Shown here: positions 1 to 64,000 of the stretch, one piece after another | Layout: every line of letters starts with the position of its first letter | How positions within the stretch are numbered: the first letter of the stretch is position 1 | Assembly (NCBI RefSeq): GCF_003946405.1 | Contig: NZ_RHOG01000004.1 | Coordinates: 1-64,000, forward strand | Reading direction: 5' to 3' | DNA: 64,000 nucleotides | Source: Lacticaseibacillus yichunensis | GTDB lineage: Bacteria; Bacillota; Bacilli; Lactobacillales; Lactobacillaceae | Notes under the pieces: model-generated | The model's input: the letters and a program-made list of their open reading frames with translations, nothing else | What the model was told of the DNA's origin: nothing | Database searches by the model: none | Position numbers and translations under genes: made by a program

Positions 1-60
1 AGCCGGCAAAACATATCAAATTAACTATAAAGTCATCACTGAACGGTCAAAGTCAGCAGC

Positions 61-79
61 CTAGTTCAGTACTGACTAG
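61..79. other. Short dyad in AT-rich left edge
   Basis: CTAGTTCAGTACTGACTAG is a near-perfect palindrome with one unpaired T. It lies just past the stop codon of the exonuclease gene. It has no T-run on either strand, so it is not a clear terminator. The rest of bases 1-94 shows nothing recognisable. Confidence 0.3.
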
Positions 80-94
80 AGTAGTTACAACTCT

Positions 95-1384
95 CTATTC
101 AAATTGTTCTTTGGAAGTCCTCAACAGTTTATCGAAATCCTGGCCATTCAGCTTATAGATATTGACGCCAGCTTGCTTTAGTGCCTGAAATTTTCTTTGC
201 GAAGCGCTAGTTTTTCCATCGGTCAGATTGTGCGCTGTTTGGATTCCTTCAACATAATAATCAGTCTTAGCTGTTAAGTTTTTGCCGTGGGTTCCCCCGT
301 GAGACTCAACAATATATTCCATTTGCTTTCGGGTGTACTGTCCATCATTGAAAGAACCTGTAAAGACAAAATGTAAATTTTCAAACAGCGGCGTAGTATC
401 AGTATAGTTGAATACTGCGGGGCTGGTAGAAGCCATCTTGCCGCCTGTTGCCGCTGCTGCAACAGAGGGTAATGATAATAATAAAGCATACAGAACCGCC
501 GTCGCTCTCGCGTCCGTTAATGCGTTATGCGAGAGTGCTTCGACGCCAAGCATATGCTTCACCGTCGTAAGTTGCGAATTGACCCCTTGATGCTTACGCC
601 GGCGAGCGAGCATCATGACATCCAAGATCGTATTAGCTGTCAGATCAATACCTTTTGCGTTGAGGAACGGTAGATCGAAACTCTTTAAATTCCAGCCGAT
701 AACAAGGCGGTCTCCAATAAAGCTCATCAGCTCATCAGCCAATTCATTTAGCTTAGGGGCGTTATCGACGTCCTCTTGTCGAATTCCAGTAAGGGTAGTG
801 ATATGCGCTGGTACCGACCGACCGGGATCAACAAAACTTGTGAAATTTTCGGTTTCCAAGCCATTCATTACGTGCGTGGCCGAGACCTGAATCACATCGT
901 CATAGGCATAATTCGTTCCCGTTGTTTCAATATCAAGCGAGATAAAATCCGAAGCTAGATCCGGGTGGCTCGGTAACTGGTAAATCGAGGCATTCCCTAG
1001 ATTCCGCGAAATATCCCTGCTAGCCAAAGCCCTTCTCTTCTCATAGAAAAGATCCTGGCTGCCTTCTCGATGAGCCTTGATGATCCATTCAAATTCGCTG
1101 ATCAAGGCGGACGCACGATTGGTCCCAATCAACCGTTCACCCTGCCTGACAAGGTATCCATCTTGGATGAATTTACCTAATTCTTTGGGCAGATCCACGG
1201 CGTAAATTCGACGGAAATATTTCGGCGCATAGACGTCTGGAAATTTTGGGTGTTGTGTAAACCACCAGAGAGCGACCACATCCCCAACCAATAAATTATT
1301 TTCGTCAATTCGGTCAGTTGGATATGGCGCATAGCTGGCAATCGTTTCATCAAATTCAGTTTTCGTTGTAGGTTGAACAAACAT
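95..1384 (-). CDS. DnaQ-like 3'-5' exonuclease with C-terminal BRCT domain
   Basis: The 429-residue protein has three parts. Residues 1-130 are an unrecognised N-terminal domain. Residues ~147-305 are a DEDDh exonuclease fold: DIETTG gives D151 and E153 (ExoI), WNLKSFD gives D237 (ExoII), and H286-x4-D291 (ExoIII) completes the site. Residues ~332-427 are a BRCT domain (LHFVFTG and VESHGGTHG motifs). The fold is that of DNA polymerase III epsilon-type exonucleases. The protein probably trims DNA in repair, but this role is inferred. The ATG has a GGAGGAG Shine-Dalgarno site 8 nt upstream, overlapping the end of the preceding BRCT gene. Base composition is AT-richer than the rest of the window, which suggests acquisition by transfer. 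Confidence 0.85.
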   Translation of the reverse strand: MFVQPTTKTEFDETIASYAPYPTDRIDENNLLVGDVVALWWFTQHPKFPDVYAPKYFRRIYAVDLPKELGKFIQDGYLVRQGERLIGTNRASALISEFEWIIKAHREGSQDLFYEKRRALASRDISRNLGNASIYQLPSHPDLASDFISLDIETTGTNYAYDDVIQVSATHVMNGLETENFTSFVDPGRSVPAHITTLTGIRQEDVDNAPKLNELADELMSFIGDRLVIGWNLKSFDLPFLNAKGIDLTANTILDVMMLARRRKHQGVNSQLTTVKHMLGVEALSHNALTDARATAVLYALLLSLPSVAAAATGGKMASTSPAVFNYTDTTPLFENLHFVFTGSFNDGQYTRKQMEYIVESHGGTHGKNLTAKTDYYVEGIQTAHNLTDGKTSASQRKFQALKQAGVNIYKLNGQDFDKLLRTSKEQFE

Positions 1385-1386
1385 TA

Positions 1387-1889
1387 TTAACTCTCCTCCA
1401 CTTTGGTGTCATTATAACGGGTCGGATGAATCTCTTTTCCTGACCACGGATCGAAATTCGGCAACTGACTCCATAACGCAAAGGGAAGTGTCATGTCCAG
1501 CCCCATACTTTCCTCCAGTTCCGTCAACGGAAGAAAACGAACAACTCGTCCCTTTGCCTCTTGCCTGGTAACAACTCGGTCAAGCGTCTTGTTATGAAGA
1601 GCTCTCTCTTCTTCCGTCGCAAAAACAATGATGTCAATGGCCGCGCCTCGATCGGCAAGCTTAACGATTGTTCCCCCAAGTGCCTGAATCCGGGACGTTG
1701 TATCAATATCGACTTGCGTTTTCTTAAAATAGATGGACTTGCCAGAATACTTCCACACATCAATCCCCCCCAAATGTTTGCATATCCAAAATTTTCCGAA
1801 TGCGGTATATCGTAACAATCATAGTCTTCACCGTTTGAAAACGGTACCAAAACGGAACAAATATTTGCAGTGCCCCGCCTATTAGTCAT
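1387..1889 (-). pseudogene. Small BRCT-domain protein, frameshifted at a G7 tract
   Basis: The second part of the gene (from about position 1770 down to the TAA at 1387) encodes a BRCT-like domain: YSGKSIYF, then RIQALGGTIV, then IIVFATEEE. The first part, from an ATG at 1889 preceded by GAGGAG, lies in another frame (MTNRRGTANICSV...). The two frames meet at a run of seven C on the + strand (1765-1771). One extra base there would give one ORF of about 166 residues. As it stands, only a TTG at 1818 with a poor ribosome site opens the BRCT frame. It is directly followed by the exonuclease/BRCT gene, so the pair was probably co-transcribed. The cause may be a real mutation, slippage-based phase variation or a read error. 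Confidence 0.6.
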
Positions 1890-2003
1890 CACTCCTCAAT
1901 GACATGGCATTTACGAGACCGTTGTCCCCATTGCGCTGACCCTAAGAGATTTCGCAAAAATTCAACAGAATTCCCGCATCCCCAAAATCAAAAACTGCAC
2001 GTA

Positions 2004-2041
2004 AAAAAGGCTGAACCCCTTCTCTCCCAAGGCGTCCAGCC
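2004..2041 (-). terminator. Probable terminator of the 2107-2676 gene
   Basis: GGCTGGACGCC and GGGGTTCAGCC form an imperfect stem on the minus strand, followed by six T. It lies about 65 nt past the stop codon. Bases 1893-2106 hold nothing else recognisable. Confidence 0.55.
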
Positions 2042-2106
2042 GTTTTCCCGTGTAGCTTTTGAATCTTTTCTTCTATTAAATAGGCAACAATCCGCCCGCC
2101 AACAAC

Positions 2107-2676
2107 CTACTTCTTCTTCCGGCCCCAATCCTTTGCTGGGCCTGGCTTTGTGTTAGCCTTGGCTTTCGAAGTAATGGTCTTGTACTGATAATGGCCGTTG
2201 CCAAACAGGAACACACGGCGCGTATGGAGGGCGGCGCGGACTTCGCGCTCCCAGGTGCGGACGTATTTGTTGCCGGCCATTGGGGGGAGGTAGCCGTTCA
2301 GCTGGATTGGATCGCCATTTTCGATGGTGAACTCGACTTTCCAGCTACCAGAGTCCGTGACAAATTCCTCGAGGCCGGCCTCTTCGTTGAAGATCCACTG
2401 GAGGTCGTCCAGAATCTGAGCCGCAGCCGCAAGATCGATTGTCTCTTCGTCGACTTTGCCGATGCGATACTCACCGTTGTCGTATAACAGGCGGGTCAGG
2501 CTGGCTGTGCCATCACGGCGAACGACCAGCGTCTGGGCGACCTCCGCCCCTTCTGCTGGCTTAGCGCCACGCCAGACCAGATCTGTTTCCAGCCGCAACT
2601 GTGTCACCGGCTGTTCAATAATTGGCCGAATCGGTTTGAACGGCCGTCCGTATTTGGATGAATATGCACGCGTCAT
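2107..2676 (-). CDS. Hypothetical protein with basic C-terminal tail
   Basis: This 189-residue protein matches no family I can name. It has no signal peptide or membrane segment. The middle looks like alternating strands (LVVRRDGTASL, WKVEFTIENGDPI), and the last 25 residues are rich in Lys and Arg and end GRKKK, which could bind nucleic acid or acidic surfaces. The ATG follows GGGAGCAGGTGAACA, a good ribosome site. It overlaps the stop of the upstream gene by 4 nt (ATGA type), so the two are translationally coupled. Confidence 0.7.
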   Translation of the reverse strand: MTRAYSSKYGRPFKPIRPIIEQPVTQLRLETDLVWRGAKPAEGAEVAQTLVVRRDGTASLTRLLYDNGEYRIGKVDEETIDLAAAAQILDDLQWIFNEEAGLEEFVTDSGSWKVEFTIENGDPIQLNGYLPPMAGNKYVRTWEREVRAALHTRRVFLFGNGHYQYKTITSKAKANTKPGPAKDWGRKKK

Positions 2677-3173
2677 TGTTCACCTGCTCCCTTGCTGGCA
2701 AGTTTCGCCATTTTCTTCAACTTGTGATTGGCGCCCCAGCCGCTGAATGCCGTGCCGAGGTAGGTTGCCTGAAAATACATCATCTGATCATCGGGCGAAA
2801 AATTCGCTGCCGCCCAATCCACGTAACCGAGGGTGGTTTTCATGTCTGCCTGATAAACGGCGTGCAGCACGAGTTCATGAAACGCCGGATCACCGGCGGC
2901 TACCACCTGTTTTTGCAACGCCAAGGCCTGCTCGCGGAGCTTGGCCATGGCGGCGTCGAAGAGCTTCTTGTCCCCGCCGTAATCCCATGGCAGGCTGATG
3001 CCGCGCAGGTAGCGGGTCGGATCGTTGGCCGCGGTGTAAAAGAAGAACAGGACGACCTGCTCATCAGCGGAAATATTGGCGCCGAGCACCACGTCATGCC
3101 AGCCGACGGGAATCACATCGGTGGCGGTCTTCATCATTTGCGCTGTCGCGGTGGTCATTGCAGTCTCATCCAT
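2673..3173 (-). CDS. Hypothetical soluble protein
   Basis: The 166-residue protein has no recognisable domain. It contains a hydrophobic strand-like patch (EQVVLFFFYTAA, residues ~38-49) and a long helix with repeated Leu and Ala (KLREQALALQKQVVAAG). It has no export signal. The start is supported by AAGGAG 8 nt upstream of the ATG. It is first in a two-gene unit with the basic-tailed protein, overlapping it by 4 nt. No function is proposed. Confidence 0.7.
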   Translation of the reverse strand: MDETAMTTATAQMMKTATDVIPVGWHDVVLGANISADEQVVLFFFYTAANDPTRYLRGISLPWDYGGDKKLFDAAMAKLREQALALQKQVVAAGDPAFHELVLHAVYQADMKTTLGYVDWAAANFSPDDQMMYFQATYLGTAFSGWGANHKLKKMAKLASKGAGEQ

Positions 3174-3228
3174 CTGTGTCGCTCCTTGCTTGTTGATGAT
3201 TTCACTTGCTATCGTAGCACGGAATGCA

Positions 3229-3261
3229 AAAAAAAACAGCGCTGTTATGCAACACGCTGTT
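3229..3261 (-). terminator. Terminator of the DUF7916-type gene
   Basis: AACAGCG pairs with CGCTGTT on the minus strand across a ~13-nt loop and is followed by nine T. It sits 30-60 nt after the stop codon of the 3295-4200 gene. Confidence 0.7.
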
Positions 3262-3294
3262 AAATAATTGTTGTGATGTCAACTCACCGAGGGC

Positions 3295-4200
3295 TCAGCG
3301 GTTGATGGAGCTGGCCATGCGGGCGATCGCGTGGCTTTCCCCGCGAATGGCGCGGCTGAGCGCATAAATATTTTCAAATGGGGATTGGATGTGCCAGGCG
3401 GCGTCCCCGACGTGCTGGATGTCTACGCCGTCAATCTTGTTGCGAATAGCGATGCTTTCGATGTAGCGGGCGCCGGAGCCTTCCTGGCTGGTGCCGATGG
3501 TGCTCATCACCAGTGCGCCTTGGCTATGAGCGAGCTTGACGATAGCCTTGATTTCATCGTCATCCAGGCCTGGCACGGTGCCGACCGCCGGAACGAGGAT
3601 CACGTCGGCACCGGCGTCCAAGAAGGCCTGGGTCGCTTCTTCTGAGACAACGGGTTCGTTAACGCCGGCTGCGTGCATTTTGCCAGCGATGATCAGGCCG
3701 TGGAAAACACGCTTGGCAATGGCGATGTTCGCTGCGATCGCCGCATTAGTGACGCCGGTGCCGGGGTTGCCGGTCAAGCAGACAAAATTGAAGCCGAGGC
3801 GCTCGACTTCTTTCAGCGTTGTTTCGGAGGCTTGGTGGCCGGCGGAGATCACGCGACGCTCGGAGTCCATGTCGGCGTTTGGATCGACGGGTTCAAGGTT
3901 CACGCCGATCGGCCGGCCGACGAGGTGCTGGAGGCGGTGGATGCTTTCGCCGTCATGCCGGGGCTCGGTCTCGTTTTCGTCGTACAGGCCCATGATGACG
4001 GGGTTGAGGACGTCGAGGTCGTTGAGCAAAATCAGGTCCGCGCCGAATGCGGCCGCAACTTCGGATGTGGTGAGGCCTTCGATGCCGGGCTCCACGACGA
4101 CATTTTCGCTGAGGACGACGCGCCCTTCGCTTGCTTTGATGCTTTGTTTGAGTTCGGCGCCTGTCATTGCCAGCACCTCGCTACTTGTGGTTGAGATCAA
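3295..4200 (-). CDS. DUF7916-type TIM-barrel protein (start uncertain)
   Basis: The protein resembles the DUF7916/phosphonomutase-like barrels of lactobacilli. It has strand-helix units such as FGADLILLNDLDVLNP, GFNFVCLTGNPGTGV, AGADVILVPAVGTVP and GALVMSTIGTSQEG. Enzyme activity is not established for the family as far as I know. The best ribosome site (AAAGGAG) precedes ATG 4212-4210, but that frame reads ATG GTC AAA TGA and then continues as the TTG given here (4200). The fourth codon is therefore an in-frame stop. Translation may begin at TTG 4200, or at ATG 4167-4165, which has GAGGTG upstream. It is divergent from a ROK regulator, which may control it. Confidence 0.7.
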   Translation of the reverse strand: MISTTSSEVLAMTGAELKQSIKASEGRVVLSENVVVEPGIEGLTTSEVAAAFGADLILLNDLDVLNPVIMGLYDENETEPRHDGESIHRLQHLVGRPIGVNLEPVDPNADMDSERRVISAGHQASETTLKEVERLGFNFVCLTGNPGTGVTNAAIAANIAIAKRVFHGLIIAGKMHAAGVNEPVVSEEATQAFLDAGADVILVPAVGTVPGLDDDEIKAIVKLAHSQGALVMSTIGTSQEGSGARYIESIAIRNKIDGVDIQHVGDAAWHIQSPFENIYALSRAIRGESHAIARMASSINR

Positions 4201-4348
4201 TCATTTGACCATGTGAGTTCTCCTTTTCTGAGTGGGGCTCTCTCGCTTGATGACGAAGGCGCAAGCGCCACGCGCTGCCAATTCGCCTGCACCGGCACGC
4301 CGCCCCCTTGTTGCCTCTACCTTACCAAAGTGGCCCACACAGTCAAGA

Positions 4349-4396
4349 TGGCGGGCGAAGCGCCGCGTGTAGACCACCGCCCGCCTTTTTTCCCAG
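4349..4396 (+). terminator. Terminator-like hairpin in the 4213-4531 gap
   Basis: GGCGGGC pairs with GCCCGCC and is followed by TTTTTT on the + strand. No + strand gene precedes it, so it may be an attenuator-like or orphan element. The remainder of the 4213-4531 gap holds only the promoter regions of the two divergent genes. Confidence 0.4.
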
Positions 4397-4465
4397 ACCC
4401 CGCAATGGCGCCGGGGCTTGCGGTTCTCGACCGATTAATTATTAAAATGCAATTTTGCGTAAAAA

Positions 4466-4509
4466 TGTAACCGCTTGTTGTTTATATATTAGACATAATT
4501 CGCTATAAT
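4466..4509 (+). promoter_or_regulatory. Promoter region of the ROK gene with cre-like site
   Basis: TATAAT at 4504-4509 is a consensus -10 box. No good -35 is present; TTTATA at 4481 gives a 17-nt spacer. TGTAACCGCTTGTT at 4466-4479 resembles a catabolite-responsive element but lacks the terminal CA. Regulation by CcpA or by the ROK protein is inference. Confidence 0.4.
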
Positions 4510-4531
4510 AAGCGCAAAGAAGGTGTCCAGT

Positions 4532-5725
4532 TTGAAGTTGACGAAAAAGCAAACGGAGCTGCGCCAGCGCATTCTCGATCAGATCTACGCGCGCGGCCCG
4601 ATCTCCCGTATCGATATCGCCCATAATACGGGCATTACCCCCGCCACGACTAGCGATGTGACCGGCCATTTGATTCAGGAAGGGTTCATTCAGGAAATCG
4701 GCCAGAGTCAGGTCGACACTGGGCGCTCCGGGCGCAAGAAGATTATGCTCGCGATCGCCAATGGCCACGCGTATTATGTGGGCGCGGAGCTGACGGCGCG
4801 CAGCTACACCTTCTGTATCACGGACGACGCGGGCAAGGCCTATGTTGAAAAAACGGTGACGGCCAACGCCTCATACGACCCGGAAGTTATTCGCGGCGAT
4901 GTGTTTGCGGCGAGTTTGCGCGACTTTATTGCGGATAACGCGAGCTATCGGCCGGTCGCGGTCGGCATCGCGCTGCCAGGGCATTTTGTCCCCGAAACGG
5001 CGAAAATCGCGACGATCAACCCGACTTGGTCCGAGTTCAAGCTGCAGCCCACGATCGATGCCATCGACTTGCCGCTGTATTTTGAAAACAACGTGCATTG
5101 CATGGCCTTGACGGAACGCCTGCTGGGGCCGGATCAGACGGATGACAATTTCATCTTCCTGCACGCGGCGCGCGGCCTGTTCGCGTCGGTGATGTACCGC
5201 GGCCACCTGTACAGCCCGGAAAACGCGTTGGTCGGCGAGATCGGCCACACGATCGTCAACCCGAACGGCGAGCTGTGCGATTGCGGGCGCCACGGCTGTC
5301 TGCAGACCTACGCCAGTCAGGAGTGGATCGTGAAAAAGGCGCGGCTTCTTTATCGCAACGCGGATCACACGTTTTTGCGCCAGCTGTCCCCGGATGTCTC
5401 GCAGCTGGACTTTGAAACGGTCCTGAAGGCGTATGAGCTCGGCGACGATGGCGTGATCGACCTGCTGGACACCGCGATCAAATACATCGCGATCACCGTC
5501 AACAACCTCGCCCTTGAAGTCGACGCGCGCCGCATCATCATCCACGGCCGAATTTTCGACCCGGCGGCCCTGCAGACCAAGCTCTCACAGACCTTGAATG
5601 AAAATATGTTCCAGCTGACCCCAGTCACGCCGCAGCGCCTGACCATCAAGCCGTACACCCAATACAATGGCGCGATTGCCGCCAGCATGTTGGCCGTGTC
5701 GGAGCAATTGCTCGGAACGGAATGA
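4532..5725 (+). CDS. ROK-family transcriptional regulator (NagC/XylR type)
   Basis: An N-terminal winged helix-turn-helix (residues ~5-65, PISRIDIAHNTGITPATTS) is fused to a ROK sugar-kinase-like domain. The zinc-site motif CDCGRHGCLQTY and the GEIGH/ALVGEIGHT loop are intact. Such proteins bind a sugar or sugar phosphate and repress sugar-use genes; the ligand is not evident. TTG 4532 is chosen because AAGAAGG lies 8 nt upstream; a GTG at 4523 in the same frame overlaps that site. The gene is divergent from the DUF7916-type gene. A strong terminator follows. Confidence 0.9.
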   Translation: MKLTKKQTELRQRILDQIYARGPISRIDIAHNTGITPATTSDVTGHLIQEGFIQEIGQSQVDTGRSGRKKIMLAIANGHAYYVGAELTARSYTFCITDDAGKAYVEKTVTANASYDPEVIRGDVFAASLRDFIADNASYRPVAVGIALPGHFVPETAKIATINPTWSEFKLQPTIDAIDLPLYFENNVHCMALTERLLGPDQTDDNFIFLHAARGLFASVMYRGHLYSPENALVGEIGHTIVNPNGELCDCGRHGCLQTYASQEWIVKKARLLYRNADHTFLRQLSPDVSQLDFETVLKAYELGDDGVIDLLDTAIKYIAITVNNLALEVDARRIIIHGRIFDPAALQTKLSQTLNENMFQLTPVTPQRLTIKPYTQYNGAIAASMLAVSEQLLGTE

Positions 5726-5745
5726 CCGGCCACTGAAAAATAGGA

Positions 5746-5781
5746 ATAGCCCGCCTCCACTTGGTTGTGAAGGCGGGCTAT
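5746..5781. terminator. Bidirectional terminator after the ROK gene
   Basis: ATAGCCCGCCT and AGGCGGGCTAT form a perfect 11-bp stem with short A/T-rich flanks on both sides. It separates two converging genes. Confidence 0.75.
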
Positions 5782-5854
5782 TTATGTAGTCTCGCGTAGC
5801 CAAGCCGCCGGGGTCACGCGCTGTCAAAGTTACCGGGCTGCGGGCGTCATCTGC

Positions 5855-6409
5855 CTAGTGGTCCACTTCCGCCAGTCGTGTCAGCCATGTGTGCAGATGT
5901 CCATCCTGTGCGAATTCCGCCAGCAGGCCATCCGAAAATCGATCGAGGCGGCTGATTGCGACCAGCATCGCCAGAATCACAGCGGCTGGGGCCTCCGCCA
6001 CATCCGCCTTGGCCAGCGCGGACCGAGAGAAGCCAAGCCCCGCATCCGTCAATGTGGTCGAATAATCCGCGATCTCCGTATGCGTGAGCGCAAAGGTGTC
6101 AAAGTCATGCATAAAACTGTCCAGCGTCCATCTCACGCGGCCGTTGATCTCGATCTCGGGTTCCGCCTCTTCTGGAGTTTGGCCCAGCGCTTTCATGATG
6201 TCGCCATCATCGTCTTGGGTCTGTCCCAGGGCTTTGAGAATGTCCCCATCATCGTCTTGCGTTTGACCCAGCGCCTTGAGGATATCGCCACCGTCATCTG
6301 GCTTTTGGTTCAATGCGTTGTGCAGATCATCGTCTGCCGATATTTCCTCAGCCGAAGCGGCCGGCGCCGGGAAGCGGGATGCGTATTGCGTCAATAATTC
6401 GTATGCCAT
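5855..6409 (-). CDS. DUF6508-like protein with four 14-residue repeats
   Basis: Residues 27-82 are four tandem 14-residue units built on GDILKALGQTQDDD; the first is degenerate (DDLHNALNQKPDDG). They are acidic and probably form a flexible or helical linker. Residues ~92-184 resemble DUF6508, ending with a conserved RLDRFSDGLLAEF-x-QDGHL type motif. The function of that domain is unknown. GGAGG precedes the ATG. It is the last gene of the padR-HAAS unit, and its first codons (MAYELL) are copied in the mini-ORF just upstream. Confidence 0.75.
   Translation of the reverse strand: MAYELLTQYASRFPAPAASAEEISADDDLHNALNQKPDDGGDILKALGQTQDDDGDILKALGQTQDDDGDIMKALGQTPEEAEPEIEINGRVRWTLDSFMHDFDTFALTHTEIADYSTTLTDAGLGFSRSALAKADVAEAPAAVILAMLVAISRLDRFSDGLLAEFAQDGHLHTWLTRLAEVDH
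6191..6331 (-). repeat. 42-bp tandem coding repeats
   Basis: Two nearly identical 42-bp units and two more diverged units, all in frame, encode the 14-residue repeats of the DUF6508-like protein. Copy number could change by slippage without breaking the frame. Confidence 0.75.
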
Positions 6410-6605
6410 TTTTTCCTCCTAATTATCCGTTGCCGTGGCGGCAGACCTGACCCACCAGGCAACGTTCACGGCCAACAGCGCGATCCACAATGCTGTGAAT
6501 AATTCGTATGCCATTTGTCCCCTCTAATTATCCGTTGCCTGAATGGCCGTCCACACCAACCAGCCGGCGTTCACGGCCAAAAGCGCGAGCCACGAGCCTG
6601 TTGGA
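6395..6605 (-). repeat. 105-bp tandem duplication at a gene junction
   Basis: The segment holding the end of the HAAS-like gene and the start of the next gene is present twice with a period of 105 bp (ATG at 6514 versus ATG at 6409). The copies have diverged visibly but keep AATTCGTATGCCATTT, CTAATTATCCGTTGCC and GCGTTCACGGCCAA-type blocks. The duplication creates the mini-ORF at 6419-6514. Confidence 0.75.
6419..6514 (-). CDS. 31-residue chimeric membrane mini-protein
   Basis: ATG 6514 follows AGAGGGGACAA and opens a 31-codon frame ending in TAG at 6421-6419. Its first five residues (MAYEL) match the start of the DUF6508-like protein, and residues ~9-31 (IALLAVNVAWWV then ATATDN) match the C-terminal membrane segment and end of the HAAS-like protein. 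It was made by the tandem duplication of the junction. One hydrophobic helix is predicted. The reading frame, ribosome site and stop have survived despite divergence, so it may be expressed; this is inference. Confidence 0.5.
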   Translation of the reverse strand: MAYELFTALWIALLAVNVAWWVRSAATATDN

Positions 6606-7285
6606 AGCGATGGGCCGACCGCGGCGGTGATGGTCATCAGGCCCCAGAGCACAGGCCAGTAGAACCGAAGCGACCGGCGCCACAGATACGCGACGAGCGA
6701 AACGACCGTCATCGCGCCCCAGAAAATAAGCAGCACGCTGGCGCCGATCACCTGGTGGTCCAGCCGCGTCACCACCGCCGCAAGTCCCACGAACCCGCCG
6801 AAATACAGGAGCAGCCAGACGCCCAGTCGCAGCGTTGTTTTCCGCTTCAGCTGATTGAAGCCTCCCCCACGCACGACAGCGCCGACCACCCAGATGAGCA
6901 GAAACAGCGCAAACGTGGTCAGATCCGCCAAGTGCCAAGCGGGCGGCCGGCGCCAAAAAGCATCCAACGTCGCCCCCACCAGCGATAAATTGATCAGCGG
7001 CCACAAATAGTCGAGCCATTGCGCGCGACTGCGATTGGGCAACTCAGCGATGATCTCGTCTGCGGCGGCTTGCGGATCCTCGCCAAAATTATCGGGCAGG
7101 CGCTGGCCGGCTTGTTGCGCATCGATCATGTCATCCAAAATGGCCTCGATCGTGGTGGCGACTTCGCGTGGATCCTTGCTGGAAAAGCTCAGGAGATACC
7201 TTACCAGCGTTTCGGCGTACACGTGATCGACGCCATGAATTCCCGCCAATTTTGCCTGCATCGGCTTCGTCAGTTCCCTACTCAT
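6524..7285 (-). CDS. HAAS-like (DUF1700-type) membrane protein linked to PadR
   Basis: An N-terminal helical region (residues ~1-85, with TLVRYLLSFSSKDPREV and DNFGEDPQAAADEI) resembles the HAAS domain found next to PadR regulators. It is followed by about five to six membrane helices between residues ~95 and 245. Such proteins are thought to act as membrane sensors or partners for the product of the PadR operon. The start chosen is ATG 7285, which overlaps the padR stop by 8 nt; a longer in-frame extension inside padR is unlikely to be used. Confidence 0.75.
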   Translation of the reverse strand: MSRELTKPMQAKLAGIHGVDHVYAETLVRYLLSFSSKDPREVATTIEAILDDMIDAQQAGQRLPDNFGEDPQAAADEIIAELPNRSRAQWLDYLWPLINLSLVGATLDAFWRRPPAWHLADLTTFALFLLIWVVGAVVRGGGFNQLKRKTTLRLGVWLLLYFGGFVGLAAVVTRLDHQVIGASVLLIFWGAMTVVSLVAYLWRRSLRFYWPVLWGLMTITAAVGPSLPTGSWLALLAVNAGWLVWTAIQATDN

Positions 7286-7613
7286 TGCCCTTGTCCCCCT
7301 CCAATTGCGCCATCGCGCCCACCAATTGCCGCCAGCTGGGTAAAAATTCTGCGATGCTGGCCTCACCTGTTGCGGTCAAATGATAATACTTGCGATCCGG
7401 GCCACTGGCAGAAGGATGCCGAACCGCTTCGATCTGCTTGTTGCGCTGCATCTTCAGCAGCAGCGGATAGATCGTCCCCTCAGGCACCTGCCCGAAGCCA
7501 AGCTCGGCCAGCGTTTCCTGAAGCGCGTACCCGTATGTCTCGCCGCGTCCAATGATCATGAGCAGCGCCCCTTCCAGCGTACCTTTCAGCAGCTGGCTTG
7601 GAATCTTCGCCAA
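7278..7613 (-). CDS. PadR-family transcriptional regulator
   Basis: The 111-residue protein begins (TTG 7613) with the typical PadR sequence IPSQLLKGTLEGALLMII. It continues through the winged helix (YGYALQETLAELGFGQVPEGTIYPLL) to the RKYYHLTATG wing and a dimerisation helix. GGGAGG lies 8 nt upstream of the TTG. PadR proteins repress their own operon and are released by ligand or stress; the ligand here is unknown. The promoter contains a perfect dyad that fits autoregulation, and the HAAS-like gene overlaps its end. Confidence 0.9.
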   Translation of the reverse strand: MAKIPSQLLKGTLEGALLMIIGRGETYGYALQETLAELGFGQVPEGTIYPLLLKMQRNKQIEAVRHPSASGPDRKYYHLTATGEASIAEFLPSWRQLVGAMAQLEGDKGNE

Positions 7614-7648
7614 TGTCCTCACCTCCCGCGGGTTGCTATCTTGCAAAG

Positions 7649-7680
7649 CAAAGTATAGCCCCACGGAGGTACTTTGTAAA
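7649..7680 (-). promoter_or_regulatory. padR promoter with embedded operator dyad
   Basis: On the minus strand TTTACA (7680-7675) and TATACT (7657-7652) are separated by 17 nt, a strong promoter. CAAAGTA at 7649-7655 and TACTTTG at 7670-7676 are exact inverted copies covering both boxes, so a dimer bound there would block polymerase. PadR autorepression is the obvious inference. Confidence 0.7.
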
Positions 7681-7907
7681 GCATGATAGTTGAAAGTTCG
7701 CTGACTGAAGGGAGACATCGCATACCTGGGGGTCCACCGGGGATTGCGACGTTGACGGGCCTCTGAGGACTGTGACAGCTGGAGAGTTCTGAGATCGGCG
7801 ATTTCTCTTTTTGATGGGCGAAGCGCGAATTCGCGAACTCATGCAGCGGTGCGGTCCGGGCCGCTCTGTCGCCGGGGCGACCGGCTAGTGGCGTGGCGCC
7901 GGGGCGG

Positions 7908-8060
7908 CTGGCGCAGGCGAAAATTGGGCTCAGCCCTGAAATTATCGTTAGCGGCTCGGCCGCTAACGATAAGGCCGAGCTTGGAGACGGACGCGGCACC
8001 TTTCCGCGGGCGGCTCCAAGTCGTGCCCAGGGCGTTCCAGCCCGATTTTCGCCAAGCCAG
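7908..8060 (-). repeat. Family A structured repeat, copy A4 (diverged)
   Basis: It has the same plan as the 148-bp copies at 13138, 40491 and 41006. Outer arms contain GGCGAAAA and TTTTCGCC, then come GGGCTGGAACGCCC on the minus strand, a middle hairpin, a 13-bp hairpin (TTATCGTTAGCGG with its complement), and GGGCTGAGCCC. The paired sequences differ from the other copies while pairing is kept. The rest of the gap 7681-8194 shows no gene. Confidence 0.65.
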
Positions 8061-8149
8061 CAAGCCCCTGTGCCCGCCACTCGCCGTCGCCCCCAACGCA
8101 CCGCAACAACAGACGGCACCCGGCACCACACCAACCGCAAAAAGAGTGC

Positions 8150-8178
8150 AAAAAAAGCGCCCCACCGGAGTGAGACGC
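8150..8178 (-). terminator. tuf terminator
   Basis: GCGTCTCAC pairs with GTGGGGCGC, using G-T pairs, followed by seven T on the minus strand, 17 nt past the tuf stop. Confidence 0.75.
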
Positions 8179-8194
8179 AATTGAAGGCTATTGA

Positions 8195-9385
8195 TTAGTC
8201 GAGGATCTCGGAAACGACACCCGCGCCAACCGTACGGCCACCTTCGCGGACCGTGAACTTCGTACCCTTTTCAAGGGCAACCGGAGCAATCAGGTCTACT
8301 TCGAAGGTAACGTTATCGCCAGGCATAACCATTTCAACGCCGTCTGGGAGTTCGATGACACCCGTAACGTCGGTTGTATGGAAGTAGAACTGCGGACGAT
8401 AGTTGGAGAAGAACGGTGTATGACGGCCGCCTTCTTCCTTGCTAAGGACATAAACTTCACCCTTAAACTTGTTGTGGGTCTTGATCGAACCTGGCTTTGC
8501 CAAAACTTGGCCACGCTCAACCTGATCGCGGTTCACACCACGAAGCAAGACACCAACGTTATCGCCGGCTTCGCCAAGGTCAAGGGTCTTACGGAACATT
8601 TCAAGACCGGTAACAGTGGACTTGATAACCTGTGGCTTCAAGCCGATGATCTCGACTTCATCACCAATCTTGACAGTCCCACGATCGATACGACCAGAAG
8701 CAACAGTGCCACGGCCGGTGATGGTGAAGACGTCTTCAACAGGCATCAAGAAAGGCTTGTCGGTGTCACGGACTGGCGTTGGGATATATTCGTCAACGGT
8801 GTCCATGAGTTCCTGAACAACGGCTTCCTGTTCTGGGTCGCCCTGAAGAGCCTTCAGCGCAGAACCACGGATAACAGGAATATCGTCACCAGGGAAATCG
8901 TATTCGGACAGAAGTTCACGAACTTCCATCTCGACCAAGTCAACCAATTCGTCATCGTCAACAAGATCAGTCTTGTTCAGGAAGACAACGATGTAGTCAA
9001 CGCCGACCTGACGCGCAAGCAGGATGTGTTCGCGAGTCTGAGGCATCGGGCCATCAGTAGCGGCAACGACCAAGATCGCACCATCCATCTGAGCGGCACC
9101 GGTGATCATGTTCTTAACGTAGTCAGCATGCCCTGGCGCATCGATATGTGCGTAGTGGCGCTTTTCCGTTTCGTATTCAACGTGGGCGGTGTTGATGGTG
9201 ATGCCACGTTCCTTTTCCTCAGGTGCGGCATCGATTGATGCGTAGTCCTGAGCTTCGGCCAATCCCTTTTCAGAGAGGACCTTGGTGATCGCCGCGGTCA
9301 GAGTAGTCTTACCGTGGTCAACGTGCCCGATGGTACCGATGTTGACGTGGGGCTTAGTGCGTTCATAATGTGCTTTTTCAGCCAT
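8195..9385 (-). CDS. tuf: Elongation factor Tu
   Basis: The 396-residue protein is full length and delivers aminoacyl-tRNA to the ribosome as a GTP complex. The G1 loop GHVDHGKT (residues 20-27), the DAPGH motif, NKTD and the SALK motif are all present. It is followed by the two beta-barrel domains, ending [20 protein letters not shown] precedes the ATG by ~10 nt. It is transcribed alone from a strong promoter at 9450-9478 and has its own terminator. Confidence 0.98.
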
Positions 9386-9449
9386 GAAAAACGAACCTCC
9401 TGTATTTTATCGTAAAGATACGGGCAAACCCCGCAATCCTTTACGTACT

Positions 9450-9478
9450 AGTGTACTACATTTGCGCGCGAATACCAA
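9450..9478 (-). promoter_or_regulatory. tuf promoter
   Basis: Minus-strand TTGGTA (9478-9473) and TACACT (9455-9450) lie 17 nt apart. The leader to the ATG is about 60 nt. Confidence 0.6.
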
Positions 9479-9586
9479 AACAAATATTCCCGCGGGAAAT
9501 GAATTCCGAAAACGATTATACCGAGAACCGGCGGCTTTGTAAACAGGCGGCGTCAAGAATTTTCTGTTTACACCTAAAAGCCGAAC

Positions 9587-10501
9587 TTACGCCATATCGG
9601 CCAGTTTCGCTGTCTGTTCGCCCAGCCAGGCCAGCAGCGTTTGCATCGCCGGTGACAATGGCGCGCTGTCCTTATGTAGGTAATCATAAGCAAATTGCTT
9701 GGGATCGGTAATGGTCTGGTCAATGAACGGGTATAAATAACCTAATTCAAAGCGCAAGACCTGCACCGTCGCGCGCATCAATTCGGGATCGCCCAAGCCC
9801 ACTTGCCGCTGGACCTGGTCGAGCACAGCCAAAAGCGTCGGATCATTCAGCACCCCTGGCAGCTCATCCGGCACCACCTCACCGGATGTCTGATAGCCCA
9901 ACACGGTCACGGGTTCGCGATCACCCACCGCCGTCAACGCGTCGAGCAGCGAAATGCGCACCGCCGGATGGACGTCCTCGTCTGTCAGATTTGGCCTGGC
10001 CGCCTCGATCATTAGCTGGCGTGGCAGACGACCGAGCTCCTTGATCACCTGTTCCTGTTTGTGGGCATCAAAGCCGCCGAGATGTTTGAGTTCCTTGGCC
10101 AATTTTTCCAACGCCGGTTCGTTAGCCGCCAGATCCGCCGCCTCGGCGTCTTCGATGCGCTGCTGCAATGGCGGCCGCTGAATCACGGCGACATGTGCCA
10201 GCATCGCCCATGCGAAGCGGTAATCTGGTAGCGCGAGCAGTGTGTCATAAAGCAGCTCGGTGTCCTTGGCCGAGGCCAAAAAGTCTTCCATGTACTCGGA
10301 CACGATCGGCAGCGCCGAGGCACTTTGCTCAAGGCCGTTATACGCCTGCACGAGCTCGCGCCCCACTTCAAAAACAGGCGTGCGCTGATAGGCTTTTTCC
10401 AGATGCGGAACCGCGGCCGCAAAATTGCTGTTGCGAAGCGCGCTTTCCCCGAGGCTGAGATGCCGGTCCACATTATCCGGCAGCGGGACGATTTTTCCCA
10501 T
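9587..10501 (-). CDS. TPR-repeat protein
   Basis: The 304-residue protein starts at ATG 10501 behind AAAGGAG; the longer frame upstream lacks a ribosome site. Residues ~12-110 form tetratricopeptide-like helices (LSLGESALRNSNFAAAVPHLEKAY). The C-terminal part is all-helical with no recognised domain. There is no signal peptide, so it is probably a cytosolic scaffold. It lies 63 nt downstream of a GNAT acetyltransferase in the same direction and is probably co-transcribed. Confidence 0.75.
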   Translation of the reverse strand: MGKIVPLPDNVDRHLSLGESALRNSNFAAAVPHLEKAYQRTPVFEVGRELVQAYNGLEQSASALPIVSEYMEDFLASAKDTELLYDTLLALPDYRFAWAMLAHVAVIQRPPLQQRIEDAEAADLAANEPALEKLAKELKHLGGFDAHKQEQVIKELGRLPRQLMIEAARPNLTDEDVHPAVRISLLDALTAVGDREPVTVLGYQTSGEVVPDELPGVLNDPTLLAVLDQVQRQVGLGDPELMRATVQVLRFELGYLYPFIDQTITDPKQFAYDYLHKDSAPLSPAMQTLLAWLGEQTAKLADMA

Positions 10502-10564
10502 GATAATAGCTCCTTTGTCGTATTCACCGTTCAGTTTCCGCCAACACGCGGGCAAAGGCAAGCC

Positions 10565-11107
10565 CTACCGCGGATCCGCTGAGCGCTTCGCCTCATATTC
10601 CGCGCGCGTCAGGCCAAAGCGCTGCTGGACCCGATAGCGCCCGTGCAGCAAAAAGCCGAAGCGACTCTCCCCTTCGCGTGTGAAGCCCAGGCGCGCGAGC
10701 ACGTTTTCGGAAGGCCGGTTGCCCGCGGTCACATTGGCGTACACATAGGGCGCCTGGTTCTGGTCAAAAAGATACTGGAGCTCGCCCCATGCGGCCTCGG
10801 TTGCGTAACCCTGATGCCAGTATGCCGAGGTAAAAGTATAGCCGATCTCCCATGTTTTGAGCCAGGGATCCTGGTCCATGTTCAGCACGCCGATCATCCG
10901 GCCATCGCTTTTGCGGGTCACCGCGACAGCCGGCAGCACCAAATACAGTTGGGCAAACGTCTCGCGCGCCCGCTTTTCCGTTTGGGGGCGCTGGCTGCCC
11001 ATCGCACCCCAAGCCATGCTGGCGGGATCGGAGACGAGCGCCAAGTAATCCGCAAAGTCTGTTTCGCGCCCCATCCGCATGATCAGGCGTTCTGTCTCAA
11101 ATAGCAT
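10565..11107 (-). CDS. GNAT-family N-acetyltransferase (RimJ/RimL-like)
   Basis: The 180-residue protein has the RimJ/RimL-like pattern: LFETERLIMRMG at the start, GRMIGVLNMDQD (strand 3-4), IGYTFTSAYWHQGYATEA (acetyl-CoA loop) and NRPSENVLARLGFTREG at the C-terminal core. These enzymes move an acetyl group from acetyl-CoA to an amine; the substrate is not evident. The ATG has GGGAGG 7 nt upstream. Confidence 0.85.
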   Translation of the reverse strand: MLFETERLIMRMGRETDFADYLALVSDPASMAWGAMGSQRPQTEKRARETFAQLYLVLPAVAVTRKSDGRMIGVLNMDQDPWLKTWEIGYTFTSAYWHQGYATEAAWGELQYLFDQNQAPYVYANVTAGNRPSENVLARLGFTREGESRFGFLLHGRYRVQQRFGLTRAEYEAKRSADPR

Positions 11108-11148
11108 CGCAGGTCCTCCCTCTATTTTGGACTTAGCCTGTATTCTGA

Positions 11149-11205
11149 GCCGCTGTCCGTTTTAGCTTAGATCACAGGCCTGGCCGCTGTCCGTTTTGGC
11201 TTGGA
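11149..11205. repeat. Pair of 23-bp direct repeats
   Basis: GCCGCTGTCCGTTTTAGCTT occurs at 11149, and again at 11183 with G for A at two places. The second copy folds into GGCCGCTGTCC/GGACGGCC. It lies between the GNAT promoter side and the rnjB terminator. Role unknown. Confidence 0.5.
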
Positions 11206-11235
11206 CGGCCACACACGGTCCTTATTCGTTGAAAG

Positions 11236-11265
11236 CAAAAACGCCAGCAAGGACTCGCTGACGTT
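11236..11265 (-). terminator. rnjB terminator
   Basis: AACGTCAGC and GCTGGCGTT form a 9-bp stem followed by a T-run, directly past the RNase J2 stop codon. Confidence 0.75.
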
Positions 11266-11271
11266 CGCGTT

Positions 11272-12954
11272 TTACTGACGTTTGGTGCTGTTTTGATTGA
11301 CTTCCATGATCACCGGCAAGATCACTGGCCGGCGCTTGGTCTGGTCAAACAGGAAATGGCTGAGGTCCTCGCGCACGGATTGTTTGAGCGTGCTCCAGTC
11401 GAATTCCTTGTTGTCGAGCTGCTTTTGAACGGTCTTGGTGACGAGATCGCCCGCTTCGGCCAACAGATCCTTGGAGGTCTTGATGTAAACGAAGCCGCGA
11501 CTTGAGATCTTCGGGGTGGACACGATGCGTTTTTTCTTGCGATCGATGGTGACCACCGCGATGAAAATACCGTCCTCGGCCAACATCTTGCGGTCGCGCA
11601 AGACGATGTTGCCGATGTCGCCGACCCCGATGCCGTCGATCATGGTGTTGCCGGCATCGACATGACCCGCGTTGTGCATCTTCCCTTTTTCATAAGAAAC
11701 AATGTCGCCAGGGTTCAGGATAAAAATATTCTGTGCCGGAATGCCAACTTCTTCCGCAATCTCCTGATGCGCCGCAAGCAAGCGGTATTCGCCTTGCACC
11801 GGAATGAGGTACTCCGGCTTGAGCAAGTTGAGCATCAACTGCAGGTCCGCCTTGTTGGCATGACCGGAGGCGTGGATGTCGTCCGAGATCGCCTTGACCT
11901 CGCCGCCTGCGCGGTAGATCATGTCGCGAGTCTTGGCCGCCATTGTCTCCATCGCATGGGAGATCGAGGTGGTAATGAAGACGAGGTCCCCTTCGTGAAT
12001 GTGGACCAAGCGATGACGCGAGGTCGCCATCCGCTGAAGGGACTTGAGTGGCTCGCCCATCCGGCCCGTTTCAAGAATGACAACTTCTTCATCCTTGAGG
12101 GTCTTGAGTTCTTTCGTCGACGCCAAGATGTCCGGTTTTGGCAAGGTGATGTCCTTCAACCGAATGGCGGTGCGGACGATCTTTTCCACTTCCCGGCCGG
12201 TCAAAACAACGCGGCGATTGGTGGCGGCGGCTGCGTCCAACACCTGCTGGATGCGTTCGATGTTGCTCGCAACGCTGGCCACGATCACGCGGCCCGGCTG
12301 ATACTTAATGGTCTCCTCGATCTTGGTCGCAATCTCGTGCTCACTCGCGTTTTGATAAGGCGACTCAGCGTTGGCGGAGTCGGATAACAGCGCGAGCACC
12401 TTGCCGTCCCCAATCTTCGCGAGGCGCGACAGGTCCGTTTGATACATCGGGCTTGCGCTTTGATCGAACTTGAAGTCGCCGGTGTAAACGATCTGGCCAC
12501 TCGGGGTCTCGATATCGATGCCTAGCGACCCAGGAATACTGTGGGTCGTGCGGAAAAACGAGACTTTGTTCTTGCCAAAATCGATTACGGAATGCTCATC
12601 AATGACATGATAGTCGTTGAATTTTTTCGCCTGCGGATTGCCAGCCGCGGCCAGCTTCGCAAGCGCGATGGTCAGCTCGGAGCCAAACACCGGAACCGGA
12701 TGCTCGCCGACAAAATATGGCAAGGCACCCACGGCATCCGCATGGCCGTGCGTGAGGAAAATGCCAGCGATCTTGTCTGCATTTTCTTCCAAATAGGTAA
12801 GATCCGGAATCACGATGTCGATGCCCAGCAGTTCGTTGTCCGGGTACTTCAGGCCGAAGTCCCCGACAAAAATTTGACCGTCCACGTCGATGGCGTACAT
12901 GTTTTTTCCGTTTTCGCGGACGCCACCGAGTGCGATCACTTTGATTTTGCTCAT
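11272..12954 (-). CDS. rnjB: Ribonuclease J2
   Basis: The 560-residue metallo-beta-lactamase/beta-CASP ribonuclease works with RNase J1 in mRNA decay and RNA maturation. The metal motif reads HGHADAVG (H69, H71, D73), with Ala at position 74 where RNase J1 has His. This is the usual signature of the weakly active J2 subunit. The beta-CASP segment (DGKVLALLSDSAN) and the C-terminal domain are present. J1 lies at 47277, so the two subunits are encoded ~34 kb apart. The gene stands alone with its own terminator. Confidence 0.93.
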   Translation of the reverse strand: MSKIKVIALGGVRENGKNMYAIDVDGQIFVGDFGLKYPDNELLGIDIVIPDLTYLEENADKIAGIFLTHGHADAVGALPYFVGEHPVPVFGSELTIALAKLAAAGNPQAKKFNDYHVIDEHSVIDFGKNKVSFFRTTHSIPGSLGIDIETPSGQIVYTGDFKFDQSASPMYQTDLSRLAKIGDGKVLALLSDSANAESPYQNASEHEIATKIEETIKYQPGRVIVASVASNIERIQQVLDAAAATNRRVVLTGREVEKIVRTAIRLKDITLPKPDILASTKELKTLKDEEVVILETGRMGEPLKSLQRMATSRHRLVHIHEGDLVFITTSISHAMETMAAKTRDMIYRAGGEVKAISDDIHASGHANKADLQLMLNLLKPEYLIPVQGEYRLLAAHQEIAEEVGIPAQNIFILNPGDIVSYEKGKMHNAGHVDAGNTMIDGIGVGDIGNIVLRDRKMLAEDGIFIAVVTIDRKKKRIVSTPKISSRGFVYIKTSKDLLAEAGDLVTKTVQKQLDNKEFDWSTLKQSVREDLSHFLFDQTKRRPVILPVIMEVNQNSTKRQ

Positions 12955-13137
12955 GTGAAATACACCTCAGAAAATTTTATTGAATTTTTCTCGAGACTCG
13001 CGACCGGCTTCAACGTGGGGCTTCGCCTGCCACCGCCATGGACGCGGACTCAACGATAAACTTCTGTTATTAGTGTACCACACTCCGAAATGCGTTGCGA
13101 AAAGTGGCATATTGTGTAAAAAAACGAGTAAACGCCC

Positions 13138-13285
13138 GGGTGGGCTCCGGCCGAAAATCGGCTGGAACGCTCCCAAGCAACTTTGAGCCCGCGGAAAGCG
13201 CGGTCTTAAAGCTTGCTTTCGGCGTAAGCGGCACAGCCGCCAACGCCGACGAGGGGGCTGAGCCGTTTTCGGCCGGAGCCCACCC
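13138..13285 (+). repeat. Family A structured repeat, copy A1
   Basis: The element is 148 bp. Its terminal arms (13138-13157 and 13266-13285) are exact 20-bp inverted copies. Inside are GGCTGGAACGCTCCCAAG, a hairpin around CTTTGAG/CTTAAAG, a hairpin GGCGT-GCGGC/GCCGC-ACGCC and GACGAGGGGGCTGAGCC. It lies between rnjB and the small membrane gene. Bases 12955-13137 and 13286-13482 hold no gene I can support. Confidence 0.8.
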
Positions 13286-13483
13286 TACATCAAGCATTAT
13301 AGATATGGCACTTTTGGCCGTCATTTCGCTGGATCGGTACGCTGTCATTTCGCGGGTCGGAGCCGGGACGTCGTGTGTCCCGAATTGTGTTGTGCTTGCT
13401 AGATATGTCCACCTCTCCTATCGATCTCGGCGAATTGAGAAGTCCAATCATTACCAGTTCTATTATTCCCCAGAATCAAAACA

Positions 13484-13508
13484 GGCACCGACTGTTATTG
13501 TCGGTGCC
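13484..13508 (-). terminator. Terminator of the 37-residue gene
   Basis: A perfect 9-bp stem GGCACCGAC/GTCGGTGCC with a T-rich tail lies 12 nt past the stop codon at 13520. Confidence 0.75.
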
Positions 13509-13519
13509 CATTATGTAGG

Positions 13520-13633
13520 TTAGTGCTTAACTGGAATTGGGATGAGGCGCCGGCTCTTTTGGTGCCAGACCACGGCGGCGGTGGTGGCTAGGACGGCGGC
13601 AGCGGCTGGGACAGTGATCAATAAGACTTTCAT
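13520..13633 (-). CDS. 37-residue single-span membrane protein
   Basis: ATG 13633 follows AAAGGAG at ideal spacing. The frame reads MKVLLITVPAAAAVLATTAA, then VVWHQKSRRLIPIPVKH. It is one hydrophobic helix (residues ~3-23) followed by a positively charged tail, so the N-terminus probably faces out. It has its own terminator. I recognise no family; small proteins of this design occur as toxins, regulators of membrane complexes and leader peptides. The good ribosome site and terminator argue that it is real. Confidence 0.65.
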   Translation of the reverse strand: MKVLLITVPAAAAVLATTAAVVWHQKSRRLIPIPVKH

Positions 13634-13786
13634 ATAGGTCAGCTCCTTTGTTTTGATGAGTTCATCGTAACTGGGAGTTGTGCGCGTATTTTGCGCAGAA
13701 GATGAAGGTCTTGTGGTGTTTTGCTTGCGTTTTGGTTAAGCGGCCACGGGCACACCAATCAGAGTTTGGTGACGCAGCCTAATTCG

Positions 13787-13908
13787 AGTTGAGCTTCGCC
13801 GAGCAGGGGTGAGACATGTAGTCGCCCTAGTCGCCTGATGGCCAAGTGCGCCATCAACCGCCCAGGGCGAACTACCTGCCCACCCCTATGCGCTCGGCTG
13901 CGCACCCT
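13787..13908 (-). repeat. Family B structured repeat, copy B6
   Basis: A 122-bp copy in minus orientation, with ends AGGGTGCGCAG and AAGCTCAACT, a conserved TTGATGGCGCACTTGGCCATC core hairpin split by its loop, and paired outer arms. It lies between the 37-residue gene and the rpsO terminator. Bases 13634-13786 show nothing else. Confidence 0.7.
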
Positions 13909-13910
13909 AA

Positions 13911-13933
13911 AGTTGGGCTCCGGTGCGCACCCT
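13911..13933 (-). repeat. Family B remnant (fused ends)
   Basis: On the minus strand AGGGTGCGCACC runs directly into GGAGCCCAACT. This joins the left and right ends of family B with the whole middle deleted. It abuts the T-run of the rpsO terminator. Confidence 0.6.
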
Positions 13934-13964
13934 AAAAAAAGAAGCACCCGCTGACGGATGCTTC
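13934..13964 (-). terminator. rpsO terminator
   Basis: GAAGCATCCG and CGGGTGCTTC form a 10-bp stem (one G-T pair) followed by seven T, 16 nt past rpsO. Confidence 0.8.
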
Positions 13965-13979
13965 CCATGATTTTTCAAA

Positions 13980-14249
13980 TTAACGACGCAGGCCGAGGCT
14001 CTTGATCAGGTCGCGGTAACGCTGAACGTCTGTCTTACGCAGATAGGCGAGCAGGTTACGACGATGGCCGATCTTCTTCATCTGGCCGACATAGCTATGA
14101 TGGTCCTTCTTGTTAGCCGCCATGTGATCCTGAAGGTTCAGGATGTCCGCAGTCAAAACCGCGATCTGGACCTCTGGTGAACCAGTGTCCCCTTCGTGAC
14201 GTGCATACTTCTGGATGATCTCGTTCTTTTGTTCTTGTGAAATTGCCAT
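13980..14249 (-). CDS. rpsO: 30S ribosomal protein S15
   Basis: The 89-residue protein is complete and binds 16S rRNA in the central domain of the small subunit. Conserved [16 protein letters not shown] and the [10 protein letters not shown] helix are present. The start is ATG 14249 behind AGAAGGG. An in-frame TTG-type extension four codons upstream overlaps the leader and is not used. It is divergent from rpsT across a 243-nt spacer. Confidence 0.97.
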
Positions 14250-14367
14250 GGTAATTTCCACCCTTCTTATAAATTGCCTGAGACTGAGCGAGGCGCGGTG
14301 AACCGCCAGACCAAGCGACAGGTTCGTAGTACTTGACTACTTTACCGGAAGGCCCGAGCAAAAGCAA
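14250..14367 (-). promoter_or_regulatory. rpsO promoter and possible S15-binding leader
   Basis: TTGCTT (14367-14362) and TAAAGT (14344-14339) are spaced 17 nt on the minus strand. The ~80-nt leader has GC-rich complementary blocks (GGCGGTTCACCGCGCC). In related bacteria S15 represses its own mRNA through a leader junction, so this leader may do the same; that is inference. Confidence 0.5.
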
Positions 14368-14409
14368 GCTTTTCCCGCCTATCAAGCCATTTCCCTTTAC
14401 AAGTTTTTA

Positions 14410-14438
14410 TTGCATTGATAGAGGCGCTCCGGTATAAT
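14410..14438 (+). promoter_or_regulatory. rpsT promoter
   Basis: TTGCAT (14410-14415) and a consensus TATAAT (14433-14438) lie 17 nt apart, facing rpsT. Confidence 0.7.
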
Positions 14439-14498
14439 CGTTCCTGTTGAAACGAAATCAGTTCATCGAAAAATCCACTTTGCGGAGGTGAAATGCAC

Positions 14499-14753
14499 AT
14501 GCCACAAATCAAATCTGCGATCAAGCGCGTTAAGACCGCGACGGCTGCCCGCGAGGCAAACGTTGCGCAGACCAGCGCGATGCGTACCGCGGTCAAGAAG
14601 TTCAAGGCTGCGCAAGAATCTGGCGCGGACAACGCCCAGGACTTATTCAAGGCTGCGACCCGTTCGATCGATATGGCTGAGACCAAGGGCCTGATCACGA
14701 AGAACAAGGCTGGCCGCGACAAGAGCCGCCTGTCCGCTTTGATCAACAAATAA
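14499..14753 (+). CDS. rpsT: 30S ribosomal protein S20
   Basis: The 84-residue protein has the family start [13 protein letters not shown] and the basic three-helix bundle that binds the 5' domain of 16S rRNA. ATG 14499 is chosen by homology. Another ATG two codons upstream (14493) lies closer to GGAGG and could be used, adding Met-His. The gene stands alone between its promoter and a strong terminator. Confidence 0.95.
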
Positions 14754-14770
14754 TCAGTAACCTTAAAAAT

Positions 14771-14805
14771 AAGCGACCTGCTTTTGCGGGTCGCTATTTT
14801 TTTGT
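14771..14805. terminator. rpsT terminator (bidirectional)
   Basis: AGCGACC and GGGTCGCT form the stem, followed by seven T on the + strand. The minus strand has TATTTTT after the stem, so it may also stop transcripts of the 14856-15359 gene. Confidence 0.8.
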
Positions 14806-14855
14806 GGAAAATTCGGTGCGGCCGGCCGCCATCAGCCGACGCTCGCGCTATTTGC

Positions 14856-15359
14856 CTAGTTCAACACAAACGCAAACACCGCATCCCCCGGCCACCAATA
14901 CTGGTCATCGCAAACATACCCGCGCAGATGCAGCTGGCCCGCGACGTTGCGCAGGTAAAAGCCCCGCGGTGCGTCGAGGTCGCCGGGGGTGGCGGTGGCC
15001 ACGGTGACAGCAAGATCAGGCACTGCTTGACGGTGCATCTCAAGGTCCTGGCTGGCCGGCTGATCACGCCACTGGAGGCGGAGAAAAACAGCCAGCGCAA
15101 GCGGCGCCAATTTGAGCCCCGCCCCGATCGCCGCCCGGTAGATCTGAGGTAAGGTGGCGCCGCCGGTCAGCCCCAGCGCCGCGATCGGCACCAGGCCGAC
15201 GCGCACCTGATATGGCGGCTCTTGTGGATACAGTGGCATCATCTCAAGCAATTGGGCAGCATGCTTGTTGAGCTGAATATGCGCGGCGGCCAATTGCGCA
15301 CGCAACTCGTCGCGCGTGGCACCGCCCATTTTGATCGTGATCACCATCATATCGGCCAT
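14856..15359 (-). CDS. Hypothetical protein downstream of holA
   Basis: The 167-residue protein starts at ATG 15359 behind GGGGGTG. I do not recognise the family. It starts with a strand (MMVITIKMGG), has a helix (RAQLAAAHIQLNKHAAQLLE) and a middle hydrophobic stretch that might be one membrane segment (LKLAPLALAVFLRL). It ends with two aromatic strands. It lies 80 nt after holA and is converging on rpsT. Confidence 0.65.
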   Translation of the reverse strand: MADMMVITIKMGGATRDELRAQLAAAHIQLNKHAAQLLEMMPLYPQEPPYQVRVGLVPIAALGLTGGATLPQIYRAAIGAGLKLAPLALAVFLRLQWRDQPASQDLEMHRQAVPDLAVTVATATPGDLDAPRGFYLRNVAGQLHLRGYVCDDQYWWPGDAVFAFVLN

Positions 15360-15439
15360 TGTGCGCACCCCCTGCCTGCGAGCAGACCGCCTCAGTGCCG
15401 TCCGAACGCCGCCGATTTTTCCCCGACGCCTCTGACCCG

Positions 15440-16465
15440 TTACCGATGTTGCCCGCAATATTTCAAGACAAATAATTCAAACGCCAATTCCTTGTCGATG
15501 CGCCCAGTCTTCATAGCCGCCTCGGTGTCGACGAGCCCCAGATACGCGGCCCGCAGCGCAGAGCCTTCTACACCACGGCTTTCACGCATCGCCATTTCGA
15601 TGCGGAACGGGGCGGCTTTCAGCGCCGCCGCAATGCCGCCCTGGTCGTAGCCTTTTCGCATCAGAATCTGCACCTGAAGCAACAGCCGAAATTGGCTGAG
15701 AAGCAGGCTGTTGAGCTTGATCGGTTCCTCTTTTTGCAAAAGGAGGTCGCGATAAATGGCCAGTGCCACATCGGCCCGCCGCCGAACCACCGCGTTGACC
15801 ATGTCAAAGACCCGGTCCGTCAGTTGCTTGGGCACCAGCGCGCTCACCGCCTGTTCATCCAGCGCGCCGCCATTTTGCGCGTACAGTTCCAATTTTGGCA
15901 GCTCATGCATCATGACGGAATAATTGGCGTTGGTGCGCTGGGTGAAGGCCGCCATGCCGTCTCGCGTGAGCGCAAGTCCCTGCTTTTTCAGCTCGCGATT
16001 GATGGCCGCGGTGGCCTCCCCGCTTTTCATCAATTGGGCATCGACCGTCACGCTATTTTTCACCAGCGCGGTCGTGAGCTTCTTGCGCCGATCGAGTTTC
16101 GCGTAAGGCGCGACAATGACCATCACCGTTGACGGCGCCGGATCCTTGAAGTAGCGCTCAAGGCCGGCGAGGTCATGCTCGATCTTGCCAGCGTTTGTTT
16201 CACCAGTCAAAAAATAGGGCTGCGTGATCACGACTTCGCGGAGGTCGCCAAAAAACGGCTGCGAGGTGGCATCATCCAGCGCCACGCCGACCGGGGTTTG
16301 GCGCATGTCATAACTAGCCATGTTCATCGTCTGCTGGTCGTCCGGAATAAGCGCAGCCAACGCGGCCAGAGCCTCTTGTTGAAGGGCCGTTTCTTCGCCC
16401 AGCAATAGGACGAGCGGTGGTACCTTGCCTGTCTTCAATTGTTTTGCCAAGTCCGCAACGCGCAT
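15440..16465 (-). CDS. holA: DNA polymerase III subunit delta
   Basis: The 341-residue protein is the clamp-loader delta subunit that opens the sliding clamp. It has the VPPLVLLLGEETALQQEAL start, the YFKDPAPSTVMVIVAP strand and the conserved C-terminal three-helix region (LLLSQFRLLLQVQ). ATG 16465 is chosen because AGGAGG lies 5 nt upstream. It begins 20 nt after the comEC stop, as in most Firmicutes, and is probably part of the comEA-comEC transcript. Confidence 0.93.
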   Translation of the reverse strand: MRVADLAKQLKTGKVPPLVLLLGEETALQQEALAALAALIPDDQQTMNMASYDMRQTPVGVALDDATSQPFFGDLREVVITQPYFLTGETNAGKIEHDLAGLERYFKDPAPSTVMVIVAPYAKLDRRKKLTTALVKNSVTVDAQLMKSGEATAAINRELKKQGLALTRDGMAAFTQRTNANYSVMMHELPKLELYAQNGGALDEQAVSALVPKQLTDRVFDMVNAVVRRRADVALAIYRDLLLQKEEPIKLNSLLLSQFRLLLQVQILMRKGYDQGGIAAALKAAPFRIEMAMRESRGVEGSALRAAYLGLVDTEAAMKTGRIDKELAFELFVLKYCGQHR

Positions 16466-16485
16466 GATGGCCTCCTTCAGAAAGA

Positions 16486-18651
16486 TCACTTGCCGGCTGC
16501 TGCGCCGGTCAATTGGGTGAAAACTTGCTGGCCGCTAACCCAGATCATTCCGCGGTCGGCGGTATTCAAAACTGGCACCCCCTGCGCCGCAAACGTTTCA
16601 AGCGTCTCTTCATGGGGGTGGCCGTACCGGTTATTGACGCCGGCCGAGATCAGCGCCAATTTGGGGTCGATCTGGGCGATAAACGCCGGGTCGCTGGAGG
16701 TGCGTGAGCCGTGGTGGCCGACTTTGAGCATGTCGACTCGGCCGATCAAAGGCGCGATCTTGGCCTCCACCGCCCGGTCCGCATCGCCGGTCAACAGCCA
16801 AAAATACTTATCTATCTTACCATAGAGCACCAGCGAGTCGGCGTTTTTCTCCTTGGCGTCTGCGGACTCTGGCGCGACAACTTTGAGTTTGAGTGGTCCC
16901 ACGGTCAGGATGGCCGGCGCAAGCAGTGGCGTGTGGCTGGCGACCTGACCGGCTTTGGCGGCCAAAATATAGCGGTGGCGCGCGGCCAGCGTGGTGGTGA
17001 CCAGCCGGCGAACTGGCATCAGTTGCGCCAACAGGCCCGCATCGCCCACGTGATCCGCATCCGCATGCGTCAACACCAGTATATCGAGGTGGTTCAGCCC
17101 GCGGGCATGCAAATAATTGACGATCGCCCGTTTGGCTGGCGGCTCACGCACTGTGCCAAAGCCCCGTCCGCCGGTGTCCACCAACACCGCCGCCTGCTTG
17201 AAGGGTGCCTCAATCAAAATGGCATCCCCTTGCCCCACATCAAACAACGTGACGCGCCACTGCGGATGGACATTGGCCACGAGCCACGCCGCCACCAGCC
17301 AGGCGATGAGCCATCTTTTCTGCCGGCGCGCCAAACTGACCAGTACGACCCCGACGCCCAGCACCGCAAGCGCCGCCGGGACCGCCCCGAAGATCACGTC
17401 CCCCGGCAGTGCCGTCAGCGCGTGCAACCCCTTCTCGCCTAGCTGTAAGCCCGGTTCCAGCGCCTCGGTCCATGGGCCGCCAGGAAAAATCAGGGTCACC
17501 AGCACCAGCGGCATCACGGCCAATTCAAATACCGGCACCAGGAGCCAATTGAAAAAGACCTGAAGTAAATGAAACCGAAACGTGTGCGCCAAGATCACGG
17601 GCAGCCCAATCAGCCCCAGGTGAAAATTGCGCTTCAGCCGCGGACCGGCTGGCAGGAGATACAAGGCCCCCGCGAGCAAATAGGTCAACTGGCCGCCAAA
17701 CGTGTGCAGAATATACGGCTGAAGTGCGAGGTTCCCCATCAAGACCAGCGAAAAGCCATCCAGGCGTGACAGGGGCAACCGCATGCGCGCCGTCAACAAT
17801 CTGACCTCACTGAGCCACACCGCCCGCACGATGCCGGCCCCGCCGCCGAGCAGAAGTGGCAACAGTGGCAACAGCGCGATCAGCGTCCACTCCGCCGCCT
17901 CTTTGGGAATGCGCAGGCGGTCCGTCAGCCAGATCAGCCCCGCAAGCAGTGCAAATAAATGCAGCCCGGACACGGAAAAGAGATGGAAAATGCCCAACTG
18001 CACGAGGTCCTCGCGCATGTCGTCCAGTTCTTCGTCGACCTGCCCCAGCAGCAAGCCTTTTGCATAGCGTCGAATCGTTTCCGGCAGCTGCTGGACCCGC
18101 GCCAACAATTTTGCCCGAAGCCCTGTGAGATGCTCGGTCAAGGTGCGCGGGGCAAATGCGGTGACCACCAGCGCCTGACGCGGACTCTCATAGGCCAGTC
18201 CGTCGTGAAACCAAACATACTGCGCATAATCAAATTCATATTGATTGCGCGCCGGCTGTAATCTTGTGAGGTCACCATGCCACTGCACCACTTGCGGCTG
18301 GGTCGTTGCGCGCAGGCGGTCGGCCTCTTCTTTGGTGACCACGGCACTCCCGCTCACTGGGACGCCATTCGCCGCGATGCCGGTATAGCGCAGCAGTGTG
18401 TCTGTACCACCCCAGTTCGTCGGGAGCACAATCACCGACCCGCTTGGTTTGGGCGGATCTCGGGTGGCCGCCGCCCCGCGCCAGCCAACGCTCATGCCCA
18501 CCACAAATAGACCCAGCATCAGCGGCCACTTCGCCCAACGATTTTTCACCAACGCCCAGCCGACCAGTACGGCCCCGATCCACCACGGCTCCAGCCACAG
18601 GTACAACCCGCCGGCGAAAAAGGCAGCCGCAAATACCCAGCGGCGCGTCAT
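16486..18651 (-). CDS. comEC: DNA uptake channel protein ComEC/Rec2
   Basis: The 721-residue protein carries single-stranded DNA across the membrane during transformation. It has N-terminal membrane helices and an OB-like DUF4131 region, then the Competence domain with many helices (LFHLFSVSGLHLFALLAG). A C-terminal metallo-beta-lactamase domain has the metal motif LTHADADHVGDAG and a second LKVGHHGSRTSSD. It appears intact. It overlaps comEA by 4 nt. The dCMP deaminase gene (comEB) often found between them is absent. Confidence 0.95.
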   Translation of the reverse strand: MTRRWVFAAAFFAGGLYLWLEPWWIGAVLVGWALVKNRWAKWPLMLGLFVVGMSVGWRGAAATRDPPKPSGSVIVLPTNWGGTDTLLRYTGIAANGVPVSGSAVVTKEEADRLRATTQPQVVQWHGDLTRLQPARNQYEFDYAQYVWFHDGLAYESPRQALVVTAFAPRTLTEHLTGLRAKLLARVQQLPETIRRYAKGLLLGQVDEELDDMREDLVQLGIFHLFSVSGLHLFALLAGLIWLTDRLRIPKEAAEWTLIALLPLLPLLLGGGAGIVRAVWLSEVRLLTARMRLPLSRLDGFSLVLMGNLALQPYILHTFGGQLTYLLAGALYLLPAGPRLKRNFHLGLIGLPVILAHTFRFHLLQVFFNWLLVPVFELAVMPLVLVTLIFPGGPWTEALEPGLQLGEKGLHALTALPGDVIFGAVPAALAVLGVGVVLVSLARRQKRWLIAWLVAAWLVANVHPQWRVTLFDVGQGDAILIEAPFKQAAVLVDTGGRGFGTVREPPAKRAIVNYLHARGLNHLDILVLTHADADHVGDAGLLAQLMPVRRLVTTTLAARHRYILAAKAGQVASHTPLLAPAILTVGPLKLKVVAPESADAKEKNADSLVLYGKIDKYFWLLTGDADRAVEAKIAPLIGRVDMLKVGHHGSRTSSDPAFIAQIDPKLALISAGVNNRYGHPHEETLETFAAQGVPVLNTADRGMIWVSGQQVFTQLTGAAAGK

Positions 18652-19307
18652 GGGGACACCGTGATGCTGCCGGCGAGCTTTTCAAACGTTTTGTCGCCGA
18701 TGCCCGAGACTTTCTTCAGGTCCTCGGTCGTTTGAAAGCCCCCGTTTTGTTCGCGATACGCGATGATGTCGGCCGCTTTTTTGGCCCCGATACCGCTGAG
18801 TGTCTGTAGTTCTTCCGCCGTCGCATGATTGAGATCCACCACCGCGCCAGTGGCCGGCCCAGCGCCAGACGCCGAGTTCCCGATTGCGCTTCCGGTACCC
18901 GCAGTTGACCCAGGTGGCGGCGTTTCGCCGGCCTTTGGAATATAGAGGCTTTCCTGATCGACCGCGACCTTCGCCAGATTGACGGCACTCGCATCCGCAT
19001 TTTTCAACAGGCCACCCGCAGCTTTGACCACAGCCGCCCAGCGCGTGGTGCCATCGATTGGGTAGAGCCCCGGATGCGCCACCGCGCCTTTGAGCTCGAC
19101 AAACCCGGGCGCGGTGGCGGCGCTTGAGCTGGCCGCCGCACTCGCGCTGGTCGAAGAACTGCCACTTTCGGCGCTACTTGAAAATTCCGCTATCGGCACA
19201 GGTGGCGGGCCGCTATTTTGTTGTTGCCACCAGAAATAGCCGACCAGCACGACAACCGCCAGCGGCACGAACCAAAATTGCCGAATCCATTCCTTCACCG
19301 TCTCCAT
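18648..19307 (-). CDS. comEA: DNA receptor ComEA
   Basis: The 219-residue protein is anchored by one N-terminal helix (residues ~9-27, WFVPLAVVVLVGYFWW) with the rest outside. A low-complexity Ser/Ala linker leads to an SLBB-like domain (FVELKGAVAHPGLYPI). A helix-hairpin-helix pair (LQTLSGIGAKKAADI and LKKVSGIGDKTFEKL) binds double-stranded DNA. It starts the comEA-comEC-holA unit. Confidence 0.95.
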   Translation of the reverse strand: METVKEWIRQFWFVPLAVVVLVGYFWWQQQNSGPPPVPIAEFSSSAESGSSSTSASAAASSSAATAPGFVELKGAVAHPGLYPIDGTTRWAAVVKAAGGLLKNADASAVNLAKVAVDQESLYIPKAGETPPPGSTAGTGSAIGNSASGAGPATGAVVDLNHATAEELQTLSGIGAKKAADIIAYREQNGGFQTTEDLKKVSGIGDKTFEKLAGSITVSP

Positions 19308-19357
19308 CTCGCCACTCCCTTACCCAATTATTGGTGGATAAAAGAAATTACGCAAAA

Positions 19358-19473
19358 AGGGTGCGGAGGCTCGCGGAATGGTGGGCCAGCTAACTTGGCT
19401 TGGGGCGGATGGCGCGCTTTGCCATCAGGTCCGGGCCAATTAGATGCCCCGCCATGCGAGCCGAAGCCCGACT
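19358..19473 (+). repeat. Family B structured repeat, copy B7
   Basis: The copy has ends AGGGTGCGGAGGC and GAAGCCCGACT, outer pairing GGTGGGC/GCCCCGCC and core hairpin GATGGCGCGCTTTGCCATC. It fills most of the gap between comEA and the sepM terminator. Confidence 0.65.
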
Positions 19474-19490
19474 GGGAAAGTGGGCACGCC

Positions 19491-19524
19491 AAAAAAAGCG
19501 ACCCGCGACATCTCATCGCGGATC
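19491..19524 (-). terminator. sepM terminator
   Basis: GATCCGCGA and TCGCGGGTC form a 9-bp stem (with a G-T pair) followed by seven T on the minus strand. Confidence 0.8.
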
Positions 19525-19532
19525 ACCTTCCT

Positions 19533-20612
19533 CTATTTCGCGTGTGCCTTCAAATAATCCAGTGCATCTTGCAGCGTCTTGACCGGGACGATCTTCATCT
19601 TGGACTTGAGCTGCTTGGCTGTTCTGACGGCTACGTCGTAATTATTTTCATAGGTCGGATCGAGCTTCAGCAGGGCCTTTGTCGCGGGTTCATCCGGTGC
19701 GAAAAAGACTTTGGCGCCGCTTTTTGAACAGATGTAGACCTTTTTATCGATGCCGCCGATCTGGCCGACATTGCCCTTCGCGTCGATGGTGCCGGTGCCG
19801 GCAATCTTTTGGCCATTGCGCCAATCCTGATGCGTGATCATCGTGTACGTCTGGACTGCAAACATCAGGCCAGCGCTTGGCCCGCCGATGTCACCGGCGT
19901 CAATCGTCACTTTTGGCGTGCTGGTGACGGTGGTATTTTCCGTCAGGCTGATGCCGATGCCGGGATGTTTTTCACCTGGCAACTTGGTCAGCTTGCCGGT
20001 CTCCGTCAGTTTCTTGCCATCACGCAATATGCTGAGTGTGACCGTGTCGCCGACCTTGTGCGCGCCGATCGCCTTGATGTAAGCGTCCGAGCTTGTGTAG
20101 GACTTGCCGTTGACCGCGGTGATGGTATCGCCTAGCTTCAGCTTGTCCTTGAAGGCAGAGGTGTCCATGATCGACATCACGTAAATGCCCTTGAGCTTCA
20201 GGGTCACCGGCTGCTTGGCCGCCTTGAACGCCGCGACCACCGCATTATTGGCGGCGCTGGTGATGTACCATTCCTGCAGCAAGTTGTATTCGTCGCTGTC
20301 ATCATCACCCATCAGCTCTTCTTGCGTGTAGGTCTCAGAGTATGGCTGAAACTTGCCCCACAAGAGTTCCGCTGGGCTGGCCGGGCCGATGATGCCCACC
20401 GTCGTCAGCATGTACGTCCCTTTTTTGTCGTCCTTAATGCCCTCGACTTTGACAAATGGTTTCAGCGAATTGGCCCCGCCCGGCACTTCAATGTACCGAT
20501 TTGTGCGCACGAAAAACAGCAGGCCAATCACGATCAGTCCCACCAGCAAGGCGATCAGCCAGGGAAAGGGGCACAGTGCGTTGTGCTTTTTTAGCGGCTT
20601 AGGTTGGATCAT
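19533..20612 (-). CDS. SepM/YlbL-family PDZ-Lon serine protease
   Basis: The 359-residue membrane protein has one N-terminal helix (residues ~17-36), a PDZ domain (~135-210) and a C-terminal Lon-type protease domain. The catalytic Ser lies in GGPSAG (S246) and the Lys in GGIDKK (K290 or K291). Streptococcal SepM trims competence peptides outside the cell; here only the fold is certain. ATG 20612 follows GGAGG and overlaps coaD by 14 nt. The order ylbG-rsmD-coaD-sepM is standard. Confidence 0.9.
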   Translation of the reverse strand: MIQPKPLKKHNALCPFPWLIALLVGLIVIGLLFFVRTNRYIEVPGGANSLKPFVKVEGIKDDKKGTYMLTTVGIIGPASPAELLWGKFQPYSETYTQEELMGDDDSDEYNLLQEWYITSAANNAVVAAFKAAKQPVTLKLKGIYVMSIMDTSAFKDKLKLGDTITAVNGKSYTSSDAYIKAIGAHKVGDTVTLSILRDGKKLTETGKLTKLPGEKHPGIGISLTENTTVTSTPKVTIDAGDIGGPSAGLMFAVQTYTMITHQDWRNGQKIAGTGTIDAKGNVGQIGGIDKKVYICSKSGAKVFFAPDEPATKALLKLDPTYENNYDVAVRTAKQLKSKMKIVPVKTLQDALDYLKAHAK

Positions 20613-21102
20613 GGCGGTCACCTCCAAAATGGGCCTTCAGCGCGGCATTCACATTCGCCGGAACCAGCGTCGCCACATCCCCGCCAAAACTCGCGACTTC
20701 CCGAATGAGGCTCGAGGACAAAAAGCGCCACTTTGGATCCGCCGGCAAAAGCACCGTCTGAATGTCGCTAGCCAGCGTTTGGTTCATGGCCGCGATATCA
20801 TTTTCGTAATTGAGGTCGGCGGTGTTGCGCACGCCGCGGACCATGTACTGCGCCCCGCTTTGCTTGGCAAACGCCACCGTCAGCATGTGCGGCTGTTCAT
20901 AGACCTCGACGTTGGCAAGCCCCGCCGTAGCCGCCTCGATCATGGCCACTTTTTCCGCCCCGCTGAACACGGCGTTTTTATTGGTGTTGGTCATGACGGC
21001 CACCACCACTTTGTCGAACAGCTGGCTAGCTTTGGTCACCGTATCCAAATGGCCATTGGTGAACGGATCAAAGCTGCCGGGAAAAATCGCGATCTTTGTC
21101 AT
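20599..21102 (-). CDS. coaD: Phosphopantetheine adenylyltransferase
   Basis: The 167-residue enzyme makes dephospho-CoA from 4'-phosphopantetheine and ATP. The nucleotidyltransferase motif FPGSFDPFTNGHLD (residues ~7-20), VRGVRNTADLNYE and the C-terminal SSSLIREVASFGGDV are all present. It overlaps rsmD by 4 nt and sepM by 14 nt, so the genes are tightly coupled. Confidence 0.97.
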   Translation of the reverse strand: MTKIAIFPGSFDPFTNGHLDTVTKASQLFDKVVVAVMTNTNKNAVFSGAEKVAMIEAATAGLANVEVYEQPHMLTVAFAKQSGAQYMVRGVRNTADLNYENDIAAMNQTLASDIQTVLLPADPKWRFLSSSLIREVASFGGDVATLVPANVNAALKAHFGGDRHDPT

Positions 21103-21659
21103 GCGTCTTCGCCTCTTTTTAAGATCAACACCTGTGCGACCCCATACGTCTGGTGGCGCAGCTTGGTGTAGCCGGGGATCACCTCGGGATAATCGACATC
21201 AAGGCCGGTCTCGAGCAACACCCGGCCGGCTGGTGCCAGTAGGTCCTCAGCCAAAAAAGCGGCCAGCTGGTCCATCACTTCCTGCTTGGCATACGGCGGG
21301 TCAGCCAAAATGAGGTCGAATTGCTGCCCCGCTTCGGCCAGTGTCTTGATGGCCTTATCCACTGGCATTTTCAAAACAGTGAACCGGTCCTCAGCCTTTG
21401 TCGTCGCAACATTTTGCTTGATTGCCTGAATCGCCGGGTACGCCTTGTCGACCAGCGTCGCGTGGGCCATCCCGCGGGATACCGCCTCGATGCCAAGCGC
21501 CCCGGTCCCAGCGTAAAGGTCCAGGGCCGAGCCCCCAGCGAAAAACTGGCCCAGCATGTTGAACATCGAGCCTTTGACTTTATCGGCTGTGGGACGCGTA
21601 TTGTTGCCAGAAACGGCGACCAACTTGCGCCCACCGAAATCACCACTAATGATGCGCAT
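21099..21659 (-). CDS. rsmD: 16S rRNA (guanine966-N2)-methyltransferase
   Basis: The 186-residue protein starts MRIISGDFGGRKL at ATG 21659. It contains the SAM site DLYAGTGALGIEA and the catalytic DPPY motif (LILADPPYAK, residues ~116-125). The frame is open far upstream inside ylbG, but that part matches no family and is an overlap artefact. The gene overlaps ylbG by 14 nt. Confidence 0.95.
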   Translation of the reverse strand: MRIISGDFGGRKLVAVSGNNTRPTADKVKGSMFNMLGQFFAGGSALDLYAGTGALGIEAVSRGMAHATLVDKAYPAIQAIKQNVATTKAEDRFTVLKMPVDKAIKTLAEAGQQFDLILADPPYAKQEVMDQLAAFLAEDLLAPAGRVLLETGLDVDYPEVIPGYTKLRHQTYGVAQVLILKRGEDA

Positions 21660-22191
21660 GGGCCTTGCCCTCCTGTCGACTTGGCCGCCGATTGCGACTC
21701 GGGCGGGCGGCGCGGCGCGAGGATGGCGCGCCAGGAGTTTCACCCGCAGCCGGCGCGACTGTTGGTTCAGGCGCCTGTGCAGTCTGAAGCAGCGAAGCCG
21801 GCTCTGTGGCCTGAGAGGTCGCGGCCGCCTTGGCCACCGCAGTCTGAACCTCAGCCTTGCCTTTCGCATGCGCCAACTCGCCCTTGCGCGCCTGGACTTC
21901 TTCGACGCGTGCTTTGATGGCGTCATCGTCTTCTTCATCGTCGAGCGCCGCCCCGCTGGCTTGCCCAAATGAGGTCGCAAGCTCCGGCCGGTGCGAGACT
22001 TCCACGCTTTTGACGAAGCGCAGTTTAGCCAACTTGCCCATCGTCGCCTCGACATCTTTTGCATCCAGGTATAAATAGACATATTTCATGCGCCGCGACA
22101 CGTACATGACCGTGCCATAATGGCGTAATGCCTTGATCTGTTTGAGCGAATAGACCCAAACGACCAGGCCTTGACGTTGCGTGATCTCCAT
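21646..22191 (-). CDS. ylbG: YlbG-family (UPF0298/DUF2129) protein with long tail
   Basis: Residues ~1-75 match YlbG (QGLVVWVYSLKQIKALRHYG, SRRMKYVYLYLD). The usual family protein is about 90-120 residues. Here an added ~95-residue tail runs from an acidic stretch (DDEEDDD) through Ala/Glu/Pro repeats to an Arg- and His-rich end (RPSRNRRPSRQEG). The tail is probably disordered. ATG 22191 has AGGAGG upstream. It starts the ylbG-rsmD-coaD-sepM chain. Confidence 0.85.
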   Translation of the reverse strand: MEITQRQGLVVWVYSLKQIKALRHYGTVMYVSRRMKYVYLYLDAKDVEATMGKLAKLRFVKSVEVSHRPELATSFGQASGAALDDEEDDDAIKARVEEVQARKGELAHAKGKAEVQTAVAKAAATSQATEPASLLQTAQAPEPTVAPAAGETPGAPSSRRAARPSRNRRPSRQEGKAHAHH

Positions 22192-22286
22192 AATGCCTCC
22201 TGAATGTTTCCGTTGATGCGTGACCGTTCAAACTTAGGTGGTGGGTACCGCCTCGCAGTATCGTGTATTGCTGTTACGGCAGTGTC

Positions 22287-22398
22287 GTGAGGCAAATGTC
22301 CGGGTCCGAGCAACTAAGGCTCCAATCACCTAGTCCAAAAATCGGACCTGGCGCTTGGAACACTTACCTGTCGGACCCAATAACGACATTTGCCTCAC
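22287..22398. repeat. Single ~112-bp hairpin element (element C)
   Basis: GTGAGGCAAATGTC at 22287-22300 is the exact inverse of 22385-22398. GGGTCCGA and TCGGACCC extend the pairing inward at 22302-22309 and 22371-22378. It sits between the pyc stop and the ylbG start. It has no T-run, so it is not a simple terminator. No second copy was seen in the window. Confidence 0.6.
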
Positions 22399-22406
22399 TT
22401 CTCGCT

Positions 22407-25400
22407 TTATTGCGCCGTTGCGCTTGGCTTGATGGTCGCAAGCAGCTCCCGCGTTTGCACCAGATCGCCCGCCGCCACATACAGATGCATGATGGTACCG
22501 GCAAACGGCGCATGCACGGTCGTTTCCATTTTCATCGCTTCGGTGGTGAACAGCGGATCGCCTTCCGCCACCGTGTCGCCGGCCGCCACTTCAAGACTGA
22601 CGATGCGGCCACCCATCGGCGCACCGATCTGATTTTTATCCGTCGGCTCCGCCATCTTGATCGTGCTGGCGGTGTGGGCGCTTTTCGCGTCTTGGATCTG
22701 CGCCTCACGCTTTTGCCCATTGACGGTGAAATACAAGGTACGCCGCCCAGTCGCGTCGGGTTCGCCGATCGCGTCGAGCTGCATCAGGTACATGATCCCC
22801 GGGCGCACCCGAATGTGGATGCGTTCGCCGAGGCGCATGCCTTCAAAATAGGTCGGTGAATCAAGCGTTGTCACCGGTCCATAGACCAATTGGTTGGCGC
22901 GATACTGACGCAGGACATCCGGATATAAAATCTCCGCCAGCACCATTTCGTCCGTCGGTTCATGCACGCCGGCTTCGATCAAGGCCTGCTTGACCGCCGC
23001 CAGGTCCACAGGCTTGGCCAACGCCCCCGGCCGCGTAGTCAAAGGCTTGCGACCCTTGAGAATCTTTTCCTGCAGCACAGGCGGAAACCCGCCAACTGGC
23101 TGGCCGAGATCGCCGGCAAAAAAGTCGACGACGCTGGCCGGAAAATCGATGGTCTCGCCGTGATCCAGCACATCCTCAGGCGTCAGATGATTTTGCAGCA
23201 AAAAGAGTGCCATATCGCCCACCACCTTGGAGGACGGCGTCACCTTTACGATATCGCCAAACAGCGTGTTGACCTGCGCGTACATGCGCTTGACCGCCTC
23301 GAAATCGGTGATGCCCATGCTTTGCGCCTGTTGCTGAAGATTGCTGTACTGGCCGCCCGGCATCTGGACCGTGTAGATGTCCGTCAGTGGGCCACTGACC
23401 TTGTTGGCAAAGTCGGCGTAATACGGCCTGATCGTCTGAAAATAGCGATCGACCAGCTCCACCTTATCGATCTCAAGATCTGGCTGGCGCTTGTCGCCTT
23501 CCAGCGCGTAATACAAACTCGCCATGCTCGGCTGGCTCGTGGTGCCGGAAAAACTGGATTGCGCCACATCGACGACATCGACGCCGGCACGCACCGCCTG
23601 CACATAGGTGGCCACACCATTGCCGGTAGTGTCATGGGTGTGCAAATGCAGCGGCACAGCCACCGCGTCTTTCAGCGTGCTGATCAGTTCATAGGCCGCC
23701 TGTGGTTTCAACAGGCCCGCCATATCCTTGATCGCCAGCACGTTGGCGCCAGCATTGACCAACTCTTTAGCCAAATCCACGTAATAAGCCAAATCATATT
23801 TCGGATGGCCCGTCCCCAAGATGTCGCCCGTATAGCACATGGTTCCTTCGGCGATCTTGCCGACATTGCGCACCGCGTCGATGGAGTGCGTGAGCTGCGG
23901 CACCCAGTTCAGCGAGTCAAAAATTCGAAAGATGTCGATGCCATCGCGGGCGGCCACGTTGATGAACTGCTTGAGCACATTGTCCGGGTAGTTCTGATAG
24001 CCGACCGCATTGCTGCCGCGAAACAGCATCTGAAGCAGCGTGTGCGGCATCGCCTCGCGCAGCGCCGCCAAGCGCTGCCACGGATCTTCATTCAGGAAAC
24101 GATACGCCACATCAAACGTCGCGCCGCCCCACATTTCCATGGAAAACAGGTTTGGCATCGCATTGGCCATGTCCGGCGCGATCGCCGTCATGTCCCGCGT
24201 CCGCATGCGGGTCGCAAACAAGCTCTGATGGGCATCGCGCAACGTGGTGTCCGTCAGCAGCACTTTTTCCTGGGCGCTTAGCCACTTGGCCACCGCATCC
24301 GGCCCCTCGTTGTGAAGCAGCGCCACCAGATCTGTTTTCGGCAAAGCGGTCGGCAACTGACTGCGATAATTCAGATCCGGGAAAGCCTTTTGCTCATGCC
24401 GGTCCAGCCCCGGGAAGCCGTTGACCGTGATCTCGCCGACATACGTCATCAGCTGCGTGGTTTTTGACAGCAGTGGCTTGAAGGAAAAAAGGCTCGGGGT
24501 GGTATCCAGGAAGGTGGTTTCCGCCTGGCCCGCCTGGAACGTCGGGGCGGCCAATACATTCAGCAAAAATGGCAGATTTGTTTTAACGCCGGTGATGCGG
24601 AATTCACGCAACGCGCGCTGCATTTTCCGCACGGCCGCCATGAAGCTTGCGGCATAAACAGAGGTCTTCACCAACAGTGAGTCAAAATATGGGCTGACAA
24701 CGGCGCCGGCATATGCATTGCCGACATCCAGCCGCACGCCAAAGCCGCCCGGGCTCCGGTACGTCTGAATGGTGCCGGTGTCCGGCATGAAATTATTCGC
24801 CGGGTCCTCGGTGGTAATGCGGCACTGAATCGCCGCCCCGCGCATGGTCAGGTCTTCCTGGTGTGGCAGATGGAGGTCGTCAAACAGATCCGCGCCGGCC
24901 GCCACGCGCAGCTGACTTTGAACGATATCGACGTTGGTGATCAATTCCGTGATCGTGTGCTCAACTTGCACGCGCGGATTGACTTCAATGAAATAGAACT
25001 GGTCGCCTTCGACCAAAAATTCGACCGTCCCCGCATTTTCATAATGCAGGCTGGCCATCAGCTGTACGGCGGCGTCGCAGATCTTGTTTCGCAGGGCTTG
25101 GGGCAACCCGACAGCCGGGGCGATCTCGATCACTTTTTGATTGCGCCGCTGGACTGAGCAATCACGCTCAAATAGATGTAGTAGATGCCCGTGCTGATCG
25201 CCGAGCACTTGGACCTCAATATGTTTGGCGCTTTGGATATCCTTTTCAACATACATGCGGTCGTCGCCGAAGCTCGCCATCGCCTCGTTCACCGCATTCG
25301 GGTACACGTCGCGCAGCTCTTGTTCGGAGTGGACCACGCGCATCCCCTTGCCGCCGCCACCGGACGCCGCCTTGAGCATCACCGGAAAGCCGTGCGTCTG

Positions 25401-25844
25401 GGTAAACGCAAGGATCTCGTTAAAATCGCGGGTCGGCTCAGGCGTCCCAGGAATGACCTGAAGCCCCGCCTTGACTGCCGCCTCCTTGGCCGCCACCTTG
25501 TCACCGAAAATCTCAAGCAGCTCTGGGCGCGGCCCGACAAACGTCAATCCCGCGGCCGCAACCTTGCGCGCAAACGTCGCATTTTCCGACAACAAGCCGT
25601 AGCCCGGGTGAATGGCGTCCGCGCCGCTTAATTTGGCGATGCGAATGATATCGTCCATGTCCAGGTACGCCGCGATCGGCGCTTTGCCGGCCCCGACCTG
25701 ATAACTTTCCTGCGCCTTGAATCGGTGAATCGATAATTCATCCTCTTTGGCGAAAATCCCGACCGTTTGCAATCCAAGTTCTTCAGCAGCACGGAAAATG
25801 CGAATCGCGATCTCGCCGCGATTGGCGACCAACACTTTTTTCAC
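22407..25844 (-). CDS. pyc: Pyruvate carboxylase
   Basis: The 1145-residue biotin enzyme makes oxaloacetate from pyruvate, bicarbonate and ATP. Its domains in order are biotin carboxylase (ATP-grasp, KAASGGGGKGMRVV), carboxyltransferase (TDTTLRDAHQSLFATR near residue 530), and the biotin carrier with AMKM (Lys1105). The GTG start follows GAGGGGG. It lies 50 nt after ftsW, the usual lactobacillar order, and feeds aspartate synthesis. Confidence 0.98.
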   Translation of the reverse strand: MKKVLVANRGEIAIRIFRAAEELGLQTVGIFAKEDELSIHRFKAQESYQVGAGKAPIAAYLDMDDIIRIAKLSGADAIHPGYGLLSENATFARKVAAAGLTFVGPRPELLEIFGDKVAAKEAAVKAGLQVIPGTPEPTRDFNEILAFTQTHGFPVMLKAASGGGGKGMRVVHSEQELRDVYPNAVNEAMASFGDDRMYVEKDIQSAKHIEVQVLGDQHGHLLHLFERDCSVQRRNQKVIEIAPAVGLPQALRNKICDAAVQLMASLHYENAGTVEFLVEGDQFYFIEVNPRVQVEHTITELITNVDIVQSQLRVAAGADLFDDLHLPHQEDLTMRGAAIQCRITTEDPANNFMPDTGTIQTYRSPGGFGVRLDVGNAYAGAVVSPYFDSLLVKTSVYAASFMAAVRKMQRALREFRITGVKTNLPFLLNVLAAPTFQAGQAETTFLDTTPSLFSFKPLLSKTTQLMTYVGEITVNGFPGLDRHEQKAFPDLNYRSQLPTALPKTDLVALLHNEGPDAVAKWLSAQEKVLLTDTTLRDAHQSLFATRMRTRDMTAIAPDMANAMPNLFSMEMWGGATFDVAYRFLNEDPWQRLAALREAMPHTLLQMLFRGSNAVGYQNYPDNVLKQFINVAARDGIDIFRIFDSLNWVPQLTHSIDAVRNVGKIAEGTMCYTGDILGTGHPKYDLAYYVDLAKELVNAGANVLAIKDMAGLLKPQAAYELISTLKDAVAVPLHLHTHDTTGNGVATYVQAVRAGVDVVDVAQSSFSGTTSQPSMASLYYALEGDKRQPDLEIDKVELVDRYFQTIRPYYADFANKVSGPLTDIYTVQMPGGQYSNLQQQAQSMGITDFEAVKRMYAQVNTLFGDIVKVTPSSKVVGDMALFLLQNHLTPEDVLDHGETIDFPASVVDFFAGDLGQPVGGFPPVLQEKILKGRKPLTTRPGALAKPVDLAAVKQALIEAGVHEPTDEMVLAEILYPDVLRQYRANQLVYGPVTTLDSPTYFEGMRLGERIHIRVRPGIMYLMQLDAIGEPDATGRRTLYFTVNGQKREAQIQDAKSAHTASTIKMAEPTDKNQIGAPMGGRIVSLEVAAGDTVAEGDPLFTTEAMKMETTVHAPFAGTIMHLYVAAGDLVQTRELLATIKPSATAQ

Positions 25845-25894
25845 GTCACGGACCCCCTCAATGACTAGTGACTTTACAGTTGATTGGCGATGAC

Positions 25895-27091
25895 TTACTT
25901 CGCTGGCTGGGCGGCAGCTTTCTTTTCGCTCACACGTTTTTCTGAAGCGGAGATGTTGAGCATGATGCCCATCGAAATGGCGAGCACGATCATCGACGAC
26001 CCGCCATACGAGATGAACGGCAACGTGACCCCGGTGACTGGAATAAGCCCCAGCACCGCCCCGACGTTGAAGAACGTTTGAATCAACATCATCGTCGCGA
26101 TCCCGTAAGCAAGCAGGGAATGATACGGGTTACGCGAGCGCACCCCAATCAGATAGCAGCGCAGGATGAGGAAAAAGATCAGCGCGATAACAAGGATGGC
26201 GCCGATCGCCCCAAGCTCCTCAGCGATGACCGCCAGGATGAAATCGGTATACGGCTGGGACAGATACCCCAATTTCTGTGAGCTCATGCCCAGTCCGACC
26301 CCAAAGAGGCCACCATGGTCGATCGCGACTAGGGAATTGAACACCTGGTTGCCGTCATTCGCCCGCGTCTGAAACGGATGAAGTGAGGAGACGATCCGGC
26401 GAACCCGGTAGTTGGTGATGATGCTCTTTGGCAGGTTCACGTTATCCAAGACCCAGTACACCGCTGCGACCAGGGCACCCACCAGCGCCATCCAGCTGAA
26501 GCCATACCGCAACGAGATGCCGCTTGCCGCCAACATGACGACCATGATCGCCGCGATGATCAAAAAGCCCCCAGTGTCAGGTTGGAAAAAGACCAAGATC
26601 AGGCAGATACCGACTAAGAGGATTGGTGCATATAAGTCGCGCACGTGGAAATCGGGTTGCCGCATCGCGTCTTGGCGCTGGGTAAAAATATGCGCCAGAT
26701 AAATGATCACGACGAGTTTGGCAAACTCAGTTGGCTGAAGATTGAACGGGCCAATTGGAATCCAGGCACTGGCACCGTTGACGACTGAACTCGGATCAAG
26801 TCGGCCGATCAGAAACAGATAGACGAGCAATCCCAATAACACAAGCCAAACGAACCCGATCAGTTTATGATTGCGAAAATTACTCAGTTTAAAATAGAAG
26901 AAAAAGAGTGCCACGACTAGGCCGATGACCACAAACAGAAGCTGCTTGAGCATCACCGAGTTGGACGCTTGCCCATATTGATTTTGAATCCAAGAGGCGC
27001 TGGCGGAATAGTCCATCACAATGCCGATCGCGCAGAGCACCAAGTATGGTACGAGCAGATAATAATCCAGATAACGAAACTTCTTCAGCAC
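25895..27091 (-). CDS. ftsW: Lipid II polymerase FtsW
   Basis: The 398-residue SEDS protein has about ten membrane helices. It contains the conserved GASAWIPIGPFNLQPTEFAKL loop (in two parts) and the PVTGVTLPFISYGGSSM segment near the C-terminus. It polymerises glycan strands at the division septum with a class B penicillin-binding protein. The family also includes RodA; the position before pyc favours FtsW. The GTG start follows GGGAGAGGG. An extended -10 (TGCTATAAT) lies near 27135. Confidence 0.9.
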   Translation of the reverse strand: MLKKFRYLDYYLLVPYLVLCAIGIVMDYSASASWIQNQYGQASNSVMLKQLLFVVIGLVVALFFFYFKLSNFRNHKLIGFVWLVLLGLLVYLFLIGRLDPSSVVNGASAWIPIGPFNLQPTEFAKLVVIIYLAHIFTQRQDAMRQPDFHVRDLYAPILLVGICLILVFFQPDTGGFLIIAAIMVVMLAASGISLRYGFSWMALVGALVAAVYWVLDNVNLPKSIITNYRVRRIVSSLHPFQTRANDGNQVFNSLVAIDHGGLFGVGLGMSSQKLGYLSQPYTDFILAVIAEELGAIGAILVIALIFFLILRCYLIGVRSRNPYHSLLAYGIATMMLIQTFFNVGAVLGLIPVTGVTLPFISYGGSSMIVLAISMGIMLNISASEKRVSEKKAAAQPAK

Positions 27092-27190
27092 AACCGTCGC
27101 CCTCTCCCGTACGTCTCACAATACTGAGAATTATAGCATAGATGGCGGCGGTGCGTAGCGTGGCGCTTAGGGCGGACGGTGAATGCCGCT

Positions 27191-27216
27191 GACGGGAAAA
27201 GTCAGCGGGCACGCAG
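27191..27216. other. Hairpin in the ftsW-pepC gap
   Basis: GCCGCTGAC and GTCAGCGGGC pair around an A-rich loop, between the two divergent genes. Without a T-run it is not a clear terminator. The rest of 27092-27365 holds only promoter sequence and the GGAGG site of the + strand gene. Confidence 0.35.
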
Positions 27217-27365
27217 TCATATGACCGGCTCGCCACCTTTTCCTGTGAGGCCCCTCATTTTCCCAGATTATTTTAATGCAGTGGCTGTTGCTTCCATTGA
27301 TAAAGGCGTAGACTAGCGGTTGTAGCATTTCTGGCGCCACGCGCCAACTTCAAGGAGGTCTCTTA

Positions 27366-28688
27366 ATGTCTAATGCAATTTCGTTTGACCAGATCGATGC
27401 GTTTCGCAAAGAACTAGCCGCCAAACCAGCCAGCGATGTTGTCGCCAAGGCCGTTCAAAACGTCGGCCCCAAAGCCACGATTCAATCCGCGCTGCACGAC
27501 GAAGCCGTCACACCCGTCTTTTCCGTTGAGCTCGACACGGGCGCCGTTGCGAACCAGAAACATAGCGGTCGCTGCTGGCTATTTTCCGGGCTGAACACCA
27601 TGCGGCATGCCGTGGCGAAGAAGATCGGGGTCAAGGACCTTGAATTTTCCCAGGCCTTCCTTGCGTTCTATGATCGCCTTGAAAAATCCAACCTGTTCCT
27701 TGAGGCCATCTTGACCAGCGCGGACAAGCCGCTGGACGACCGCGCGCTGAGTGATCTGTTGAGCCAGCCAAACGGCGACGGCGGCCAATTCGACAACGCG
27801 CCGGCGCTGATCGCCAAATACGGCATCGTGCCAAAGTCCGTGATGCCGGAAACGTACAACAGCGAAAACACCACCGAGCTCAACTCGGTGCTCAATCTCA
27901 AATTACGCAAAGACGCCAGCGATCTGCGCACCGCTTTTGGGACTGGCGCCTCGGCCGACACATTGGCCGCGACGAAGCAAGCGATGCTCAGCGACATCTA
28001 CCGCATCTTGGCCTATGCGTATGGCACCGTCCCAGCAACATTTGATTTCGAATATCGCGATGACAAGAAGGAATATCACATCGATCGCGATCTGACCCCG
28101 AAGTCTTTTTATGAAAAATATGTCGGCTGGGACCTCGCCGAGTTCGTCACCCTTGTTTCCACACCAGAGGCTGGAAAAGAGTATTATCAGGCTTATACGA
28201 TTCCATCACAAAACACCGTGGTCGGCGGCCGGCCGATCATCTTTGTCAACGTGCCGGAAGCGGACCTCAAGGAAGCGGCCATTGCGCAACTCCAAGGCGG
28301 CGAAGCGGTCTGGTTCGGCAATGATGTCTTGCAGGACATGGAGCGCAAGTCAGGTGCCCTCAAAGGCGGCCTGTACGATTTCGGCCAGCTGTTCGACCTG
28401 GATCTGACGATGGACAAGGCGACGCGTTTTGCCACTGGCGAAGCGGAAGTCTCCCATGCGATGACCCTCACCGGTGTCGACTTGGTCGATGGCCAGCCGC
28501 GCCGCTGGAAAGTCGAGAATTCCTGGGGCAAAGAAAACGGCAACGACGGGTATTATATCGCCGATGCCAACTGGTTCGATGATTATGTTTATGAAGCGGC
28601 CATCAATAAGGAATATCTCTCCGAGAAGATCTTGGCCGCCGCGGCCACCACGCCGATCGAGTTGCCGAGCTGGGACAGCCTGCACTAA
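27366..28688 (+). CDS. pepC: Aminopeptidase C (bleomycin hydrolase family, C1B)
   Basis: The 440-residue cytosolic cysteine peptidase releases N-terminal residues from peptides taken up from casein-like substrates. The active site is complete: Q64, C70 in SGRCWLFSG, H364 in SHAMTLTG and N385 in WKVENSWG. The family forms hexamers with a C-terminal tail that limits cutting to single residues. Paralogues PepE/PepG share this motif, so the exact type is unsure. AAGGAGG precedes the ATG. It is transcribed alone. Confidence 0.9.
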   Translation: MSNAISFDQIDAFRKELAAKPASDVVAKAVQNVGPKATIQSALHDEAVTPVFSVELDTGAVANQKHSGRCWLFSGLNTMRHAVAKKIGVKDLEFSQAFLAFYDRLEKSNLFLEAILTSADKPLDDRALSDLLSQPNGDGGQFDNAPALIAKYGIVPKSVMPETYNSENTTELNSVLNLKLRKDASDLRTAFGTGASADTLAATKQAMLSDIYRILAYAYGTVPATFDFEYRDDKKEYHIDRDLTPKSFYEKYVGWDLAEFVTLVSTPEAGKEYYQAYTIPSQNTVVGGRPIIFVNVPEADLKEAAIAQLQGGEAVWFGNDVLQDMERKSGALKGGLYDFGQLFDLDLTMDKATRFATGEAEVSHAMTLTGVDLVDGQPRRWKVENSWGKENGNDGYYIADANWFDDYVYEAAINKEYLSEKILAAAATTPIELPSWDSLH

Positions 28689-28724
28689 TCGCAATCTAGC
28701 TACCGGTTGAGTCAGCCCCGACGA

Positions 28725-28758
28725 AGTCATTCATCTGCGAAGGTGGATGGCTTTTTTG
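28725..28758 (+). terminator. pepC terminator
   Basis: AGTCATTCATC and GGTGGATGGCT form an 11-bp stem with three G-T pairs, followed by six T. Confidence 0.65.
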
Positions 28759-28877
28759 CTTCGCTGAAAGTGGGAACTGACCCCTCTGCCACAATGAGGC
28801 AACGCGCCGTGGTTCCCGCCCCCTGTCGAACTAAAGAATCGCGCTATTTTCCAGAGGCAACTACCCGAGCTGGATTC

Positions 28878-28916
28878 AAAAAAAGGCCACCACAGAATTT
28901 TTCCTGCGGTGGCCTT
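28878..28916 (-). terminator. typA terminator
   Basis: AAGGCCACCGCAG pairs with CTGTGGTGGCCTT on the minus strand and runs into seven T, 14 nt past typA. Confidence 0.85.
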
Positions 28917-28929
28917 CGTTGTCTTTCAA

Positions 28930-30774
28930 TTAGTCGTTCGTGGACATCTTCTTGCGTTTGTCGAACTTGCCACGCTCGTTGGTGTTCAAGATCTTCTTGC
29001 GCAGACGGACGCTCTTTGGTGTCACTTCGCAAAGCTCGTCTTCGTTCAAGAACTCAAGGGACTCTTCAAGGGTCAGGTCACGTGGGGTCTTGATAGCCGC
29101 CGCGTGGTCCTTACCAGACGCACGGGTGTTGGTCAGGTTCTTCCCCTTGGTCGCGTTGACGGCAATATCGTTTTCACGATTGTTTTCGCCGACGATCATG
29201 CCTTCGTAAACTTCAACGCCGGCATTGATGAACAGCGTGCCGCGGTCCTCGATGCTTTGCAAGGAGTACAGGGTCGCCGCGCCGGTGTTGATGGAGACCA
29301 ACGCGCCGGTGTTACGGCCTGGCTGCCAGTTGCGGATAACTGGCAAGTATTTTTCGAAGGTGTGGTTCATGATGCCGTAGCCGCCAGTGGAGGAAAGGAA
29401 CTCGGTCGAATAGCCGATCAAGCCGCGAGACGGGGCAAGGAAAATCAGACGAGTCTGACCGTTGCCCTCGTTTTGCATGTCCTTCATTTCCGCTTTGCGC
29501 TGAGACATCGCGTCGATGATCGAGCCGGTGTATTGCTCCGGCGTGTCGATCTGGACCTCTTCAAACGGTTCGCAGAGCTGACCGTCGATCTCGCGGTAAA
29601 TAACTTCCGGACGACCGAGTTGCAGTTCAAAGCCTTCGCGACGCATCTCTTCAATCAAGATCGACAGATGCAATTCGCCACGACCAGAAACCATCCAGGC
29701 CCCTGCCTGGTCAGTGTCTTCAACGCGCAGGGAAACATCGGTCTGGAGCTGCGCCTTGAGTCGGTCTTCCAACTTGCGCGCTGTGACCTTGTCGCCTTCG
29801 CGACCGGCAAATGGGCTGTCGTTTTGCATGAACATCATCTGCAATGTCGGCGGATCGATCCGCAAGATCGGCAATGCTTCAGGGGTGTCCGCAGCCGCCA
29901 CGGTCTCGCCGACGTAAATGTCGTCCATCCCGGAAACGGCGATCAGATCGCCAGCCTTGGCCGTCTGAACTTCCACCCGCTTCAAACCAAAGAAGCCGAA
30001 GATCTTGGTGACGCGGAAGTTTTTCTTCGAGCCGTCAAGCTTCAAAACAGAAACTTGGTCGCCGACAGAGATCGTGCCACGGAACACACGGCCGATCCCG
30101 ATACGGCCAACATAGTCGTTGTAATCGAGCATCGCGACTTGGAACTGAAGCGGCTCGTCGGAGTTGTCGATCGGCGCCGGAATCGTCTTCACGATCGTAT
30201 CAAACAGCGGCACCATCGTATGTTCCTGCTTTGCGGGATCCGAGTCATAGCTGGAAGTCCCATTAACGGCACTCGTGTACACGATCGGAAATTCAAGCTG
30301 ATCGTCATCCGCACCCAATTCGATGAAAAGGGAGAGCACTTCGTCGACAACTTCTTCCGGACGTGCGCCTGGGCGGTCGATCTTGTTGATCACAACGACC
30401 GGGGTCAGATGCTGCTCGAGCGCTTTTTTCAAAACAAAGCGCGTCTGCGGCATGGTGCCTTCGAACGCATCAACGACCAGTAAAACGCCATCGACCATCT
30501 TCATGATTCGTTCTACTTCGCCGCCGAAATCGGCATGCCCTGGGGTGTCCACGATGTTGATCGTCGTGTCGCCGTATTTGACCGCCGTGTTCTTCGACAA
30601 GATAGTGATCCCGCGTTCCTTTTCGATCGCGTTGGAGTCGAGGGCACGGTCCCCGATCTGCATGTGTTCCGCCAAAGTATCGGATTGCTTCAGCATTTCG
30701 TTGACCAGCGTGGTCTTACCGTGGTCAACATGGGCAATGATCGCAATGTTGCGAATATCGTCGCGAGTTGTCAA
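28930..30774 (-). CDS. typA: Ribosome-associated GTPase TypA/BipA
   Basis: The 614-residue translational GTPase has the G1 loop [20 protein letters not shown] and NKIDRPGA motifs, then EF-G-like domains III and V and the TypA-specific C-terminus. It helps ribosome assembly and growth at low temperature. The start is TTG 30774 with GGGAG 8 nt upstream. It is preceded by an unusually long, structured leader of about 300 nt. Confidence 0.96.
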   Translation of the reverse strand: MTTRDDIRNIAIIAHVDHGKTTLVNEMLKQSDTLAEHMQIGDRALDSNAIEKERGITILSKNTAVKYGDTTINIVDTPGHADFGGEVERIMKMVDGVLLVVDAFEGTMPQTRFVLKKALEQHLTPVVVINKIDRPGARPEEVVDEVLSLFIELGADDDQLEFPIVYTSAVNGTSSYDSDPAKQEHTMVPLFDTIVKTIPAPIDNSDEPLQFQVAMLDYNDYVGRIGIGRVFRGTISVGDQVSVLKLDGSKKNFRVTKIFGFFGLKRVEVQTAKAGDLIAVSGMDDIYVGETVAAADTPEALPILRIDPPTLQMMFMQNDSPFAGREGDKVTARKLEDRLKAQLQTDVSLRVEDTDQAGAWMVSGRGELHLSILIEEMRREGFELQLGRPEVIYREIDGQLCEPFEEVQIDTPEQYTGSIIDAMSQRKAEMKDMQNEGNGQTRLIFLAPSRGLIGYSTEFLSSTGGYGIMNHTFEKYLPVIRNWQPGRNTGALVSINTGAATLYSLQSIEDRGTLFINAGVEVYEGMIVGENNRENDIAVNATKGKNLTNTRASGKDHAAAIKTPRDLTLEESLEFLNEDELCEVTPKSVRLRKKILNTNERGKFDKRKKMSTND

Positions 30775-31102
30775 GTATTCTACTCCCTTTCAAACGTGCA
30801 CTTGGATGCGTAAACTGGTGACCGCCTGGCCAAAAATGGCTCTGCTTCTGGGAACACCGATGGCAATGCATTCGCACGATGCGTTTGCACTGCAACAACG
30901 GCTGTTGACCAAGGCGCGTCCCGCGCCATTGTGGTTCCGTGGTTTGACGGCTCATCGCCAACAAACGGCTTGTAACCGCAATGGCGGTTACGGACAATTC
31001 CGCGCTTCCTGAAAGAAATCGTGAATTGTCTTCATTAAAAAAGCGTGTCCTGCGACACAGTATCCGAATTGAAATTATAGCACACCAGCAAGCTTCTGTC
31101 TC
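30775..31102 (-). promoter_or_regulatory. typA promoter and long structured 5' leader
   Basis: GAGACA (31102-31097) and an extended -10 TGCTATAAT (TATAAT at 31079-31074) are spaced 17 nt. The ~290-nt leader contains a GTGTC/GACAC hairpin followed by TTTTTT near its start, GACAATTC/GAATTGTC, a perfect GTAACCGC/GCGGTTAC hairpin and further complementary blocks. An early-termination switch or a cold-sensing leader would fit but is inference. Confidence 0.5.
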
Positions 31103-31226
31103 GTTTTTCTGAAAAGTGCGCAGGTGGCGAAAAGAATGCCCTTTCATCGTGAGACCAGTGCGCAAGAAGAACCGTGCTCTGCCAGTGTCGGGTCGTCGCT
31201 GACGAGGCTTTTTGCGCCCTGTCGGA

Positions 31227-31617
31227 AATAATGTGATGGCATCACACAAGGTATCACGCCACCCAACAAATGTCCCCACGTCACACGAAGATACCGCCGT
31301 TTGCCAGATGACCCAGATCCGCCCAGGCGCATTTAACGCTCGGTTTGGATTCAAAAGCAAGATAACTGGTCGAAGCCGACCTTCTAGCGCGTCTCTGAGA
31401 CATGTTGACCAGCACCCGAAACACCTATCTGACGCGACTTCAACCGTTTTGTCTCCCACCTCGACCCAGTCGCGCCCAAACTTCCTAGGCATAATGCCGA
31501 TCTAGCAACCTTCCGCTAACCATCTTTCGGCCTGTACGAAACAAAAAAGCCAGCCCCAAAACAACGGTCTGACCCCGACGCAAACGGCCACCTAGTGTGT
31601 GATGGCATCACATTATT
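31227..31617. mobile_element. MITE-like element with 21-bp inverted ends
   Basis: Positions 31227-31247 and 31597-31617 are inverted copies with a single mismatched pair; each itself contains the palindrome TGATGGCATCA. The similarity continues into the flanks with small gaps. The 391-bp element has no convincing ORF. It lies between typA and suhB, and no second copy was seen, so mobility is inference. Confidence 0.45.
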
Positions 31618-31664
31618 TTTCCTCCTTGGTGCGAGAATCACTGCGCACCACGCCGGATTTTTCC

Positions 31665-32444
31665 TTAATCGACCACGATCAACTTGCGAATGTCGCGGTA
31701 GGCACTCGGCAGTGCCGCAACCACGAAGCCGGGCTCGAGCATGTTGATTGCCTTGCCATCCGGACGCGTGACCTGAAGGCCGAAATGCGCGCCGATCGCC
31801 ATCCCCGCCGCCACGTCCCATGGCTGGAGGTAGGAGATGTAGCCGATCTGCTGGCCTTCGATGATCGCCTTGAACTCTATACCGGCGCTGCCCGTGATGC
31901 GCGTGCCGGAGCTCGCCTCGTTGATCACCTGCACGTTTAGCTTGTTGTGAATCAGCAGCGGGCCGCTGGCGCCCATCAGCCCGTCTTTCAGTTCATGATC
32001 CTTGGGCAGCGGCAGGCGGCGGCCATTGCGTTTCGGCGCCACGGTCGGCCCACCCGTCAGGACCTCATTGCGCATGACATCGAGAATGGCGCCGAACCGC
32101 GGCGCCCCATTTTCATAGACCCCGATCATCACGGCAAAATTCGCATGTTGCTTGACGAAATTCATCGTGCCATCGATCGGATCGAGGAAAAAGACGGTGC
32201 CAGCCAGATCATGGACTTTTTCAGCGGTGCCCTCTTCGCCTTCAATGCGCGCATCGGGATAAGCGGCCAAGATCTTGTTCGTCAAAAATCGCTGGTTGGC
32301 CTTATCGACATTGGTGACCAGATCGTTGCGACCAGATTTCACGTCCACATGCAGCGGGGTGTTCATGGCGTCCAAAATGCGGACCCGCGACTCGCCCAGC
32401 CAAGCCATCAATTCATTTTCCAGTCGTTTCAGATCAAGCATCAT
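31665..32444 (-). CDS. Inositol monophosphatase family protein
   Basis: The 259-residue protein has the metal-binding signature of the family: EGEEGT (residues ~67-72), the DPIDGTMNFVKQ motif and the C-terminal PWDVAAGMAIG. These Mg-dependent phosphatases act on inositol phosphates, NADP or 3'-phosphoadenosine compounds; the true substrate is unknown. The start falls just past the UPF0223 stop codon, so it is in one unit with UPF0223 and the LDH-like gene. Confidence 0.92.
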   Translation of the reverse strand: MMLDLKRLENELMAWLGESRVRILDAMNTPLHVDVKSGRNDLVTNVDKANQRFLTNKILAAYPDARIEGEEGTAEKVHDLAGTVFFLDPIDGTMNFVKQHANFAVMIGVYENGAPRFGAILDVMRNEVLTGGPTVAPKRNGRRLPLPKDHELKDGLMGASGPLLIHNKLNVQVINEASSGTRITGSAGIEFKAIIEGQQIGYISYLQPWDVAAGMAIGAHFGLQVTRPDGKAINMLEPGFVVAALPSAYRDIRKLIVVD

Positions 32445-32445
32445 G

Positions 32446-32727
32446 TCACCCCACTTTTACTTTGATATGTTTCTCCGACCCATTTTTCGCCAGCTGGACG
32501 ACCGCGTAAAGCGAGTAACCGGATGCCGCCTCGAATTGTTTGTCGAGCTGCTTTTCCGTGCTCTTGTCCGGCACCACGGTCTTGAAGCCGCGATACGCCG
32601 CAAGCAAATTGTTGCGGTCAACGCCTTTTTCGTAGGCATCCTCAACAAGGGAATAAAAGGTGGTGACTTTGACCATTTCGTCTGTGGTCCAGTCGATGTC
32701 CAATGGGTATTGATAATTAGGCTTCAT
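32446..32727 (-). CDS. UPF0223 family protein
   Basis: The 93-residue protein matches UPF0223 (YQYPLDIDWTTDEMVKVTTF at the start, PDKSTEKQLDKQFEAASGYS in the middle). The family is a small helical bundle of unknown function and commonly precedes the inositol monophosphatase gene in lactobacilli. ATG 32727 follows AAAGGAG. It overlaps the LDH-like gene by 11 nt. Confidence 0.9.
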   Translation of the reverse strand: MKPNYQYPLDIDWTTDEMVKVTTFYSLVEDAYEKGVDRNNLLAAYRGFKTVVPDKSTEKQLDKQFEAASGYSLYAVVQLAKNGSEKHIKVKVG

Positions 32728-33598
32728 TTGAATCTCCTTTTTCGATCGCGGTGAGCTGCTCGGACACCGCGGCCAGCACCTCTGACAGCGCCGCTTCCTC
32801 GGCTTCCGAACCCAGCAGGTCACTGAGCCGGCGCACCCCATCGGCATCGCAGACTAAGGGCCGAGCCGCGGCCACCGGCTCGTCACTATTTTCCGGCACG
32901 GCCATCAGCGAGGTCAAGAGCGACTCGCCGGCAAAAGCAGCCAACACGCGCTCGACCAACAGAGGCCGCACCGCGGCTTGGTCGGCTTTGGCAAAGGCAT
33001 CGCAGGCGGTTTGGACCTCTGCCATCAACGGGCTTTGGGTGCCGTCCGCATTTCGCAGCAAGCTCAAGACCGGCGTCGCTCCGACATAGGCGCGGCTCCA
33101 CATGAGGACAAAATCCGTGGCGGTGCCGACTGCATAGGCGGTCACGCTGGTGCGCGGCACGGCAAGCGAAGTGGCGACTGTGTTCTCAAATGTCCGGGTC
33201 AGCCCAAACGTACCGAGCCCCACCACCGCTTTTTTCGCCAGGCCCGAAAAACGCTGGGCAAAATAGGTCAGGATCTCATCCTGCGGCGCAGCGATGAGAA
33301 TTTTTCCCGTAAAGCCCTTGTCCATCGCCTCGTTGATCACTTGGCGCATGCCGGCCAGCTGTGCGGCCAGCCGATCCGCGTCTTCGGCGACCGGATACGG
33401 CGTGATGATGAGAACCGCCACTTGCGGCCAGGCCTTCGCGGATAAAGGCACAACGGTATTGGTCGTCACGGCAGCCGCGGCGACCAGCGCCTCATCCGGA
33501 TGCGACACGGCGATTGCCAAAGACACGCGACTTGTCAGCAGGGACTGCGCAAGTGCGGTGACGTTTTCTGGTGCCCCACTGATCACGATCTGTTGCAT
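32717..33598 (-). CDS. Lactate/malate-dehydrogenase-like protein lacking catalytic His
   Basis: The 293-residue protein follows the LDH/MDH fold. It has an N-terminal nucleotide-binding-like region, GLGTFGLTRTF in place of GTxLDTxRFR, and AVGTATDFVLMWSRAYVGATPV in place of the GEHGDS...W segment. The catalytic His is Ala (A160) while Asp162 is kept. The substrate Arg is out of register, and the glycine-rich NAD loop is weak. It therefore probably lacks dehydrogenase activity and may be a regulator or scaffold. ATG 33598 is used. It heads the unit with UPF0223 and the phosphatase. Confidence 0.7.
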   Translation of the reverse strand: MQQIVISGAPENVTALAQSLLTSRVSLAIAVSHPDEALVAAAAVTTNTVVPLSAKAWPQVAVLIITPYPVAEDADRLAAQLAGMRQVINEAMDKGFTGKILIAAPQDEILTYFAQRFSGLAKKAVVGLGTFGLTRTFENTVATSLAVPRTSVTAYAVGTATDFVLMWSRAYVGATPVLSLLRNADGTQSPLMAEVQTACDAFAKADQAAVRPLLVERVLAAFAGESLLTSLMAVPENSDEPVAAARPLVCDADGVRRLSDLLGSEAEEAALSEVLAAVSEQLTAIEKGDSNEA

Positions 33599-33628
33599 GG
33601 CACATACCTCCCCCAAACTCTTAACATA

Positions 33629-33657
33629 ATTTTACCTATTTAATTGTAGGAAGACAA
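33629..33657 (-). promoter_or_regulatory. Promoter of the LDH-like gene unit
   Basis: TTGTCT (33657-33652) and TAAAAT (33634-33629) are spaced 17 nt on the minus strand, just past the pdhD terminator. Confidence 0.6.
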
Positions 33658-33688
33658 AAAAATGCGACATTTCGCGTGAAATGTCGCA
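33655..33688 (-). terminator. pdh operon terminator
   Basis: A perfect 10-bp stem TGCGACATTT/AAATGTCGCA followed by seven T. It lies 17 nt past pdhD, and its T-run overlaps the -35 of the next promoter. Confidence 0.85.
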
Positions 33689-33705
33689 CAACTGTAATAC
33701 TGCGG

Positions 33706-35109
33706 TCAAATATTCACTGGCATGCTGAGCGCGAGTTCCGCGTCGTCCATGATTGCTTCACCCAGCGTTGGATGCGGGTGAATGGTCAGAGCGAGGTCTT
33801 CTGCGGACAGGCCACTTTCGACGGCGACGGTCAACTCGGAGATCAGGTCGGAGGCACCCGGGCCCGCGACCTGCGCGCCGATCACGGTGCCATCCGCGTT
33901 GGTCACGAGACGCACGAATCCGTCTGTTTGCGCCAAACTGATGGCGCGGCCATTTGCGGCGAATGGGAACTTCGCAGCCTTGGCATCGATGCCTTTGTCC
34001 TTGGCCTCTTTCAGCGTCAGACCGGTCGTGGCCAACTCAGGATCGGTGAAGCACACGGCGGGCATCGCCTTGTAATCGACCGCGCTAGCCTTGCCACTAA
34101 TGGCCTCGGCCGCGATCTTGCCTTCGTAACTCGCCTTGTGGGCAAGTGCCGCGCCGGCGACCACATCCCCAATCGCGAAGATTGTCGGGATGTTGGTGCG
34201 GCCCTGTTGATCCACTTCGATCAAGCCGCGGTCGGTGGTCTTCACGCCGACGATGTCCAGACCCATGTCTGCCGTGTTGGGGCGCCGGCCAACAGTGACC
34301 ATGACATAGTCGGCGTCGATTGTTTGGTCCTTGCCGTCTGCGGTGTAGGTCACCTTCACGCCATTTTCGGTCTCCTCAGCATTTTTTGCCATCGCCTTGG
34401 TGATGACGGTCACGCCGCGGTCTGAAAACGACTTGAGGACCAATTGCACCATGTCTTTTTCAAAATTCGGCAGAATGGAATCGGTGCCTTCCAGAATCGT
34501 GACATGGGCGCCGAGATTCGCATATGCGCTGGCCAGCTCAGAGCCGACATAACCGCCGCCGATGACGACAAATTCTTTCGGCACTTCCGGCAGGCTGAGG
34601 CCGCCTGTGGAATCCACGATGCGTTTGCCAAACTTGAAGCCAGGGATCTCGATCGGATGGCTCCCTGTGGCGATGATCAGATGCTTGAAGGTATACGTTT
34701 GCGCGGAGTCTTTTTGCATCACGCGTAGGCTGTGATCGTCCTTCAAAAAGGCAGTGCCCCAGACTGTGTCGATCTTGTGCTTCTTAAACAGCATCGACAC
34801 GCCGCCGGTCAAGCGTTCGACGACCTTGTGCTGTTTCCAGTCCTGGGTGGTCGCCCAATCCAGCGTCGCGCCTTTGCTTTGGACGCCAAAGACACTGCCG
34901 CCTTTTGCCTCCTGCAGCGCGTGGCCGGCATTGATCAGCGCCTTGGACGGAATGCAGCCGACATTCAAGCAAACGCCGCCGATGAAAGTATTTTCAATGA
35001 CCGTCACCTTCTGGCCCATTTGCGCCGCCCTGATTGCCGCGACGTATCCGCCGGGGCCGGAGCCGATCACAACTGTGTCCAGATCGATTGCAAAATCACC
35101 TACTACCAT
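33706..35109 (-). CDS. pdhD: Dihydrolipoyl dehydrogenase (E3)
   Basis: The 467-residue FAD enzyme reoxidises lipoamide and makes NADH for the pyruvate dehydrogenase complex. The FAD loop [13 protein letters not shown], the redox disulfide [14 protein letters not shown], the NAD loop [10 protein letters not shown] and the C-terminal HPHPTLGEA with the active His are intact. It is last in the pdhABCD operon, 4 nt after pdhC. Confidence 0.97.
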
Positions 35110-35113
35110 ATTC

Positions 35114-36796
35114 TCACCCTTCCATCAGCAGCAGATCAGGATCTGCCAGTAGTGTCTTCAGTTCATTCAGCGCTCGCTGTGCCAGGGCCCCGTCGATCAG
35201 GCGGTGGTCATAGCTCATCGAGAGCTTGAGCATGTTGCCAACCACGATCTCGCCGTCTTCGTTGACGTAAGGCTCCTTGGCGATCTTGCCGACGCCTAGA
35301 ATCGCCACTTCCGGTTGGTTGATGACCGGCGTGAACCAGCCGCCACCGATCGAGCCGACATTGGAGATCGTCATCGACCCGCCTGTCATTTCCTTGGCCG
35401 AAAGTTTGCTATCCTGGGCCTTTTGCGCGTTGTCCGAGATCTCCTTGGCGATCTCGAACATCGACTTGGCATTGGCATCCTTGATCACAGGCACGTACAG
35501 GCCGTGCGGGGTATCGGTGGCGATGCCGATGTTGAAGTAATGCTTATAAACGATCTCGTCCGTACTGTTATCGATCGAGGCGTTCAGTTCTGGGAAGTCG
35601 CGCAAAACAGTGACCAGCGCCTTCACCACATACGGCAAGAAGGTCAACTTGATGCCCTTGGCTGCGGCCACTTCCTTGTAACGCTTGCGGTGCGCCATCA
35701 GCTTGGACACTTCCACATCGTCAAAGCTGGTGACATGCGGACTGGTGGCCTTGCTGTTGAGCATGGCCTTGGCAATCGCCTTGCGCGTCGGGCTCATCTT
35801 TTCGCGTGTCTCAAGCGCGGCGATGCTGGCATCCGGCACATACGGCTTGACCGACGTGGCTTTTGGCGCAGCCGCGGCAGAGGCGGCCGGGGTTTGGGTC
35901 GCGGCAACCGGGGTCGAAGCGCTCGAGGCGGCGGTTGCGGCGGCCGCTTGTGGCTGGACGCCGCCTGCCTTGGCCGCGTCCACATCTTGGCGCGTGATGC
36001 GGCCGCGTTTGCCACTGCCGCTGACTTGCGAGATGTCCACGCCTTGTTCGCGCGCATATTGACGCACAGATGGCATGGCCAAAATCTCACGGTTTGGATC
36101 GGCGACAGCCGGAATCGCCGTTGTCGGCTGAGCACCGGCTGGGGCTTGGGCCGACGCGGAGTTCCCGGCGGCCGCGGGTGTCGGTGCGGCGGCCGGGGCC
36201 GCGCTGGCCGCACTATTATGACCAGGCGCGTCCATCTCGATCAGAACTTGGCCCACAGTCGCGGTCTCGCCTTCTTGCACCAAAATATGCAAGACCGTGC
36301 CATCGACCGGCGATGGAATCTCTTCAACGGATTTGTCGTTTTGCACTTCCAGCAAGGTGTCGTCTTCTTTGATGGCGTCGCCTTCCTTGACGTGCCACTT
36401 GACGATCTCGCCTTCCGCGATGCCTTCGCCGATATCCGGCAGTTTGAACTGATAAACACCGCCTGCAGCAGGACTTGGCGCAGAGGCAGGCGTCGCGGTC
36501 GGTGTCGGGCTGGCCGGTTTGATTGGTTCGACCGCCGCCGTATTTTGCACAGGGCCACTGCCGTCATCGATCTCAACGAGGCTTTGGCCGACCGTGGCCG
36601 TTTCGCCTTCCTGAACTAAGATCTTCGTGACCTTCCCACTGACAGGCGATGGAATCTCTTCGACCGACTTATCGTTTTGCACTTCCAGTAAAGTATCGTC
36701 TTCCTTGATCTCGTCGCCTGGCTGCACATGCCACTTGACGATCTCACCTTCCGCGATGCCTTCACCAATGTCTGGTAGTTTGAATTCGTAAGCCAT
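35114..36796 (-). CDS. pdhC: Dihydrolipoamide acetyltransferase (E2), two lipoyl domains
   Basis: The 560-residue core subunit has two lipoyl domains (residues ~3-77 and ~117-191), each with the lipoylated Lys in QNDKSVEEI, joined by Ala/Pro-rich linkers. A peripheral-subunit-binding domain ([17 protein letters not shown], ~235-275) and the catalytic acetyltransferase domain with [10 protein letters not shown] (His and Asp) follow. The two lipoyl domains are near copies at the DNA level too. It passes acetyl groups from E1 to CoA. Confidence 0.97.
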
Positions 36797-36830
36797 ACTT
36801 TGGCATCCTTTCTATTGATCGATTCGCAGG

Positions 36831-37808
36831 TTAAAAATCGAGCGTCGCTTTGACTTTTTCCTCGATGTCCTTCGCATTTGGCAGCCAGATGCTTTCGGCC
36901 TCGCCAAATGGGAATGGGGTGTCCGGCGCCGCCACGCGACCAATCGGGGCCTCAAGCGACAAAATGGCGCGCTCGGAGATCTCACTGATCACGCTGCTGG
37001 CGACACCGCCCATGCGCTGCGCCTCCTGAACAACGACGGCGCGATGCGTTTTTTCAACGGAGGCGATGATTGTCTCCACATCCAGCGGCGCGATCGTGCG
37101 CAGATCGATGACTTCAGCGGAAATATTTTCCTTGGCCAAGTCATCGGCGGCCTTGAGCGCCTCGCGAACCATCGCGCCATACGTGATGATGGAGACATCG
37201 CTGCCTTCACGACTCACCGCGGCCTTGTCCAACGGCACCTCGTAACTTTCATCCGGCACCTCACCGCGGAACGACCGGTACAGTTTCATGTGTTCCAAAA
37301 ACAGGACCGGGTCATTGCTGCGAATCGAGGCGATCAACAAGCCTTTTGCATCATAGGGATTGCTCGGCACGACCACGCGCATCCCAGGAAACTGGGCGAC
37401 GAGGCCTTCAAAATTATCCGAATGCATTTCCGGCGTGTGGACGCCACCACCAAACGGCGCGCGAATGGTGATCGGCATGTTGCGCGTGTTGCCCATGCGG
37501 TAGCGCATGCGCGACATCTGCCCGCCGATGCTGTCCATCACCTCAAAAATGAAGCCGTAGAACTGAATCTCAGGAATCGGCCGCCAGCCGGTCAGCGCAA
37601 GGCCGATCGAGAGGCCCCCGATGCCGGATTCTGCCAGTGGCGTATCGAACACGCGGTCTTCCCCATGTTTTGCCTGTAAGCCATCGGTGGCGCGGAACAC
37701 CCCGCCGTTTTTCCCGACGTCCTCGCCAAATACCAGCGTCTTCGGGTCGGCCGCAAGTTCCAGATCAAGGGCGTTGGTGATCGCCTGAATCATTGTCTTT
37801 TGAGCCAT
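36831..37808 (-). CDS. pdhB: Pyruvate dehydrogenase E1 beta subunit
   Basis: The 325-residue subunit pairs with PdhA to bind thiamine diphosphate. The E1-beta start [32 protein letters not shown] and the C-terminal VPDTPFPFG-type region ([11 protein letters not shown]) are present. ATG 37808 is preceded by a purine-rich ribosome site and lies immediately before the pdhA stop, so the subunits are coupled in translation. Confidence 0.97.
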
Positions 37809-37809
37809 C

Positions 37810-39027
<1,218 letters not shown>

Positions 39028-39113
39028 TTGCGGTTATCGTAAAATAAAAGCCGCCGTATCAACCGTGAACCTTTTCACGGAAAACCTGATACAGCACAAA
39101 ATCAAAAATGGTA

Positions 39114-39149
39114 CAAAAAAATAGCACTGTCCTTCACAAGGACAGTGCT
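39114..39149 (-). terminator. Terminator of the P-type-ATPase-like gene
   Basis: A perfect 12-bp stem AGCACTGTCCTT/AAGGACAGTGCT followed by seven T on the minus strand. Confidence 0.85.
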
Positions 39150-39163
39150 TATTGGTTTTTGAA

Positions 39164-39976
39164 TCAGCCCAAGGCCCACGAGACTGGGTCCTGGTTGTAA
39201 CGGAATGCGGCTTCTTTCAACTGATGCCGCGTGTGACCAACCAGGGTCATGTTTGCCATGAAGGCAGCGAGGGCAGTCATTGCACCCTTTACATTTGTGT
39301 TCCTTGTCACTTGCAGCTGGATGCGCTTGAGGCCGATTGATACAGCCTGCACACCCGCGTTCAGCGTCCGCCCTGCGAACACCAAGATCAGGTGCCCCAG
39401 CGCTTTGCCAAAAACGCGGCGGTTGTCTGTGGTGCCCAGCAAAGCGTCTGCCATTTGGGCGGCGAAAACATCGCACCCAGTGGCGGACACTTGCAGCTGC
39501 CCATCTGCCAGGGCGATTGCGCCTGCCGGCAAAACAGTGGCGTTGCCATCGACCATCGTCAGCAACTTCAGCCAAACATTCCGCCGAACCGCCATGTCGC
39601 CAAGACCATCGACCGGCAAAACATCGCCTGCCGTGATCTGCAGGACATCGCCGACAACCAGTTCCTGAACCGTGATCGCCCGAAGCAAGCCATCCCGCAC
39701 AACCAAAACAGTGCGGTCCTCTTGCTTGAGTCCTTCGAACCAACGGGTAAATGCCACATGAGCCGCGCCCATGCCAATCAAAATCATCATCACCAACGCC
39801 AACGCGACCAATGGCTGGTCGAAAAGCCCCATGCAAACCAGCCCAGCACCCAGTCCCATCATCAGGATGGAGCGGCGCTGCTGCTGCAGGGTGATCGCTG
39901 TGTTGGCTTGGCGCAAGTCGTACTTTGCTTTTTGAACCTGATAACGCGTCAGGCCACTTTGTACTTGCATCAACAT
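39164..39976 (-). CDS. Truncated P-type-ATPase-like membrane protein
   Basis: The 270-residue protein has two membrane helices (residues ~36-52 and ~56-76) followed by a segment typical of the start of a P-type ATPase actuator domain (VVRDGLLRAITVQELVVGDVL to AGDVLPVDG, ~90-124). The TGES loop, the phosphorylated DKTGT and the ATP-binding domain are all missing. The C-terminal half shows only weak hydrophobic segments. It cannot pump ions as an ATPase. It may be a decayed pump or a small regulatory protein. The ATG has GAGAGGAG upstream, and an operator-like palindrome lies 54 nt before it. Confidence 0.6.
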   Translation of the reverse strand: MLMQVQSGLTRYQVQKAKYDLRQANTAITLQQQRRSILMMGLGAGLVCMGLFDQPLVALALVMMILIGMGAAHVAFTRWFEGLKQEDRTVLVVRDGLLRAITVQELVVGDVLQITAGDVLPVDGLGDMAVRRNVWLKLLTMVDGNATVLPAGAIALADGQLQVSATGCDVFAAQMADALLGTTDNRRVFGKALGHLILVFAGRTLNAGVQAVSIGLKRIQLQVTRNTNVKGAMTALAAFMANMTLVGHTRHQLKEAAFRYNQDPVSWALG

Positions 39977-40029
39977 CGTGATCTCCTCTCTTCCCCAGAG
40001 AGGTTTGCGATGCGCCTATTACTTATTTG

Positions 40030-40044
40030 AAGTGAAGTTCACTT
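40030..40044. promoter_or_regulatory. 15-bp palindrome upstream of the ATPase-like gene
   Basis: AAGTGAA-G-TTCACTT is a perfect dyad, with GAAGTG direct repeats on both sides. It lies in the presumed promoter of the minus-strand gene and looks like a repressor operator. The regulator is unknown. Confidence 0.5.
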
Positions 40045-40490
40045 GAAGTGGCGGCACAATAACAAACCTTCGGGGATCGCCATTGTCGCTACTATTACCA
40101 TCGATCGCATTTGTCATTCTACCCACCACCTTTCATTCACTTTCCGGAGGCACGTTTTCGTTGCTGGCGCTAGCTTCCAACAAAAAACGCGCACACCAAT
40201 TGAGTATGCACGCGATACTTGCATCCCAATCGTTTAGTTTTAGCACTATACGCCTAGAAGGAGAACTTCAGCGGCATTAGCACAAGCCTTTATGGGCAAG
40301 CGCTGCTGACTCATTGGCATCTCTGGATGTTTCTGAGCAGTCGCATTGTTCGTATAGGAGCCTCACCTAACGGAAAGCACTGGATTTAATTTCAACTAAC
40401 ATATTATCAGTGAATGCACGCAATGTCAAGGATGAGCCCTTTCTTCTTCTTTCAGAAAAACGGAAGGAAAAGCGAAGCGTCTACGCACAC

Positions 40491-40638
40491 GGGGGTGATC
40501 CGGGTAGAAATTGGCTGGAACGCTCCCAAGTGACTTTAAGCCCGCACAGGCCACGGTCTTAAAGCTCACTTTCGGTGTAAGCGGCAGAGCCGCTAACACC
40601 GACGAGGGGGCTGAGCCATTTCTACCCGGAGCACCCCC
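40491..40638 (+). repeat. Family A structured repeat, copy A2
   Basis: It is exactly 148 bp, like A1. The terminal arms (40491-40510, 40619-40638) pair at 19 of 20 positions although their sequence differs from A1 (GGGTAGAAA/TTTCTACCC instead of GGCCGAAAA/TTTTCGGCC). The central GGCTGGAACGCTCCCAAG and GACGAGGGGGCTGAGCC are identical to A1. Bases 40045-40490 hold no gene I can support. Confidence 0.8.
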
Positions 40639-41005
40639 TTAAATCCAACACTCAATTGATCTGGCGGAAGGACCATCGCTGTACCTTTGTCATAAGGCCG
40701 TCTCAATCTGACATTGAGGTAATTGAATCAAAATTAGTTTTGCAAACTCAGCATCCGTCTATCAGATGCGACCGCAGACTCTAATCGCCTTGCTCAAGTC
40801 GAAAAAGGTTGCAAGTTTGGCTCATCTGGAAAGCACCATAGTTATCACGAATACCAGCGTTCAGGCCCAGCCTCCCATAATTTCCCGTAGCGGTTATGGC
40901 CAGCAAATGTACAACTTGTGAAAATGCTCTGTCCAATGCCAGCAACAAGGAGGTATCAAGCCACATGCCCGCCTGTAACGTATGTGGCTTGAGAACTGGA
41001 TCAGA
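40639..41005. other. AT-rich spacer between inverted A copies
   Basis: This 367-bp stretch is AT-richer than its surroundings and is bracketed by A2 and A3 in opposite orientation. A minus-strand frame at 40781-40966 (61 codons) has no ribosome site and no family match, so it may be a gene remnant. Confidence 0.4.
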
Positions 41006-41153
41006 GGGTGGGCTCCGGCCGAAAATGGCTCAGCCCCCTCGTCGGTGTTGACGGCTCTGCCGTCTACACCGAAAGCAAGCTTTGAGACCGCGCACTTTGC
41101 GGGCTCAAAGTTGCTTGGGAGCGTTCCAGCCACTTTTCGGCTGGAGCCCACCC
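41006..41153 (-). repeat. Family A structured repeat, copy A3
   Basis: It is 148 bp in the orientation opposite to A2. The arms 41006-41025 and 41134-41153 pair at 19 of 20 positions plus one G-T pair. The internal hairpins are CTTTGAG/CTCAAAG and GGTGT-GACGGC/GCCGTC-ACACC, with changes matched on both sides relative to A1 and A2. Confidence 0.8.
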
Positions 41154-41269
41154 GGGGGGTTACGCCAATTTACGAGTCTGTTTTCGTTAAAACCGCATGG
41201 GAAACTGGTTTGACAAGCCTCATCGTTGCGCGCATCATTTGTCTTAGTATTCTCACAAGGAGGCTGCTT

Positions 41270-42358
41270 ATGCGCCATCAACTCAGCTTTGAGATCTCTC
41301 GGCTGATCCATTCGAAAACCACCCGCGTCCTGGCCCTGCTGTTGGTGGTGCTCCCGAGCCTGTTTTGGTTCTGGGCCCGCTATCAAAACGTCGACAACGC
41401 GCGGACAGCTGCCTCGCATGCGGAAGTGTCGATCAACGCCAACCTCAGTCGGTACAACGATCAGACAATGAAGCTCCCTGAAAACAAGGCGATGTACAAC
41501 AACTTGATTGCCCAGTGGAACGCCGCAACTGGCATCCCCACCGGCATTCAATTCGGGGCCGCCGATATTTTGACTGAAAGCACGTTGGAGCTGGCCAAGT
41601 TGCAGCAAAAGGCCTATTCGCTGAATCGAAGCGGCACCGAGGATCTGGTGCTGCCGAGCAAGATTCAGCTTGCGGATACGTTGCTGGTCACGCGCACCGT
41701 CCTGAAACAGCATAAACACCTTCAGACCAGCGTCCAGGACGCGTCGAGCCTGCTCAAGACCGCGATGAAATATGGCGGCTCGATTCTTTTCTTCCTTATA
41801 TTATTGTTTGCGATGACGCTGGGCATGGACCGCTGGCGCCATCCGAGTTTGTTGCGCGATCTGCCCGTGCCCCCGCTGAACCGCCTGCTGGGAAAATTGC
41901 TCGGCATGCTGCTGGTCGTGCTTGTTCCGCTGGCGGCCGGGTTGGGACTGGCGACGTTGTGGATCGGCCTCGTTTATGGCTTCGGCGATCTCACCTATCC
42001 GCTGACCTTCAACGTTGGCCACCTCACCACCCTGCCGCTGATCGGCTACCTGACGCTCTTTTTGCTGGCGGCCGCGGTGCTAACGATCTTCACCGCGCTA
42101 CTAGCGATGCTGCTCAACCGCCTGACAAAAAGCGTTTATCTGACGCTGTTCATCGGCGCGGTGATCGGTGCGATCGGCCAGTTCTGGTCGCCTGGAAAAT
42201 TGGGCGCGTGGTTGCCATTTTCGGCGCTTGATCTAACCAAACTCTTGGCGCAGCCCACCGCAACAGCCGGCGTGCCGTGGTGGGGCAGCTTGCTGATCCT
42301 GCTTGGTTGGAGCCTGGTGATGGCCCTCATCGTTGGAAGGGAGGACAGTGATCAATGA
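41270..42358 (+). CDS. ABC transporter permease (first of pair)
   Basis: The 362-residue protein has one N-terminal helix (residues ~19-35), a ~130-residue extracytoplasmic helical region, and five or six helices from residue ~165 to the end. This is the plan of ABC-2-type exporters. ATG 41270 is used because AAGGAGG lies 7 nt upstream; the frame is open further up through repeat A3 but without a start site. It overlaps the second permease by 4 nt. The substrate is unknown; peptides or drugs are typical. Confidence 0.8.
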   Translation: MRHQLSFEISRLIHSKTTRVLALLLVVLPSLFWFWARYQNVDNARTAASHAEVSINANLSRYNDQTMKLPENKAMYNNLIAQWNAATGIPTGIQFGAADILTESTLELAKLQQKAYSLNRSGTEDLVLPSKIQLADTLLVTRTVLKQHKHLQTSVQDASSLLKTAMKYGGSILFFLILLFAMTLGMDRWRHPSLLRDLPVPPLNRLLGKLLGMLLVVLVPLAAGLGLATLWIGLVYGFGDLTYPLTFNVGHLTTLPLIGYLTLFLLAAAVLTIFTALLAMLLNRLTKSVYLTLFIGAVIGAIGQFWSPGKLGAWLPFSALDLTKLLAQPTATAGVPWWGSLLILLGWSLVMALIVGREDSDQ

Positions 42359-43593
42359 CATTTCGTGCCTATTTTTCCCTGCAGTGGCAACGGTTGTGGC
42401 ATGCGCCAAAAACGATCGCGCTGACCGTCATTGCGCTTCTCGCCTCGCTATTCTTCGCCATTCATGTGGCGCCGCAGTTCGTGCCGACCCAGGCGGTGGA
42501 TTCGGCGGCCATTCAGACCAGTAAGCAAAAACATATGCTCTACATTGATCATTATAAGGAAAACGTGACCACCAAGCCGATGTATGCGGCGCTGATGAGC
42601 GGGCCGGCGAAGACCTATGAGGCGTTTGTCAAACAGGAAAATGCATCGCTGCAGGCAATCAAGGCTGGCGACTTCGCCAAATACGCCGGGGCGCAGCAAA
42701 AATGGCTCGCGCTGCTCGACCAGCAGATCTGGGTGATCGGCGATGACCGCTCTTACTCTTATCCGCCTGTGTATTATGCGGATGGCGTCGATTTTCCAAA
42801 AATTCCTGGGCATTACTGGAACAACGAAACACAGGCCCGCTTCAAGGCGCTGGCAACGCGCAAGCATGTCACCAAGGCAGAGGTCGAAACGCGCACCGCC
42901 ACGCAAACACTGCAGCGCGGCTTGACTAGTGGCCTGGCACTGTTGTTGCTGGCGTTTCTGGTCCTGCTGGGCAATGACGTGATCAGCCGCGACCATCGGC
43001 ATCATACCGTGCTGGCCGCGATTCCGCTGACGGCCGGCCAAGCCTTGTTGGCCAAGGCGTTGGTGCTTTTGGCAAGTTATCTGGTGATTGTTTTGTCGTG
43101 CGGACTGATCTGTTTTGGCATCATCGCCGCGCGCGATGGTACCGGTTGGCAAACGCCACTCGCCATTTTCACCGGCACGCACACCGTCAGCATGCGCACC
43201 AGCAACCGCTTCACCACGATGCCGGGATGGCAGTTCACGCTGGAGGCAATCGTCTTGTTGGTCGTGGCCGCGTGGCTGTTCATTCGGCTGATCGAATTAC
43301 TCGGCGCGTTCAGCCGCAGCGAGTATGTGGCACTAGCCGGGGGCTTGGGCTTACTGGTCGTCGAGCAGGCGTATTGTCAACAAGACATTGGCGCCGTGCA
43401 CCCCTGGCTGGCCTGGCTGCCGACCGGATTTTTCGACTTCGGCGCGATCTTATCTGGGTACCAGAATTTCCGTTACGGCACCGAGAACTTCACCTTTGGC
43501 ACTGCATTTTTGATGCTGGTAACATGCTGGCTCGTCGTTGAAGTCCTGCTGTTTAGCCTGACCCACCGCAAGAATTACCAACTGGTCCGCTGA
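42355..43593 (+). CDS. ABC transporter permease (second of pair)
   Basis: The 412-residue protein has the same plan as the first permease: an N-terminal helix (~20-38), a large outside domain (~45-195) and about six C-terminal helices. The sequences differ enough that they probably form a heterodimer. It starts on ATGA overlapping the first permease, and the ATPase gene follows after 16 nt. Confidence 0.8.
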   Translation: MTFRAYFSLQWQRLWHAPKTIALTVIALLASLFFAIHVAPQFVPTQAVDSAAIQTSKQKHMLYIDHYKENVTTKPMYAALMSGPAKTYEAFVKQENASLQAIKAGDFAKYAGAQQKWLALLDQQIWVIGDDRSYSYPPVYYADGVDFPKIPGHYWNNETQARFKALATRKHVTKAEVETRTATQTLQRGLTSGLALLLLAFLVLLGNDVISRDHRHHTVLAAIPLTAGQALLAKALVLLASYLVIVLSCGLICFGIIAARDGTGWQTPLAIFTGTHTVSMRTSNRFTTMPGWQFTLEAIVLLVVAAWLFIRLIELLGAFSRSEYVALAGGLGLLVVEQAYCQQDIGAVHPWLAWLPTGFFDFGAILSGYQNFRYGTENFTFGTAFLMLVTCWLVVEVLLFSLTHRKNYQLVR

Positions 43594-43609
43594 GGAGGCG
43601 TAGAAGAAT

Positions 43610-44488
43610 ATGCTGACATTAAATGATATCTCGCTGGATTTTCCAACAAAAAAACAGGTGATCGATCATCTGTCGCTGGCGCTTGACGGCGGCCAGATCG
43701 TCGGCCTGGTCGCCCCCAACGGCACCGGGAAAACAACGCTGCTGCGCGTGATTTTGAATGAGTTGCAGCCAAAAGAAGGCAGCGTCACGATCGACGGGCT
43801 GCAATACACCAGCCAGGCCAACGCGCGCCGCATTCACCGAAAGCTCTGCTCGTTTCCGGTGCAAGATGACCTGTTCAATGACCTCTCCGGCCTCGCCCAT
43901 CTGCGCTACTACTGCGATTCTTGGGGCGCCGACCGAGCCAAGTTGCCTGCGTTGATCGAAGAGCTCCAGATGATCAACTATGTGAAAAACCCGGTGCACA
44001 CCTATTCACTTGGGATGCGCCAGCGACTGTGTTTTGCCATGGTCGTCGCGTCGGATGCGCCAATCATGTTGCTGGACGAATTGATGAACGGCCTGGATCC
44101 CGTGAATGTCGAGCTGGTCTCCAAAGTCCTCCTGCGGCTCAAGGGCCAGGGCAAGCTACTGCTGATGGTGTCGCATCTGTTGCCGAATTTGGAGGCCTAC
44201 GCCGACCAAGTGCTATTCATGCAAGATGGCCGGTTTGCGCTGACTGTATTGCCTAAGGACGCCCGGCCCCAGTTTCTGCGCGTGGCCACCGGCGTGCTCG
44301 ACGGTGCCAATGAAGCGAAGCTGCGAATGCTGGGCGCAACGGAGATCGGCGGCGCGCTGTTCATTGACAGTGCGCGCGTGGCCGAAGTCGCGCCCTTGTT
44401 GAAAAAAGCGGACGGGTCGCTCCTACCATTTGCGATTGGCCCGCAGTCGCTGGTCGACCACTACCATGTTGTCTACGGCGAAGCATGA
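43610..44488 (+). CDS. ABC transporter ATP-binding protein
   Basis: The 292-residue ATPase has Walker A APNGTGKTT (residues ~38-46), the signature YSLGMRQRL, Walker B IMLLDELMNGLDP and the switch His in LLMVSHLL. The C-terminal ~80 residues are an extra domain as in BcrA/NatA-type exporters. The Walker B segment reads DELMNGLDP. GAGGAGG precedes the start. It powers the two upstream permeases. Confidence 0.92.
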   Translation: MLTLNDISLDFPTKKQVIDHLSLALDGGQIVGLVAPNGTGKTTLLRVILNELQPKEGSVTIDGLQYTSQANARRIHRKLCSFPVQDDLFNDLSGLAHLRYYCDSWGADRAKLPALIEELQMINYVKNPVHTYSLGMRQRLCFAMVVASDAPIMLLDELMNGLDPVNVELVSKVLLRLKGQGKLLLMVSHLLPNLEAYADQVLFMQDGRFALTVLPKDARPQFLRVATGVLDGANEAKLRMLGATEIGGALFIDSARVAEVAPLLKKADGSLLPFAIGPQSLVDHYHVVYGEA

Positions 44489-44669
44489 GGCCCCCCCCTG
44501 CGCGCAATTTTTCCTAGCAGTCGCCTGCGCCCTGCACCTGATCGAGTCTGGCAGCTGCCTGCGACCTGACGCTATTTTTCATGACAACATGGCCAAATTG
44601 CCCGGCGCGCGCGGACGTGTTAGTGTAATATAGATGTGAATGTAATTTGTCCAAATGGAGGTCACAGTT

Positions 44670-45224
44670 GTGTATTTAATGAAAGATATCACCCGCGACG
44701 GCGATCCGGTGCTTCGCCAGGAAGCCAAAACGGTCACGTTCCCGCTGTCCGAAGAAGACAAGCAACTCGCCCACGATTTGATGGAATATCTGATCATCAG
44801 CCAGGACGAGGCGGAAAACGAGAAATACAAGTTGCGTCCGGGTGTCGGCCTGGCTGCACCGCAAGTCGGCGTGTCGGAAATGATGGCCGCCGTGCTGGTG
44901 CCGGGCCCGAATGACGAGATTCTGTTCAAGGAAGTCCTCATCAACCCGCGCATCGTTTCTCACAGTGTGCAAGATGCCGCGCTTTCTGAAGGCGAAGGTT
45001 GCCTGAGTGTCGACAAGGACGTGCAAGGCTATGTGCCGCGCCACGACCGCATCACCCTCACCTACCAAAATGTCGATGGCGAAAAGAAAAAGGTGCGCCT
45101 TAAGAATTACCCGGCAATTGTTTGCCAACATGAGATCGATCACCTCCATGGCATCCTGTTTTACGACCACATTAACAAGGAAAAACCGTTCACCCTCGAC
45201 CCAAACGCCGTGGTGATCGAATAA
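44670..45224 (+). CDS. def: Peptide deformylase
   Basis: The 184-residue metalloenzyme removes the formyl group from new proteins. All three metal motifs are present: [16 protein letters not shown] (Cys ligand) and QHEIDHLHG (two His and Glu). The GTG at 44670 is chosen because GGAGG lies 7 nt upstream and homologues begin (M)YLMKDITR. It is transcribed alone with its own terminator. Confidence 0.96.
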
Positions 45225-45235
45225 CTGACTATTTT

Positions 45236-45272
45236 GACTCGGGAAGCTTGCGTGGCGGCTCGAGTCTTTTTT
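45236..45272 (+). terminator. def terminator
   Basis: GACTCG and CGAGTC with extra inner pairing, followed by six T. Confidence 0.65.
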
Positions 45273-45374
45273 GTCCACTTTTTTGCGCCGCGCCGCTGGA
45301 CTTTTCGCCCTTCTCCGTTATAATTTAGGTGTACCTAAACAAGGCTGCGAACCAACGATTGAAGGAGGATCTAT

Positions 45375-45887
45375 ATGCTGAGTTTGAAATCTGTGACCTC
45401 GATGCCTGATCGTCAGGCGTGTCTTGATGTTTACCGGCAATCACTGGACTACTATCAGGCGGCGAACTTGCCCTTTCCTGATCGGAGCACTGTGCAGTCA
45501 GATCGCACCACCGCGCCGGACGGAATCCTGCCAAGCCGCATGCGATACCAACTGATCATGCTGGACAACAAACCGGTCGGCGTGGTGAAAGTCGTCCGCG
45601 ACTATCCCGTGCCCCACGCCGTCACGTTGGCCCTGTTGTTGATCAAACAGCGCTATCGGCGGCAAGGAATCGGCAGTGCCATCGTCCGCCAACTGGCCTC
45701 GCATTATTCTGAAAATGGGTATGCGGAACTCCAAGCGACCGTCCTTGCGCCGACAGAAGAGCGGCTGGCATTTTGGCGCAGCCAGGGCTTTGACATCCTC
45801 GATGCGCGTCGCCTGATGTTGGCGTCCGGTGACATCCAATCCCAGGCGCTGCTGGGGCGATCATTGTCGGATCTAGTGACTGTTTGA
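45375..45887 (+). CDS. GNAT-family N-acetyltransferase
   Basis: The 170-residue protein has the acetyl-CoA loop YRRQGIGSAIVRQLA (residues ~94-108) and the following strand YAELQATVLAPTEERLAFWRSQGF. The N-terminal half is less typical. The substrate is unknown. AAGGAGG precedes the ATG, a TATAAT lies at 45319-45324 and a strong terminator follows, so it is a single-gene unit. Confidence 0.85.
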   Translation: MLSLKSVTSMPDRQACLDVYRQSLDYYQAANLPFPDRSTVQSDRTTAPDGILPSRMRYQLIMLDNKPVGVVKVVRDYPVPHAVTLALLLIKQRYRRQGIGSAIVRQLASHYSENGYAELQATVLAPTEERLAFWRSQGFDILDARRLMLASGDIQSQALLGRSLSDLVTV

Positions 45888-45906
45888 GAATCTGTCTGCA
45901 TAAAAT

Positions 45907-45947
45907 AGGCTGGCCGAGACAAGATTTTGTCCCGGTCAGCCTTTTTG
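45907..45947 (+). terminator. Terminator of the GNAT gene
   Basis: AGGCTGGCCGAGACAA and TTGTCCCGGTCAGCCT form a 16-bp stem with two imperfect positions, followed by five T. Confidence 0.8.
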
Positions 45948-46122
45948 GTCGCATTTCAAGGGTGTGAGGCGGTCACATTATTTTTTGGCGGACGCCCCTG
46001 GGCCCACAATAAAACGGCCGCCACATTTCTGCGACGACCGCTCTGACTGAATCTATTTGACTAATCGGACAGGAGTCGCGATCTCCAGCCCGGTCAACCA
46101 TTGCGTGCACCAATCGTGACGA

Positions 46123-46181
46123 CACTCGACGTTTGGCTTGAACGCCCGTTTAGCGGGCCACCCGAGTCAAAGCGGCGAGTG
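46123..46181. other. Hairpin in the 45948-46308 gap
   Basis: CACTCGACG...TTG pairs with CGAGTCAAAGCGGCGAGTG with one gap, and GCCCG/CGGGC closes the tip. No gene is supported in this ~360-base gap, and the element is not an obvious terminator. Confidence 0.4.
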
Positions 46182-46288
46182 GCGACCGGCGCAGCGCAAG
46201 ACTCAAATCATGACTTGGTAAATTGCACGTGGTGACCACCCCCTTTACTTTGAGATGGGGTCATTTTGCCACACTTTTTGCCAAAATG

Positions 46289-46302
46289 CAAGCGCTAACA
46301 TT
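46289..46302 (-). promoter_or_regulatory. Consensus cre site in a 3' region
   Basis: TGTTAGCGCTTGCA on the minus strand fits the CcpA consensus TGWNANCGNNWNCA at every fixed position. It lies just downstream of the 46309-46764 gene and not in front of any gene, so a role is uncertain. Confidence 0.35.
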
Positions 46303-46308
46303 CACCTG

Positions 46309-46764
46309 CTATTCCTGGTTCACGCGTTCGACATCTTCGACGTATTCGATCGTGGCCGCGTTGGTCACAAAGGCGACATCAAAGTGGACCTCGCCTGAGC
46401 GAATCCAAAAATCACTGACGACGAAGGCCGGGAACCGCGGATCCGAGGACACGATATTTTCATCGGCGGCCAATTGGGCGAGCTCGTGATCGAGCAACTT
46501 CCGGCTAACGCCAAAATCGGGCGTGGGGGCCGCATACTCAAACGCCATGATGCCATGGCCCCAGACATCCGCGACCGGCGTGCCAGCTAAGGGCTCAGGC
46601 GTCTCCCATTTCAAGGCGACCAGCATCCGTTGCACGATGTGGTCAGAAAGTTGACGGCTGCGCAGCAGGAAAATTCGCATCGCGCGTTTGCGGTTTGCGA
46701 CTCGCCACCAAACAAACCCGCCGACTGCCAGAACAACGATGATCAAAACCACCAGCCAAACCAT
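46309..46764 (-). CDS. Hypothetical membrane-anchored protein
   Basis: The 151-residue protein has one N-terminal helix (residues 1-20, VWLVVLIIVVLAVGGFVWW) and a soluble region. The basic residues directly after the helix suggest the soluble part stays inside. No family is recognised. ATG 46764 is chosen because AAAGGAGG precedes it; a longer frame lacks a ribosome site. It is divergent from rpoY-rnjA. Confidence 0.7.
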   Translation of the reverse strand: MVWLVVLIIVVLAVGGFVWWRVANRKRAMRIFLLRSRQLSDHIVQRMLVALKWETPEPLAGTPVADVWGHGIMAFEYAAPTPDFGVSRKLLDHELAQLAADENIVSSDPRFPAFVVSDFWIRSGEVHFDVAFVTNAATIEYVEDVERVNQE

Positions 46765-46942
46765 CTGGCCACCTCCTTTGTCTTCAGTATACGCACCCCT
46801 AGAAGTGAAAGGCAATCAGTCGAACTGCCGATTTTGCACATTGCCGGCACCCTCCTGACGCTATTTTCAAAAAATGACCTGCCGTCCGCTGATCCAGGCG
46901 GGCCGCCCGCGCTTCCGCTTCCCGTGGCGCTTGCCTTGCAGT

Positions 46943-46951
46943 TATGCTACA
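46943..46951 (+). promoter_or_regulatory. Extended -10 of the rpoY-rnjA unit
   Basis: TGCTACACT is an extended -10 box about 110 nt upstream of rpoY. No clear -35 is seen. The remaining leader (46952-47058) has no other recognised signal. Confidence 0.35.
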
Positions 46952-47058
46952 CTATTGATAACTGTTGATGTAGTCAACATTTGACCGGCTAATGTGCAAA
47001 GGATCCGCGGATGCGGTTGTTTTGTGCGGCGCAAAACTAAATGAAAGGTGTTTTACGT

Positions 47059-47280
47059 ATGATCTATAAAGTTCTTTACCAATCGGATAAGGTCCGCGAC
47101 CCTCGCCGCGAAACCACCGAAACGCTCTATATCGAGGCGGCCAGCGCCGTCGAAGCACGCGCGAAAGTTGAAGCCAATACCCCCTACAACATCGAGCTCG
47201 TGCAGGAACTATCTGGCAACTTCTTGGATTACGAGAAGCAGGAGCCAACTTTTAAATTGACGGAGTTCCCCGCCAAATGA
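47059..47280 (+). CDS. rpoY: RNA polymerase epsilon subunit RpoY
   Basis: The 73-residue protein (DUF1447) has the family start [20 protein letters not shown] and the [12 protein letters not shown] segment. In Firmicutes it binds core RNA polymerase. ATG 47059 is used with AAAGGTG upstream; an earlier in-frame ATG at 47041 lies on that site. It overlaps rnjA by 4 nt (ATGA), the usual pairing. Confidence 0.93.
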
Positions 47281-48959
47281 AATTGAACATCAAATCTAAC
47301 GAGACGGCCGTTTTTGCGATCGGCGGCCTCGGCGAGATCGGGAAAAACATGTACGGGGTTCAATACCACGACGAGATCATCGTTATCGATGCCGGGATCA
47401 AGTTTCCGGAAGATGATCTGCTGGGTATCGATTACGTGATTTCCGACTATTCGTATCTCGTTCAAAACCAAGACAAGATCAAGGCCCTTGTCATCACACA
47501 CGGACATGAAGACCACATCGGCGGGATTCCCTACTTTTTGAAGCAGGTCCCAAATGTGCCTGTCTATGCCCCGCCGCTGGCTGCCGCGCTGATTCGCGGG
47601 AAGCTGGAGGAACACGGCCTGACCCGCACCACCAAGATGTTTGAGCTCAAAGAAGATAGCGTGCTGAAATTTGGGCCGATCACGGTCGACTTTTTCCGCA
47701 CGACCCACAGCATTCCAGATACGCTGGGGGTTGCGGTGCACACCCCTCAAGGCGTCATCGTTGAAACTGGGGATTACAAGTTCGACTTGACCCCAGTTGG
47801 CGATCAGCCGGCGCCAAACTTGCAGAAAATGGCCAAGCTTGGCGAAGAAGGCGTCCTACTTTTGATGAGCGACTCGACCAACGCCGAGGTGCCAAACTTC
47901 ACGAAGTCCGAGCGCTTTGTTGGCCACAGCATCCGCCACATTTTCGATGGGATCGAAGGCCGCATTATTTTCGCGACATTCGCCTCCAACATTTCACGGA
48001 TGGCGCAGGCGATCTCCGCCGCGCGTGAACACGGCCGCAAGATCGCGGTGTTTGGGCGGTCCATGGAAACAGCGATGATCAACGGCCGCGAGCTCGGTTA
48101 CCTCGACGTCACTGACGACGAGCTGATCGACCCGCATGAGCTCAACCACCTGCCGGCCAACGAGGTCATGATCTTGTGTACCGGCTCGCAAGGTGAACCG
48201 ATGGCGGCCTTGTCACGTATCGCAAACGGCACGCACCGACAGATCTCCATTCAGCCCGGCGATACTGTCATTTTCTCGTCGAACCCGATTCCTGGCAACA
48301 CCGTTTCGGTCAACCACGTGATCAACGAACTCGAAGAAGCTGGTGCCGAAGTCATTCACGGTAAGGTCAACAACGTGCATACTTCTGGTCATGGTGGCCA
48401 GGAGGAACAGAAGTTGATGCTCCGCCTGATGAAGCCGAAGTTCTTCATGCCGATTCACGGTGAGTACCGGATGTTGAAAATTCACACTGAGCTTGCTCAG
48501 GAGTGCCACGTCCCTGCTGAAAATTGCTTCATCATGGACAACGGCGATGTCTTGGCCCTGACTAAGGACCACGCCCGCCGCGCCGGCCATTTTCCTTCCG
48601 GCGATGTCTACATCGACGGCTCCGGCATCGGCGACATCGGCAACGCGGTCATCCGCGATCGCCGCATGTTGTCTGAGGAAGGCCTGGTCGTGGTCGTTGC
48701 CACGATCAACATGCAAAAACAAGCAGTGCTGGCTGGCCCAGATCTGCTTTCCCGCGGCTTCATCTACATGCGTGAAAGCGGCGAGCTGATCAACCAAGCT
48801 CAGCGCCGCGTTTACCGGACGATCAAAAATACGTTCCAGCAAAACGAAAAAGTCACAGAAGGCATGTTAAAGGATGCAATTACGTCCAAACTGCAGGAAT
48901 TCCTGTTTGATAAGACTGAGCGCCACCCCGTGATCTTGCCAATGCTGATTCTGTTATAA
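47277..48959 (+). CDS. rnjA: Ribonuclease J1
   Basis: The 560-residue metallo-beta-lactamase/beta-CASP ribonuclease has both endonuclease and 5'-3' exonuclease activity in mRNA decay. The full metal motif HGHEDHIGG (H75, H77, D79, H80) is present, unlike the J2 copy at 11272. The beta-CASP segment and [15 protein letters not shown] are intact. Coupling to rpoY links polymerase and RNA decay. Confidence 0.96.
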
Positions 48960-48963
48960 CATT

Positions 48964-49006
48964 AAGCCGCGAAGTGAGTGGACCACCACTTGCTCAGCGG
49001 CTTTTT
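48964..49006 (+). terminator. rnjA terminator
   Basis: AAGCCGC and GCGGCTT with an inner GTG-rich helix, followed by a T-run. Confidence 0.75.
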
Positions 49007-49043
49007 GCATGCGAAAAAAATTGCTTCACACCCTGCTCCGTTA

Positions 49044-49072
49044 TTGTGTTTGCCAGGTTCAGCCGGTATAAT
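49044..49072 (+). promoter_or_regulatory. Promoter of the diacylglycerol kinase gene
   Basis: TTGTGT (49044-49049) and consensus TATAAT (49067-49072) lie 17 nt apart, about 30 nt before the start codon. Confidence 0.65.
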
Positions 49073-49103
49073 CAAGGCTAGTGATTCTGAAAGGGGCATC
49101 GAG

Positions 49104-50060
49104 ATGGGCGCGGCGTTTTTCTATATAATTTTCAATCCGGCAGCAAGCTCAGGGATGTCCGTCAACATTTTCAAAAAGGTGCGCGCGCGCCTGGACAATG
49201 AACACATTCCATACGAGATCAAAGTTTCGCGGTACGCAGGCCACGCGGTTCAACTGGCGCGGCAGATCGGCAGCTTTGGCAAACAGGAAAATGCTGTACT
49301 GATGGTCATCGGCGGCGACGGGACGCTTAATCAGGCGATCTGCGGACTGCGGAAAACAAGGCAAAAAGACATGCCGGTGGCCTACATTCCGGCGGGGTCT
49401 GGGAATGATTTTGCCCGAGGCATCAAAATGGCGCAGGATCCGATGAAGGCACTGGACCAGGTGCTTGCGGCAGACAAACCATTGCGGCTGGACATTGGCC
49501 AATACACAGAAGCGACCCGCGACGAAAGCGGCATTTTCGTCAACAACATCGGCGTTGGCTTTGATGGCTCCGTGATCGCAGCCACGAACCGCAGTCGCTA
49601 TAAACGCGTGTTGAACCGGGTGCACCTCGGCTCGCTCTCTTATGTGGCCGGCGTGATCCGCGTCTTTTTCTCCCGCAAGCCATTTCCGGTCGCAGTGACG
49701 GTCGATGGCCAGCGGACGCTGATTCAACGCGCGTTTCTCGTCACGACGACGAACCATCCTTATTTTGGCGGCGGCATCAAGATCTTGCCCATCGCCACGC
49801 CGGATGACGGCAAGCTCGACTTGATCGTCGTGGAGCAACTAAACATCCCCTACTTTTTCTTTTTGCTGGTGCAAATGTTGCGCAACAAGCATCTCAAGTA
49901 CAAAGCCGTGCATCACTTCGCCAGCCCGCACATCCACCTCGAGACCACAAGCCTCGAGTTTGGCCAAATGGACGGTGAGGAAATGGGCAGCCGCCCATTT
50001 GAACTCGACTTCACCGTCACCCAGCAAAATTTCTGGATCAAAAGAGAAATGGACAAATAA
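49104..50060 (+). CDS. Diacylglycerol/lipid kinase (DagK/YegS family)
   Basis: The 318-residue kinase has YIIFNPAASSG at the start, the nucleotide motif GGDGTLNQAI (residues ~70-79) and PAGSGNDFARG. It phosphorylates diacylglycerol released during cell-envelope synthesis so the lipid can be reused. ATG 49104 is set by AAAGGGG and the promoter. The stop codon is directly followed by repeat B1. Confidence 0.92.
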   Translation: MGAAFFYIIFNPAASSGMSVNIFKKVRARLDNEHIPYEIKVSRYAGHAVQLARQIGSFGKQENAVLMVIGGDGTLNQAICGLRKTRQKDMPVAYIPAGSGNDFARGIKMAQDPMKALDQVLAADKPLRLDIGQYTEATRDESGIFVNNIGVGFDGSVIAATNRSRYKRVLNRVHLGSLSYVAGVIRVFFSRKPFPVAVTVDGQRTLIQRAFLVTTTNHPYFGGGIKILPIATPDDGKLDLIVVEQLNIPYFFFLLVQMLRNKHLKYKAVHHFASPHIHLETTSLEFGQMDGEEMGSRPFELDFTVTQQNFWIKREMDK

Positions 50061-50181
50061 AGGGTGCGGAGGTGCGCGATTATGGTCGAGCAGGTAGGCT
50101 AGCCCAGCGCTTGATGGCGCTCTTAGCCATCGAGTGCTGGGCGTACCTAGCTGTCTCGACCATGCGCACCGGAGCCCAACT
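50061..50181 (+). repeat. Family B structured repeat, copy B1
   Basis: The 121-bp copy runs from AGGGTGCGGAGGTGCGCG to GCGCACCGGAGCCCAACT and begins at the base after the dagK stop codon. Nested pairing: GGTGCGC/GCGCACC, GGTCGAG/CTCGACC, CAGGTA/TACCT, AGCCCAGC/GCTGGGC and a core GATGGCGCTCTTAGCCATC. Confidence 0.8.
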
Positions 50182-50184
50182 GTA

Positions 50185-50293
50185 AGGGTGCAGAGGTGCG
50201 CGCTTATGGTGGGGCAGCTAACTTGGCTCGGGTGCTTGGTGGCGCACTTAGCCACCGAGTGCCCGAGACAGTTAGATGTCCCCACCCAACACC
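50185..50293 (+). repeat. Family B structured repeat, copy B2
   Basis: A tandem second copy with different arms that still pair (GGTGGGG/CCCCACC, GGCTCGGGTGC/GTGCCCGAG, GGTGGC/GCCACC). The right end is cut short after CCCCACC. Confidence 0.75.
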
Positions 50294-50309
50294 AAAAGCT
50301 CAAATAAAC

Positions 50310-50352
50310 AGCCGGTCCCCGCGATTTCCATCCTCGCAGGGGCCGGCTATTT
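50310..50352. terminator. Bidirectional terminator between dagK and the Eis-like gene
   Basis: AGCCGGTCCCCGCG and CGCAGGGGCCGGCT form a long stem between converging genes. Confidence 0.7.
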
Positions 50353-50391
50353 CAATTTCTCAAAACGTGTTTTCTATTGAATAGATGTCAC

Positions 50392-51603
50392 TCAGAAGTA
50401 ATCCGAGAAGTAAGGCTCATCCATTGGAATGACGTTCTCAAGAATCTTCAATGCCTTCTTCGACGCGGTCAAGCGCTCGATCGTGGCTAAATACGACGGC
50501 CGCCGGTAACTCATCAACATGGTTGTCAGCGTCTGAATGTCCAGCTCGACCGCCTCGCCCACCGGCCGCCGGGTGACATGCGGACTGCCATCGGGATTCC
50601 AGTAAAGGCCAAAGATGCCGTTGTTCCATTCCGCCAGCGGATCGGACACGATGAAGTGCACAGGCTCGCCTGGCTCCGCAAATGGGTAGCGTTTCAGGAA
50701 CTCGGCGACATCCACGATGCGCGCCATATAATACGGGTGAATCGTCTGGTAAATATCGCCATCCTCAAGCAGAAAATGAAGCGGCTCATTTTTATAAATA
50801 TTGCCTTTGACATGCTCGACCATGGAAAAATGGGCCGCAATAAAATTCCACAATCCCAGCCGGGCTTCCTGCGTGATGTAGACCATTTCCTTGACGTGAA
50901 AGACCTCGTCGGCGATCCAGTACAGCACGAAGCCTTGGGGCACATCGTTTGCGTCATAATAAACGCCCGCGGTGCGCTCCTCTTCATTTTCCCAGCGCCA
51001 GTATTCATCCCAGTTGAGCTGGTTGCGGATCATTGCGCCGTGGGTGTGCACGGCAAAGCGGTCATAGATCTCGATCACATCCGCATCATCGGAATCGAGG
51101 CGTTCGACATGGCCAGGCACCTCGATGGCCTTGGGCAGCTGCGTGTCTTTGACGTCAAAGGTCAGATGATCGGACATGATCTCCCAACCTTTTTTCCGGT
51201 AAAACGGAATGCTGTATGGATAAAGATACGAGATCCACTGATGATGTTCCCGCATGTGATCCAGTCCCAGCTTGACGAGGTCGTGCATCAGGCCATTGCC
51301 GGCGTATTCGGGATACGTGCCGACGCCGGTCAGCCCGGCCATATCAAAAACGGTGCCGTGAATATTCACACGACACGGGTAGATCGCCAGTTGCGAGATC
51401 AATTCATCGCCATGAAACCAGCCGATCACATCAGATTTTTCAAGGACTGGGCGCTTGGCGCGTTCCAGTTCCCCGTCTTCGTAGCCGCTTTCCTCAACTT
51501 CTTTGGCGGTCACTTGAAAAACATAGGCGAGCAGGTCGTTGAACTGCTCAAGATCATCCGTCGTCACCCGTCTGATCTCAAGGTCATCGCGGATATTGGA
51601 CAT
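50392..51603 (-). CDS. Eis-like GNAT N-acetyltransferase
   Basis: The ~403-residue protein has the Eis plan: an N-terminal GNAT domain with GLTGVGTYPEYAGNGLMHDLV (residues ~85-105), a second GNAT-like domain and a C-terminal SCP2-type lipid-binding domain. Eis enzymes acetylate lysines or aminoglycosides; the substrate here is unknown. ATG 51603 lies 1 nt past the recD2 stop; an in-frame GTG at 51615 overlapping recD2 is an alternative. It is last in the gpm-TPR-recD2-eis chain. Confidence 0.85.
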   Translation of the reverse strand: MSNIRDDLEIRRVTTDDLEQFNDLLAYVFQVTAKEVEESGYEDGELERAKRPVLEKSDVIGWFHGDELISQLAIYPCRVNIHGTVFDMAGLTGVGTYPEYAGNGLMHDLVKLGLDHMREHHQWISYLYPYSIPFYRKKGWEIMSDHLTFDVKDTQLPKAIEVPGHVERLDSDDADVIEIYDRFAVHTHGAMIRNQLNWDEYWRWENEEERTAGVYYDANDVPQGFVLYWIADEVFHVKEMVYITQEARLGLWNFIAAHFSMVEHVKGNIYKNEPLHFLLEDGDIYQTIHPYYMARIVDVAEFLKRYPFAEPGEPVHFIVSDPLAEWNNGIFGLYWNPDGSPHVTRRPVGEAVELDIQTLTTMLMSYRRPSYLATIERLTASKKALKILENVIPMDEPYFSDYF

Positions 51604-51604
51604 G

Positions 51605-54154
51605 TTATGACTCACTTTCCTTTTCTGGGCGAATGCCCTGCATGCCGATCATCGGGTCGATCGATTGCGCGAGTACCAGATCCGGCGTCAAGCGCCAATC
51701 GTTCGGCATCGCAGCATCCCCGACAGGTGCAGGCTCTGAATCTCCGACTGGCACGGGTTCTGTAGCTTGCGCAGGGCCTGCCGCATCGGCACCCCCAGTC
51801 CTCGCTTCATCATGAGGACGCGCTGAATCTGTGGTTGGAACCACTCCCGATTTTGCCACCGGTGCGTCATGCGTTTCTTCTTTATTATCCGGAGCTGGTT
51901 TGGCCTTGTCAACCGCGACCCGTCCAGGCATGGTCTCCTGAAGCCGGGCAACGAGACTGGTATGGCGGTTATCGGCCACTTCCTGCACCGCCAATTCAAA
52001 CGCACGCGGGTCACCCATCAGGATCAAAAAGTTGCGGGCGCGCGTCACCGCGGTATACAGTAAGTTTCGCCGCAACATCCGCCGACTCTGCAGGGTCAGC
52101 GGCAAGACGACCACGTCAAATTCGCTCCCTTGGGCTTTATGAATCGAGGTCGCATAAGCCAGGGTGATCTTCGTCCAGTCATTGCGTTTATATTGTAATT
52201 CGTTGCCGTCAAAATCGATGGTCAGCTCATCGGTCTTGCTGTCGGTATATTTGCCCTCCATGATGCCTTGAATGATTCCGATCTCGCCATTAAACACATT
52301 ATTTTCCGGATCATTGACCAATTGGAGCACCTTGTCGCCGATGCGGTAGCGGACGTTGCCAAAAACAACTTCCTTGGCCCGGGCATCACGCAGCGGATTC
52401 AAAATATCTTGAATCATCGGGTTCAGCTCGTCGATGCCGGCCACGCCGCGGTACATCGGGGCCAGCACCTGAATGCCGGTATGGTCGAATTTTCCCCCGG
52501 CCTTGGCGACAACTTGGCCGACTGCTTTGGGCAGTTGGTTCGGCGGGCACAAAATAAAGCTGCGATCCGCGGCTGGGCGCTGCCAATCCGCCGGGAGTTT
52601 GCCTTCGTTGATCGCATGGGCGAACGGAATAATCGAGCTCGACGCGTCCTGGCGGTGAATGTGCGTCAGCTCCATGGCGGGCAACACGCCGGCGCGAAGC
52701 AGATCCGCAAAGACCTGGCCGGGCCCGACGCTTGGCAGCTGATCCTTATCCCCCACCAAAATCAATTTGATGCCGGGATGAATCGCGGCCAAAAGCGTGC
52801 GGAAGAGATAGGTATCGACCATCGACATTTCATCGATGATCAGCAGCCCATCCGGCAGGTCCTTGGGTTCGTACTGGGTGCTGTCCACTGCCAATCCCAG
52901 CAGGCGGTGAATAGTGCCGGCGGGCAAATTCGTGGTCTCGGCGATGCGCTTAGCAGCTCGACCAGTCGGTGCCGCCAACATGATTGGAAACGTCTCGTCT
53001 TGGTAGCTGTTCACATCAAGGCTCAAGTCATTGAGCGCGGCATAGGTGTGGACAATCCCATTGATGACTGTGGTCTTTCCTGTCCCTGGTCCGCCGGTGA
53101 GCAGAAAAACAGGCGCAGCCATCGCGCTTTTGATTGCCGTTTCCTGCGACTCATCGTAAGTGACCCCGCTGGCTTTGGCAGCGGCGCGCAACGCTTTTTT
53201 CATGCGGGCCGCCTTGACTTTCTTAGTGTCGCCTTCCGTCATCTGGCGCAGCCGTGTCGCGATCTCCCATTCCGCGTCGAACAAGCGCTTGGGATAGACC
53301 TTATCGCCATCTGCTACGACCTTGTTGGCATTGGCCAGGGCCAGCACCGCATCCGCCACGGCTGTGGGCGCGATCTCAACGTTGCGCGCACTTTCAAGTA
53401 GCCCGATGCTTTGGTCCAGCAGCGGCTTGAGCGCGACATAGGTATCCCCTTCGCCATCGGTCAAGCTGGACAGCGTGTCGAAAACAGCGCCTTGCAGCCG
53501 GGTCGGGTCATCGGGCGCAATATCCAGCCGCGCCGCAATGGCATCCGCACGCTTGAACCCGATGCCGTCGATGTCGGCGATCAGCTGGTACGGATTTTCC
53601 TTGATCACTTCCAGCGCGTCGGTGTCATAGGTCTGATAGATCTTCGCGGCCATGTTTGACGTGAAGCCAAAATCATTCAGGCCAATGATCACCTGCTCCA
53701 TCCCCAGATTGGCCTGAAGCGTATCGATCAGCGTTTTGCGCCGGTCCGCCTTGGGCACCAGCGGCACCAAGACAGCTGGGTCCTTCATGATTTGATCGAT
53801 CGCGGTGACACCCAGCGCCTCAACAATGCGCTCGGCTGTTTTGGTGCCGATGCCCGGAAATTTATCTGAACTCAAATAATTGACCAGCCCCTGTTTGCTG
53901 GTCGGGCGGTCGGCGTGATAATTGTCCGCGGCAAATTGCGGTCCGTATTTCGGATGATTGACGAGCTTGCCCGTGAACGTGTACGCCTCGTCTTCTTTGA
54001 TGTCGCCAAATGAGCCGGTGACCACGATCGTCGGTTCCGCCCAGGTGAAACTCGCGGTACCGACTGCGACTTCCATGATCTTGAAGAAGTTCGCCGCATT
54101 TTCAAAATAAATGCTTTTCACCCGGCCGGACAGCGTCGCCTCGTCATCACTCAT
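51605..54154 (-). CDS. recD2: ATP-dependent DNA helicase RecD2
   Basis: The 849-residue 5'-3' helicase has an N-terminal OB-like domain, helix-hairpin-helix repeats (FPGIGTKTAERIVEALG, IDGIGFKRADAIA), Walker A GGPGTGKTT (residues 354-362), DEMSMVD and the C-terminal SIHKAQGSEFD motif. It acts in DNA repair without RecBC. The last ~110 residues are an Ala/Pro/Glu-rich tail that is probably disordered. It overlaps the TPR gene by 8 nt. Confidence 0.96.
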   Translation of the reverse strand: MSDDEATLSGRVKSIYFENAANFFKIMEVAVGTASFTWAEPTIVVTGSFGDIKEDEAYTFTGKLVNHPKYGPQFAADNYHADRPTSKQGLVNYLSSDKFPGIGTKTAERIVEALGVTAIDQIMKDPAVLVPLVPKADRRKTLIDTLQANLGMEQVIIGLNDFGFTSNMAAKIYQTYDTDALEVIKENPYQLIADIDGIGFKRADAIAARLDIAPDDPTRLQGAVFDTLSSLTDGEGDTYVALKPLLDQSIGLLESARNVEIAPTAVADAVLALANANKVVADGDKVYPKRLFDAEWEIATRLRQMTEGDTKKVKAARMKKALRAAAKASGVTYDESQETAIKSAMAAPVFLLTGGPGTGKTTVINGIVHTYAALNDLSLDVNSYQDETFPIMLAAPTGRAAKRIAETTNLPAGTIHRLLGLAVDSTQYEPKDLPDGLLIIDEMSMVDTYLFRTLLAAIHPGIKLILVGDKDQLPSVGPGQVFADLLRAGVLPAMELTHIHRQDASSSIIPFAHAINEGKLPADWQRPAADRSFILCPPNQLPKAVGQVVAKAGGKFDHTGIQVLAPMYRGVAGIDELNPMIQDILNPLRDARAKEVVFGNVRYRIGDKVLQLVNDPENNVFNGEIGIIQGIMEGKYTDSKTDELTIDFDGNELQYKRNDWTKITLAYATSIHKAQGSEFDVVVLPLTLQSRRMLRRNLLYTAVTRARNFLILMGDPRAFELAVQEVADNRHTSLVARLQETMPGRVAVDKAKPAPDNKEETHDAPVAKSGVVPTTDSARPHDEARTGGADAAGPAQATEPVPVGDSEPAPVGDAAMPNDWRLTPDLVLAQSIDPMIGMQGIRPEKESES

Positions 54155-54812
54155 CGCTGTCTCCCTGCGCCTTCAAAAAGCCCGCGATGTCGCGGACATG
54201 GCCGGCCTCTTGATCATAACCAGCCGGATCGAGTTGTTTCGCCTCATCGAGCCACTGACTGCCATCCTTACCTTGCGCCGCCTGACTCATCGCATAGGTG
54301 AACAGGATGCGCGCATTTTTCCGGGCCAAAAGCGGCGCCAGCACTTCATCCGCCTGGGTAAACGCACCGACTGCCAGCATCAGCTGCGCGCACAACAGCG
54401 CGGCATCGACCTTGTGCGGCGCGGCCTCATGGGCGGTGAGCGCAAACGCCAGTGCCTTGGCCGGCTGCCCCGCGCGCTGATAGGCCAGGGCGGTCATGTA
54501 TTGCGCGTCTTCACCAAGCGTCCCCTTCGCGCCGGTGACTTGTTGAAAATAGGAAAGTGCCAGCTGATCATTGCCCTGCGTATACGCGAGCACGCCAAAA
54601 TCGTACAGGAGCTCCGGGTCGTTTGGAAAAAGGCCCAGCGCCTGGACCAGCAATTCCCGCGCCTCATCATCGGCGGAGATGCTGATCAACATCATCGCCA
54701 GCGTCGCATAATTTTTCGGGTCATGTGGGTGGTCATCAATTGCCTGGACCGCGCGATGAATCGCCTCATCGTGGTCCCCGCGTTGAAATTGTTTGACGAG
54801 ATCGTTGGTCAT
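54147..54812 (-). CDS. TPR-repeat protein (recD2 neighbour)
   Basis: The 221-residue protein has repeated helix pairs typical of TPRs (DHDEAIHRAVQAIDDHPHDPKNYATLAMML, split over two helices, and DEARELLVQALGLFPNDPELLYDFG). No signal peptide is present. A TPR gene before recD2 and after mnmA is standard in lactobacilli; its partner is unknown. ATG 54812 follows AGGAGG. Confidence 0.85.
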   Translation of the reverse strand: MTNDLVKQFQRGDHDEAIHRAVQAIDDHPHDPKNYATLAMMLISISADDEARELLVQALGLFPNDPELLYDFGVLAYTQGNDQLALSYFQQVTGAKGTLGEDAQYMTALAYQRAGQPAKALAFALTAHEAAPHKVDAALLCAQLMLAVGAFTQADEVLAPLLARKNARILFTYAMSQAAQGKDGSQWLDEAKQLDPAGYDQEAGHVRDIAGFLKAQGDSDE

Positions 54813-54822
54813 CTCGCGCCTC

Positions 54823-55485
54823 CTAGATCGTGTCTGTCGCCTCAAGCGGCTTGGTCAAAAATTCGGTGTCGTTCCATTTCAATAGCGTGAATGGCAAATT
54901 CGGGCCATGTGCCTCTAAAATGGTGACACTGCTGTTGGTCAGCCCGCCGTCCTTGCGCATATCCTTGATCGGCGTGCCAAGCAGACTTTGAATCAGGGCC
55001 ACAAGCGCGGCGCCATGGCTGACAAATAAAAGATTCGCAGTGCCGGTCGTATCTGCCCGGACCGCATCCAAGACCACCGGCTGCATCCGCTTGATCAAGG
55101 CCTCAAAGGATTCGCCTGCCACCTCTTCGGCGTGATACTCGCCCGGAGCATGGCGAAACGCGTGCAACGCATCTGGATATTTTTCGGCGACCTCGGTGAA
55201 TTTGAGGCCTTCCATTTTGCCCAGATCAAACTCCCGCATCCCCACCGTGACGGTCACGGGAATGGCCTGCGCCAGGTCTTTAAGCAGCACATTGGCTGTC
55301 GTTTTCGCCCGCGGCAAGGGACTGACATAGGCATGCGCAAACGGCACCTTTTTCAAATACTGGGCGAGCTGATGAATCTGATCAAAGCTCTCAGGCAACA
55401 GCGGACTGTCCCCGTTTGCCCCCTGATAGCGGCCCTCCAGGTTCCATTGGGTCTTTCCGTGGCGCACAAAATATAACCGAGTCAA
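54823..55485 (-). CDS. Histidine phosphatase (phosphoglycerate mutase family)
   Basis: The 220-residue protein begins TRLYFVRHGKTQWN with the phosphorylated His in RHG. A second His lies in LLFVSHGAAL, and the E-rich FDLGKMEG segment is typical. These are usually broad phosphatases rather than true mutases. The TTG start at 55485 has GGGAGG 7 nt upstream; the long N-terminal extension of the open frame is not supported. It lies 10 nt before the TPR gene. Confidence 0.88.
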   Translation of the reverse strand: MTRLYFVRHGKTQWNLEGRYQGANGDSPLLPESFDQIHQLAQYLKKVPFAHAYVSPLPRAKTTANVLLKDLAQAIPVTVTVGMREFDLGKMEGLKFTEVAEKYPDALHAFRHAPGEYHAEEVAGESFEALIKRMQPVVLDAVRADTTGTANLLFVSHGAALVALIQSLLGTPIKDMRKDGGLTNSSVTILEAHGPNLPFTLLKWNDTEFLTKPLEATDTI

Positions 55486-55696
55486 AGCATGTCCTCCCGC
55501 GGCCGCACTGCGGCTGTATATCTTCCTATTATGGTGAAACAACGCCGGGATTTCAAGGCAGGCCGGCGATCGGTCGTCAACGAAATGGCTACCAATGTTG
55601 GTTTTTGCGCGCCTGGGGACTTGGGTCGGTTCCTTTCTTGTTGACAAAGGCCATTGGTTGGCGCGACGTGCTACGATATTGCCGGGGAGTGATGAC

Positions 55697-55951
55697 ATGG
55701 GACTATTCTTGTTGATCGCGCTTGGCGGCGGCGTCTTGACCGCGGGCGCGGGATGGCTGGCCGTCATCCGCGACAGCCAATGGCTCGGGGCGCTGACAGG
55801 CTACCTGGCTTTTTGCACGCTGATCAACGCCTCGATCGCCGGGCTCGATGTGAAAATGATGCCAGGGGCGCTGGCCATCAGTGGCTTGGCTGGCGTTTTG
55901 TTTTTTGTCTGGCTGGGCGTAAGGGTACTGTGGCAACGGCGTAAAAAATAG
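55697..55951 (+). CDS. Small three-helix membrane protein
   Basis: The 84-residue protein has three hydrophobic helices (residues ~3-20, ~30-48 and ~57-76) and ends in a basic QRRKK tail. No family is recognised. ATG 55697 follows GGGGAG and an extended -10 TGCTACGAT. The TAG stop overlaps the first bases of repeat B3. It is transcribed against the surrounding genes. Confidence 0.65.
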   Translation: MGLFLLIALGGGVLTAGAGWLAVIRDSQWLGALTGYLAFCTLINASIAGLDVKMMPGALAISGLAGVLFFVWLGVRVLWQRRKK

Positions 55952-56069
55952 GGTGTGAAGGTGCGCGGTTATGGTTGAGCAGGTAGGCTAGCCTGGCGCT
56001 TGGGGCCGTCCTTAGCCCCGAGTGCCAGGTGTACCTAGCTGTCTCAACCATGCGCACCGTAACCCAACT
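55950..56069 (+). repeat. Family B structured repeat, copy B3
   Basis: The 120-bp copy starts inside the stop codon of the small membrane gene. Arms pair as GGTTGAG/CTCAACC and AGCCTGGCGC/TGCCAGGT, with core GGGGCCGTCCTTAGCCCC. These differ from B1 at matched positions on both sides. Confidence 0.8.
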
Positions 56070-56070
56070 G

Positions 56071-56101
56071 AGAGTGTGAAGGTGCGCGGTTATGGTCGAG
56101 T
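56071..56101 (+). repeat. Family B left-end fragment, B4
   Basis: AGAGTGTGAAGGTGCGCGG and the next 12 bases repeat the left end of B3 directly after it, then the similarity stops at the terminator. Confidence 0.7.
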
Positions 56102-56109
56102 CCCTTGCA

Positions 56110-56147
56110 AAAAAGAGGTCAGACAATTTTTCGTCTGACCCCTTTTT
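56110..56147. terminator. Bidirectional terminator, mnmA and the small membrane gene
   Basis: AGGTCAGAC and GTCTGACCC-CT pair, with a T-run on the + strand and an A-run (T on the minus strand) at the other side. Confidence 0.8.
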
Positions 56148-56170
56148 ATTTGCTCGCACCTCAGAATGAA

Positions 56171-57412
<1,242 letters not shown>

Positions 57413-57635
57413 CTATTGCCTTTTCAGTGCCATTGAGATTTCCCAACACTTGAAATGAGCCATGCCTGGCAGATATATAGCCCCTTTGCTGGGTGAGTCC
57501 TACCAAATTTATCGTTGCATCATTTCTTCCCAGCTCTGCCAAACGAATTCGACTTGTGCAGTCCTTTTTTCGGTGTTGCTAGTCCGTTTCCTCAGCACTC
57601 TCTCAGTCTGCCCTTTCTCCCCACCTCTCAAAATC

Positions 57636-57677
57636 AAAAAAGCGACCCGCCTCCATTTGCCGCAGAGGTGAGTCGCT
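57636..57677 (-). terminator. Aldo-keto reductase terminator
   Basis: AGCGACTCACCTC and GAGGCGGGTCGCT form a 13-bp stem with G-T pairs, followed by six T on the minus strand. Confidence 0.8.
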
Positions 57678-57687
57678 TGCTTGTTGA

Positions 57688-58524
57688 TCAGTGTTGGGTC
57701 TTGTTGCCTGGTTGTTGCGGGAGCGCGTTCAGGGTCGCCATGTCTGCGTCGCTGATCTCGAAGTCCAGGTTAGTGTTGGCTTCGATGTGCGCGGTGCTTG
57801 AGGCTTTTGGCAGTGGCAGGGTGCCGTTTTGCAGGCAGAAGCGCAGGGCCAGTTGGGCGACGGAGACGTTGTTTTTATCCGCGATGCGGGTGATGGTCGG
57901 GTCATCGAGCAGGCCGCCTGTAGCCAACGGTGAGTAGGCCTCGACCAGCATCCCCGCTTTTTCTGCGGCGGCGGTGTTCTTCGGCTGGGTGAAGCCGGCG
58001 AAGTAACGAATCTGATCGACGGCCGGCACAACGTCGGTATTGGCGATCAGGTTGGCGATGTCGTGATCGTTGAAGTTGGAAATGCCGATCGCGCGAATCT
58101 TGCCAGCCTTGTACAGCTTGACCATTTCCGCCCACACGGCGATGTTGTCCTTATCATGGTTATCGCCGATGCGGTTCCATGGCCACGGCGCGTGAATCAG
58201 CCACAAATCAAGATAATCGACACCTAGGTTTTGGATGGTCTGGTTAAAATAGCCTTCGACCTTCTTGGCGTCCTTGACCTCGGCCGGCAGCTTGGAGGTG
58301 ATGAACACATCCTTGCGCGCCAGGCCGCTGTCCTTGATCGCCGCGCCGACACTTTCCTCATTGCCGTACGCAAACGCGGTGTCAATGTGCCGGTAGCCGG
58401 CACGCAGCGCATCCGCCACGGCGTCATACGCTTTTTGGCCGTTTGGAATCTGCCAGGTCCCAAAGCCGACCTTTGGAATCTCAACGCCATTATTCAAGGT
58501 GTAAGTCTCTGTCAAAATAGTCAT
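57688..58524 (-). CDS. Aldo/keto reductase
   Basis: The 278-residue NADPH-dependent enzyme has the catalytic set: Asp and Tyr in RHIDTAFAYGNEESVG, Lys in VFITSKLP and His in LWLIHAPWP. GISNF and the C-terminal RFCLQNGTLPLPKAS cofactor region are present. It is similar to 2,5-diketogluconate or methylglyoxal reductases; the substrate is unknown. ATG 58524 follows AAAGGAG. It sits inside the usually continuous iscS-DUF1831-mnmA block with its own terminator, so it may be a later insertion. Confidence 0.92.
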   Translation of the reverse strand: MTILTETYTLNNGVEIPKVGFGTWQIPNGQKAYDAVADALRAGYRHIDTAFAYGNEESVGAAIKDSGLARKDVFITSKLPAEVKDAKKVEGYFNQTIQNLGVDYLDLWLIHAPWPWNRIGDNHDKDNIAVWAEMVKLYKAGKIRAIGISNFNDHDIANLIANTDVVPAVDQIRYFAGFTQPKNTAAAEKAGMLVEAYSPLATGGLLDDPTITRIADKNNVSVAQLALRFCLQNGTLPLPKASSTAHIEANTNLDFEISDADMATLNALPQQPGNKTQH

Positions 58525-58698
58525 CAAATTCGCTCCTTTCGTTAAGTCCTCTTCATGATACCGTTTTCGCCAAAAAGATGATAGCAGCGCTGCTTATTCT
58601 GGTCGTTTTTCCCGCGGGTGGCCGGAACCCCGACGCCACGAAGTCGGTAATACGCTCGGGTCGCCGCGCCGCCCCGCCCGTCTGCGCGCCCAGCCCAC

Positions 58699-58741
58699 GA
58701 AAAATGCCCCGCCGCGGCCGCATTCGGCGCCACAACGAGGC
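58699..58741 (-). terminator. Terminator after the DUF1831 gene
   Basis: GCCTCGTTGTGGC pairs fully with GCCGCGGCGGGGC using G-T pairs, and a T-run follows on the minus strand. Confidence 0.75.
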
Positions 58742-58752
58742 ATCATTCTGAT

Positions 58753-59097
58753 CTATTTTTTCAGCTCAAAGACACCGCGGTCAATCAGGTTATCCATGAG
58801 GTACTCGTATTGCTCGACGTTGTCTTTCGTCGCGTCGTGTTTAAAAATATCGACGGCCTTCATGCCATTGCCTGTGGTCGCAGAGATCTGGAACTTGTCG
58901 AGATCCTTGCTGACGGTGATCTTGAGCTTGTTGGCGGCGGTGTAAGGCGAATTCGGGTCCAGCGAACGCTCGAGCTGGAAGTTGCCGTTGTTCGTCTTGA
59001 TGAAGCCAACGTCCATCAAGGTGTAACGTTTGATCTGCGGGCTGATCTGATAGGTGTTCTGATCACCCAACGCGGCCCCTGTTGTGCTTAATGCCAT
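58753..59097 (-). CDS. DUF1831 family protein
   Basis: The 114-residue protein matches DUF1831 (YTLMDVGFIKTNNGNFQLER, DNLIDRGVFELKK at the end). The family has a TATA-box-binding-protein-like fold and is found next to cysteine desulfurase genes in lactobacilli; its role in sulfur transfer is suspected only from position. ATG 59097 is used; GTG-type codons upstream are less likely. It follows iscS by 66 nt. Confidence 0.88.
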   Translation of the reverse strand: MALSTTGAALGDQNTYQISPQIKRYTLMDVGFIKTNNGNFQLERSLDPNSPYTAANKLKITVSKDLDKFQISATTGNGMKAVDIFKHDATKDNVEQYEYLMDNLIDRGVFELKK

Positions 59098-59163
59098 ATG
59101 AGACACCCCTTACCTGCGGCGCTGCCGCAATTGTTTACCTTTTCATTGTACCATGACGACTGG

Positions 59164-60324
59164 TCAGCCGGCATGTTTGGCGAGCAAGCGGGTCGAGATT
59201 TTTGCGATCGCGGTGGCCAGCTTAGAAATATCCAAGGCGGTGGTGTCCTTGCCAAATGAAATGCGCAGCGATTCGCCAATACGCGGGCTATCCTTGCCGA
59301 ACATCGCGGTCAAGACGTGCGACGGCTCGAGGCTGCCAGCGGTGCAAGCGGACCCGCCGGAAACGGCAAAGCCGGCGAGGTCGAGGTTTGTCTGCATGGC
59401 ATACGTGGAGCAGCCTGGCAGCCAAATGTTGAAGACGTGATTTAAGTTGTCCAGTTCGACTTGGCCATTGACTTTGAACGCGACCCCACTGATGGTGAGA
59501 TCCTGCATCAACTGCTGTTTGAGGCCGTAGTATTTGGCCTGCCGATCCGCTTTTTCCTGCGGGGTGATCAACTTGACAGCCGCCGCGAACCCGGCGATCG
59601 CCGGAATATTTTCCGTGCCCGCGCGCCGCTTCATTTCCTGCTCCCCGCCTTTGAGAAACGGTGAGAAGTTTAGGCCCTCTCGGCGGTATAAAAAGCCGAT
59701 TCCTTTTGGCCCATTCAGCTTATGGGCCGAAACGGACAACAGGTCGATGCCAAGCGCGTGGACGTCGAATTCGAGCAGGCCATACGCCTGGGTCGCGTCG
59801 ACATGGAGCCAGGCTTGATGCTCGGCCAAACGCTCAGCGATCGCCGCGATCGGCATGACAGAGCCAACTTCATTGTTGCCCATCATGATCGTGACAAGAA
59901 TCGTTTGGTCGTCCAGCGCCGCATCAAAATCGGCGAGGCTGATCACGCCATTTTCATCGACTGGCAGATAGGTGACGGTGAAGCCCTCTTGTTCAAGTGC
60001 CGCCAGCGGTTTGAGCACACTGGGATGCTCGATGGCGGTGGTGATAATGTGTTTGCCAAGCGCCGCCCGCGCATGCGCCGTCTGGGTGATCGCGGTATTG
60101 TTGGCCTCCGTCGCCCCTGAGGTGAAAACAATTTCGCCTGGCTTGGCATGAATACTGTTTGCCATCACTTGGTGGGCGTCGTCCAAGACCGTGTGCGCTT
60201 GCCGACCAAACCAGTGGGTCGAGCTCGCATTGCCAAAATCTTCGGCCATCTGCGTGGTCATGGCGTCAATGACAGGCTTGGCCATCGGAGTGGTGGCGGC
60301 GTTGTCGAGATAAATGTGTTCCAA
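59164..60324 (-). CDS. iscS: Cysteine desulfurase (IscS/NifS family)
   Basis: The 386-residue pyridoxal-phosphate enzyme takes sulfur from cysteine for tRNA thiolation and other uses. It has YLDNAATTP at the start, VSAHKLNGPKGIGFLY with the cofactor Lys, and SGGSACTAGSLEPS with the active Cys. The TTG at 60324 is chosen because AAGGAAG precedes it and homologues begin MEHIY; a GTG three codons upstream is possible. Repeat B5 lies between it and mtnN. Confidence 0.95.
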   Translation of the reverse strand: MEHIYLDNAATTPMAKPVIDAMTTQMAEDFGNASSTHWFGRQAHTVLDDAHQVMANSIHAKPGEIVFTSGATEANNTAITQTAHARAALGKHIITTAIEHPSVLKPLAALEQEGFTVTYLPVDENGVISLADFDAALDDQTILVTIMMGNNEVGSVMPIAAIAERLAEHQAWLHVDATQAYGLLEFDVHALGIDLLSVSAHKLNGPKGIGFLYRREGLNFSPFLKGGEQEMKRRAGTENIPAIAGFAAAVKLITPQEKADRQAKYYGLKQQLMQDLTISGVAFKVNGQVELDNLNHVFNIWLPGCSTYAMQTNLDLAGFAVSGGSACTAGSLEPSHVLTAMFGKDSPRIGESLRISFGKDTTALDISKLATAIAKISTRLLAKHAG

Positions 60325-60344
60325 AAAAGCCACTTCCTTAGTTG

Positions 60345-60465
60345 AGTTGGGGCTCGGTGCGCATGGGTGGACATCTAACTGACCCAGTCACTCGGGGCTA
60401 AGACCGCCCCCAAGTGTCTGGCCCAAACTAGCTGCTCAGACCTAAACGCCGCGCGCCGCACCCTT
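60345..60465 (-). repeat. Family B structured repeat, copy B5
   Basis: The 121-bp copy in minus orientation starts within the mtnN stop codon (TAAGGGTGCGG) and ends GAGCCCCAACT. The outer arms and the core GGGGGCGGTCTTAGCCCC still pair. Transcripts from mtnN to iscS would carry it. Confidence 0.7.
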
Positions 60466-61156
60466 ATGAGTTGTTCTTGAGATATGCCAGCAGCATTTGG
60501 GCGCTTTGCTTGCCGGCATCGATGATAAAATCGTCAAAATTGACCGAGGCGCTTTCGTCGCCGACATCACTCATCGCGCGGATGATGACAAACGGTACAC
60601 CGAATTGATGTGCCACTTGGCCGATCGCCGCGCCTTCCATTTCACTGGCCAACGCGTCTGGGTAGATCGCCAAAATTTTGCCAATGGCGGGCTTGCTGGC
60701 AATGAACTGATCACCGGAAACGATCAGGCCAACATGGGTCGTTAGCGCAACGTCTCGCGCGGCCTCGGCGATTGCCGCAACAGCTGTAGCGTCCGCCTCA
60801 AATTTTTGCGGCTGCTGGGGCAGCTGGCCTGGCAGGTAGCCAAAAGCCGTGGCGTCGACGTCGTGATACGCGACTGCATCGGAGATCACGACATCGCCGA
60901 TTGCAAGACCTTCGCCGATGCCACCGGCGCTCCCTGTGTTGATCAGGAGATCTGGCTTGAACACTTCCAACAACACGGCCGCAGTGAGCGCCGCTTGCAC
61001 TTTGCCGATGCCCGATTCGACCAAGGCGACCTCGTGTCCGGCTAGCTGGCCAGAATAAAAGCGTTGACCGGCGACCAGCGTTTCTTGTCGGTCAGTCAGC
61101 TGGTTGACCAGCGTGCGGATCTCTTCTTCCATGGCGCAGATAATACCGAGTTTCAT
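60464..61156 (-). CDS. mtnN: 5'-methylthioadenosine/S-adenosylhomocysteine nucleosidase
   Basis: The 230-residue enzyme splits adenine from methylthioadenosine and S-adenosylhomocysteine. It has the start MKLGIICAMEEEIRTL, NTGSAGGIGEGL, SEMEGAAIGQVAHQFGVPF and SDVGDE motifs of the family, including the catalytic Glu and Asp. AGAAGGA precedes the ATG. It follows the small membrane gene by 18 nt. Confidence 0.97.
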   Translation of the reverse strand: MKLGIICAMEEEIRTLVNQLTDRQETLVAGQRFYSGQLAGHEVALVESGIGKVQAALTAAVLLEVFKPDLLINTGSAGGIGEGLAIGDVVISDAVAYHDVDATAFGYLPGQLPQQPQKFEADATAVAAIAEAARDVALTTHVGLIVSGDQFIASKPAIGKILAIYPDALASEMEGAAIGQVAHQFGVPFVIIRAMSDVGDESASVNFDDFIIDAGKQSAQMLLAYLKNNS

Positions 61157-61174
61157 TCAGTTGACTTCCTTCTA

Positions 61175-61447
61175 TTATAAGATGAGCATGACGGCATACG
61201 TGATGATGATCAGGACCACCACAATGCCGATTGCCCAGTTCAGTTTTTTCTTGAGCGCGTTGACCTTTTGAAAACTCGGATCAAGCCGCTGGTCGCCGGC
61301 ACCCGCAAGCACCGTTTCGCGTTCAGCCTCGCGCTGTTGTTTGGCGTAGTCGCGTTCGACTTCTTGCCGTTTTTCATCGCGCGCGGCAGCTTGGCGTTGC
61401 GCGTTTTTTTGCTGCTGGCGGTACTCTTTGCGCGTCAATTCAGCCAT
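61175..61447 (-). CDS. Small tail-anchored membrane protein
   Basis: The 90-residue protein has a long, charged N-terminal helix rich in Arg, Gln and Glu (residues ~5-45, probably coiled) and a C-terminal helix in the membrane (~70-90, WAIGIVVVLIIITYAVMLIL). It commonly lies between nudF and mtnN in lactobacilli; function unknown. ATG 61447 overlaps nudF by 8 nt. Confidence 0.75.
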   Translation of the reverse strand: MAELTRKEYRQQQKNAQRQAAARDEKRQEVERDYAKQQREAERETVLAGAGDQRLDPSFQKVNALKKKLNWAIGIVVVLIIITYAVMLIL

Positions 61448-61991
61448 GTGCGTTCCCTGCTTTCTGTTCCAATTCCCACAGGGCAAGCCCCAGGGTCGAT
61501 TTGGCGTCACACAGCCGCCCGTCTTGGTGGGCCGCTTGCGCCTGCGCCAACGTCAACCATTGCACCTGAACGAACTCGCCGGGATCCATGGCGCGCTTGT
61601 GCAAGGCAGGCGTCAGGCCAGTTGCGAGAAACAACGTGGTCTTGGCATCGGAGAAACCCGCGCTTTGAAAAAAACTGGTAAGCGGCCGCCAAGTGCCAGC
61701 CTCAAGCCCTGCCTCTTCATTCAGCTCGCGTTTCGCAGCGGCCAGCGGCGTTTCCTTTGGCTCGATCTTACCCGCCACAAGCTCCAGCGTTTCGCGGTTC
61801 AGCGGGGTGCGCCATTGCCGCACAAATAGGGCCTTGTCACCGTTTAGCGCCAAGATTGCCGCCGCGCCAGTGGTTCGCACAATTTCGCGGGTCGCCGTCG
61901 TGCCGTCTTGGAGCAAAACGGTGGCCTGACTCAACGTGAGAATCTGGCCCCGGTACAACGTTTTTTCCGAACGAATGACTTCTTTTGCCAT
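61440..61991 (-). CDS. nudF: ADP-ribose pyrophosphatase (Nudix hydrolase)
   Basis: The 183-residue enzyme splits ADP-ribose into AMP and ribose 5-phosphate. The Nudix box runs from GKIEPKETPLAAAKRE to LNEEAGLEAG (residues ~73-97) with all key Glu residues. GAAAGGA precedes the ATG. It heads the nudF-small membrane gene-mtnN-iscS series. Confidence 0.94.
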   Translation of the reverse strand: MAKEVIRSEKTLYRGQILTLSQATVLLQDGTTATREIVRTTGAAAILALNGDKALFVRQWRTPLNRETLELVAGKIEPKETPLAAAKRELNEEAGLEAGTWRPLTSFFQSAGFSDAKTTLFLATGLTPALHKRAMDPGEFVQVQWLTLAQAQAAHQDGRLCDAKSTLGLALWELEQKAGNAHG

Positions 61992-62103
61992 GCTGCCACG
62001 TTCCTTTCCTTCCTATCATACCAATGCGCGGCGTTTTGGCAAATGCGCTAATAAATTCTTAACGAAACTCAATCTAGAGGCGGAGCCAGACCCCCATTTT
62101 ATA

Positions 62104-62112
62104 TGCTAAAAT
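62104..62112 (+). promoter_or_regulatory. Extended -10 box of the xpaC-telA unit
   Basis: TGCTAAAAT is an extended -10 about 30 nt before the start codon; no good -35 is visible. Confidence 0.4.
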
Positions 62113-62142
62113 TGAGTCACAATAACCTAGGAAGTGAACGGA

Positions 62143-62874
62143 ATGAAAAGCGGACAAAAACAGATCCGGTGGTGGCGTGTGGGCGTGTGGGCGCTGGCCG
62201 GCCTCGCGCTTGGGGCCCTCTCCGGCCGCCTGTGGCTGGCAATTTTCACCCTGCTCGTGTTCGGCGGGGCCAGGTTGATCGGCGAATTGTCGCGACCCAA
62301 ACCGCAGCCGACCGAGCCCGAGACCCCGCCCTTGTCAGAGCAAATGGCCAAGCATTACGAGCAATCAGGGCTGGCCGGCAACGACGTCAAAGTCTTTCGG
62401 GACACAATGGACACCACCAGCGATCAGATTCAGGCCTTCGAGGCGGTCACCCAGCGCGTACCGAAGTTGCGGGCGATCGCGACCAATGCCGATCTGAGCA
62501 CCATTTTGCATGCATACTTCAAGGCAATCGTGGCCAATCCTAAGAAACTGAGCGCGGCCGGCCATTTTATTTACGAAATGTTGCCGAACTTGCTGAGCAT
62601 CGCGCAGAAATACGAGACAATCAGCCATCACGAGGTCAAAACGGATGACACGTTTGCCGTCCTGACCACTGCGGGCAACACCATCAGTGATCTAGCCGGG
62701 AAAATTCGCGCCGACTATGCGAATTTTGTGGAGACCGACCTGGATGACCTTGAAGCCGACATCGATCTCGCCAAAAAGCAAGCCGCCGAAATTCCGGAAA
62801 GCACCCAGCCGCTCAATCGTCGTGTCAATCTCACCGATCCGATCAAAGAAGAAATGGAGCATCCACATGACTGA
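62143..62874 (+). CDS. XpaC-like protein (halo-indolyl phosphate hydrolysis family)
   Basis: The 243-residue protein has two N-terminal membrane helices (residues ~10-27 and ~30-45) and a helical soluble domain typical of XpaC (FRDTMDTTSDQIQAFE, FIYEMLPNLLSIAQKYE). XpaC proteins are nearly always encoded next to TelA, as here. The true role, probably envelope stress, is unproven. ATG 62143 has AGGAAG upstream. It overlaps telA by 8 nt. Confidence 0.85.
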   Translation: MKSGQKQIRWWRVGVWALAGLALGALSGRLWLAIFTLLVFGGARLIGELSRPKPQPTEPETPPLSEQMAKHYEQSGLAGNDVKVFRDTMDTTSDQIQAFEAVTQRVPKLRAIATNADLSTILHAYFKAIVANPKKLSAAGHFIYEMLPNLLSIAQKYETISHHEVKTDDTFAVLTTAGNTISDLAGKIRADYANFVETDLDDLEADIDLAKKQAAEIPESTQPLNRRVNLTDPIKEEMEHPHD

Positions 62875-64000
62875 AGAAAATAATCAACCTGTTGAACCAC
62901 TGCAGCCAGCTGCTGAGCAAAACGCCTCGAGCCAGGCCCAGACCGTCGAGCAATCCCAACTGGTCAATGACTTGTTGCGCCAGCCGTTTGCCAACACCCA
63001 GCCCCTGACCACCGCCGCCGCCCAGGAGCCCGCCCAGCAAGACGGCCGCCCGCGCCTGACGCCTGAACAGGAAGCGCAGGCCAAGGACCTCGCCAGCCAG
63101 ATCGACGTACGAAACACCGACTCGGTCCTGAACTACGGCGCAAGCGCGCAAAAGCAACTGGGTCAATTTTCCCAGACCATGCTGGATCAGGTGCAAAGTC
63201 AAGACACCGGTGCGGTCGGCGACGCCCTCACCTCCTTGATGGCGCGCCTCAACGAAGCGAATCCTGACGAATTGCGGGCCGAAGACAACAATATTTTCAA
63301 AAAGATCTTCGGCAAGGTCCGCCGGTCGATCTTTGAGATCACCGCGAAGTATCAAAAGATCGGCGCGCAGATCGACGGCATCGCCAATCGCCTCGACAAG
63401 GAGCAAAAAGGCCTGCTGACGGACAATAAGATGCTGGACGAATTATACGCCCAGAACAAGGCGTATTTTGACGCCCTGAACATCTACATCGGCGCCGCGA
63501 AGATGAAGCTCGACGAACTGGAAACGACCACCATTCCGGCCGCAATGAAAGAGGCGCAGGACTCCGGCGACCAAATGAAGGTCCAGGAAGTCAACGACCT
63601 CAAGGAATTCCAGTCACGCCTTGAAAAACGGACCTATGACCTTGAGCTCGCCCGCCAGATCACCTTGCAGCAAGCGCCGCAGATTCGCCTGATTCAAAAC
63701 ACCAACCAGGCGCTGGCGGAAAAGATCCAGGCCAGCATCAACACCGCGATTCCGCTTTGGAAAAATCAGGTCGCCATCGCCCTTACCCTACTTCGGCAAA
63801 AGGACGCGGTCACGGCCCAGCGCGAAGTTTCTGAGACCACCAACGACCTGCTGAAGAAAAACAGCGCGATGCTGAAGATCTCGGCAGTCGAAACGGCAAA
63901 GGAAAACGAACGTGGCGTCGTCGACATCGAGACCTTGACGCAGACGCAGAACGACTTGGTCGACACCTTGAAGCAGACCCTCCAGATTCAACAAGATGGC
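62867..64000 (+). CDS. telA: TelA-family toxic-anion-resistance protein (partial)
   Basis: The frame is open for 378 codons to the window edge with no stop, so the C-terminus is missing. After a Gln/Ala-rich start (~60 residues) it shows the long TelA helices: FKKIFGKVRRSIFEITAKYQ, then LELARQITLQQAPQIRLIQN and NINTAIPLWKNQVAIAL-like segments. The family is linked to tellurite and envelope-drug tolerance. GGAGCATCCAC precedes the ATG, and it overlaps the XpaC-like gene. Confidence 0.92.
   Translation, partial: MTEENNQPVEPLQPAAEQNASSQAQTVEQSQLVNDLLRQPFANTQPLTTAAAQEPAQQDGRPRLTPEQEAQAKDLASQIDVRNTDSVLNYGASAQKQLGQFSQTMLDQVQSQDTGAVGDALTSLMARLNEANPDELRAEDNNIFKKIFGKVRRSIFEITAKYQKIGAQIDGIANRLDKEQKGLLTDNKMLDELYAQNKAYFDALNIYIGAAKMKLDELETTTIPAAMKEAQDSGDQMKVQEVNDLKEFQSRLEKRTYDLELARQITLQQAPQIRLIQNTNQALAEKIQASINTAIPLWKNQVAIALTLLRQKDAVTAQREVSETTNDLLKKNSAMLKISAVETAKENERGVVDIETLTQTQNDLVDTLKQTLQIQQDG

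Follow-up and report, generated by a model that had tools for sequence, protein, structure and literature searches.

The four elements A1 to A4 of the window (the whole stretch of 64,000 nucleotides that was analysed) belong to what is apparently a large and so far undescribed family of non-coding repeats of the Lactobacillaceae, whose copies share almost no sequence and retain the same Y-shaped fold. The best reading of these modules is that they are a new type of REPIN/BOX-like structured DNA repeat. That A1 to A4 are interspersed DNA modules which are copied between loci, and which are read in their folded form by a putative enzyme, is a proposition that we regard as evenly balanced.

Module A1 (13131-13300, forward strand; 188.2 bits) stands alone, upstream of an RNase J-family gene, and its core (13138-13285) is accompanied by a conserved outer CGCCC and an inner TACATCAAGCATT flank. 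A2 (40484-40654, forward strand, core 40491-40638; 186.7 bits) and A3 (40990-41160, reverse strand, core 41006-41153; 188.6 bits) are the left and right members of a convergent pair and jointly form a 166-nt inverted repeat (79%); between the modelled modules lies a spacer of 335 bp (40655-40989), in which a long ORF was not assigned. As an earlier note on this DNA had described, the cores of A1 to A3 all measure exactly 148 bp and bear inverted arms of about 20 bp, with a complementarity of 100% in A1 (20 nt) and of 95% in A2 (21 nt) and A3 (20 nt). The diverged fourth copy mentioned there is real: A4 (7890-8069, reverse strand, core 7907-8061) was scored at 81.2 bits by model R1, which had been built without A4, and at 116.6 bits by model R2. 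It is located 134 bp behind tuf and is co-directional with this gene, and its form resembles one that is common in other genera. Next to the A2/A3 pair, an M-box magnesium riboswitch was detected (40218-40381, reverse strand; 122.6 bits) upstream of an ORF of 270 amino acids (39164-39976, reverse strand). This ORF matches only the start of an E1-E2 domain and resembles a truncated P-type ATPase; behind an intact M-box, it is probably a pseudogene.

All four modules can fold strongly into the same shape, with minimum folding energies of -93 to -109 kcal/mol for A1 to A3 (z about -10 to -11) and of -87 kcal/mol for A4 (z -7.2). The outer stem P1 is followed inwards by the short stem GGCT/AGCC, by the internal loop GGAAC/TG, which is asymmetric, and by the stem P3 (GCTCCC/GGGGGC); two hairpins complete the fold, HP1 and HP2, which carry a fixed C.T and a fixed A.A mismatch, respectively. 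In A3, one outer arm of helix P1 (41006-41025) pairs with 41134-41153. The conserved 3' block GACGAGGGGGCTGAGCC (41027-41043, reverse strand) supplies the 3' strands of P3 and P2 as well as the loop TG, which is unpaired; the conserved 5' block GGCTGGAACGCTCCCAAG (41114-41131, reverse strand) supplies the 5' strands of these helices and the unpaired GGAAC. When up to 3 mismatches are allowed, the window contains 3 and 4 occurrences of the two blocks, as against chance expectations of 0.06 and 0.20. Their conservation, which had been noted before, is therefore upheld; their description as single-stranded-looking is not, as most of their letters pair (GGCT with AGCC, GCTCCC with GGGGGC) and the only ones without a partner are GGAAC, TG and a few mismatches. 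A kink-turn was considered by inspection and rejected: the sizes fit, but the G.A pairs do not.

The change of arms and hairpins between copies with retention of pairing, also described in the earlier note, was seen on two scales. Among 17 copies within the genome that contains the window (G000), 23 of the 61 base pairs were altered on both sides. A set of 150 copies drawn from many genera had both-sided changes in 60 of the 61 pairs, which was equalled by none of 500 shuffles, and most pairs pass through all four Watson-Crick types. This alignment was fitted to the model and favours pairing, and a control with slid partners was therefore added: paired cells amounted to 92.7%, compared with 34-43% after sliding. 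Core identity was 74% within species and 60% between species (arms, 49% and 34%). The most conserved letters are not Watson-Crick paired, namely GGAAC, the C/T of HP1, the A/A of HP2 and the loop TG, which are kept in 93-99% of the 150 copies. Because these letters are the most conserved ones while the helices covary, the folded shape is under selection: the shape, mismatches included, is conserved, and the paired letters drift as pairs.

Further copies exist in relatives. The covariance model R2 matched 37 of 151 Lactobacillaceae genomes in 12 of 40 genera. There was no match in genomes of the same order outside the Lactobacillaceae, and none in 399 other genomes of the class. Scoring in these surveys covered the top 7-18 candidates of each genome, so that very diverged copies could escape. 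With an exact pattern, the core of the module was detected in Levilactobacillus, Companilactobacillus, Lacticaseibacillus, Lapidilactobacillus, Lactiplantibacillus, Schleiferilactobacillus and Limosilactobacillus. The occurrence of the family is patchy, with many species of a positive genus lacking it. About 40 copies are scattered through the intergenic DNA of the 2.56-Mb genome G000, and the richest Lactobacillaceae genomes contain 103 to at least 150 modules each, the numbers from the larger scans being capped. Rfam, searched with gathering and relaxed thresholds, matched only the neighbouring M-box and none of the modules. A description of these repeats in lactobacilli was not found in the open-access literature, nor did a match to a known MITE, which the earlier note had named as a refuting finding, emerge from the literature searched. 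In another Lacticaseibacillus genome (G009), two loci (L072 and L086) held 3-4 modules within about 1 kb, some of them in tandem on the same strand. In Lapidilactobacillus bayanensis, half-modules composed of an outer arm and GGAACGTAGTGGGCRTTGC recurred directly outside full units, joined to AAACCAGAACAGTAGAAACTAAAACTG (L141, L122, L161 and L125).

Close neighbours are convergent in 71 of 72 cases overall. This holds for 45 of 46 neighbours less than 800 bp apart in many other genera, with spacers of 28-437 bp, and for all 26 close neighbours of one near-complete genome. In G000 and other Lacticaseibacillus genomes most copies are solo, though A2 and A3 are paired, and remnants of a partner beside the solo copies of G000 were found only occasionally, at about background level. 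In 22 of 30 cases in G000 (13131-13300 and L272-L291), the module has its outer side turned towards the start of the adjacent gene, a bias that was not seen in other genera. No consistent gene partner was found among the neighbours, which were taken from ORF calls.

The evolution of the modules can be followed at orthologous sites. The genome of L. mingshuiensis (G021) is 93-94% identical to G000 around A2 and A3, and there the sequence between the left arm of A2 and the right arm of A3 (41134-41153) is absent, with a 7-bp repeat, GGCTGGA, at the junction. This site is a deletion scar with both outer arms left and not an empty site. Comparable losses affected a second pair (C56) and a single module (C11, lost in G000), so that deletion scars were found at three sites; pairs and modules are lost through deletion between short repeats. 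Among 14 orthologous copies of the two species, the outer arms have mostly been passed on together with their locus, and the interiors differ blockwise. Loop variants swap between the species, and copies that are otherwise little altered differ by an extra hairpin of 47 bp, which one species has and the other lacks (L279 versus L260, L290 versus L258). In the HP1 stems of these copies, 40 pairs were changed on both sides, compared with one-sided changes giving 11 G.T and 8 A.C, and all eight combinations of the loop, HP1 and 47-bp insert variants were found. The blockwise swapping of interiors together with the full set of combinations amounts to recombination between copies, i.e. concerted evolution. 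Such an exchange alters both sides of a helix without intermediates, so that covariation alone suggests more independent compensations than took place; the diversity across genera still requires selection for shape. Of 57 copies from G000 and G021, about a quarter have the loop variant V2, GACCGNAGTAGAGCGGA in place of AACGCTCCC (e.g. L284:320-498, L290:4774-4953 and L276:10718-10875). This variant disrupts the inner helix P3, which is a point against the main reading given above. Other hairpin-rich intergenic repeats (L265, about 16326-16501; L282, about 11154-11391) are polymorphic between the two genomes and apparently belong to different families.

In the mechanism proposed here, the basic unit would be two modules facing one another across a short spacer. 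Each module would fold into a Y on one strand, or would be extruded as such from supercoiled DNA, and the folded shape may then be read by a putative cellular or mobile-element enzyme. Either the fold might be cleaved or replication might stall there, and repair from another copy would follow; such a repair would both spread and homogenise the family and would result in a non-autonomous, REPIN/BOX-like behaviour. The capacity to fold, the conserved mismatches, the arrangement in pairs, the exchange of interiors and the deletions are observed; we infer the enzyme, the extrusion within the cell and the direction of benefit, and the odds that this enzyme is new are fair. It is conceivable, though we tend to doubt it, that Y-folded DNA modules in facing pairs even constitute a new class of bacterial element, the interiors of which are copied between loci by a putative enzyme that reads shape and mismatches; the population of sites would then evolve jointly despite the turnover of its sequence.

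A functional structured RNA, either trans-acting or a leader or 3'-end, which was spread by duplication and the fold of which is selected in the transcript, is a somewhat unlikely alternative. Conserved unpaired letters and mismatches beside drifting helices are reminiscent of structured RNA, one P3 pair keeps a U.G wobble in 58 of 139 copies, and the position of A4 behind tuf as well as that of the solo copies at gene starts in G000 would suit a transcript. A helix selected as RNA tolerates G.U above A.C, whereas a helix selected as DNA, on either strand, treats both alike. Over all pairs of the module helices, 299 G.T and 262 A.C were counted, and 187 of the G.T come from two columns (the G/T beside the internal loop and the conserved T.G in P3); without these columns, about 112-113 G.T stand against about 258 A.C. 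Restriction to pairs that are at least 70% Watson-Crick gave 96 G.T and 204 A.C. The M-box riboswitch served as control and showed 112 G.T and 4 A.C over all pairs in 20 sequences of the genus, with a structure predicted by RNAalifold, a method that favours G.U. As G.T is no commoner than A.C in the modules, folded DNA is favoured over RNA, and the base pairs do not look like those of a forward-strand RNA. The excess of A.C over G.T on the forward strand would suit a reverse-strand RNA, but either strand remains far below the M-box control. The inverted pairs, moreover, place a forward and a reversed copy on each strand, and the missing Rfam match and the missing gene partner likewise speak against this explanation. 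The multi-helix RNA or protein-bound DNA cruciform suggested in the earlier note is thus retained in part: the multi-helix fold with compensatory change is strongly supported, and the RNA option is disfavoured by the G.T counts, the inverted pairs and the exchange of whole hairpins. These observations suggest that the shape is important at the level of DNA more than at that of RNA; an RNA function of the modules is less likely, and folded or extruded DNA is favoured.

If the shape matters in DNA, it could also serve the host. A chromosomal site for the control of the nucleoid, of replication or of recombination, at which a host protein binds folded or cruciform DNA and which is not selfish, would agree with the intergenic position, the high copy number and the conserved shape. 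It would likewise agree with the restriction to chromosomes: no module matched in plasmids, phages or viral contigs, which is unusual for an active mobile element. In one Lactobacillaceae genome of 2.5 Mb (G172), 54 of 77 module loci are situated in the chromosome half nearest base 1, which amounts to an origin-proximal enrichment (p 5e-4), provided that the origin lies at base 1. No positional bias was present in three Lacticaseibacillus genomes, however, and a replication-strand bias of solo modules was weak and inconsistent between genomes. The absence of modules from many species of the same genus and the loss of entire pairs between close species also argue against such a service to the host, which we consider unlikely.

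It is still less probable that the modules are classic MITEs or REP/REPIN sequences which a known type of IS or RAYT transposase mobilises. In REPINs the inverted doublet is the apparent unit, and singlets are apparent remnants (PMC3116915, PMC8266576); the inverted pairs and apparent remnant singlets of the modules parallel this (PMC3116915), and their outer ends are conserved within species. The modules, however, have about 150 nt and three helices, compared with 20-40 nt. A Y1/RAYT gene (PF01797) was absent from 21 of the 37 positive genomes, one of them with 103 modules, and is therefore not required. A linked transposase that recognises the 20-bp ends, which had been proposed as a search, was not found: a survey of 80 loci of up to 8 kb revealed no recurrent transposase close to the modules, ORF clustering in their vicinity yielded only common transporter-type and other paralogue families, and distant convergent modules enclose ordinary genes. 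Direct repeats at 42 units were not above mismatched controls and thus gave no sign of a target-site duplication, and a clean insertion with an empty site was not found at the compared loci. The negative results on insertion sites, duplications, transposases and Y1 genes are also points against the main reading of a repeat that spreads in folded form. An integron integrase was not detected above the TIGR02249 cut-off in any of the 151 family genomes, while general tyrosine recombinases match this model weakly everywhere. Finally, a neutral by-product of quasi-palindrome correction during replication, which would keep pairing without selection for shape and would explain the large surplus of both-sided over one-sided changes, an outcome expected of template-switch correction, is highly improbable, since correction erases mismatches, yet C.T, A.A and GGAAC/TG are the most conserved features across genera.

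The modules resemble several known systems, from each of which they also differ. Like REP/REPIN sequences (BIMEs), they are high-copy, intergenic, palindromic repeats with inverted doublets as the usual unit. Unlike those linked to RAYT/TnpA-REP, they form a three-helix structure of 148 nt with internal mismatches instead of a hairpin of 20-40 nt, and most of the positive genomes (21 of 37) have no Y1/RAYT gene. The BOX, RUP and SPRITE repeats of S. pneumoniae are small, modular, structured intergenic repeats and likely old non-autonomous mobile elements (PMC3049150). As with BOX, the modules occur in Lactobacillales and vary between copies (two loop variants, hairpin variants and the optional 47-bp hairpin); BOX is described at the species level, whereas the modules span about a dozen genera by their fold, with very different sequences, and are paired. 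Neisserial Correia elements have up to about 150 bp and are bounded by inverted repeats of 26 bp (PMC3049150). In contrast to these and other MITEs, the module arms vary by locus yet stay paired, and no target-site duplication was seen. In attC sites, which act as folded DNA, shape and extrahelical bases outweigh sequence (PMC3053210); the modules would be similar in being read by their shape. The modules, unlike attC, have three helices, are paired in inverted orientation and occur without gene-cassette arrays or an integron integrase in the 151 genomes. By the features that define REP/RAYT, classic MITEs and attC, the modules belong to none of them. The inverted terminal repeat of parvoviruses (AAV) is a self-complementary Y- or T-shaped end of about 145 nt with two inner hairpins, and it forms the inverted ends of the unit. 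The modules resemble it in length, in the two inner hairpins and in their inverted placement at the unit ends, but they are situated in bacterial chromosomes, enclose spacers of tens to a few hundred bp and have no replication gene.

The covariation of the modules is among the clearest signals possible for a non-coding bacterial element, and it shows that covariation alone should not be filed as RNA structure without a check of G.U against A.C. Lactobacilli are food and probiotic organisms. In their modules the shape is kept while the sequence turns over, which makes the family a natural test bed for the reading of DNA secondary structure in the cell and for the joint evolution of repeats.

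Follow-up and report, generated by a model that had tools for sequence, protein, structure and literature searches.

Hairpin units in the 64-kb window

The window, by which we mean the whole stretch of 64,000 nt analyzed here (positions 1 to 64,000 of contig NZ_RHOG01000004.1 of Lacticaseibacillus yichunensis), carries several hairpin-forming units of about 120 nt, and three of them, B1, B3 and B5, begin on or directly after the stop codon of the gene upstream. B1 starts at 50061, the base directly after the dagK TAA (50058-50060). B3 starts at 55950, which is the A of the TAG (55949-55951) that ends a small ORF. B5, on the minus strand, starts at 60464, the last A of the mtnN TAA (60466-60464). 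The placement of these three units, first given in a preliminary description of this DNA, is exact to the base in each case. The relevant features of the window are as follows:

13784..13908, minus strand: further unit, matched by the repeat model
19358..19476, plus strand: further, diverged unit (90.0 bits)
50061..50184, plus strand: B1 unit (131.0 bits)
50185..50290, plus strand: B2, second unit of the dagK array, 3′-truncated and followed by a terminator
55949..55951, plus strand: stop codon (TAG) of the small ORF, to which B3 contributes two of the three bases
55950..56071, plus strand: B3, full hairpin unit (MFE -81.4 kcal/mol, z -9.97; 127.7 bits)
56072..56101, plus strand: B4, 3′ stub, the initial ~30 nt of the next unit (sequence match at 56071-56100)
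56110..56149, no strand assigned: terminator hairpin GGTCAGAC/GTCTGACC between the array and the convergent mnmA, read from the sequence
60342..60464, minus strand: B5 unit, between mtnN and a same-strand cysteine desulfurase-like gene (81.3 bits)

The range 55950-56101 thus comprises one complete unit (B3) and a stub of about 30 nt of the next one (B4), and the terminator beyond it has an A-tract at one side and a T-tract at the other. Ahead of the unit at 13784-13908 stands a shortened one (13909-13932), which has no inner hairpin and borders on the T-tract of a terminator. Such shortened units of about 20 nt, consisting of the outer stem only, were also seen elsewhere (for example, at locus L107), the inner hairpin looking as if it had been deleted between GGAG flanks.

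In Pfam, the gene before B1 matches DAGK_cat and YegS_C, mtnN matches PNP_UDP_1, mnmA matches tRNA_Me_trans, and the gene after B5 matches Aminotran_5. A Pfam search with the 90-aa ORF before B3 returned no family. This ORF is present in a sister species (genome G021), where it is 93% identical, with differences that look mostly silent when judged by eye; it is absent from the other 15 genomes compared around mnmA. Its stop codon is built differently in the two species. In the L. yichunensis genome (G000), the TAG is made up of a T followed by the unit's first two bases, while in G021 the stop is a TGA located two bases upstream of the unit.

Copy number and distribution of the repeat family

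The B units belong to a hairpin-forming interspersed repeat family of Lacticaseibacillus that is old and genus-wide. The unit is about 120 nt long (about 118-125 nt among 58 aligned units), reads AGGGTGCGGAG...GGAGCCC(A/G)ACT and folds into a near-perfect hairpin; units are joined head-to-tail in arrays. A sequence search with a single unit found 55 places in G000, and a covariance model built from 58 units found at least 150 matches in the same genome. The G000 sample, consisting of the window and the stretches around the best 150 model matches (566 kb, in which poor copies are under-represented), contains 222 units, grouped in 100 same-strand arrays with 1 to 6 units each. The 0.81 Mb sampled from G021 contain 63 arrays with a total of 112 units, which make up about 1.5% of this DNA and extrapolate to about 386 units (roughly 390) and about 217 arrays per 2.8 Mb. 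The G021 tiles were chosen irrespective of arrays, yet many of their sites are common to G000; therefore only the more distant species represented by G006, whose stretches were picked around its best 150 matches, counts as an independent one. Genes were called with a home-made hexamer model in all three genomes, and 5 of the 63 G021 arrays are without one neighbor and so missing from one of the counts given below.

Among 40 relatives searched, the repeat was matched in 20 of the 24 members of the genus and in none of the 16 genomes outside it. An exact pattern of the repeat was matched in L. mingshuiensis only. Plasmid and phage collections, each searched with one unit, gave no match. In a search of the window against Rfam 15, no family reached the gathering score for the repeat, the region 49900-60600 giving only weak, chance-like matches (E up to 5); the M-box magnesium riboswitch at 40218-40381 (minus strand, 122.6 bits) was alone in reaching it. 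The literature searched, in which subscription journals were sparsely covered, contained no report of this kind of repeat from Lactobacillus or Lacticaseibacillus, so that an earlier description elsewhere is possible. L. johnsonii is the only lactobacillus mentioned in the accessible text of a survey of stem-loop families (PMC2267715).

Two unit subtypes coexist in G006 (L181-L200). Their ends are CCCGACGA, with AC as the 5′ flank, and CCCGTTTA, with TA as the 5′ flank; in the latter subtype the flank often yields a TAG stop.

Structure and strand of the hairpin

Of the 38 consensus pairs, 28 show changes on both sides. Paired cells amount to 96.2%, compared with 82.0% in shuffled alignments and 29-39% when the pairing is slid, and each of the five covariation measures is higher than in any of 500 shuffles and collapses under slid pairing. 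Compensatory covariation above controls, the generic mark of a structured RNA, is therefore present. The 110 units of G006 have the same structure, with 29 pairs and 92.3% of cells paired in an alignment that was fitted to the model.

Three further observations concern the strand. First, the sense RNA is more stable than the antisense RNA in all 193 complete units (mean -74.2 versus -61.3 kcal/mol), which do not constitute 193 independent tests because the units are related. Second, in otherwise Watson-Crick pairs, G-U cells outnumber A-C cells in both of two unit sets (67 versus 19, and 116 versus 53), and three pairs are conserved as G-U at matching places in the two sets. Third, the hairpin contains a conserved three-by-three internal loop, with G in column 8 (58 of 58 units) and A in column 10 (55 of 58) on one side, and G at 113 (57 units) and A at 115 (55 units) on the facing side. 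Taken together, these observations favor a sense-strand RNA, or a strand-specific single-stranded DNA form, as the conserved form of the element rather than a perfect DNA palindrome. The hairpin is equally stable in arrays opposed to both neighbors and in those at stop codons (-75.8 and -73.5 kcal/mol, respectively), and the structure is therefore not maintained solely where it would be part of a 3′ UTR.

Position of the arrays relative to gene boundaries

The arrays are flush on their 5′ side with a functional end, above all a stop codon or a terminator T-tract. Among the 100 arrays of G000, 51 have a same-strand gene on the 5′ side, and in 33 of these the 5′ edge lies within 6 nt of the stop codon, whereas 3.9 would be expected under uniform placement in the same gaps. 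Twenty-nine of the 33 start at -1 to +6; none of the 51 arrays starts at 7-27 nt, and 18 start at 28 nt or more. The 5′ edge is likewise within 6 nt of the stop in 19 of 29 arrays in G021 (random intergenic placement gave a mean of 1.0 and a maximum of 6 in 5000 draws) and in 20 of 36 in G006, with one array at 7-27 nt in each of these two genomes. By comparison, the 3′ edge is found within 6 nt of a stop codon in only 2 of 54 arrays in G000, 0 of 30 in G021 and 0 of 24 in G006. Within 27 nt of a stop, there are 33 G000 arrays by the 5′ edge versus 9 by the 3′ edge (totals 51 and 54; Fisher p 5e-7), and in G006 the proportions are 21/36 and 2/24 (p 1e-4).

The preliminary description also had each element reading in the direction of the upstream gene. 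This holds for B1, B3 and B5, but not for the family: its orientation to the gene on the 5′ side is unbiased (51 co-oriented versus 49 opposed arrays of 100 in G000; binomial p 0.92). Of the two genome-wide preferences at issue, that for stop codons is thus borne out in three species and that for orientation is not. The stop-codon rule is real and one-sided, and it is conditional on the array being in a stop-adjacent gap, where arrays are mostly sense-oriented.

The other arrays begin at boundaries of different kinds. Sixteen of the 18 remaining co-oriented arrays in G000 have a terminator just upstream, the start of its T-tract being at most 12 nt away in 13 of them. In 49 of the 100 arrays, the 5′ edge is at the start side of a divergent gene, never less than 13 nt from the start, and the antisense strand at these edges shows the promoter signal of the divergent gene (z 1.08 and 1.02). 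Promoters belonging to the arrays themselves were also considered and rejected: the 5′ flanks contain no sigma-70-like sense signal (mean z -0.1 and 0.17 in two opposed classes).

In genes free of arrays, the median distance from the stop codon to the terminator stem is 20 nt (178 of 391 genes with a detected terminator). Terminator avoidance was rejected as the sole cause of the flushness, as a median of 20 nt would not leave zero arrays at 7-27 nt. The flushness is tighter than terminator avoidance predicts, so a targeting rule that escaped this analysis is conceivable.

The terminators of G000 often end in TTTTTTGATTC, whether the repeat follows or not (L063, L072, L074, L075, L076, L096 and others), and GATTC is the commonest 5-mer after runs of at least five T (22 of 2223). 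T(5+)GATTC was considered as a part of the element and discarded, since the same tail is found at terminators without arrays.

The two edges of the arrays also differ in precision. With few exceptions the G000 arrays start at unit position 1, and in G006 51 of 58 start within the first four positions. At the 3′ end, 85 of the 100 G000 arrays finish with a partial unit, or stub, and 83 of these 85 stubs break off at or before position 73 of 124, within or close to the rising arm of the unit. Partial units form the 3′ end in 55 of 63 arrays in G021 (50 of them ending at or before position 73) and in 43 of 58 in G006 (38 at or before position 70). Of 400 random places, 19 also passed the score for stubs, which means that chance may account for about 5% of the stubs. 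Sharp at the 5′ edge and ragged at the 3′ edge, the arrays look as if they had been copied in one direction, the process stopping on entry into a hairpin. No enzyme for such copying was found: G001, G006 and G011 have neither PF01797 nor PF00078.

Comparison between species

Both flanks of 38 of the 100 G000 arrays are contained in the G021 tiles. Most of these places are occupied in both species, with lengths differing by approximately whole units. The empty orthologous sites, proposed as a check in the preliminary description, did not appear: no clean empty site was seen at any of the 38 testable places. When the five shortest G021 alleles were aligned, the readable ones retained a unit stub or remnant, and no target duplication could be demonstrated. 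These alleles have the look of collapsed arrays or of divergent gaps and were rejected as pre-insertion sites.

Many orthologous units of G000 and G021 are 91-98% identical. Within one array, the median best match of a unit is 78.5% (n=97), compared with 90% to units of other arrays (n=193). Being closer to units of other arrays than to their array-mates, the units move or convert between existing arrays more often than new sites are founded. In G000 and G021 an array follows the dagK stop codon, and G006 has a diverged one there; seven further genomes with a dagK match have no array behind this gene. Of the 33 stop-abutting genes of G000, four were matched in the G006 stretches (dagK lies outside these stretches), and one of the four has an array at its end.

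Origin and possible function

We give a probability of about 0.5 to the following reading: the family is an old hairpin repeat whose arrays are flush with functional ends on their 5′ side, and which in transcribed gaps is mainly sense-oriented, where a REP-like action near the stop codon would be expected. The stop codon itself would not be recognized as a target; arrays would simply occupy the gap between neighboring signals. Copies located in transcribed 3′ ends or operon gaps would stay mostly sense, presumably because in these places the sense RNA alone is tolerated or of use. At such sites, the transcript would carry a stem beginning 2-8 nt past the stop codon. In E. coli, 260 of 496 REPs are within 15 nt of a stop codon and are able to stall ribosomes, according to the relevant part of PMC12306157, citing its reference 17. 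By analogy, a stem this close to the stop may hinder the terminating ribosome as do E. coli REPs at 15 nt or less, and may also block 3′ exonucleases and offer a double-stranded site for processing. We lean slightly towards the position being a by-product of a selfish repeat with local effects, over its being kept for the effect. A parasite with local effects fits the data best, and a dedicated role in the 3′ UTR is a live alternative.

It is possible, though we rather doubt it, that the repeat is purely selfish or neutral, i.e. junk residing in scarce non-functional space, where spacer is deleted until the array meets a stop codon, a T-tract or a promoter, with no selected effect on the host. 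The flushness at several kinds of boundary, the equal preservation of the structure in every context, the turnover of arrays by whole units between the sister species and the confinement to one genus are all consistent with this. However, it leaves the one-sidedness unexplained: 33 arrays in G000 meet a stop codon with their 5′ edge and 2 of 54 with their 3′ edge, and the asymmetry recurs in three species.

A role in the 3′ untranslated region was suggested from the beginning. Near stop codons, such a role is possible in view of the sense bias (33 versus 9 arrays within 27 nt) and the sense-RNA signature, and the presence of B5 inside a likely operon (mtnN and the cysteine desulfurase-like gene) points the same way. 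As the purpose of the family, that is, an element selected for its position (for mRNA protection or tuning of termination, for instance) with all other copies as by-products, it is unlikely: 49 of the 100 arrays run opposite to the gene at the 5′ edge, their hairpins are equally preserved, and most relatives have no array at mtnN and dagK. A more far-reaching proposal, to which we attach only a small probability, is that of a genus-wide structured RNA outside Rfam 15, spread as a repeat and serving as a sense-only 3′ end module that supplies or abuts the stop codon, a common regulator of termination and mRNA decay for dozens of genes. If this were true, the host would be using one hairpin family as a common regulator across all these genes.

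Site-specific insertion is improbable. It would require an enzyme that positions the element with its 5′ edge at a stop codon or a terminator end (a short T/A-rich tract). The precise 5′ and ragged 3′ edges agree with such an enzyme, as do the A-rich 5′ flank with G nearly excluded at -1 (4%), and the fact that a unit start or its variants directly follow 11 of the 29 T(4+)GATTC strings found in the stretches sampled. Nevertheless, no common target emerges, as stop codons, T-tracts and the start sides of divergent genes are all used; the Y1 (HUH) transposase (PF01797), present in two copies in G000, is absent from the copy-rich G001, G006, G011 and G014; reverse transcriptase (PF00078) is absent from G000, G001, G006, G008 and G011; and none of the 38 orthologous places was seen to be empty. 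Each enzyme being absent from some element-rich genomes, both were rejected as drivers of the family. The narrower proposal that the elements insert at a stop-codon target is not supported either: a terminator precedes 16 of the 18 remaining sense arrays, 49 of the 100 arrays begin next to a divergent gene, and no clean empty site was seen. The stop codon as such is therefore probably not the target.

That the family is of the REP/RAYT kind, moved as single-stranded DNA by a Y1 transposase, is very improbable: the repeat is palindromic, intergenic, strand-asymmetric and tandem, and G000 itself has two Y1 copies, but the presence of Y1 does not track the element across the genus and the unit is about 120 nt long, versus 20-40 nt for REP in the relevant text of PMC3733652. 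A resemblance to integron attC sites was rejected, there being no partner motif before the unit start.

Relation to known repeat families

The REP, BIME and REPIN repeats of enterobacteria and pseudomonads are many-copy intergenic palindromes often located directly behind stop codons; the present family is likewise intergenic and enriched near stop codons. It differs from REP/RAYT systems, as far as the consulted sections describe them, in having units of about 118-125 nt instead of a 20-40 nt palindrome with a conserved terminal tetranucleotide, and in lacking a Y1 transposase common to its carriers. Arrays of one orientation, head-to-tail and ending in a 3′ stub, further distinguish it from REP.

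BOX, RUP and SPRITE of Streptococcus pneumoniae are similar in being small, interspersed, RNA-foldable repeats of a Gram-positive genus, and their authors favor a parasitic nature; BOX has a tandem inner module and SPRITE is found near the 3′ ends of genes, as the relevant parts of PMC3049150 describe. They belong to another genus. Precise abutment on stop codons was not found for them in those parts of the paper, and the boxA-(boxB)n-boxC modular build has no counterpart here, where arrays begin and end within one kind of unit. MITEs and ERIC/IRU elements are also short, non-coding, palindromic and intergenic, but in the present family neither a target duplication nor a terminal inverted repeat besides the hairpin could be demonstrated, and no clean empty site was seen. 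A retroelement would be expected to have a reverse transcriptase in its carriers, unlike the five genomes without PF00078 named above.

The family represents a second, independent case of hairpin repeats directly behind stop codons, in Gram-positive bacteria. The question long attached to REP, whether such repeats are regulatory devices or tolerated parasites, thereby becomes testable in food-grade laboratory strains. Arrays that are free in orientation outside transcribed gaps and sense-oriented inside them constitute a natural experiment on selection at the RNA level.

Other repeats in the window

Two further repetitive features were seen in the window. A separate long palindrome at 22283-22402, with arms GTGAGGCAAATGTC and GACATTTGCCTCAC, gives a weak match to the model (47 bits) and seems to be a hairpin element of another kind. 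In addition, three copies of a repeat of about 160 nt, one of them inverted, are located at 13122-13286, 40475-40655 and 40989-41163; these copies are 78-89% alike.
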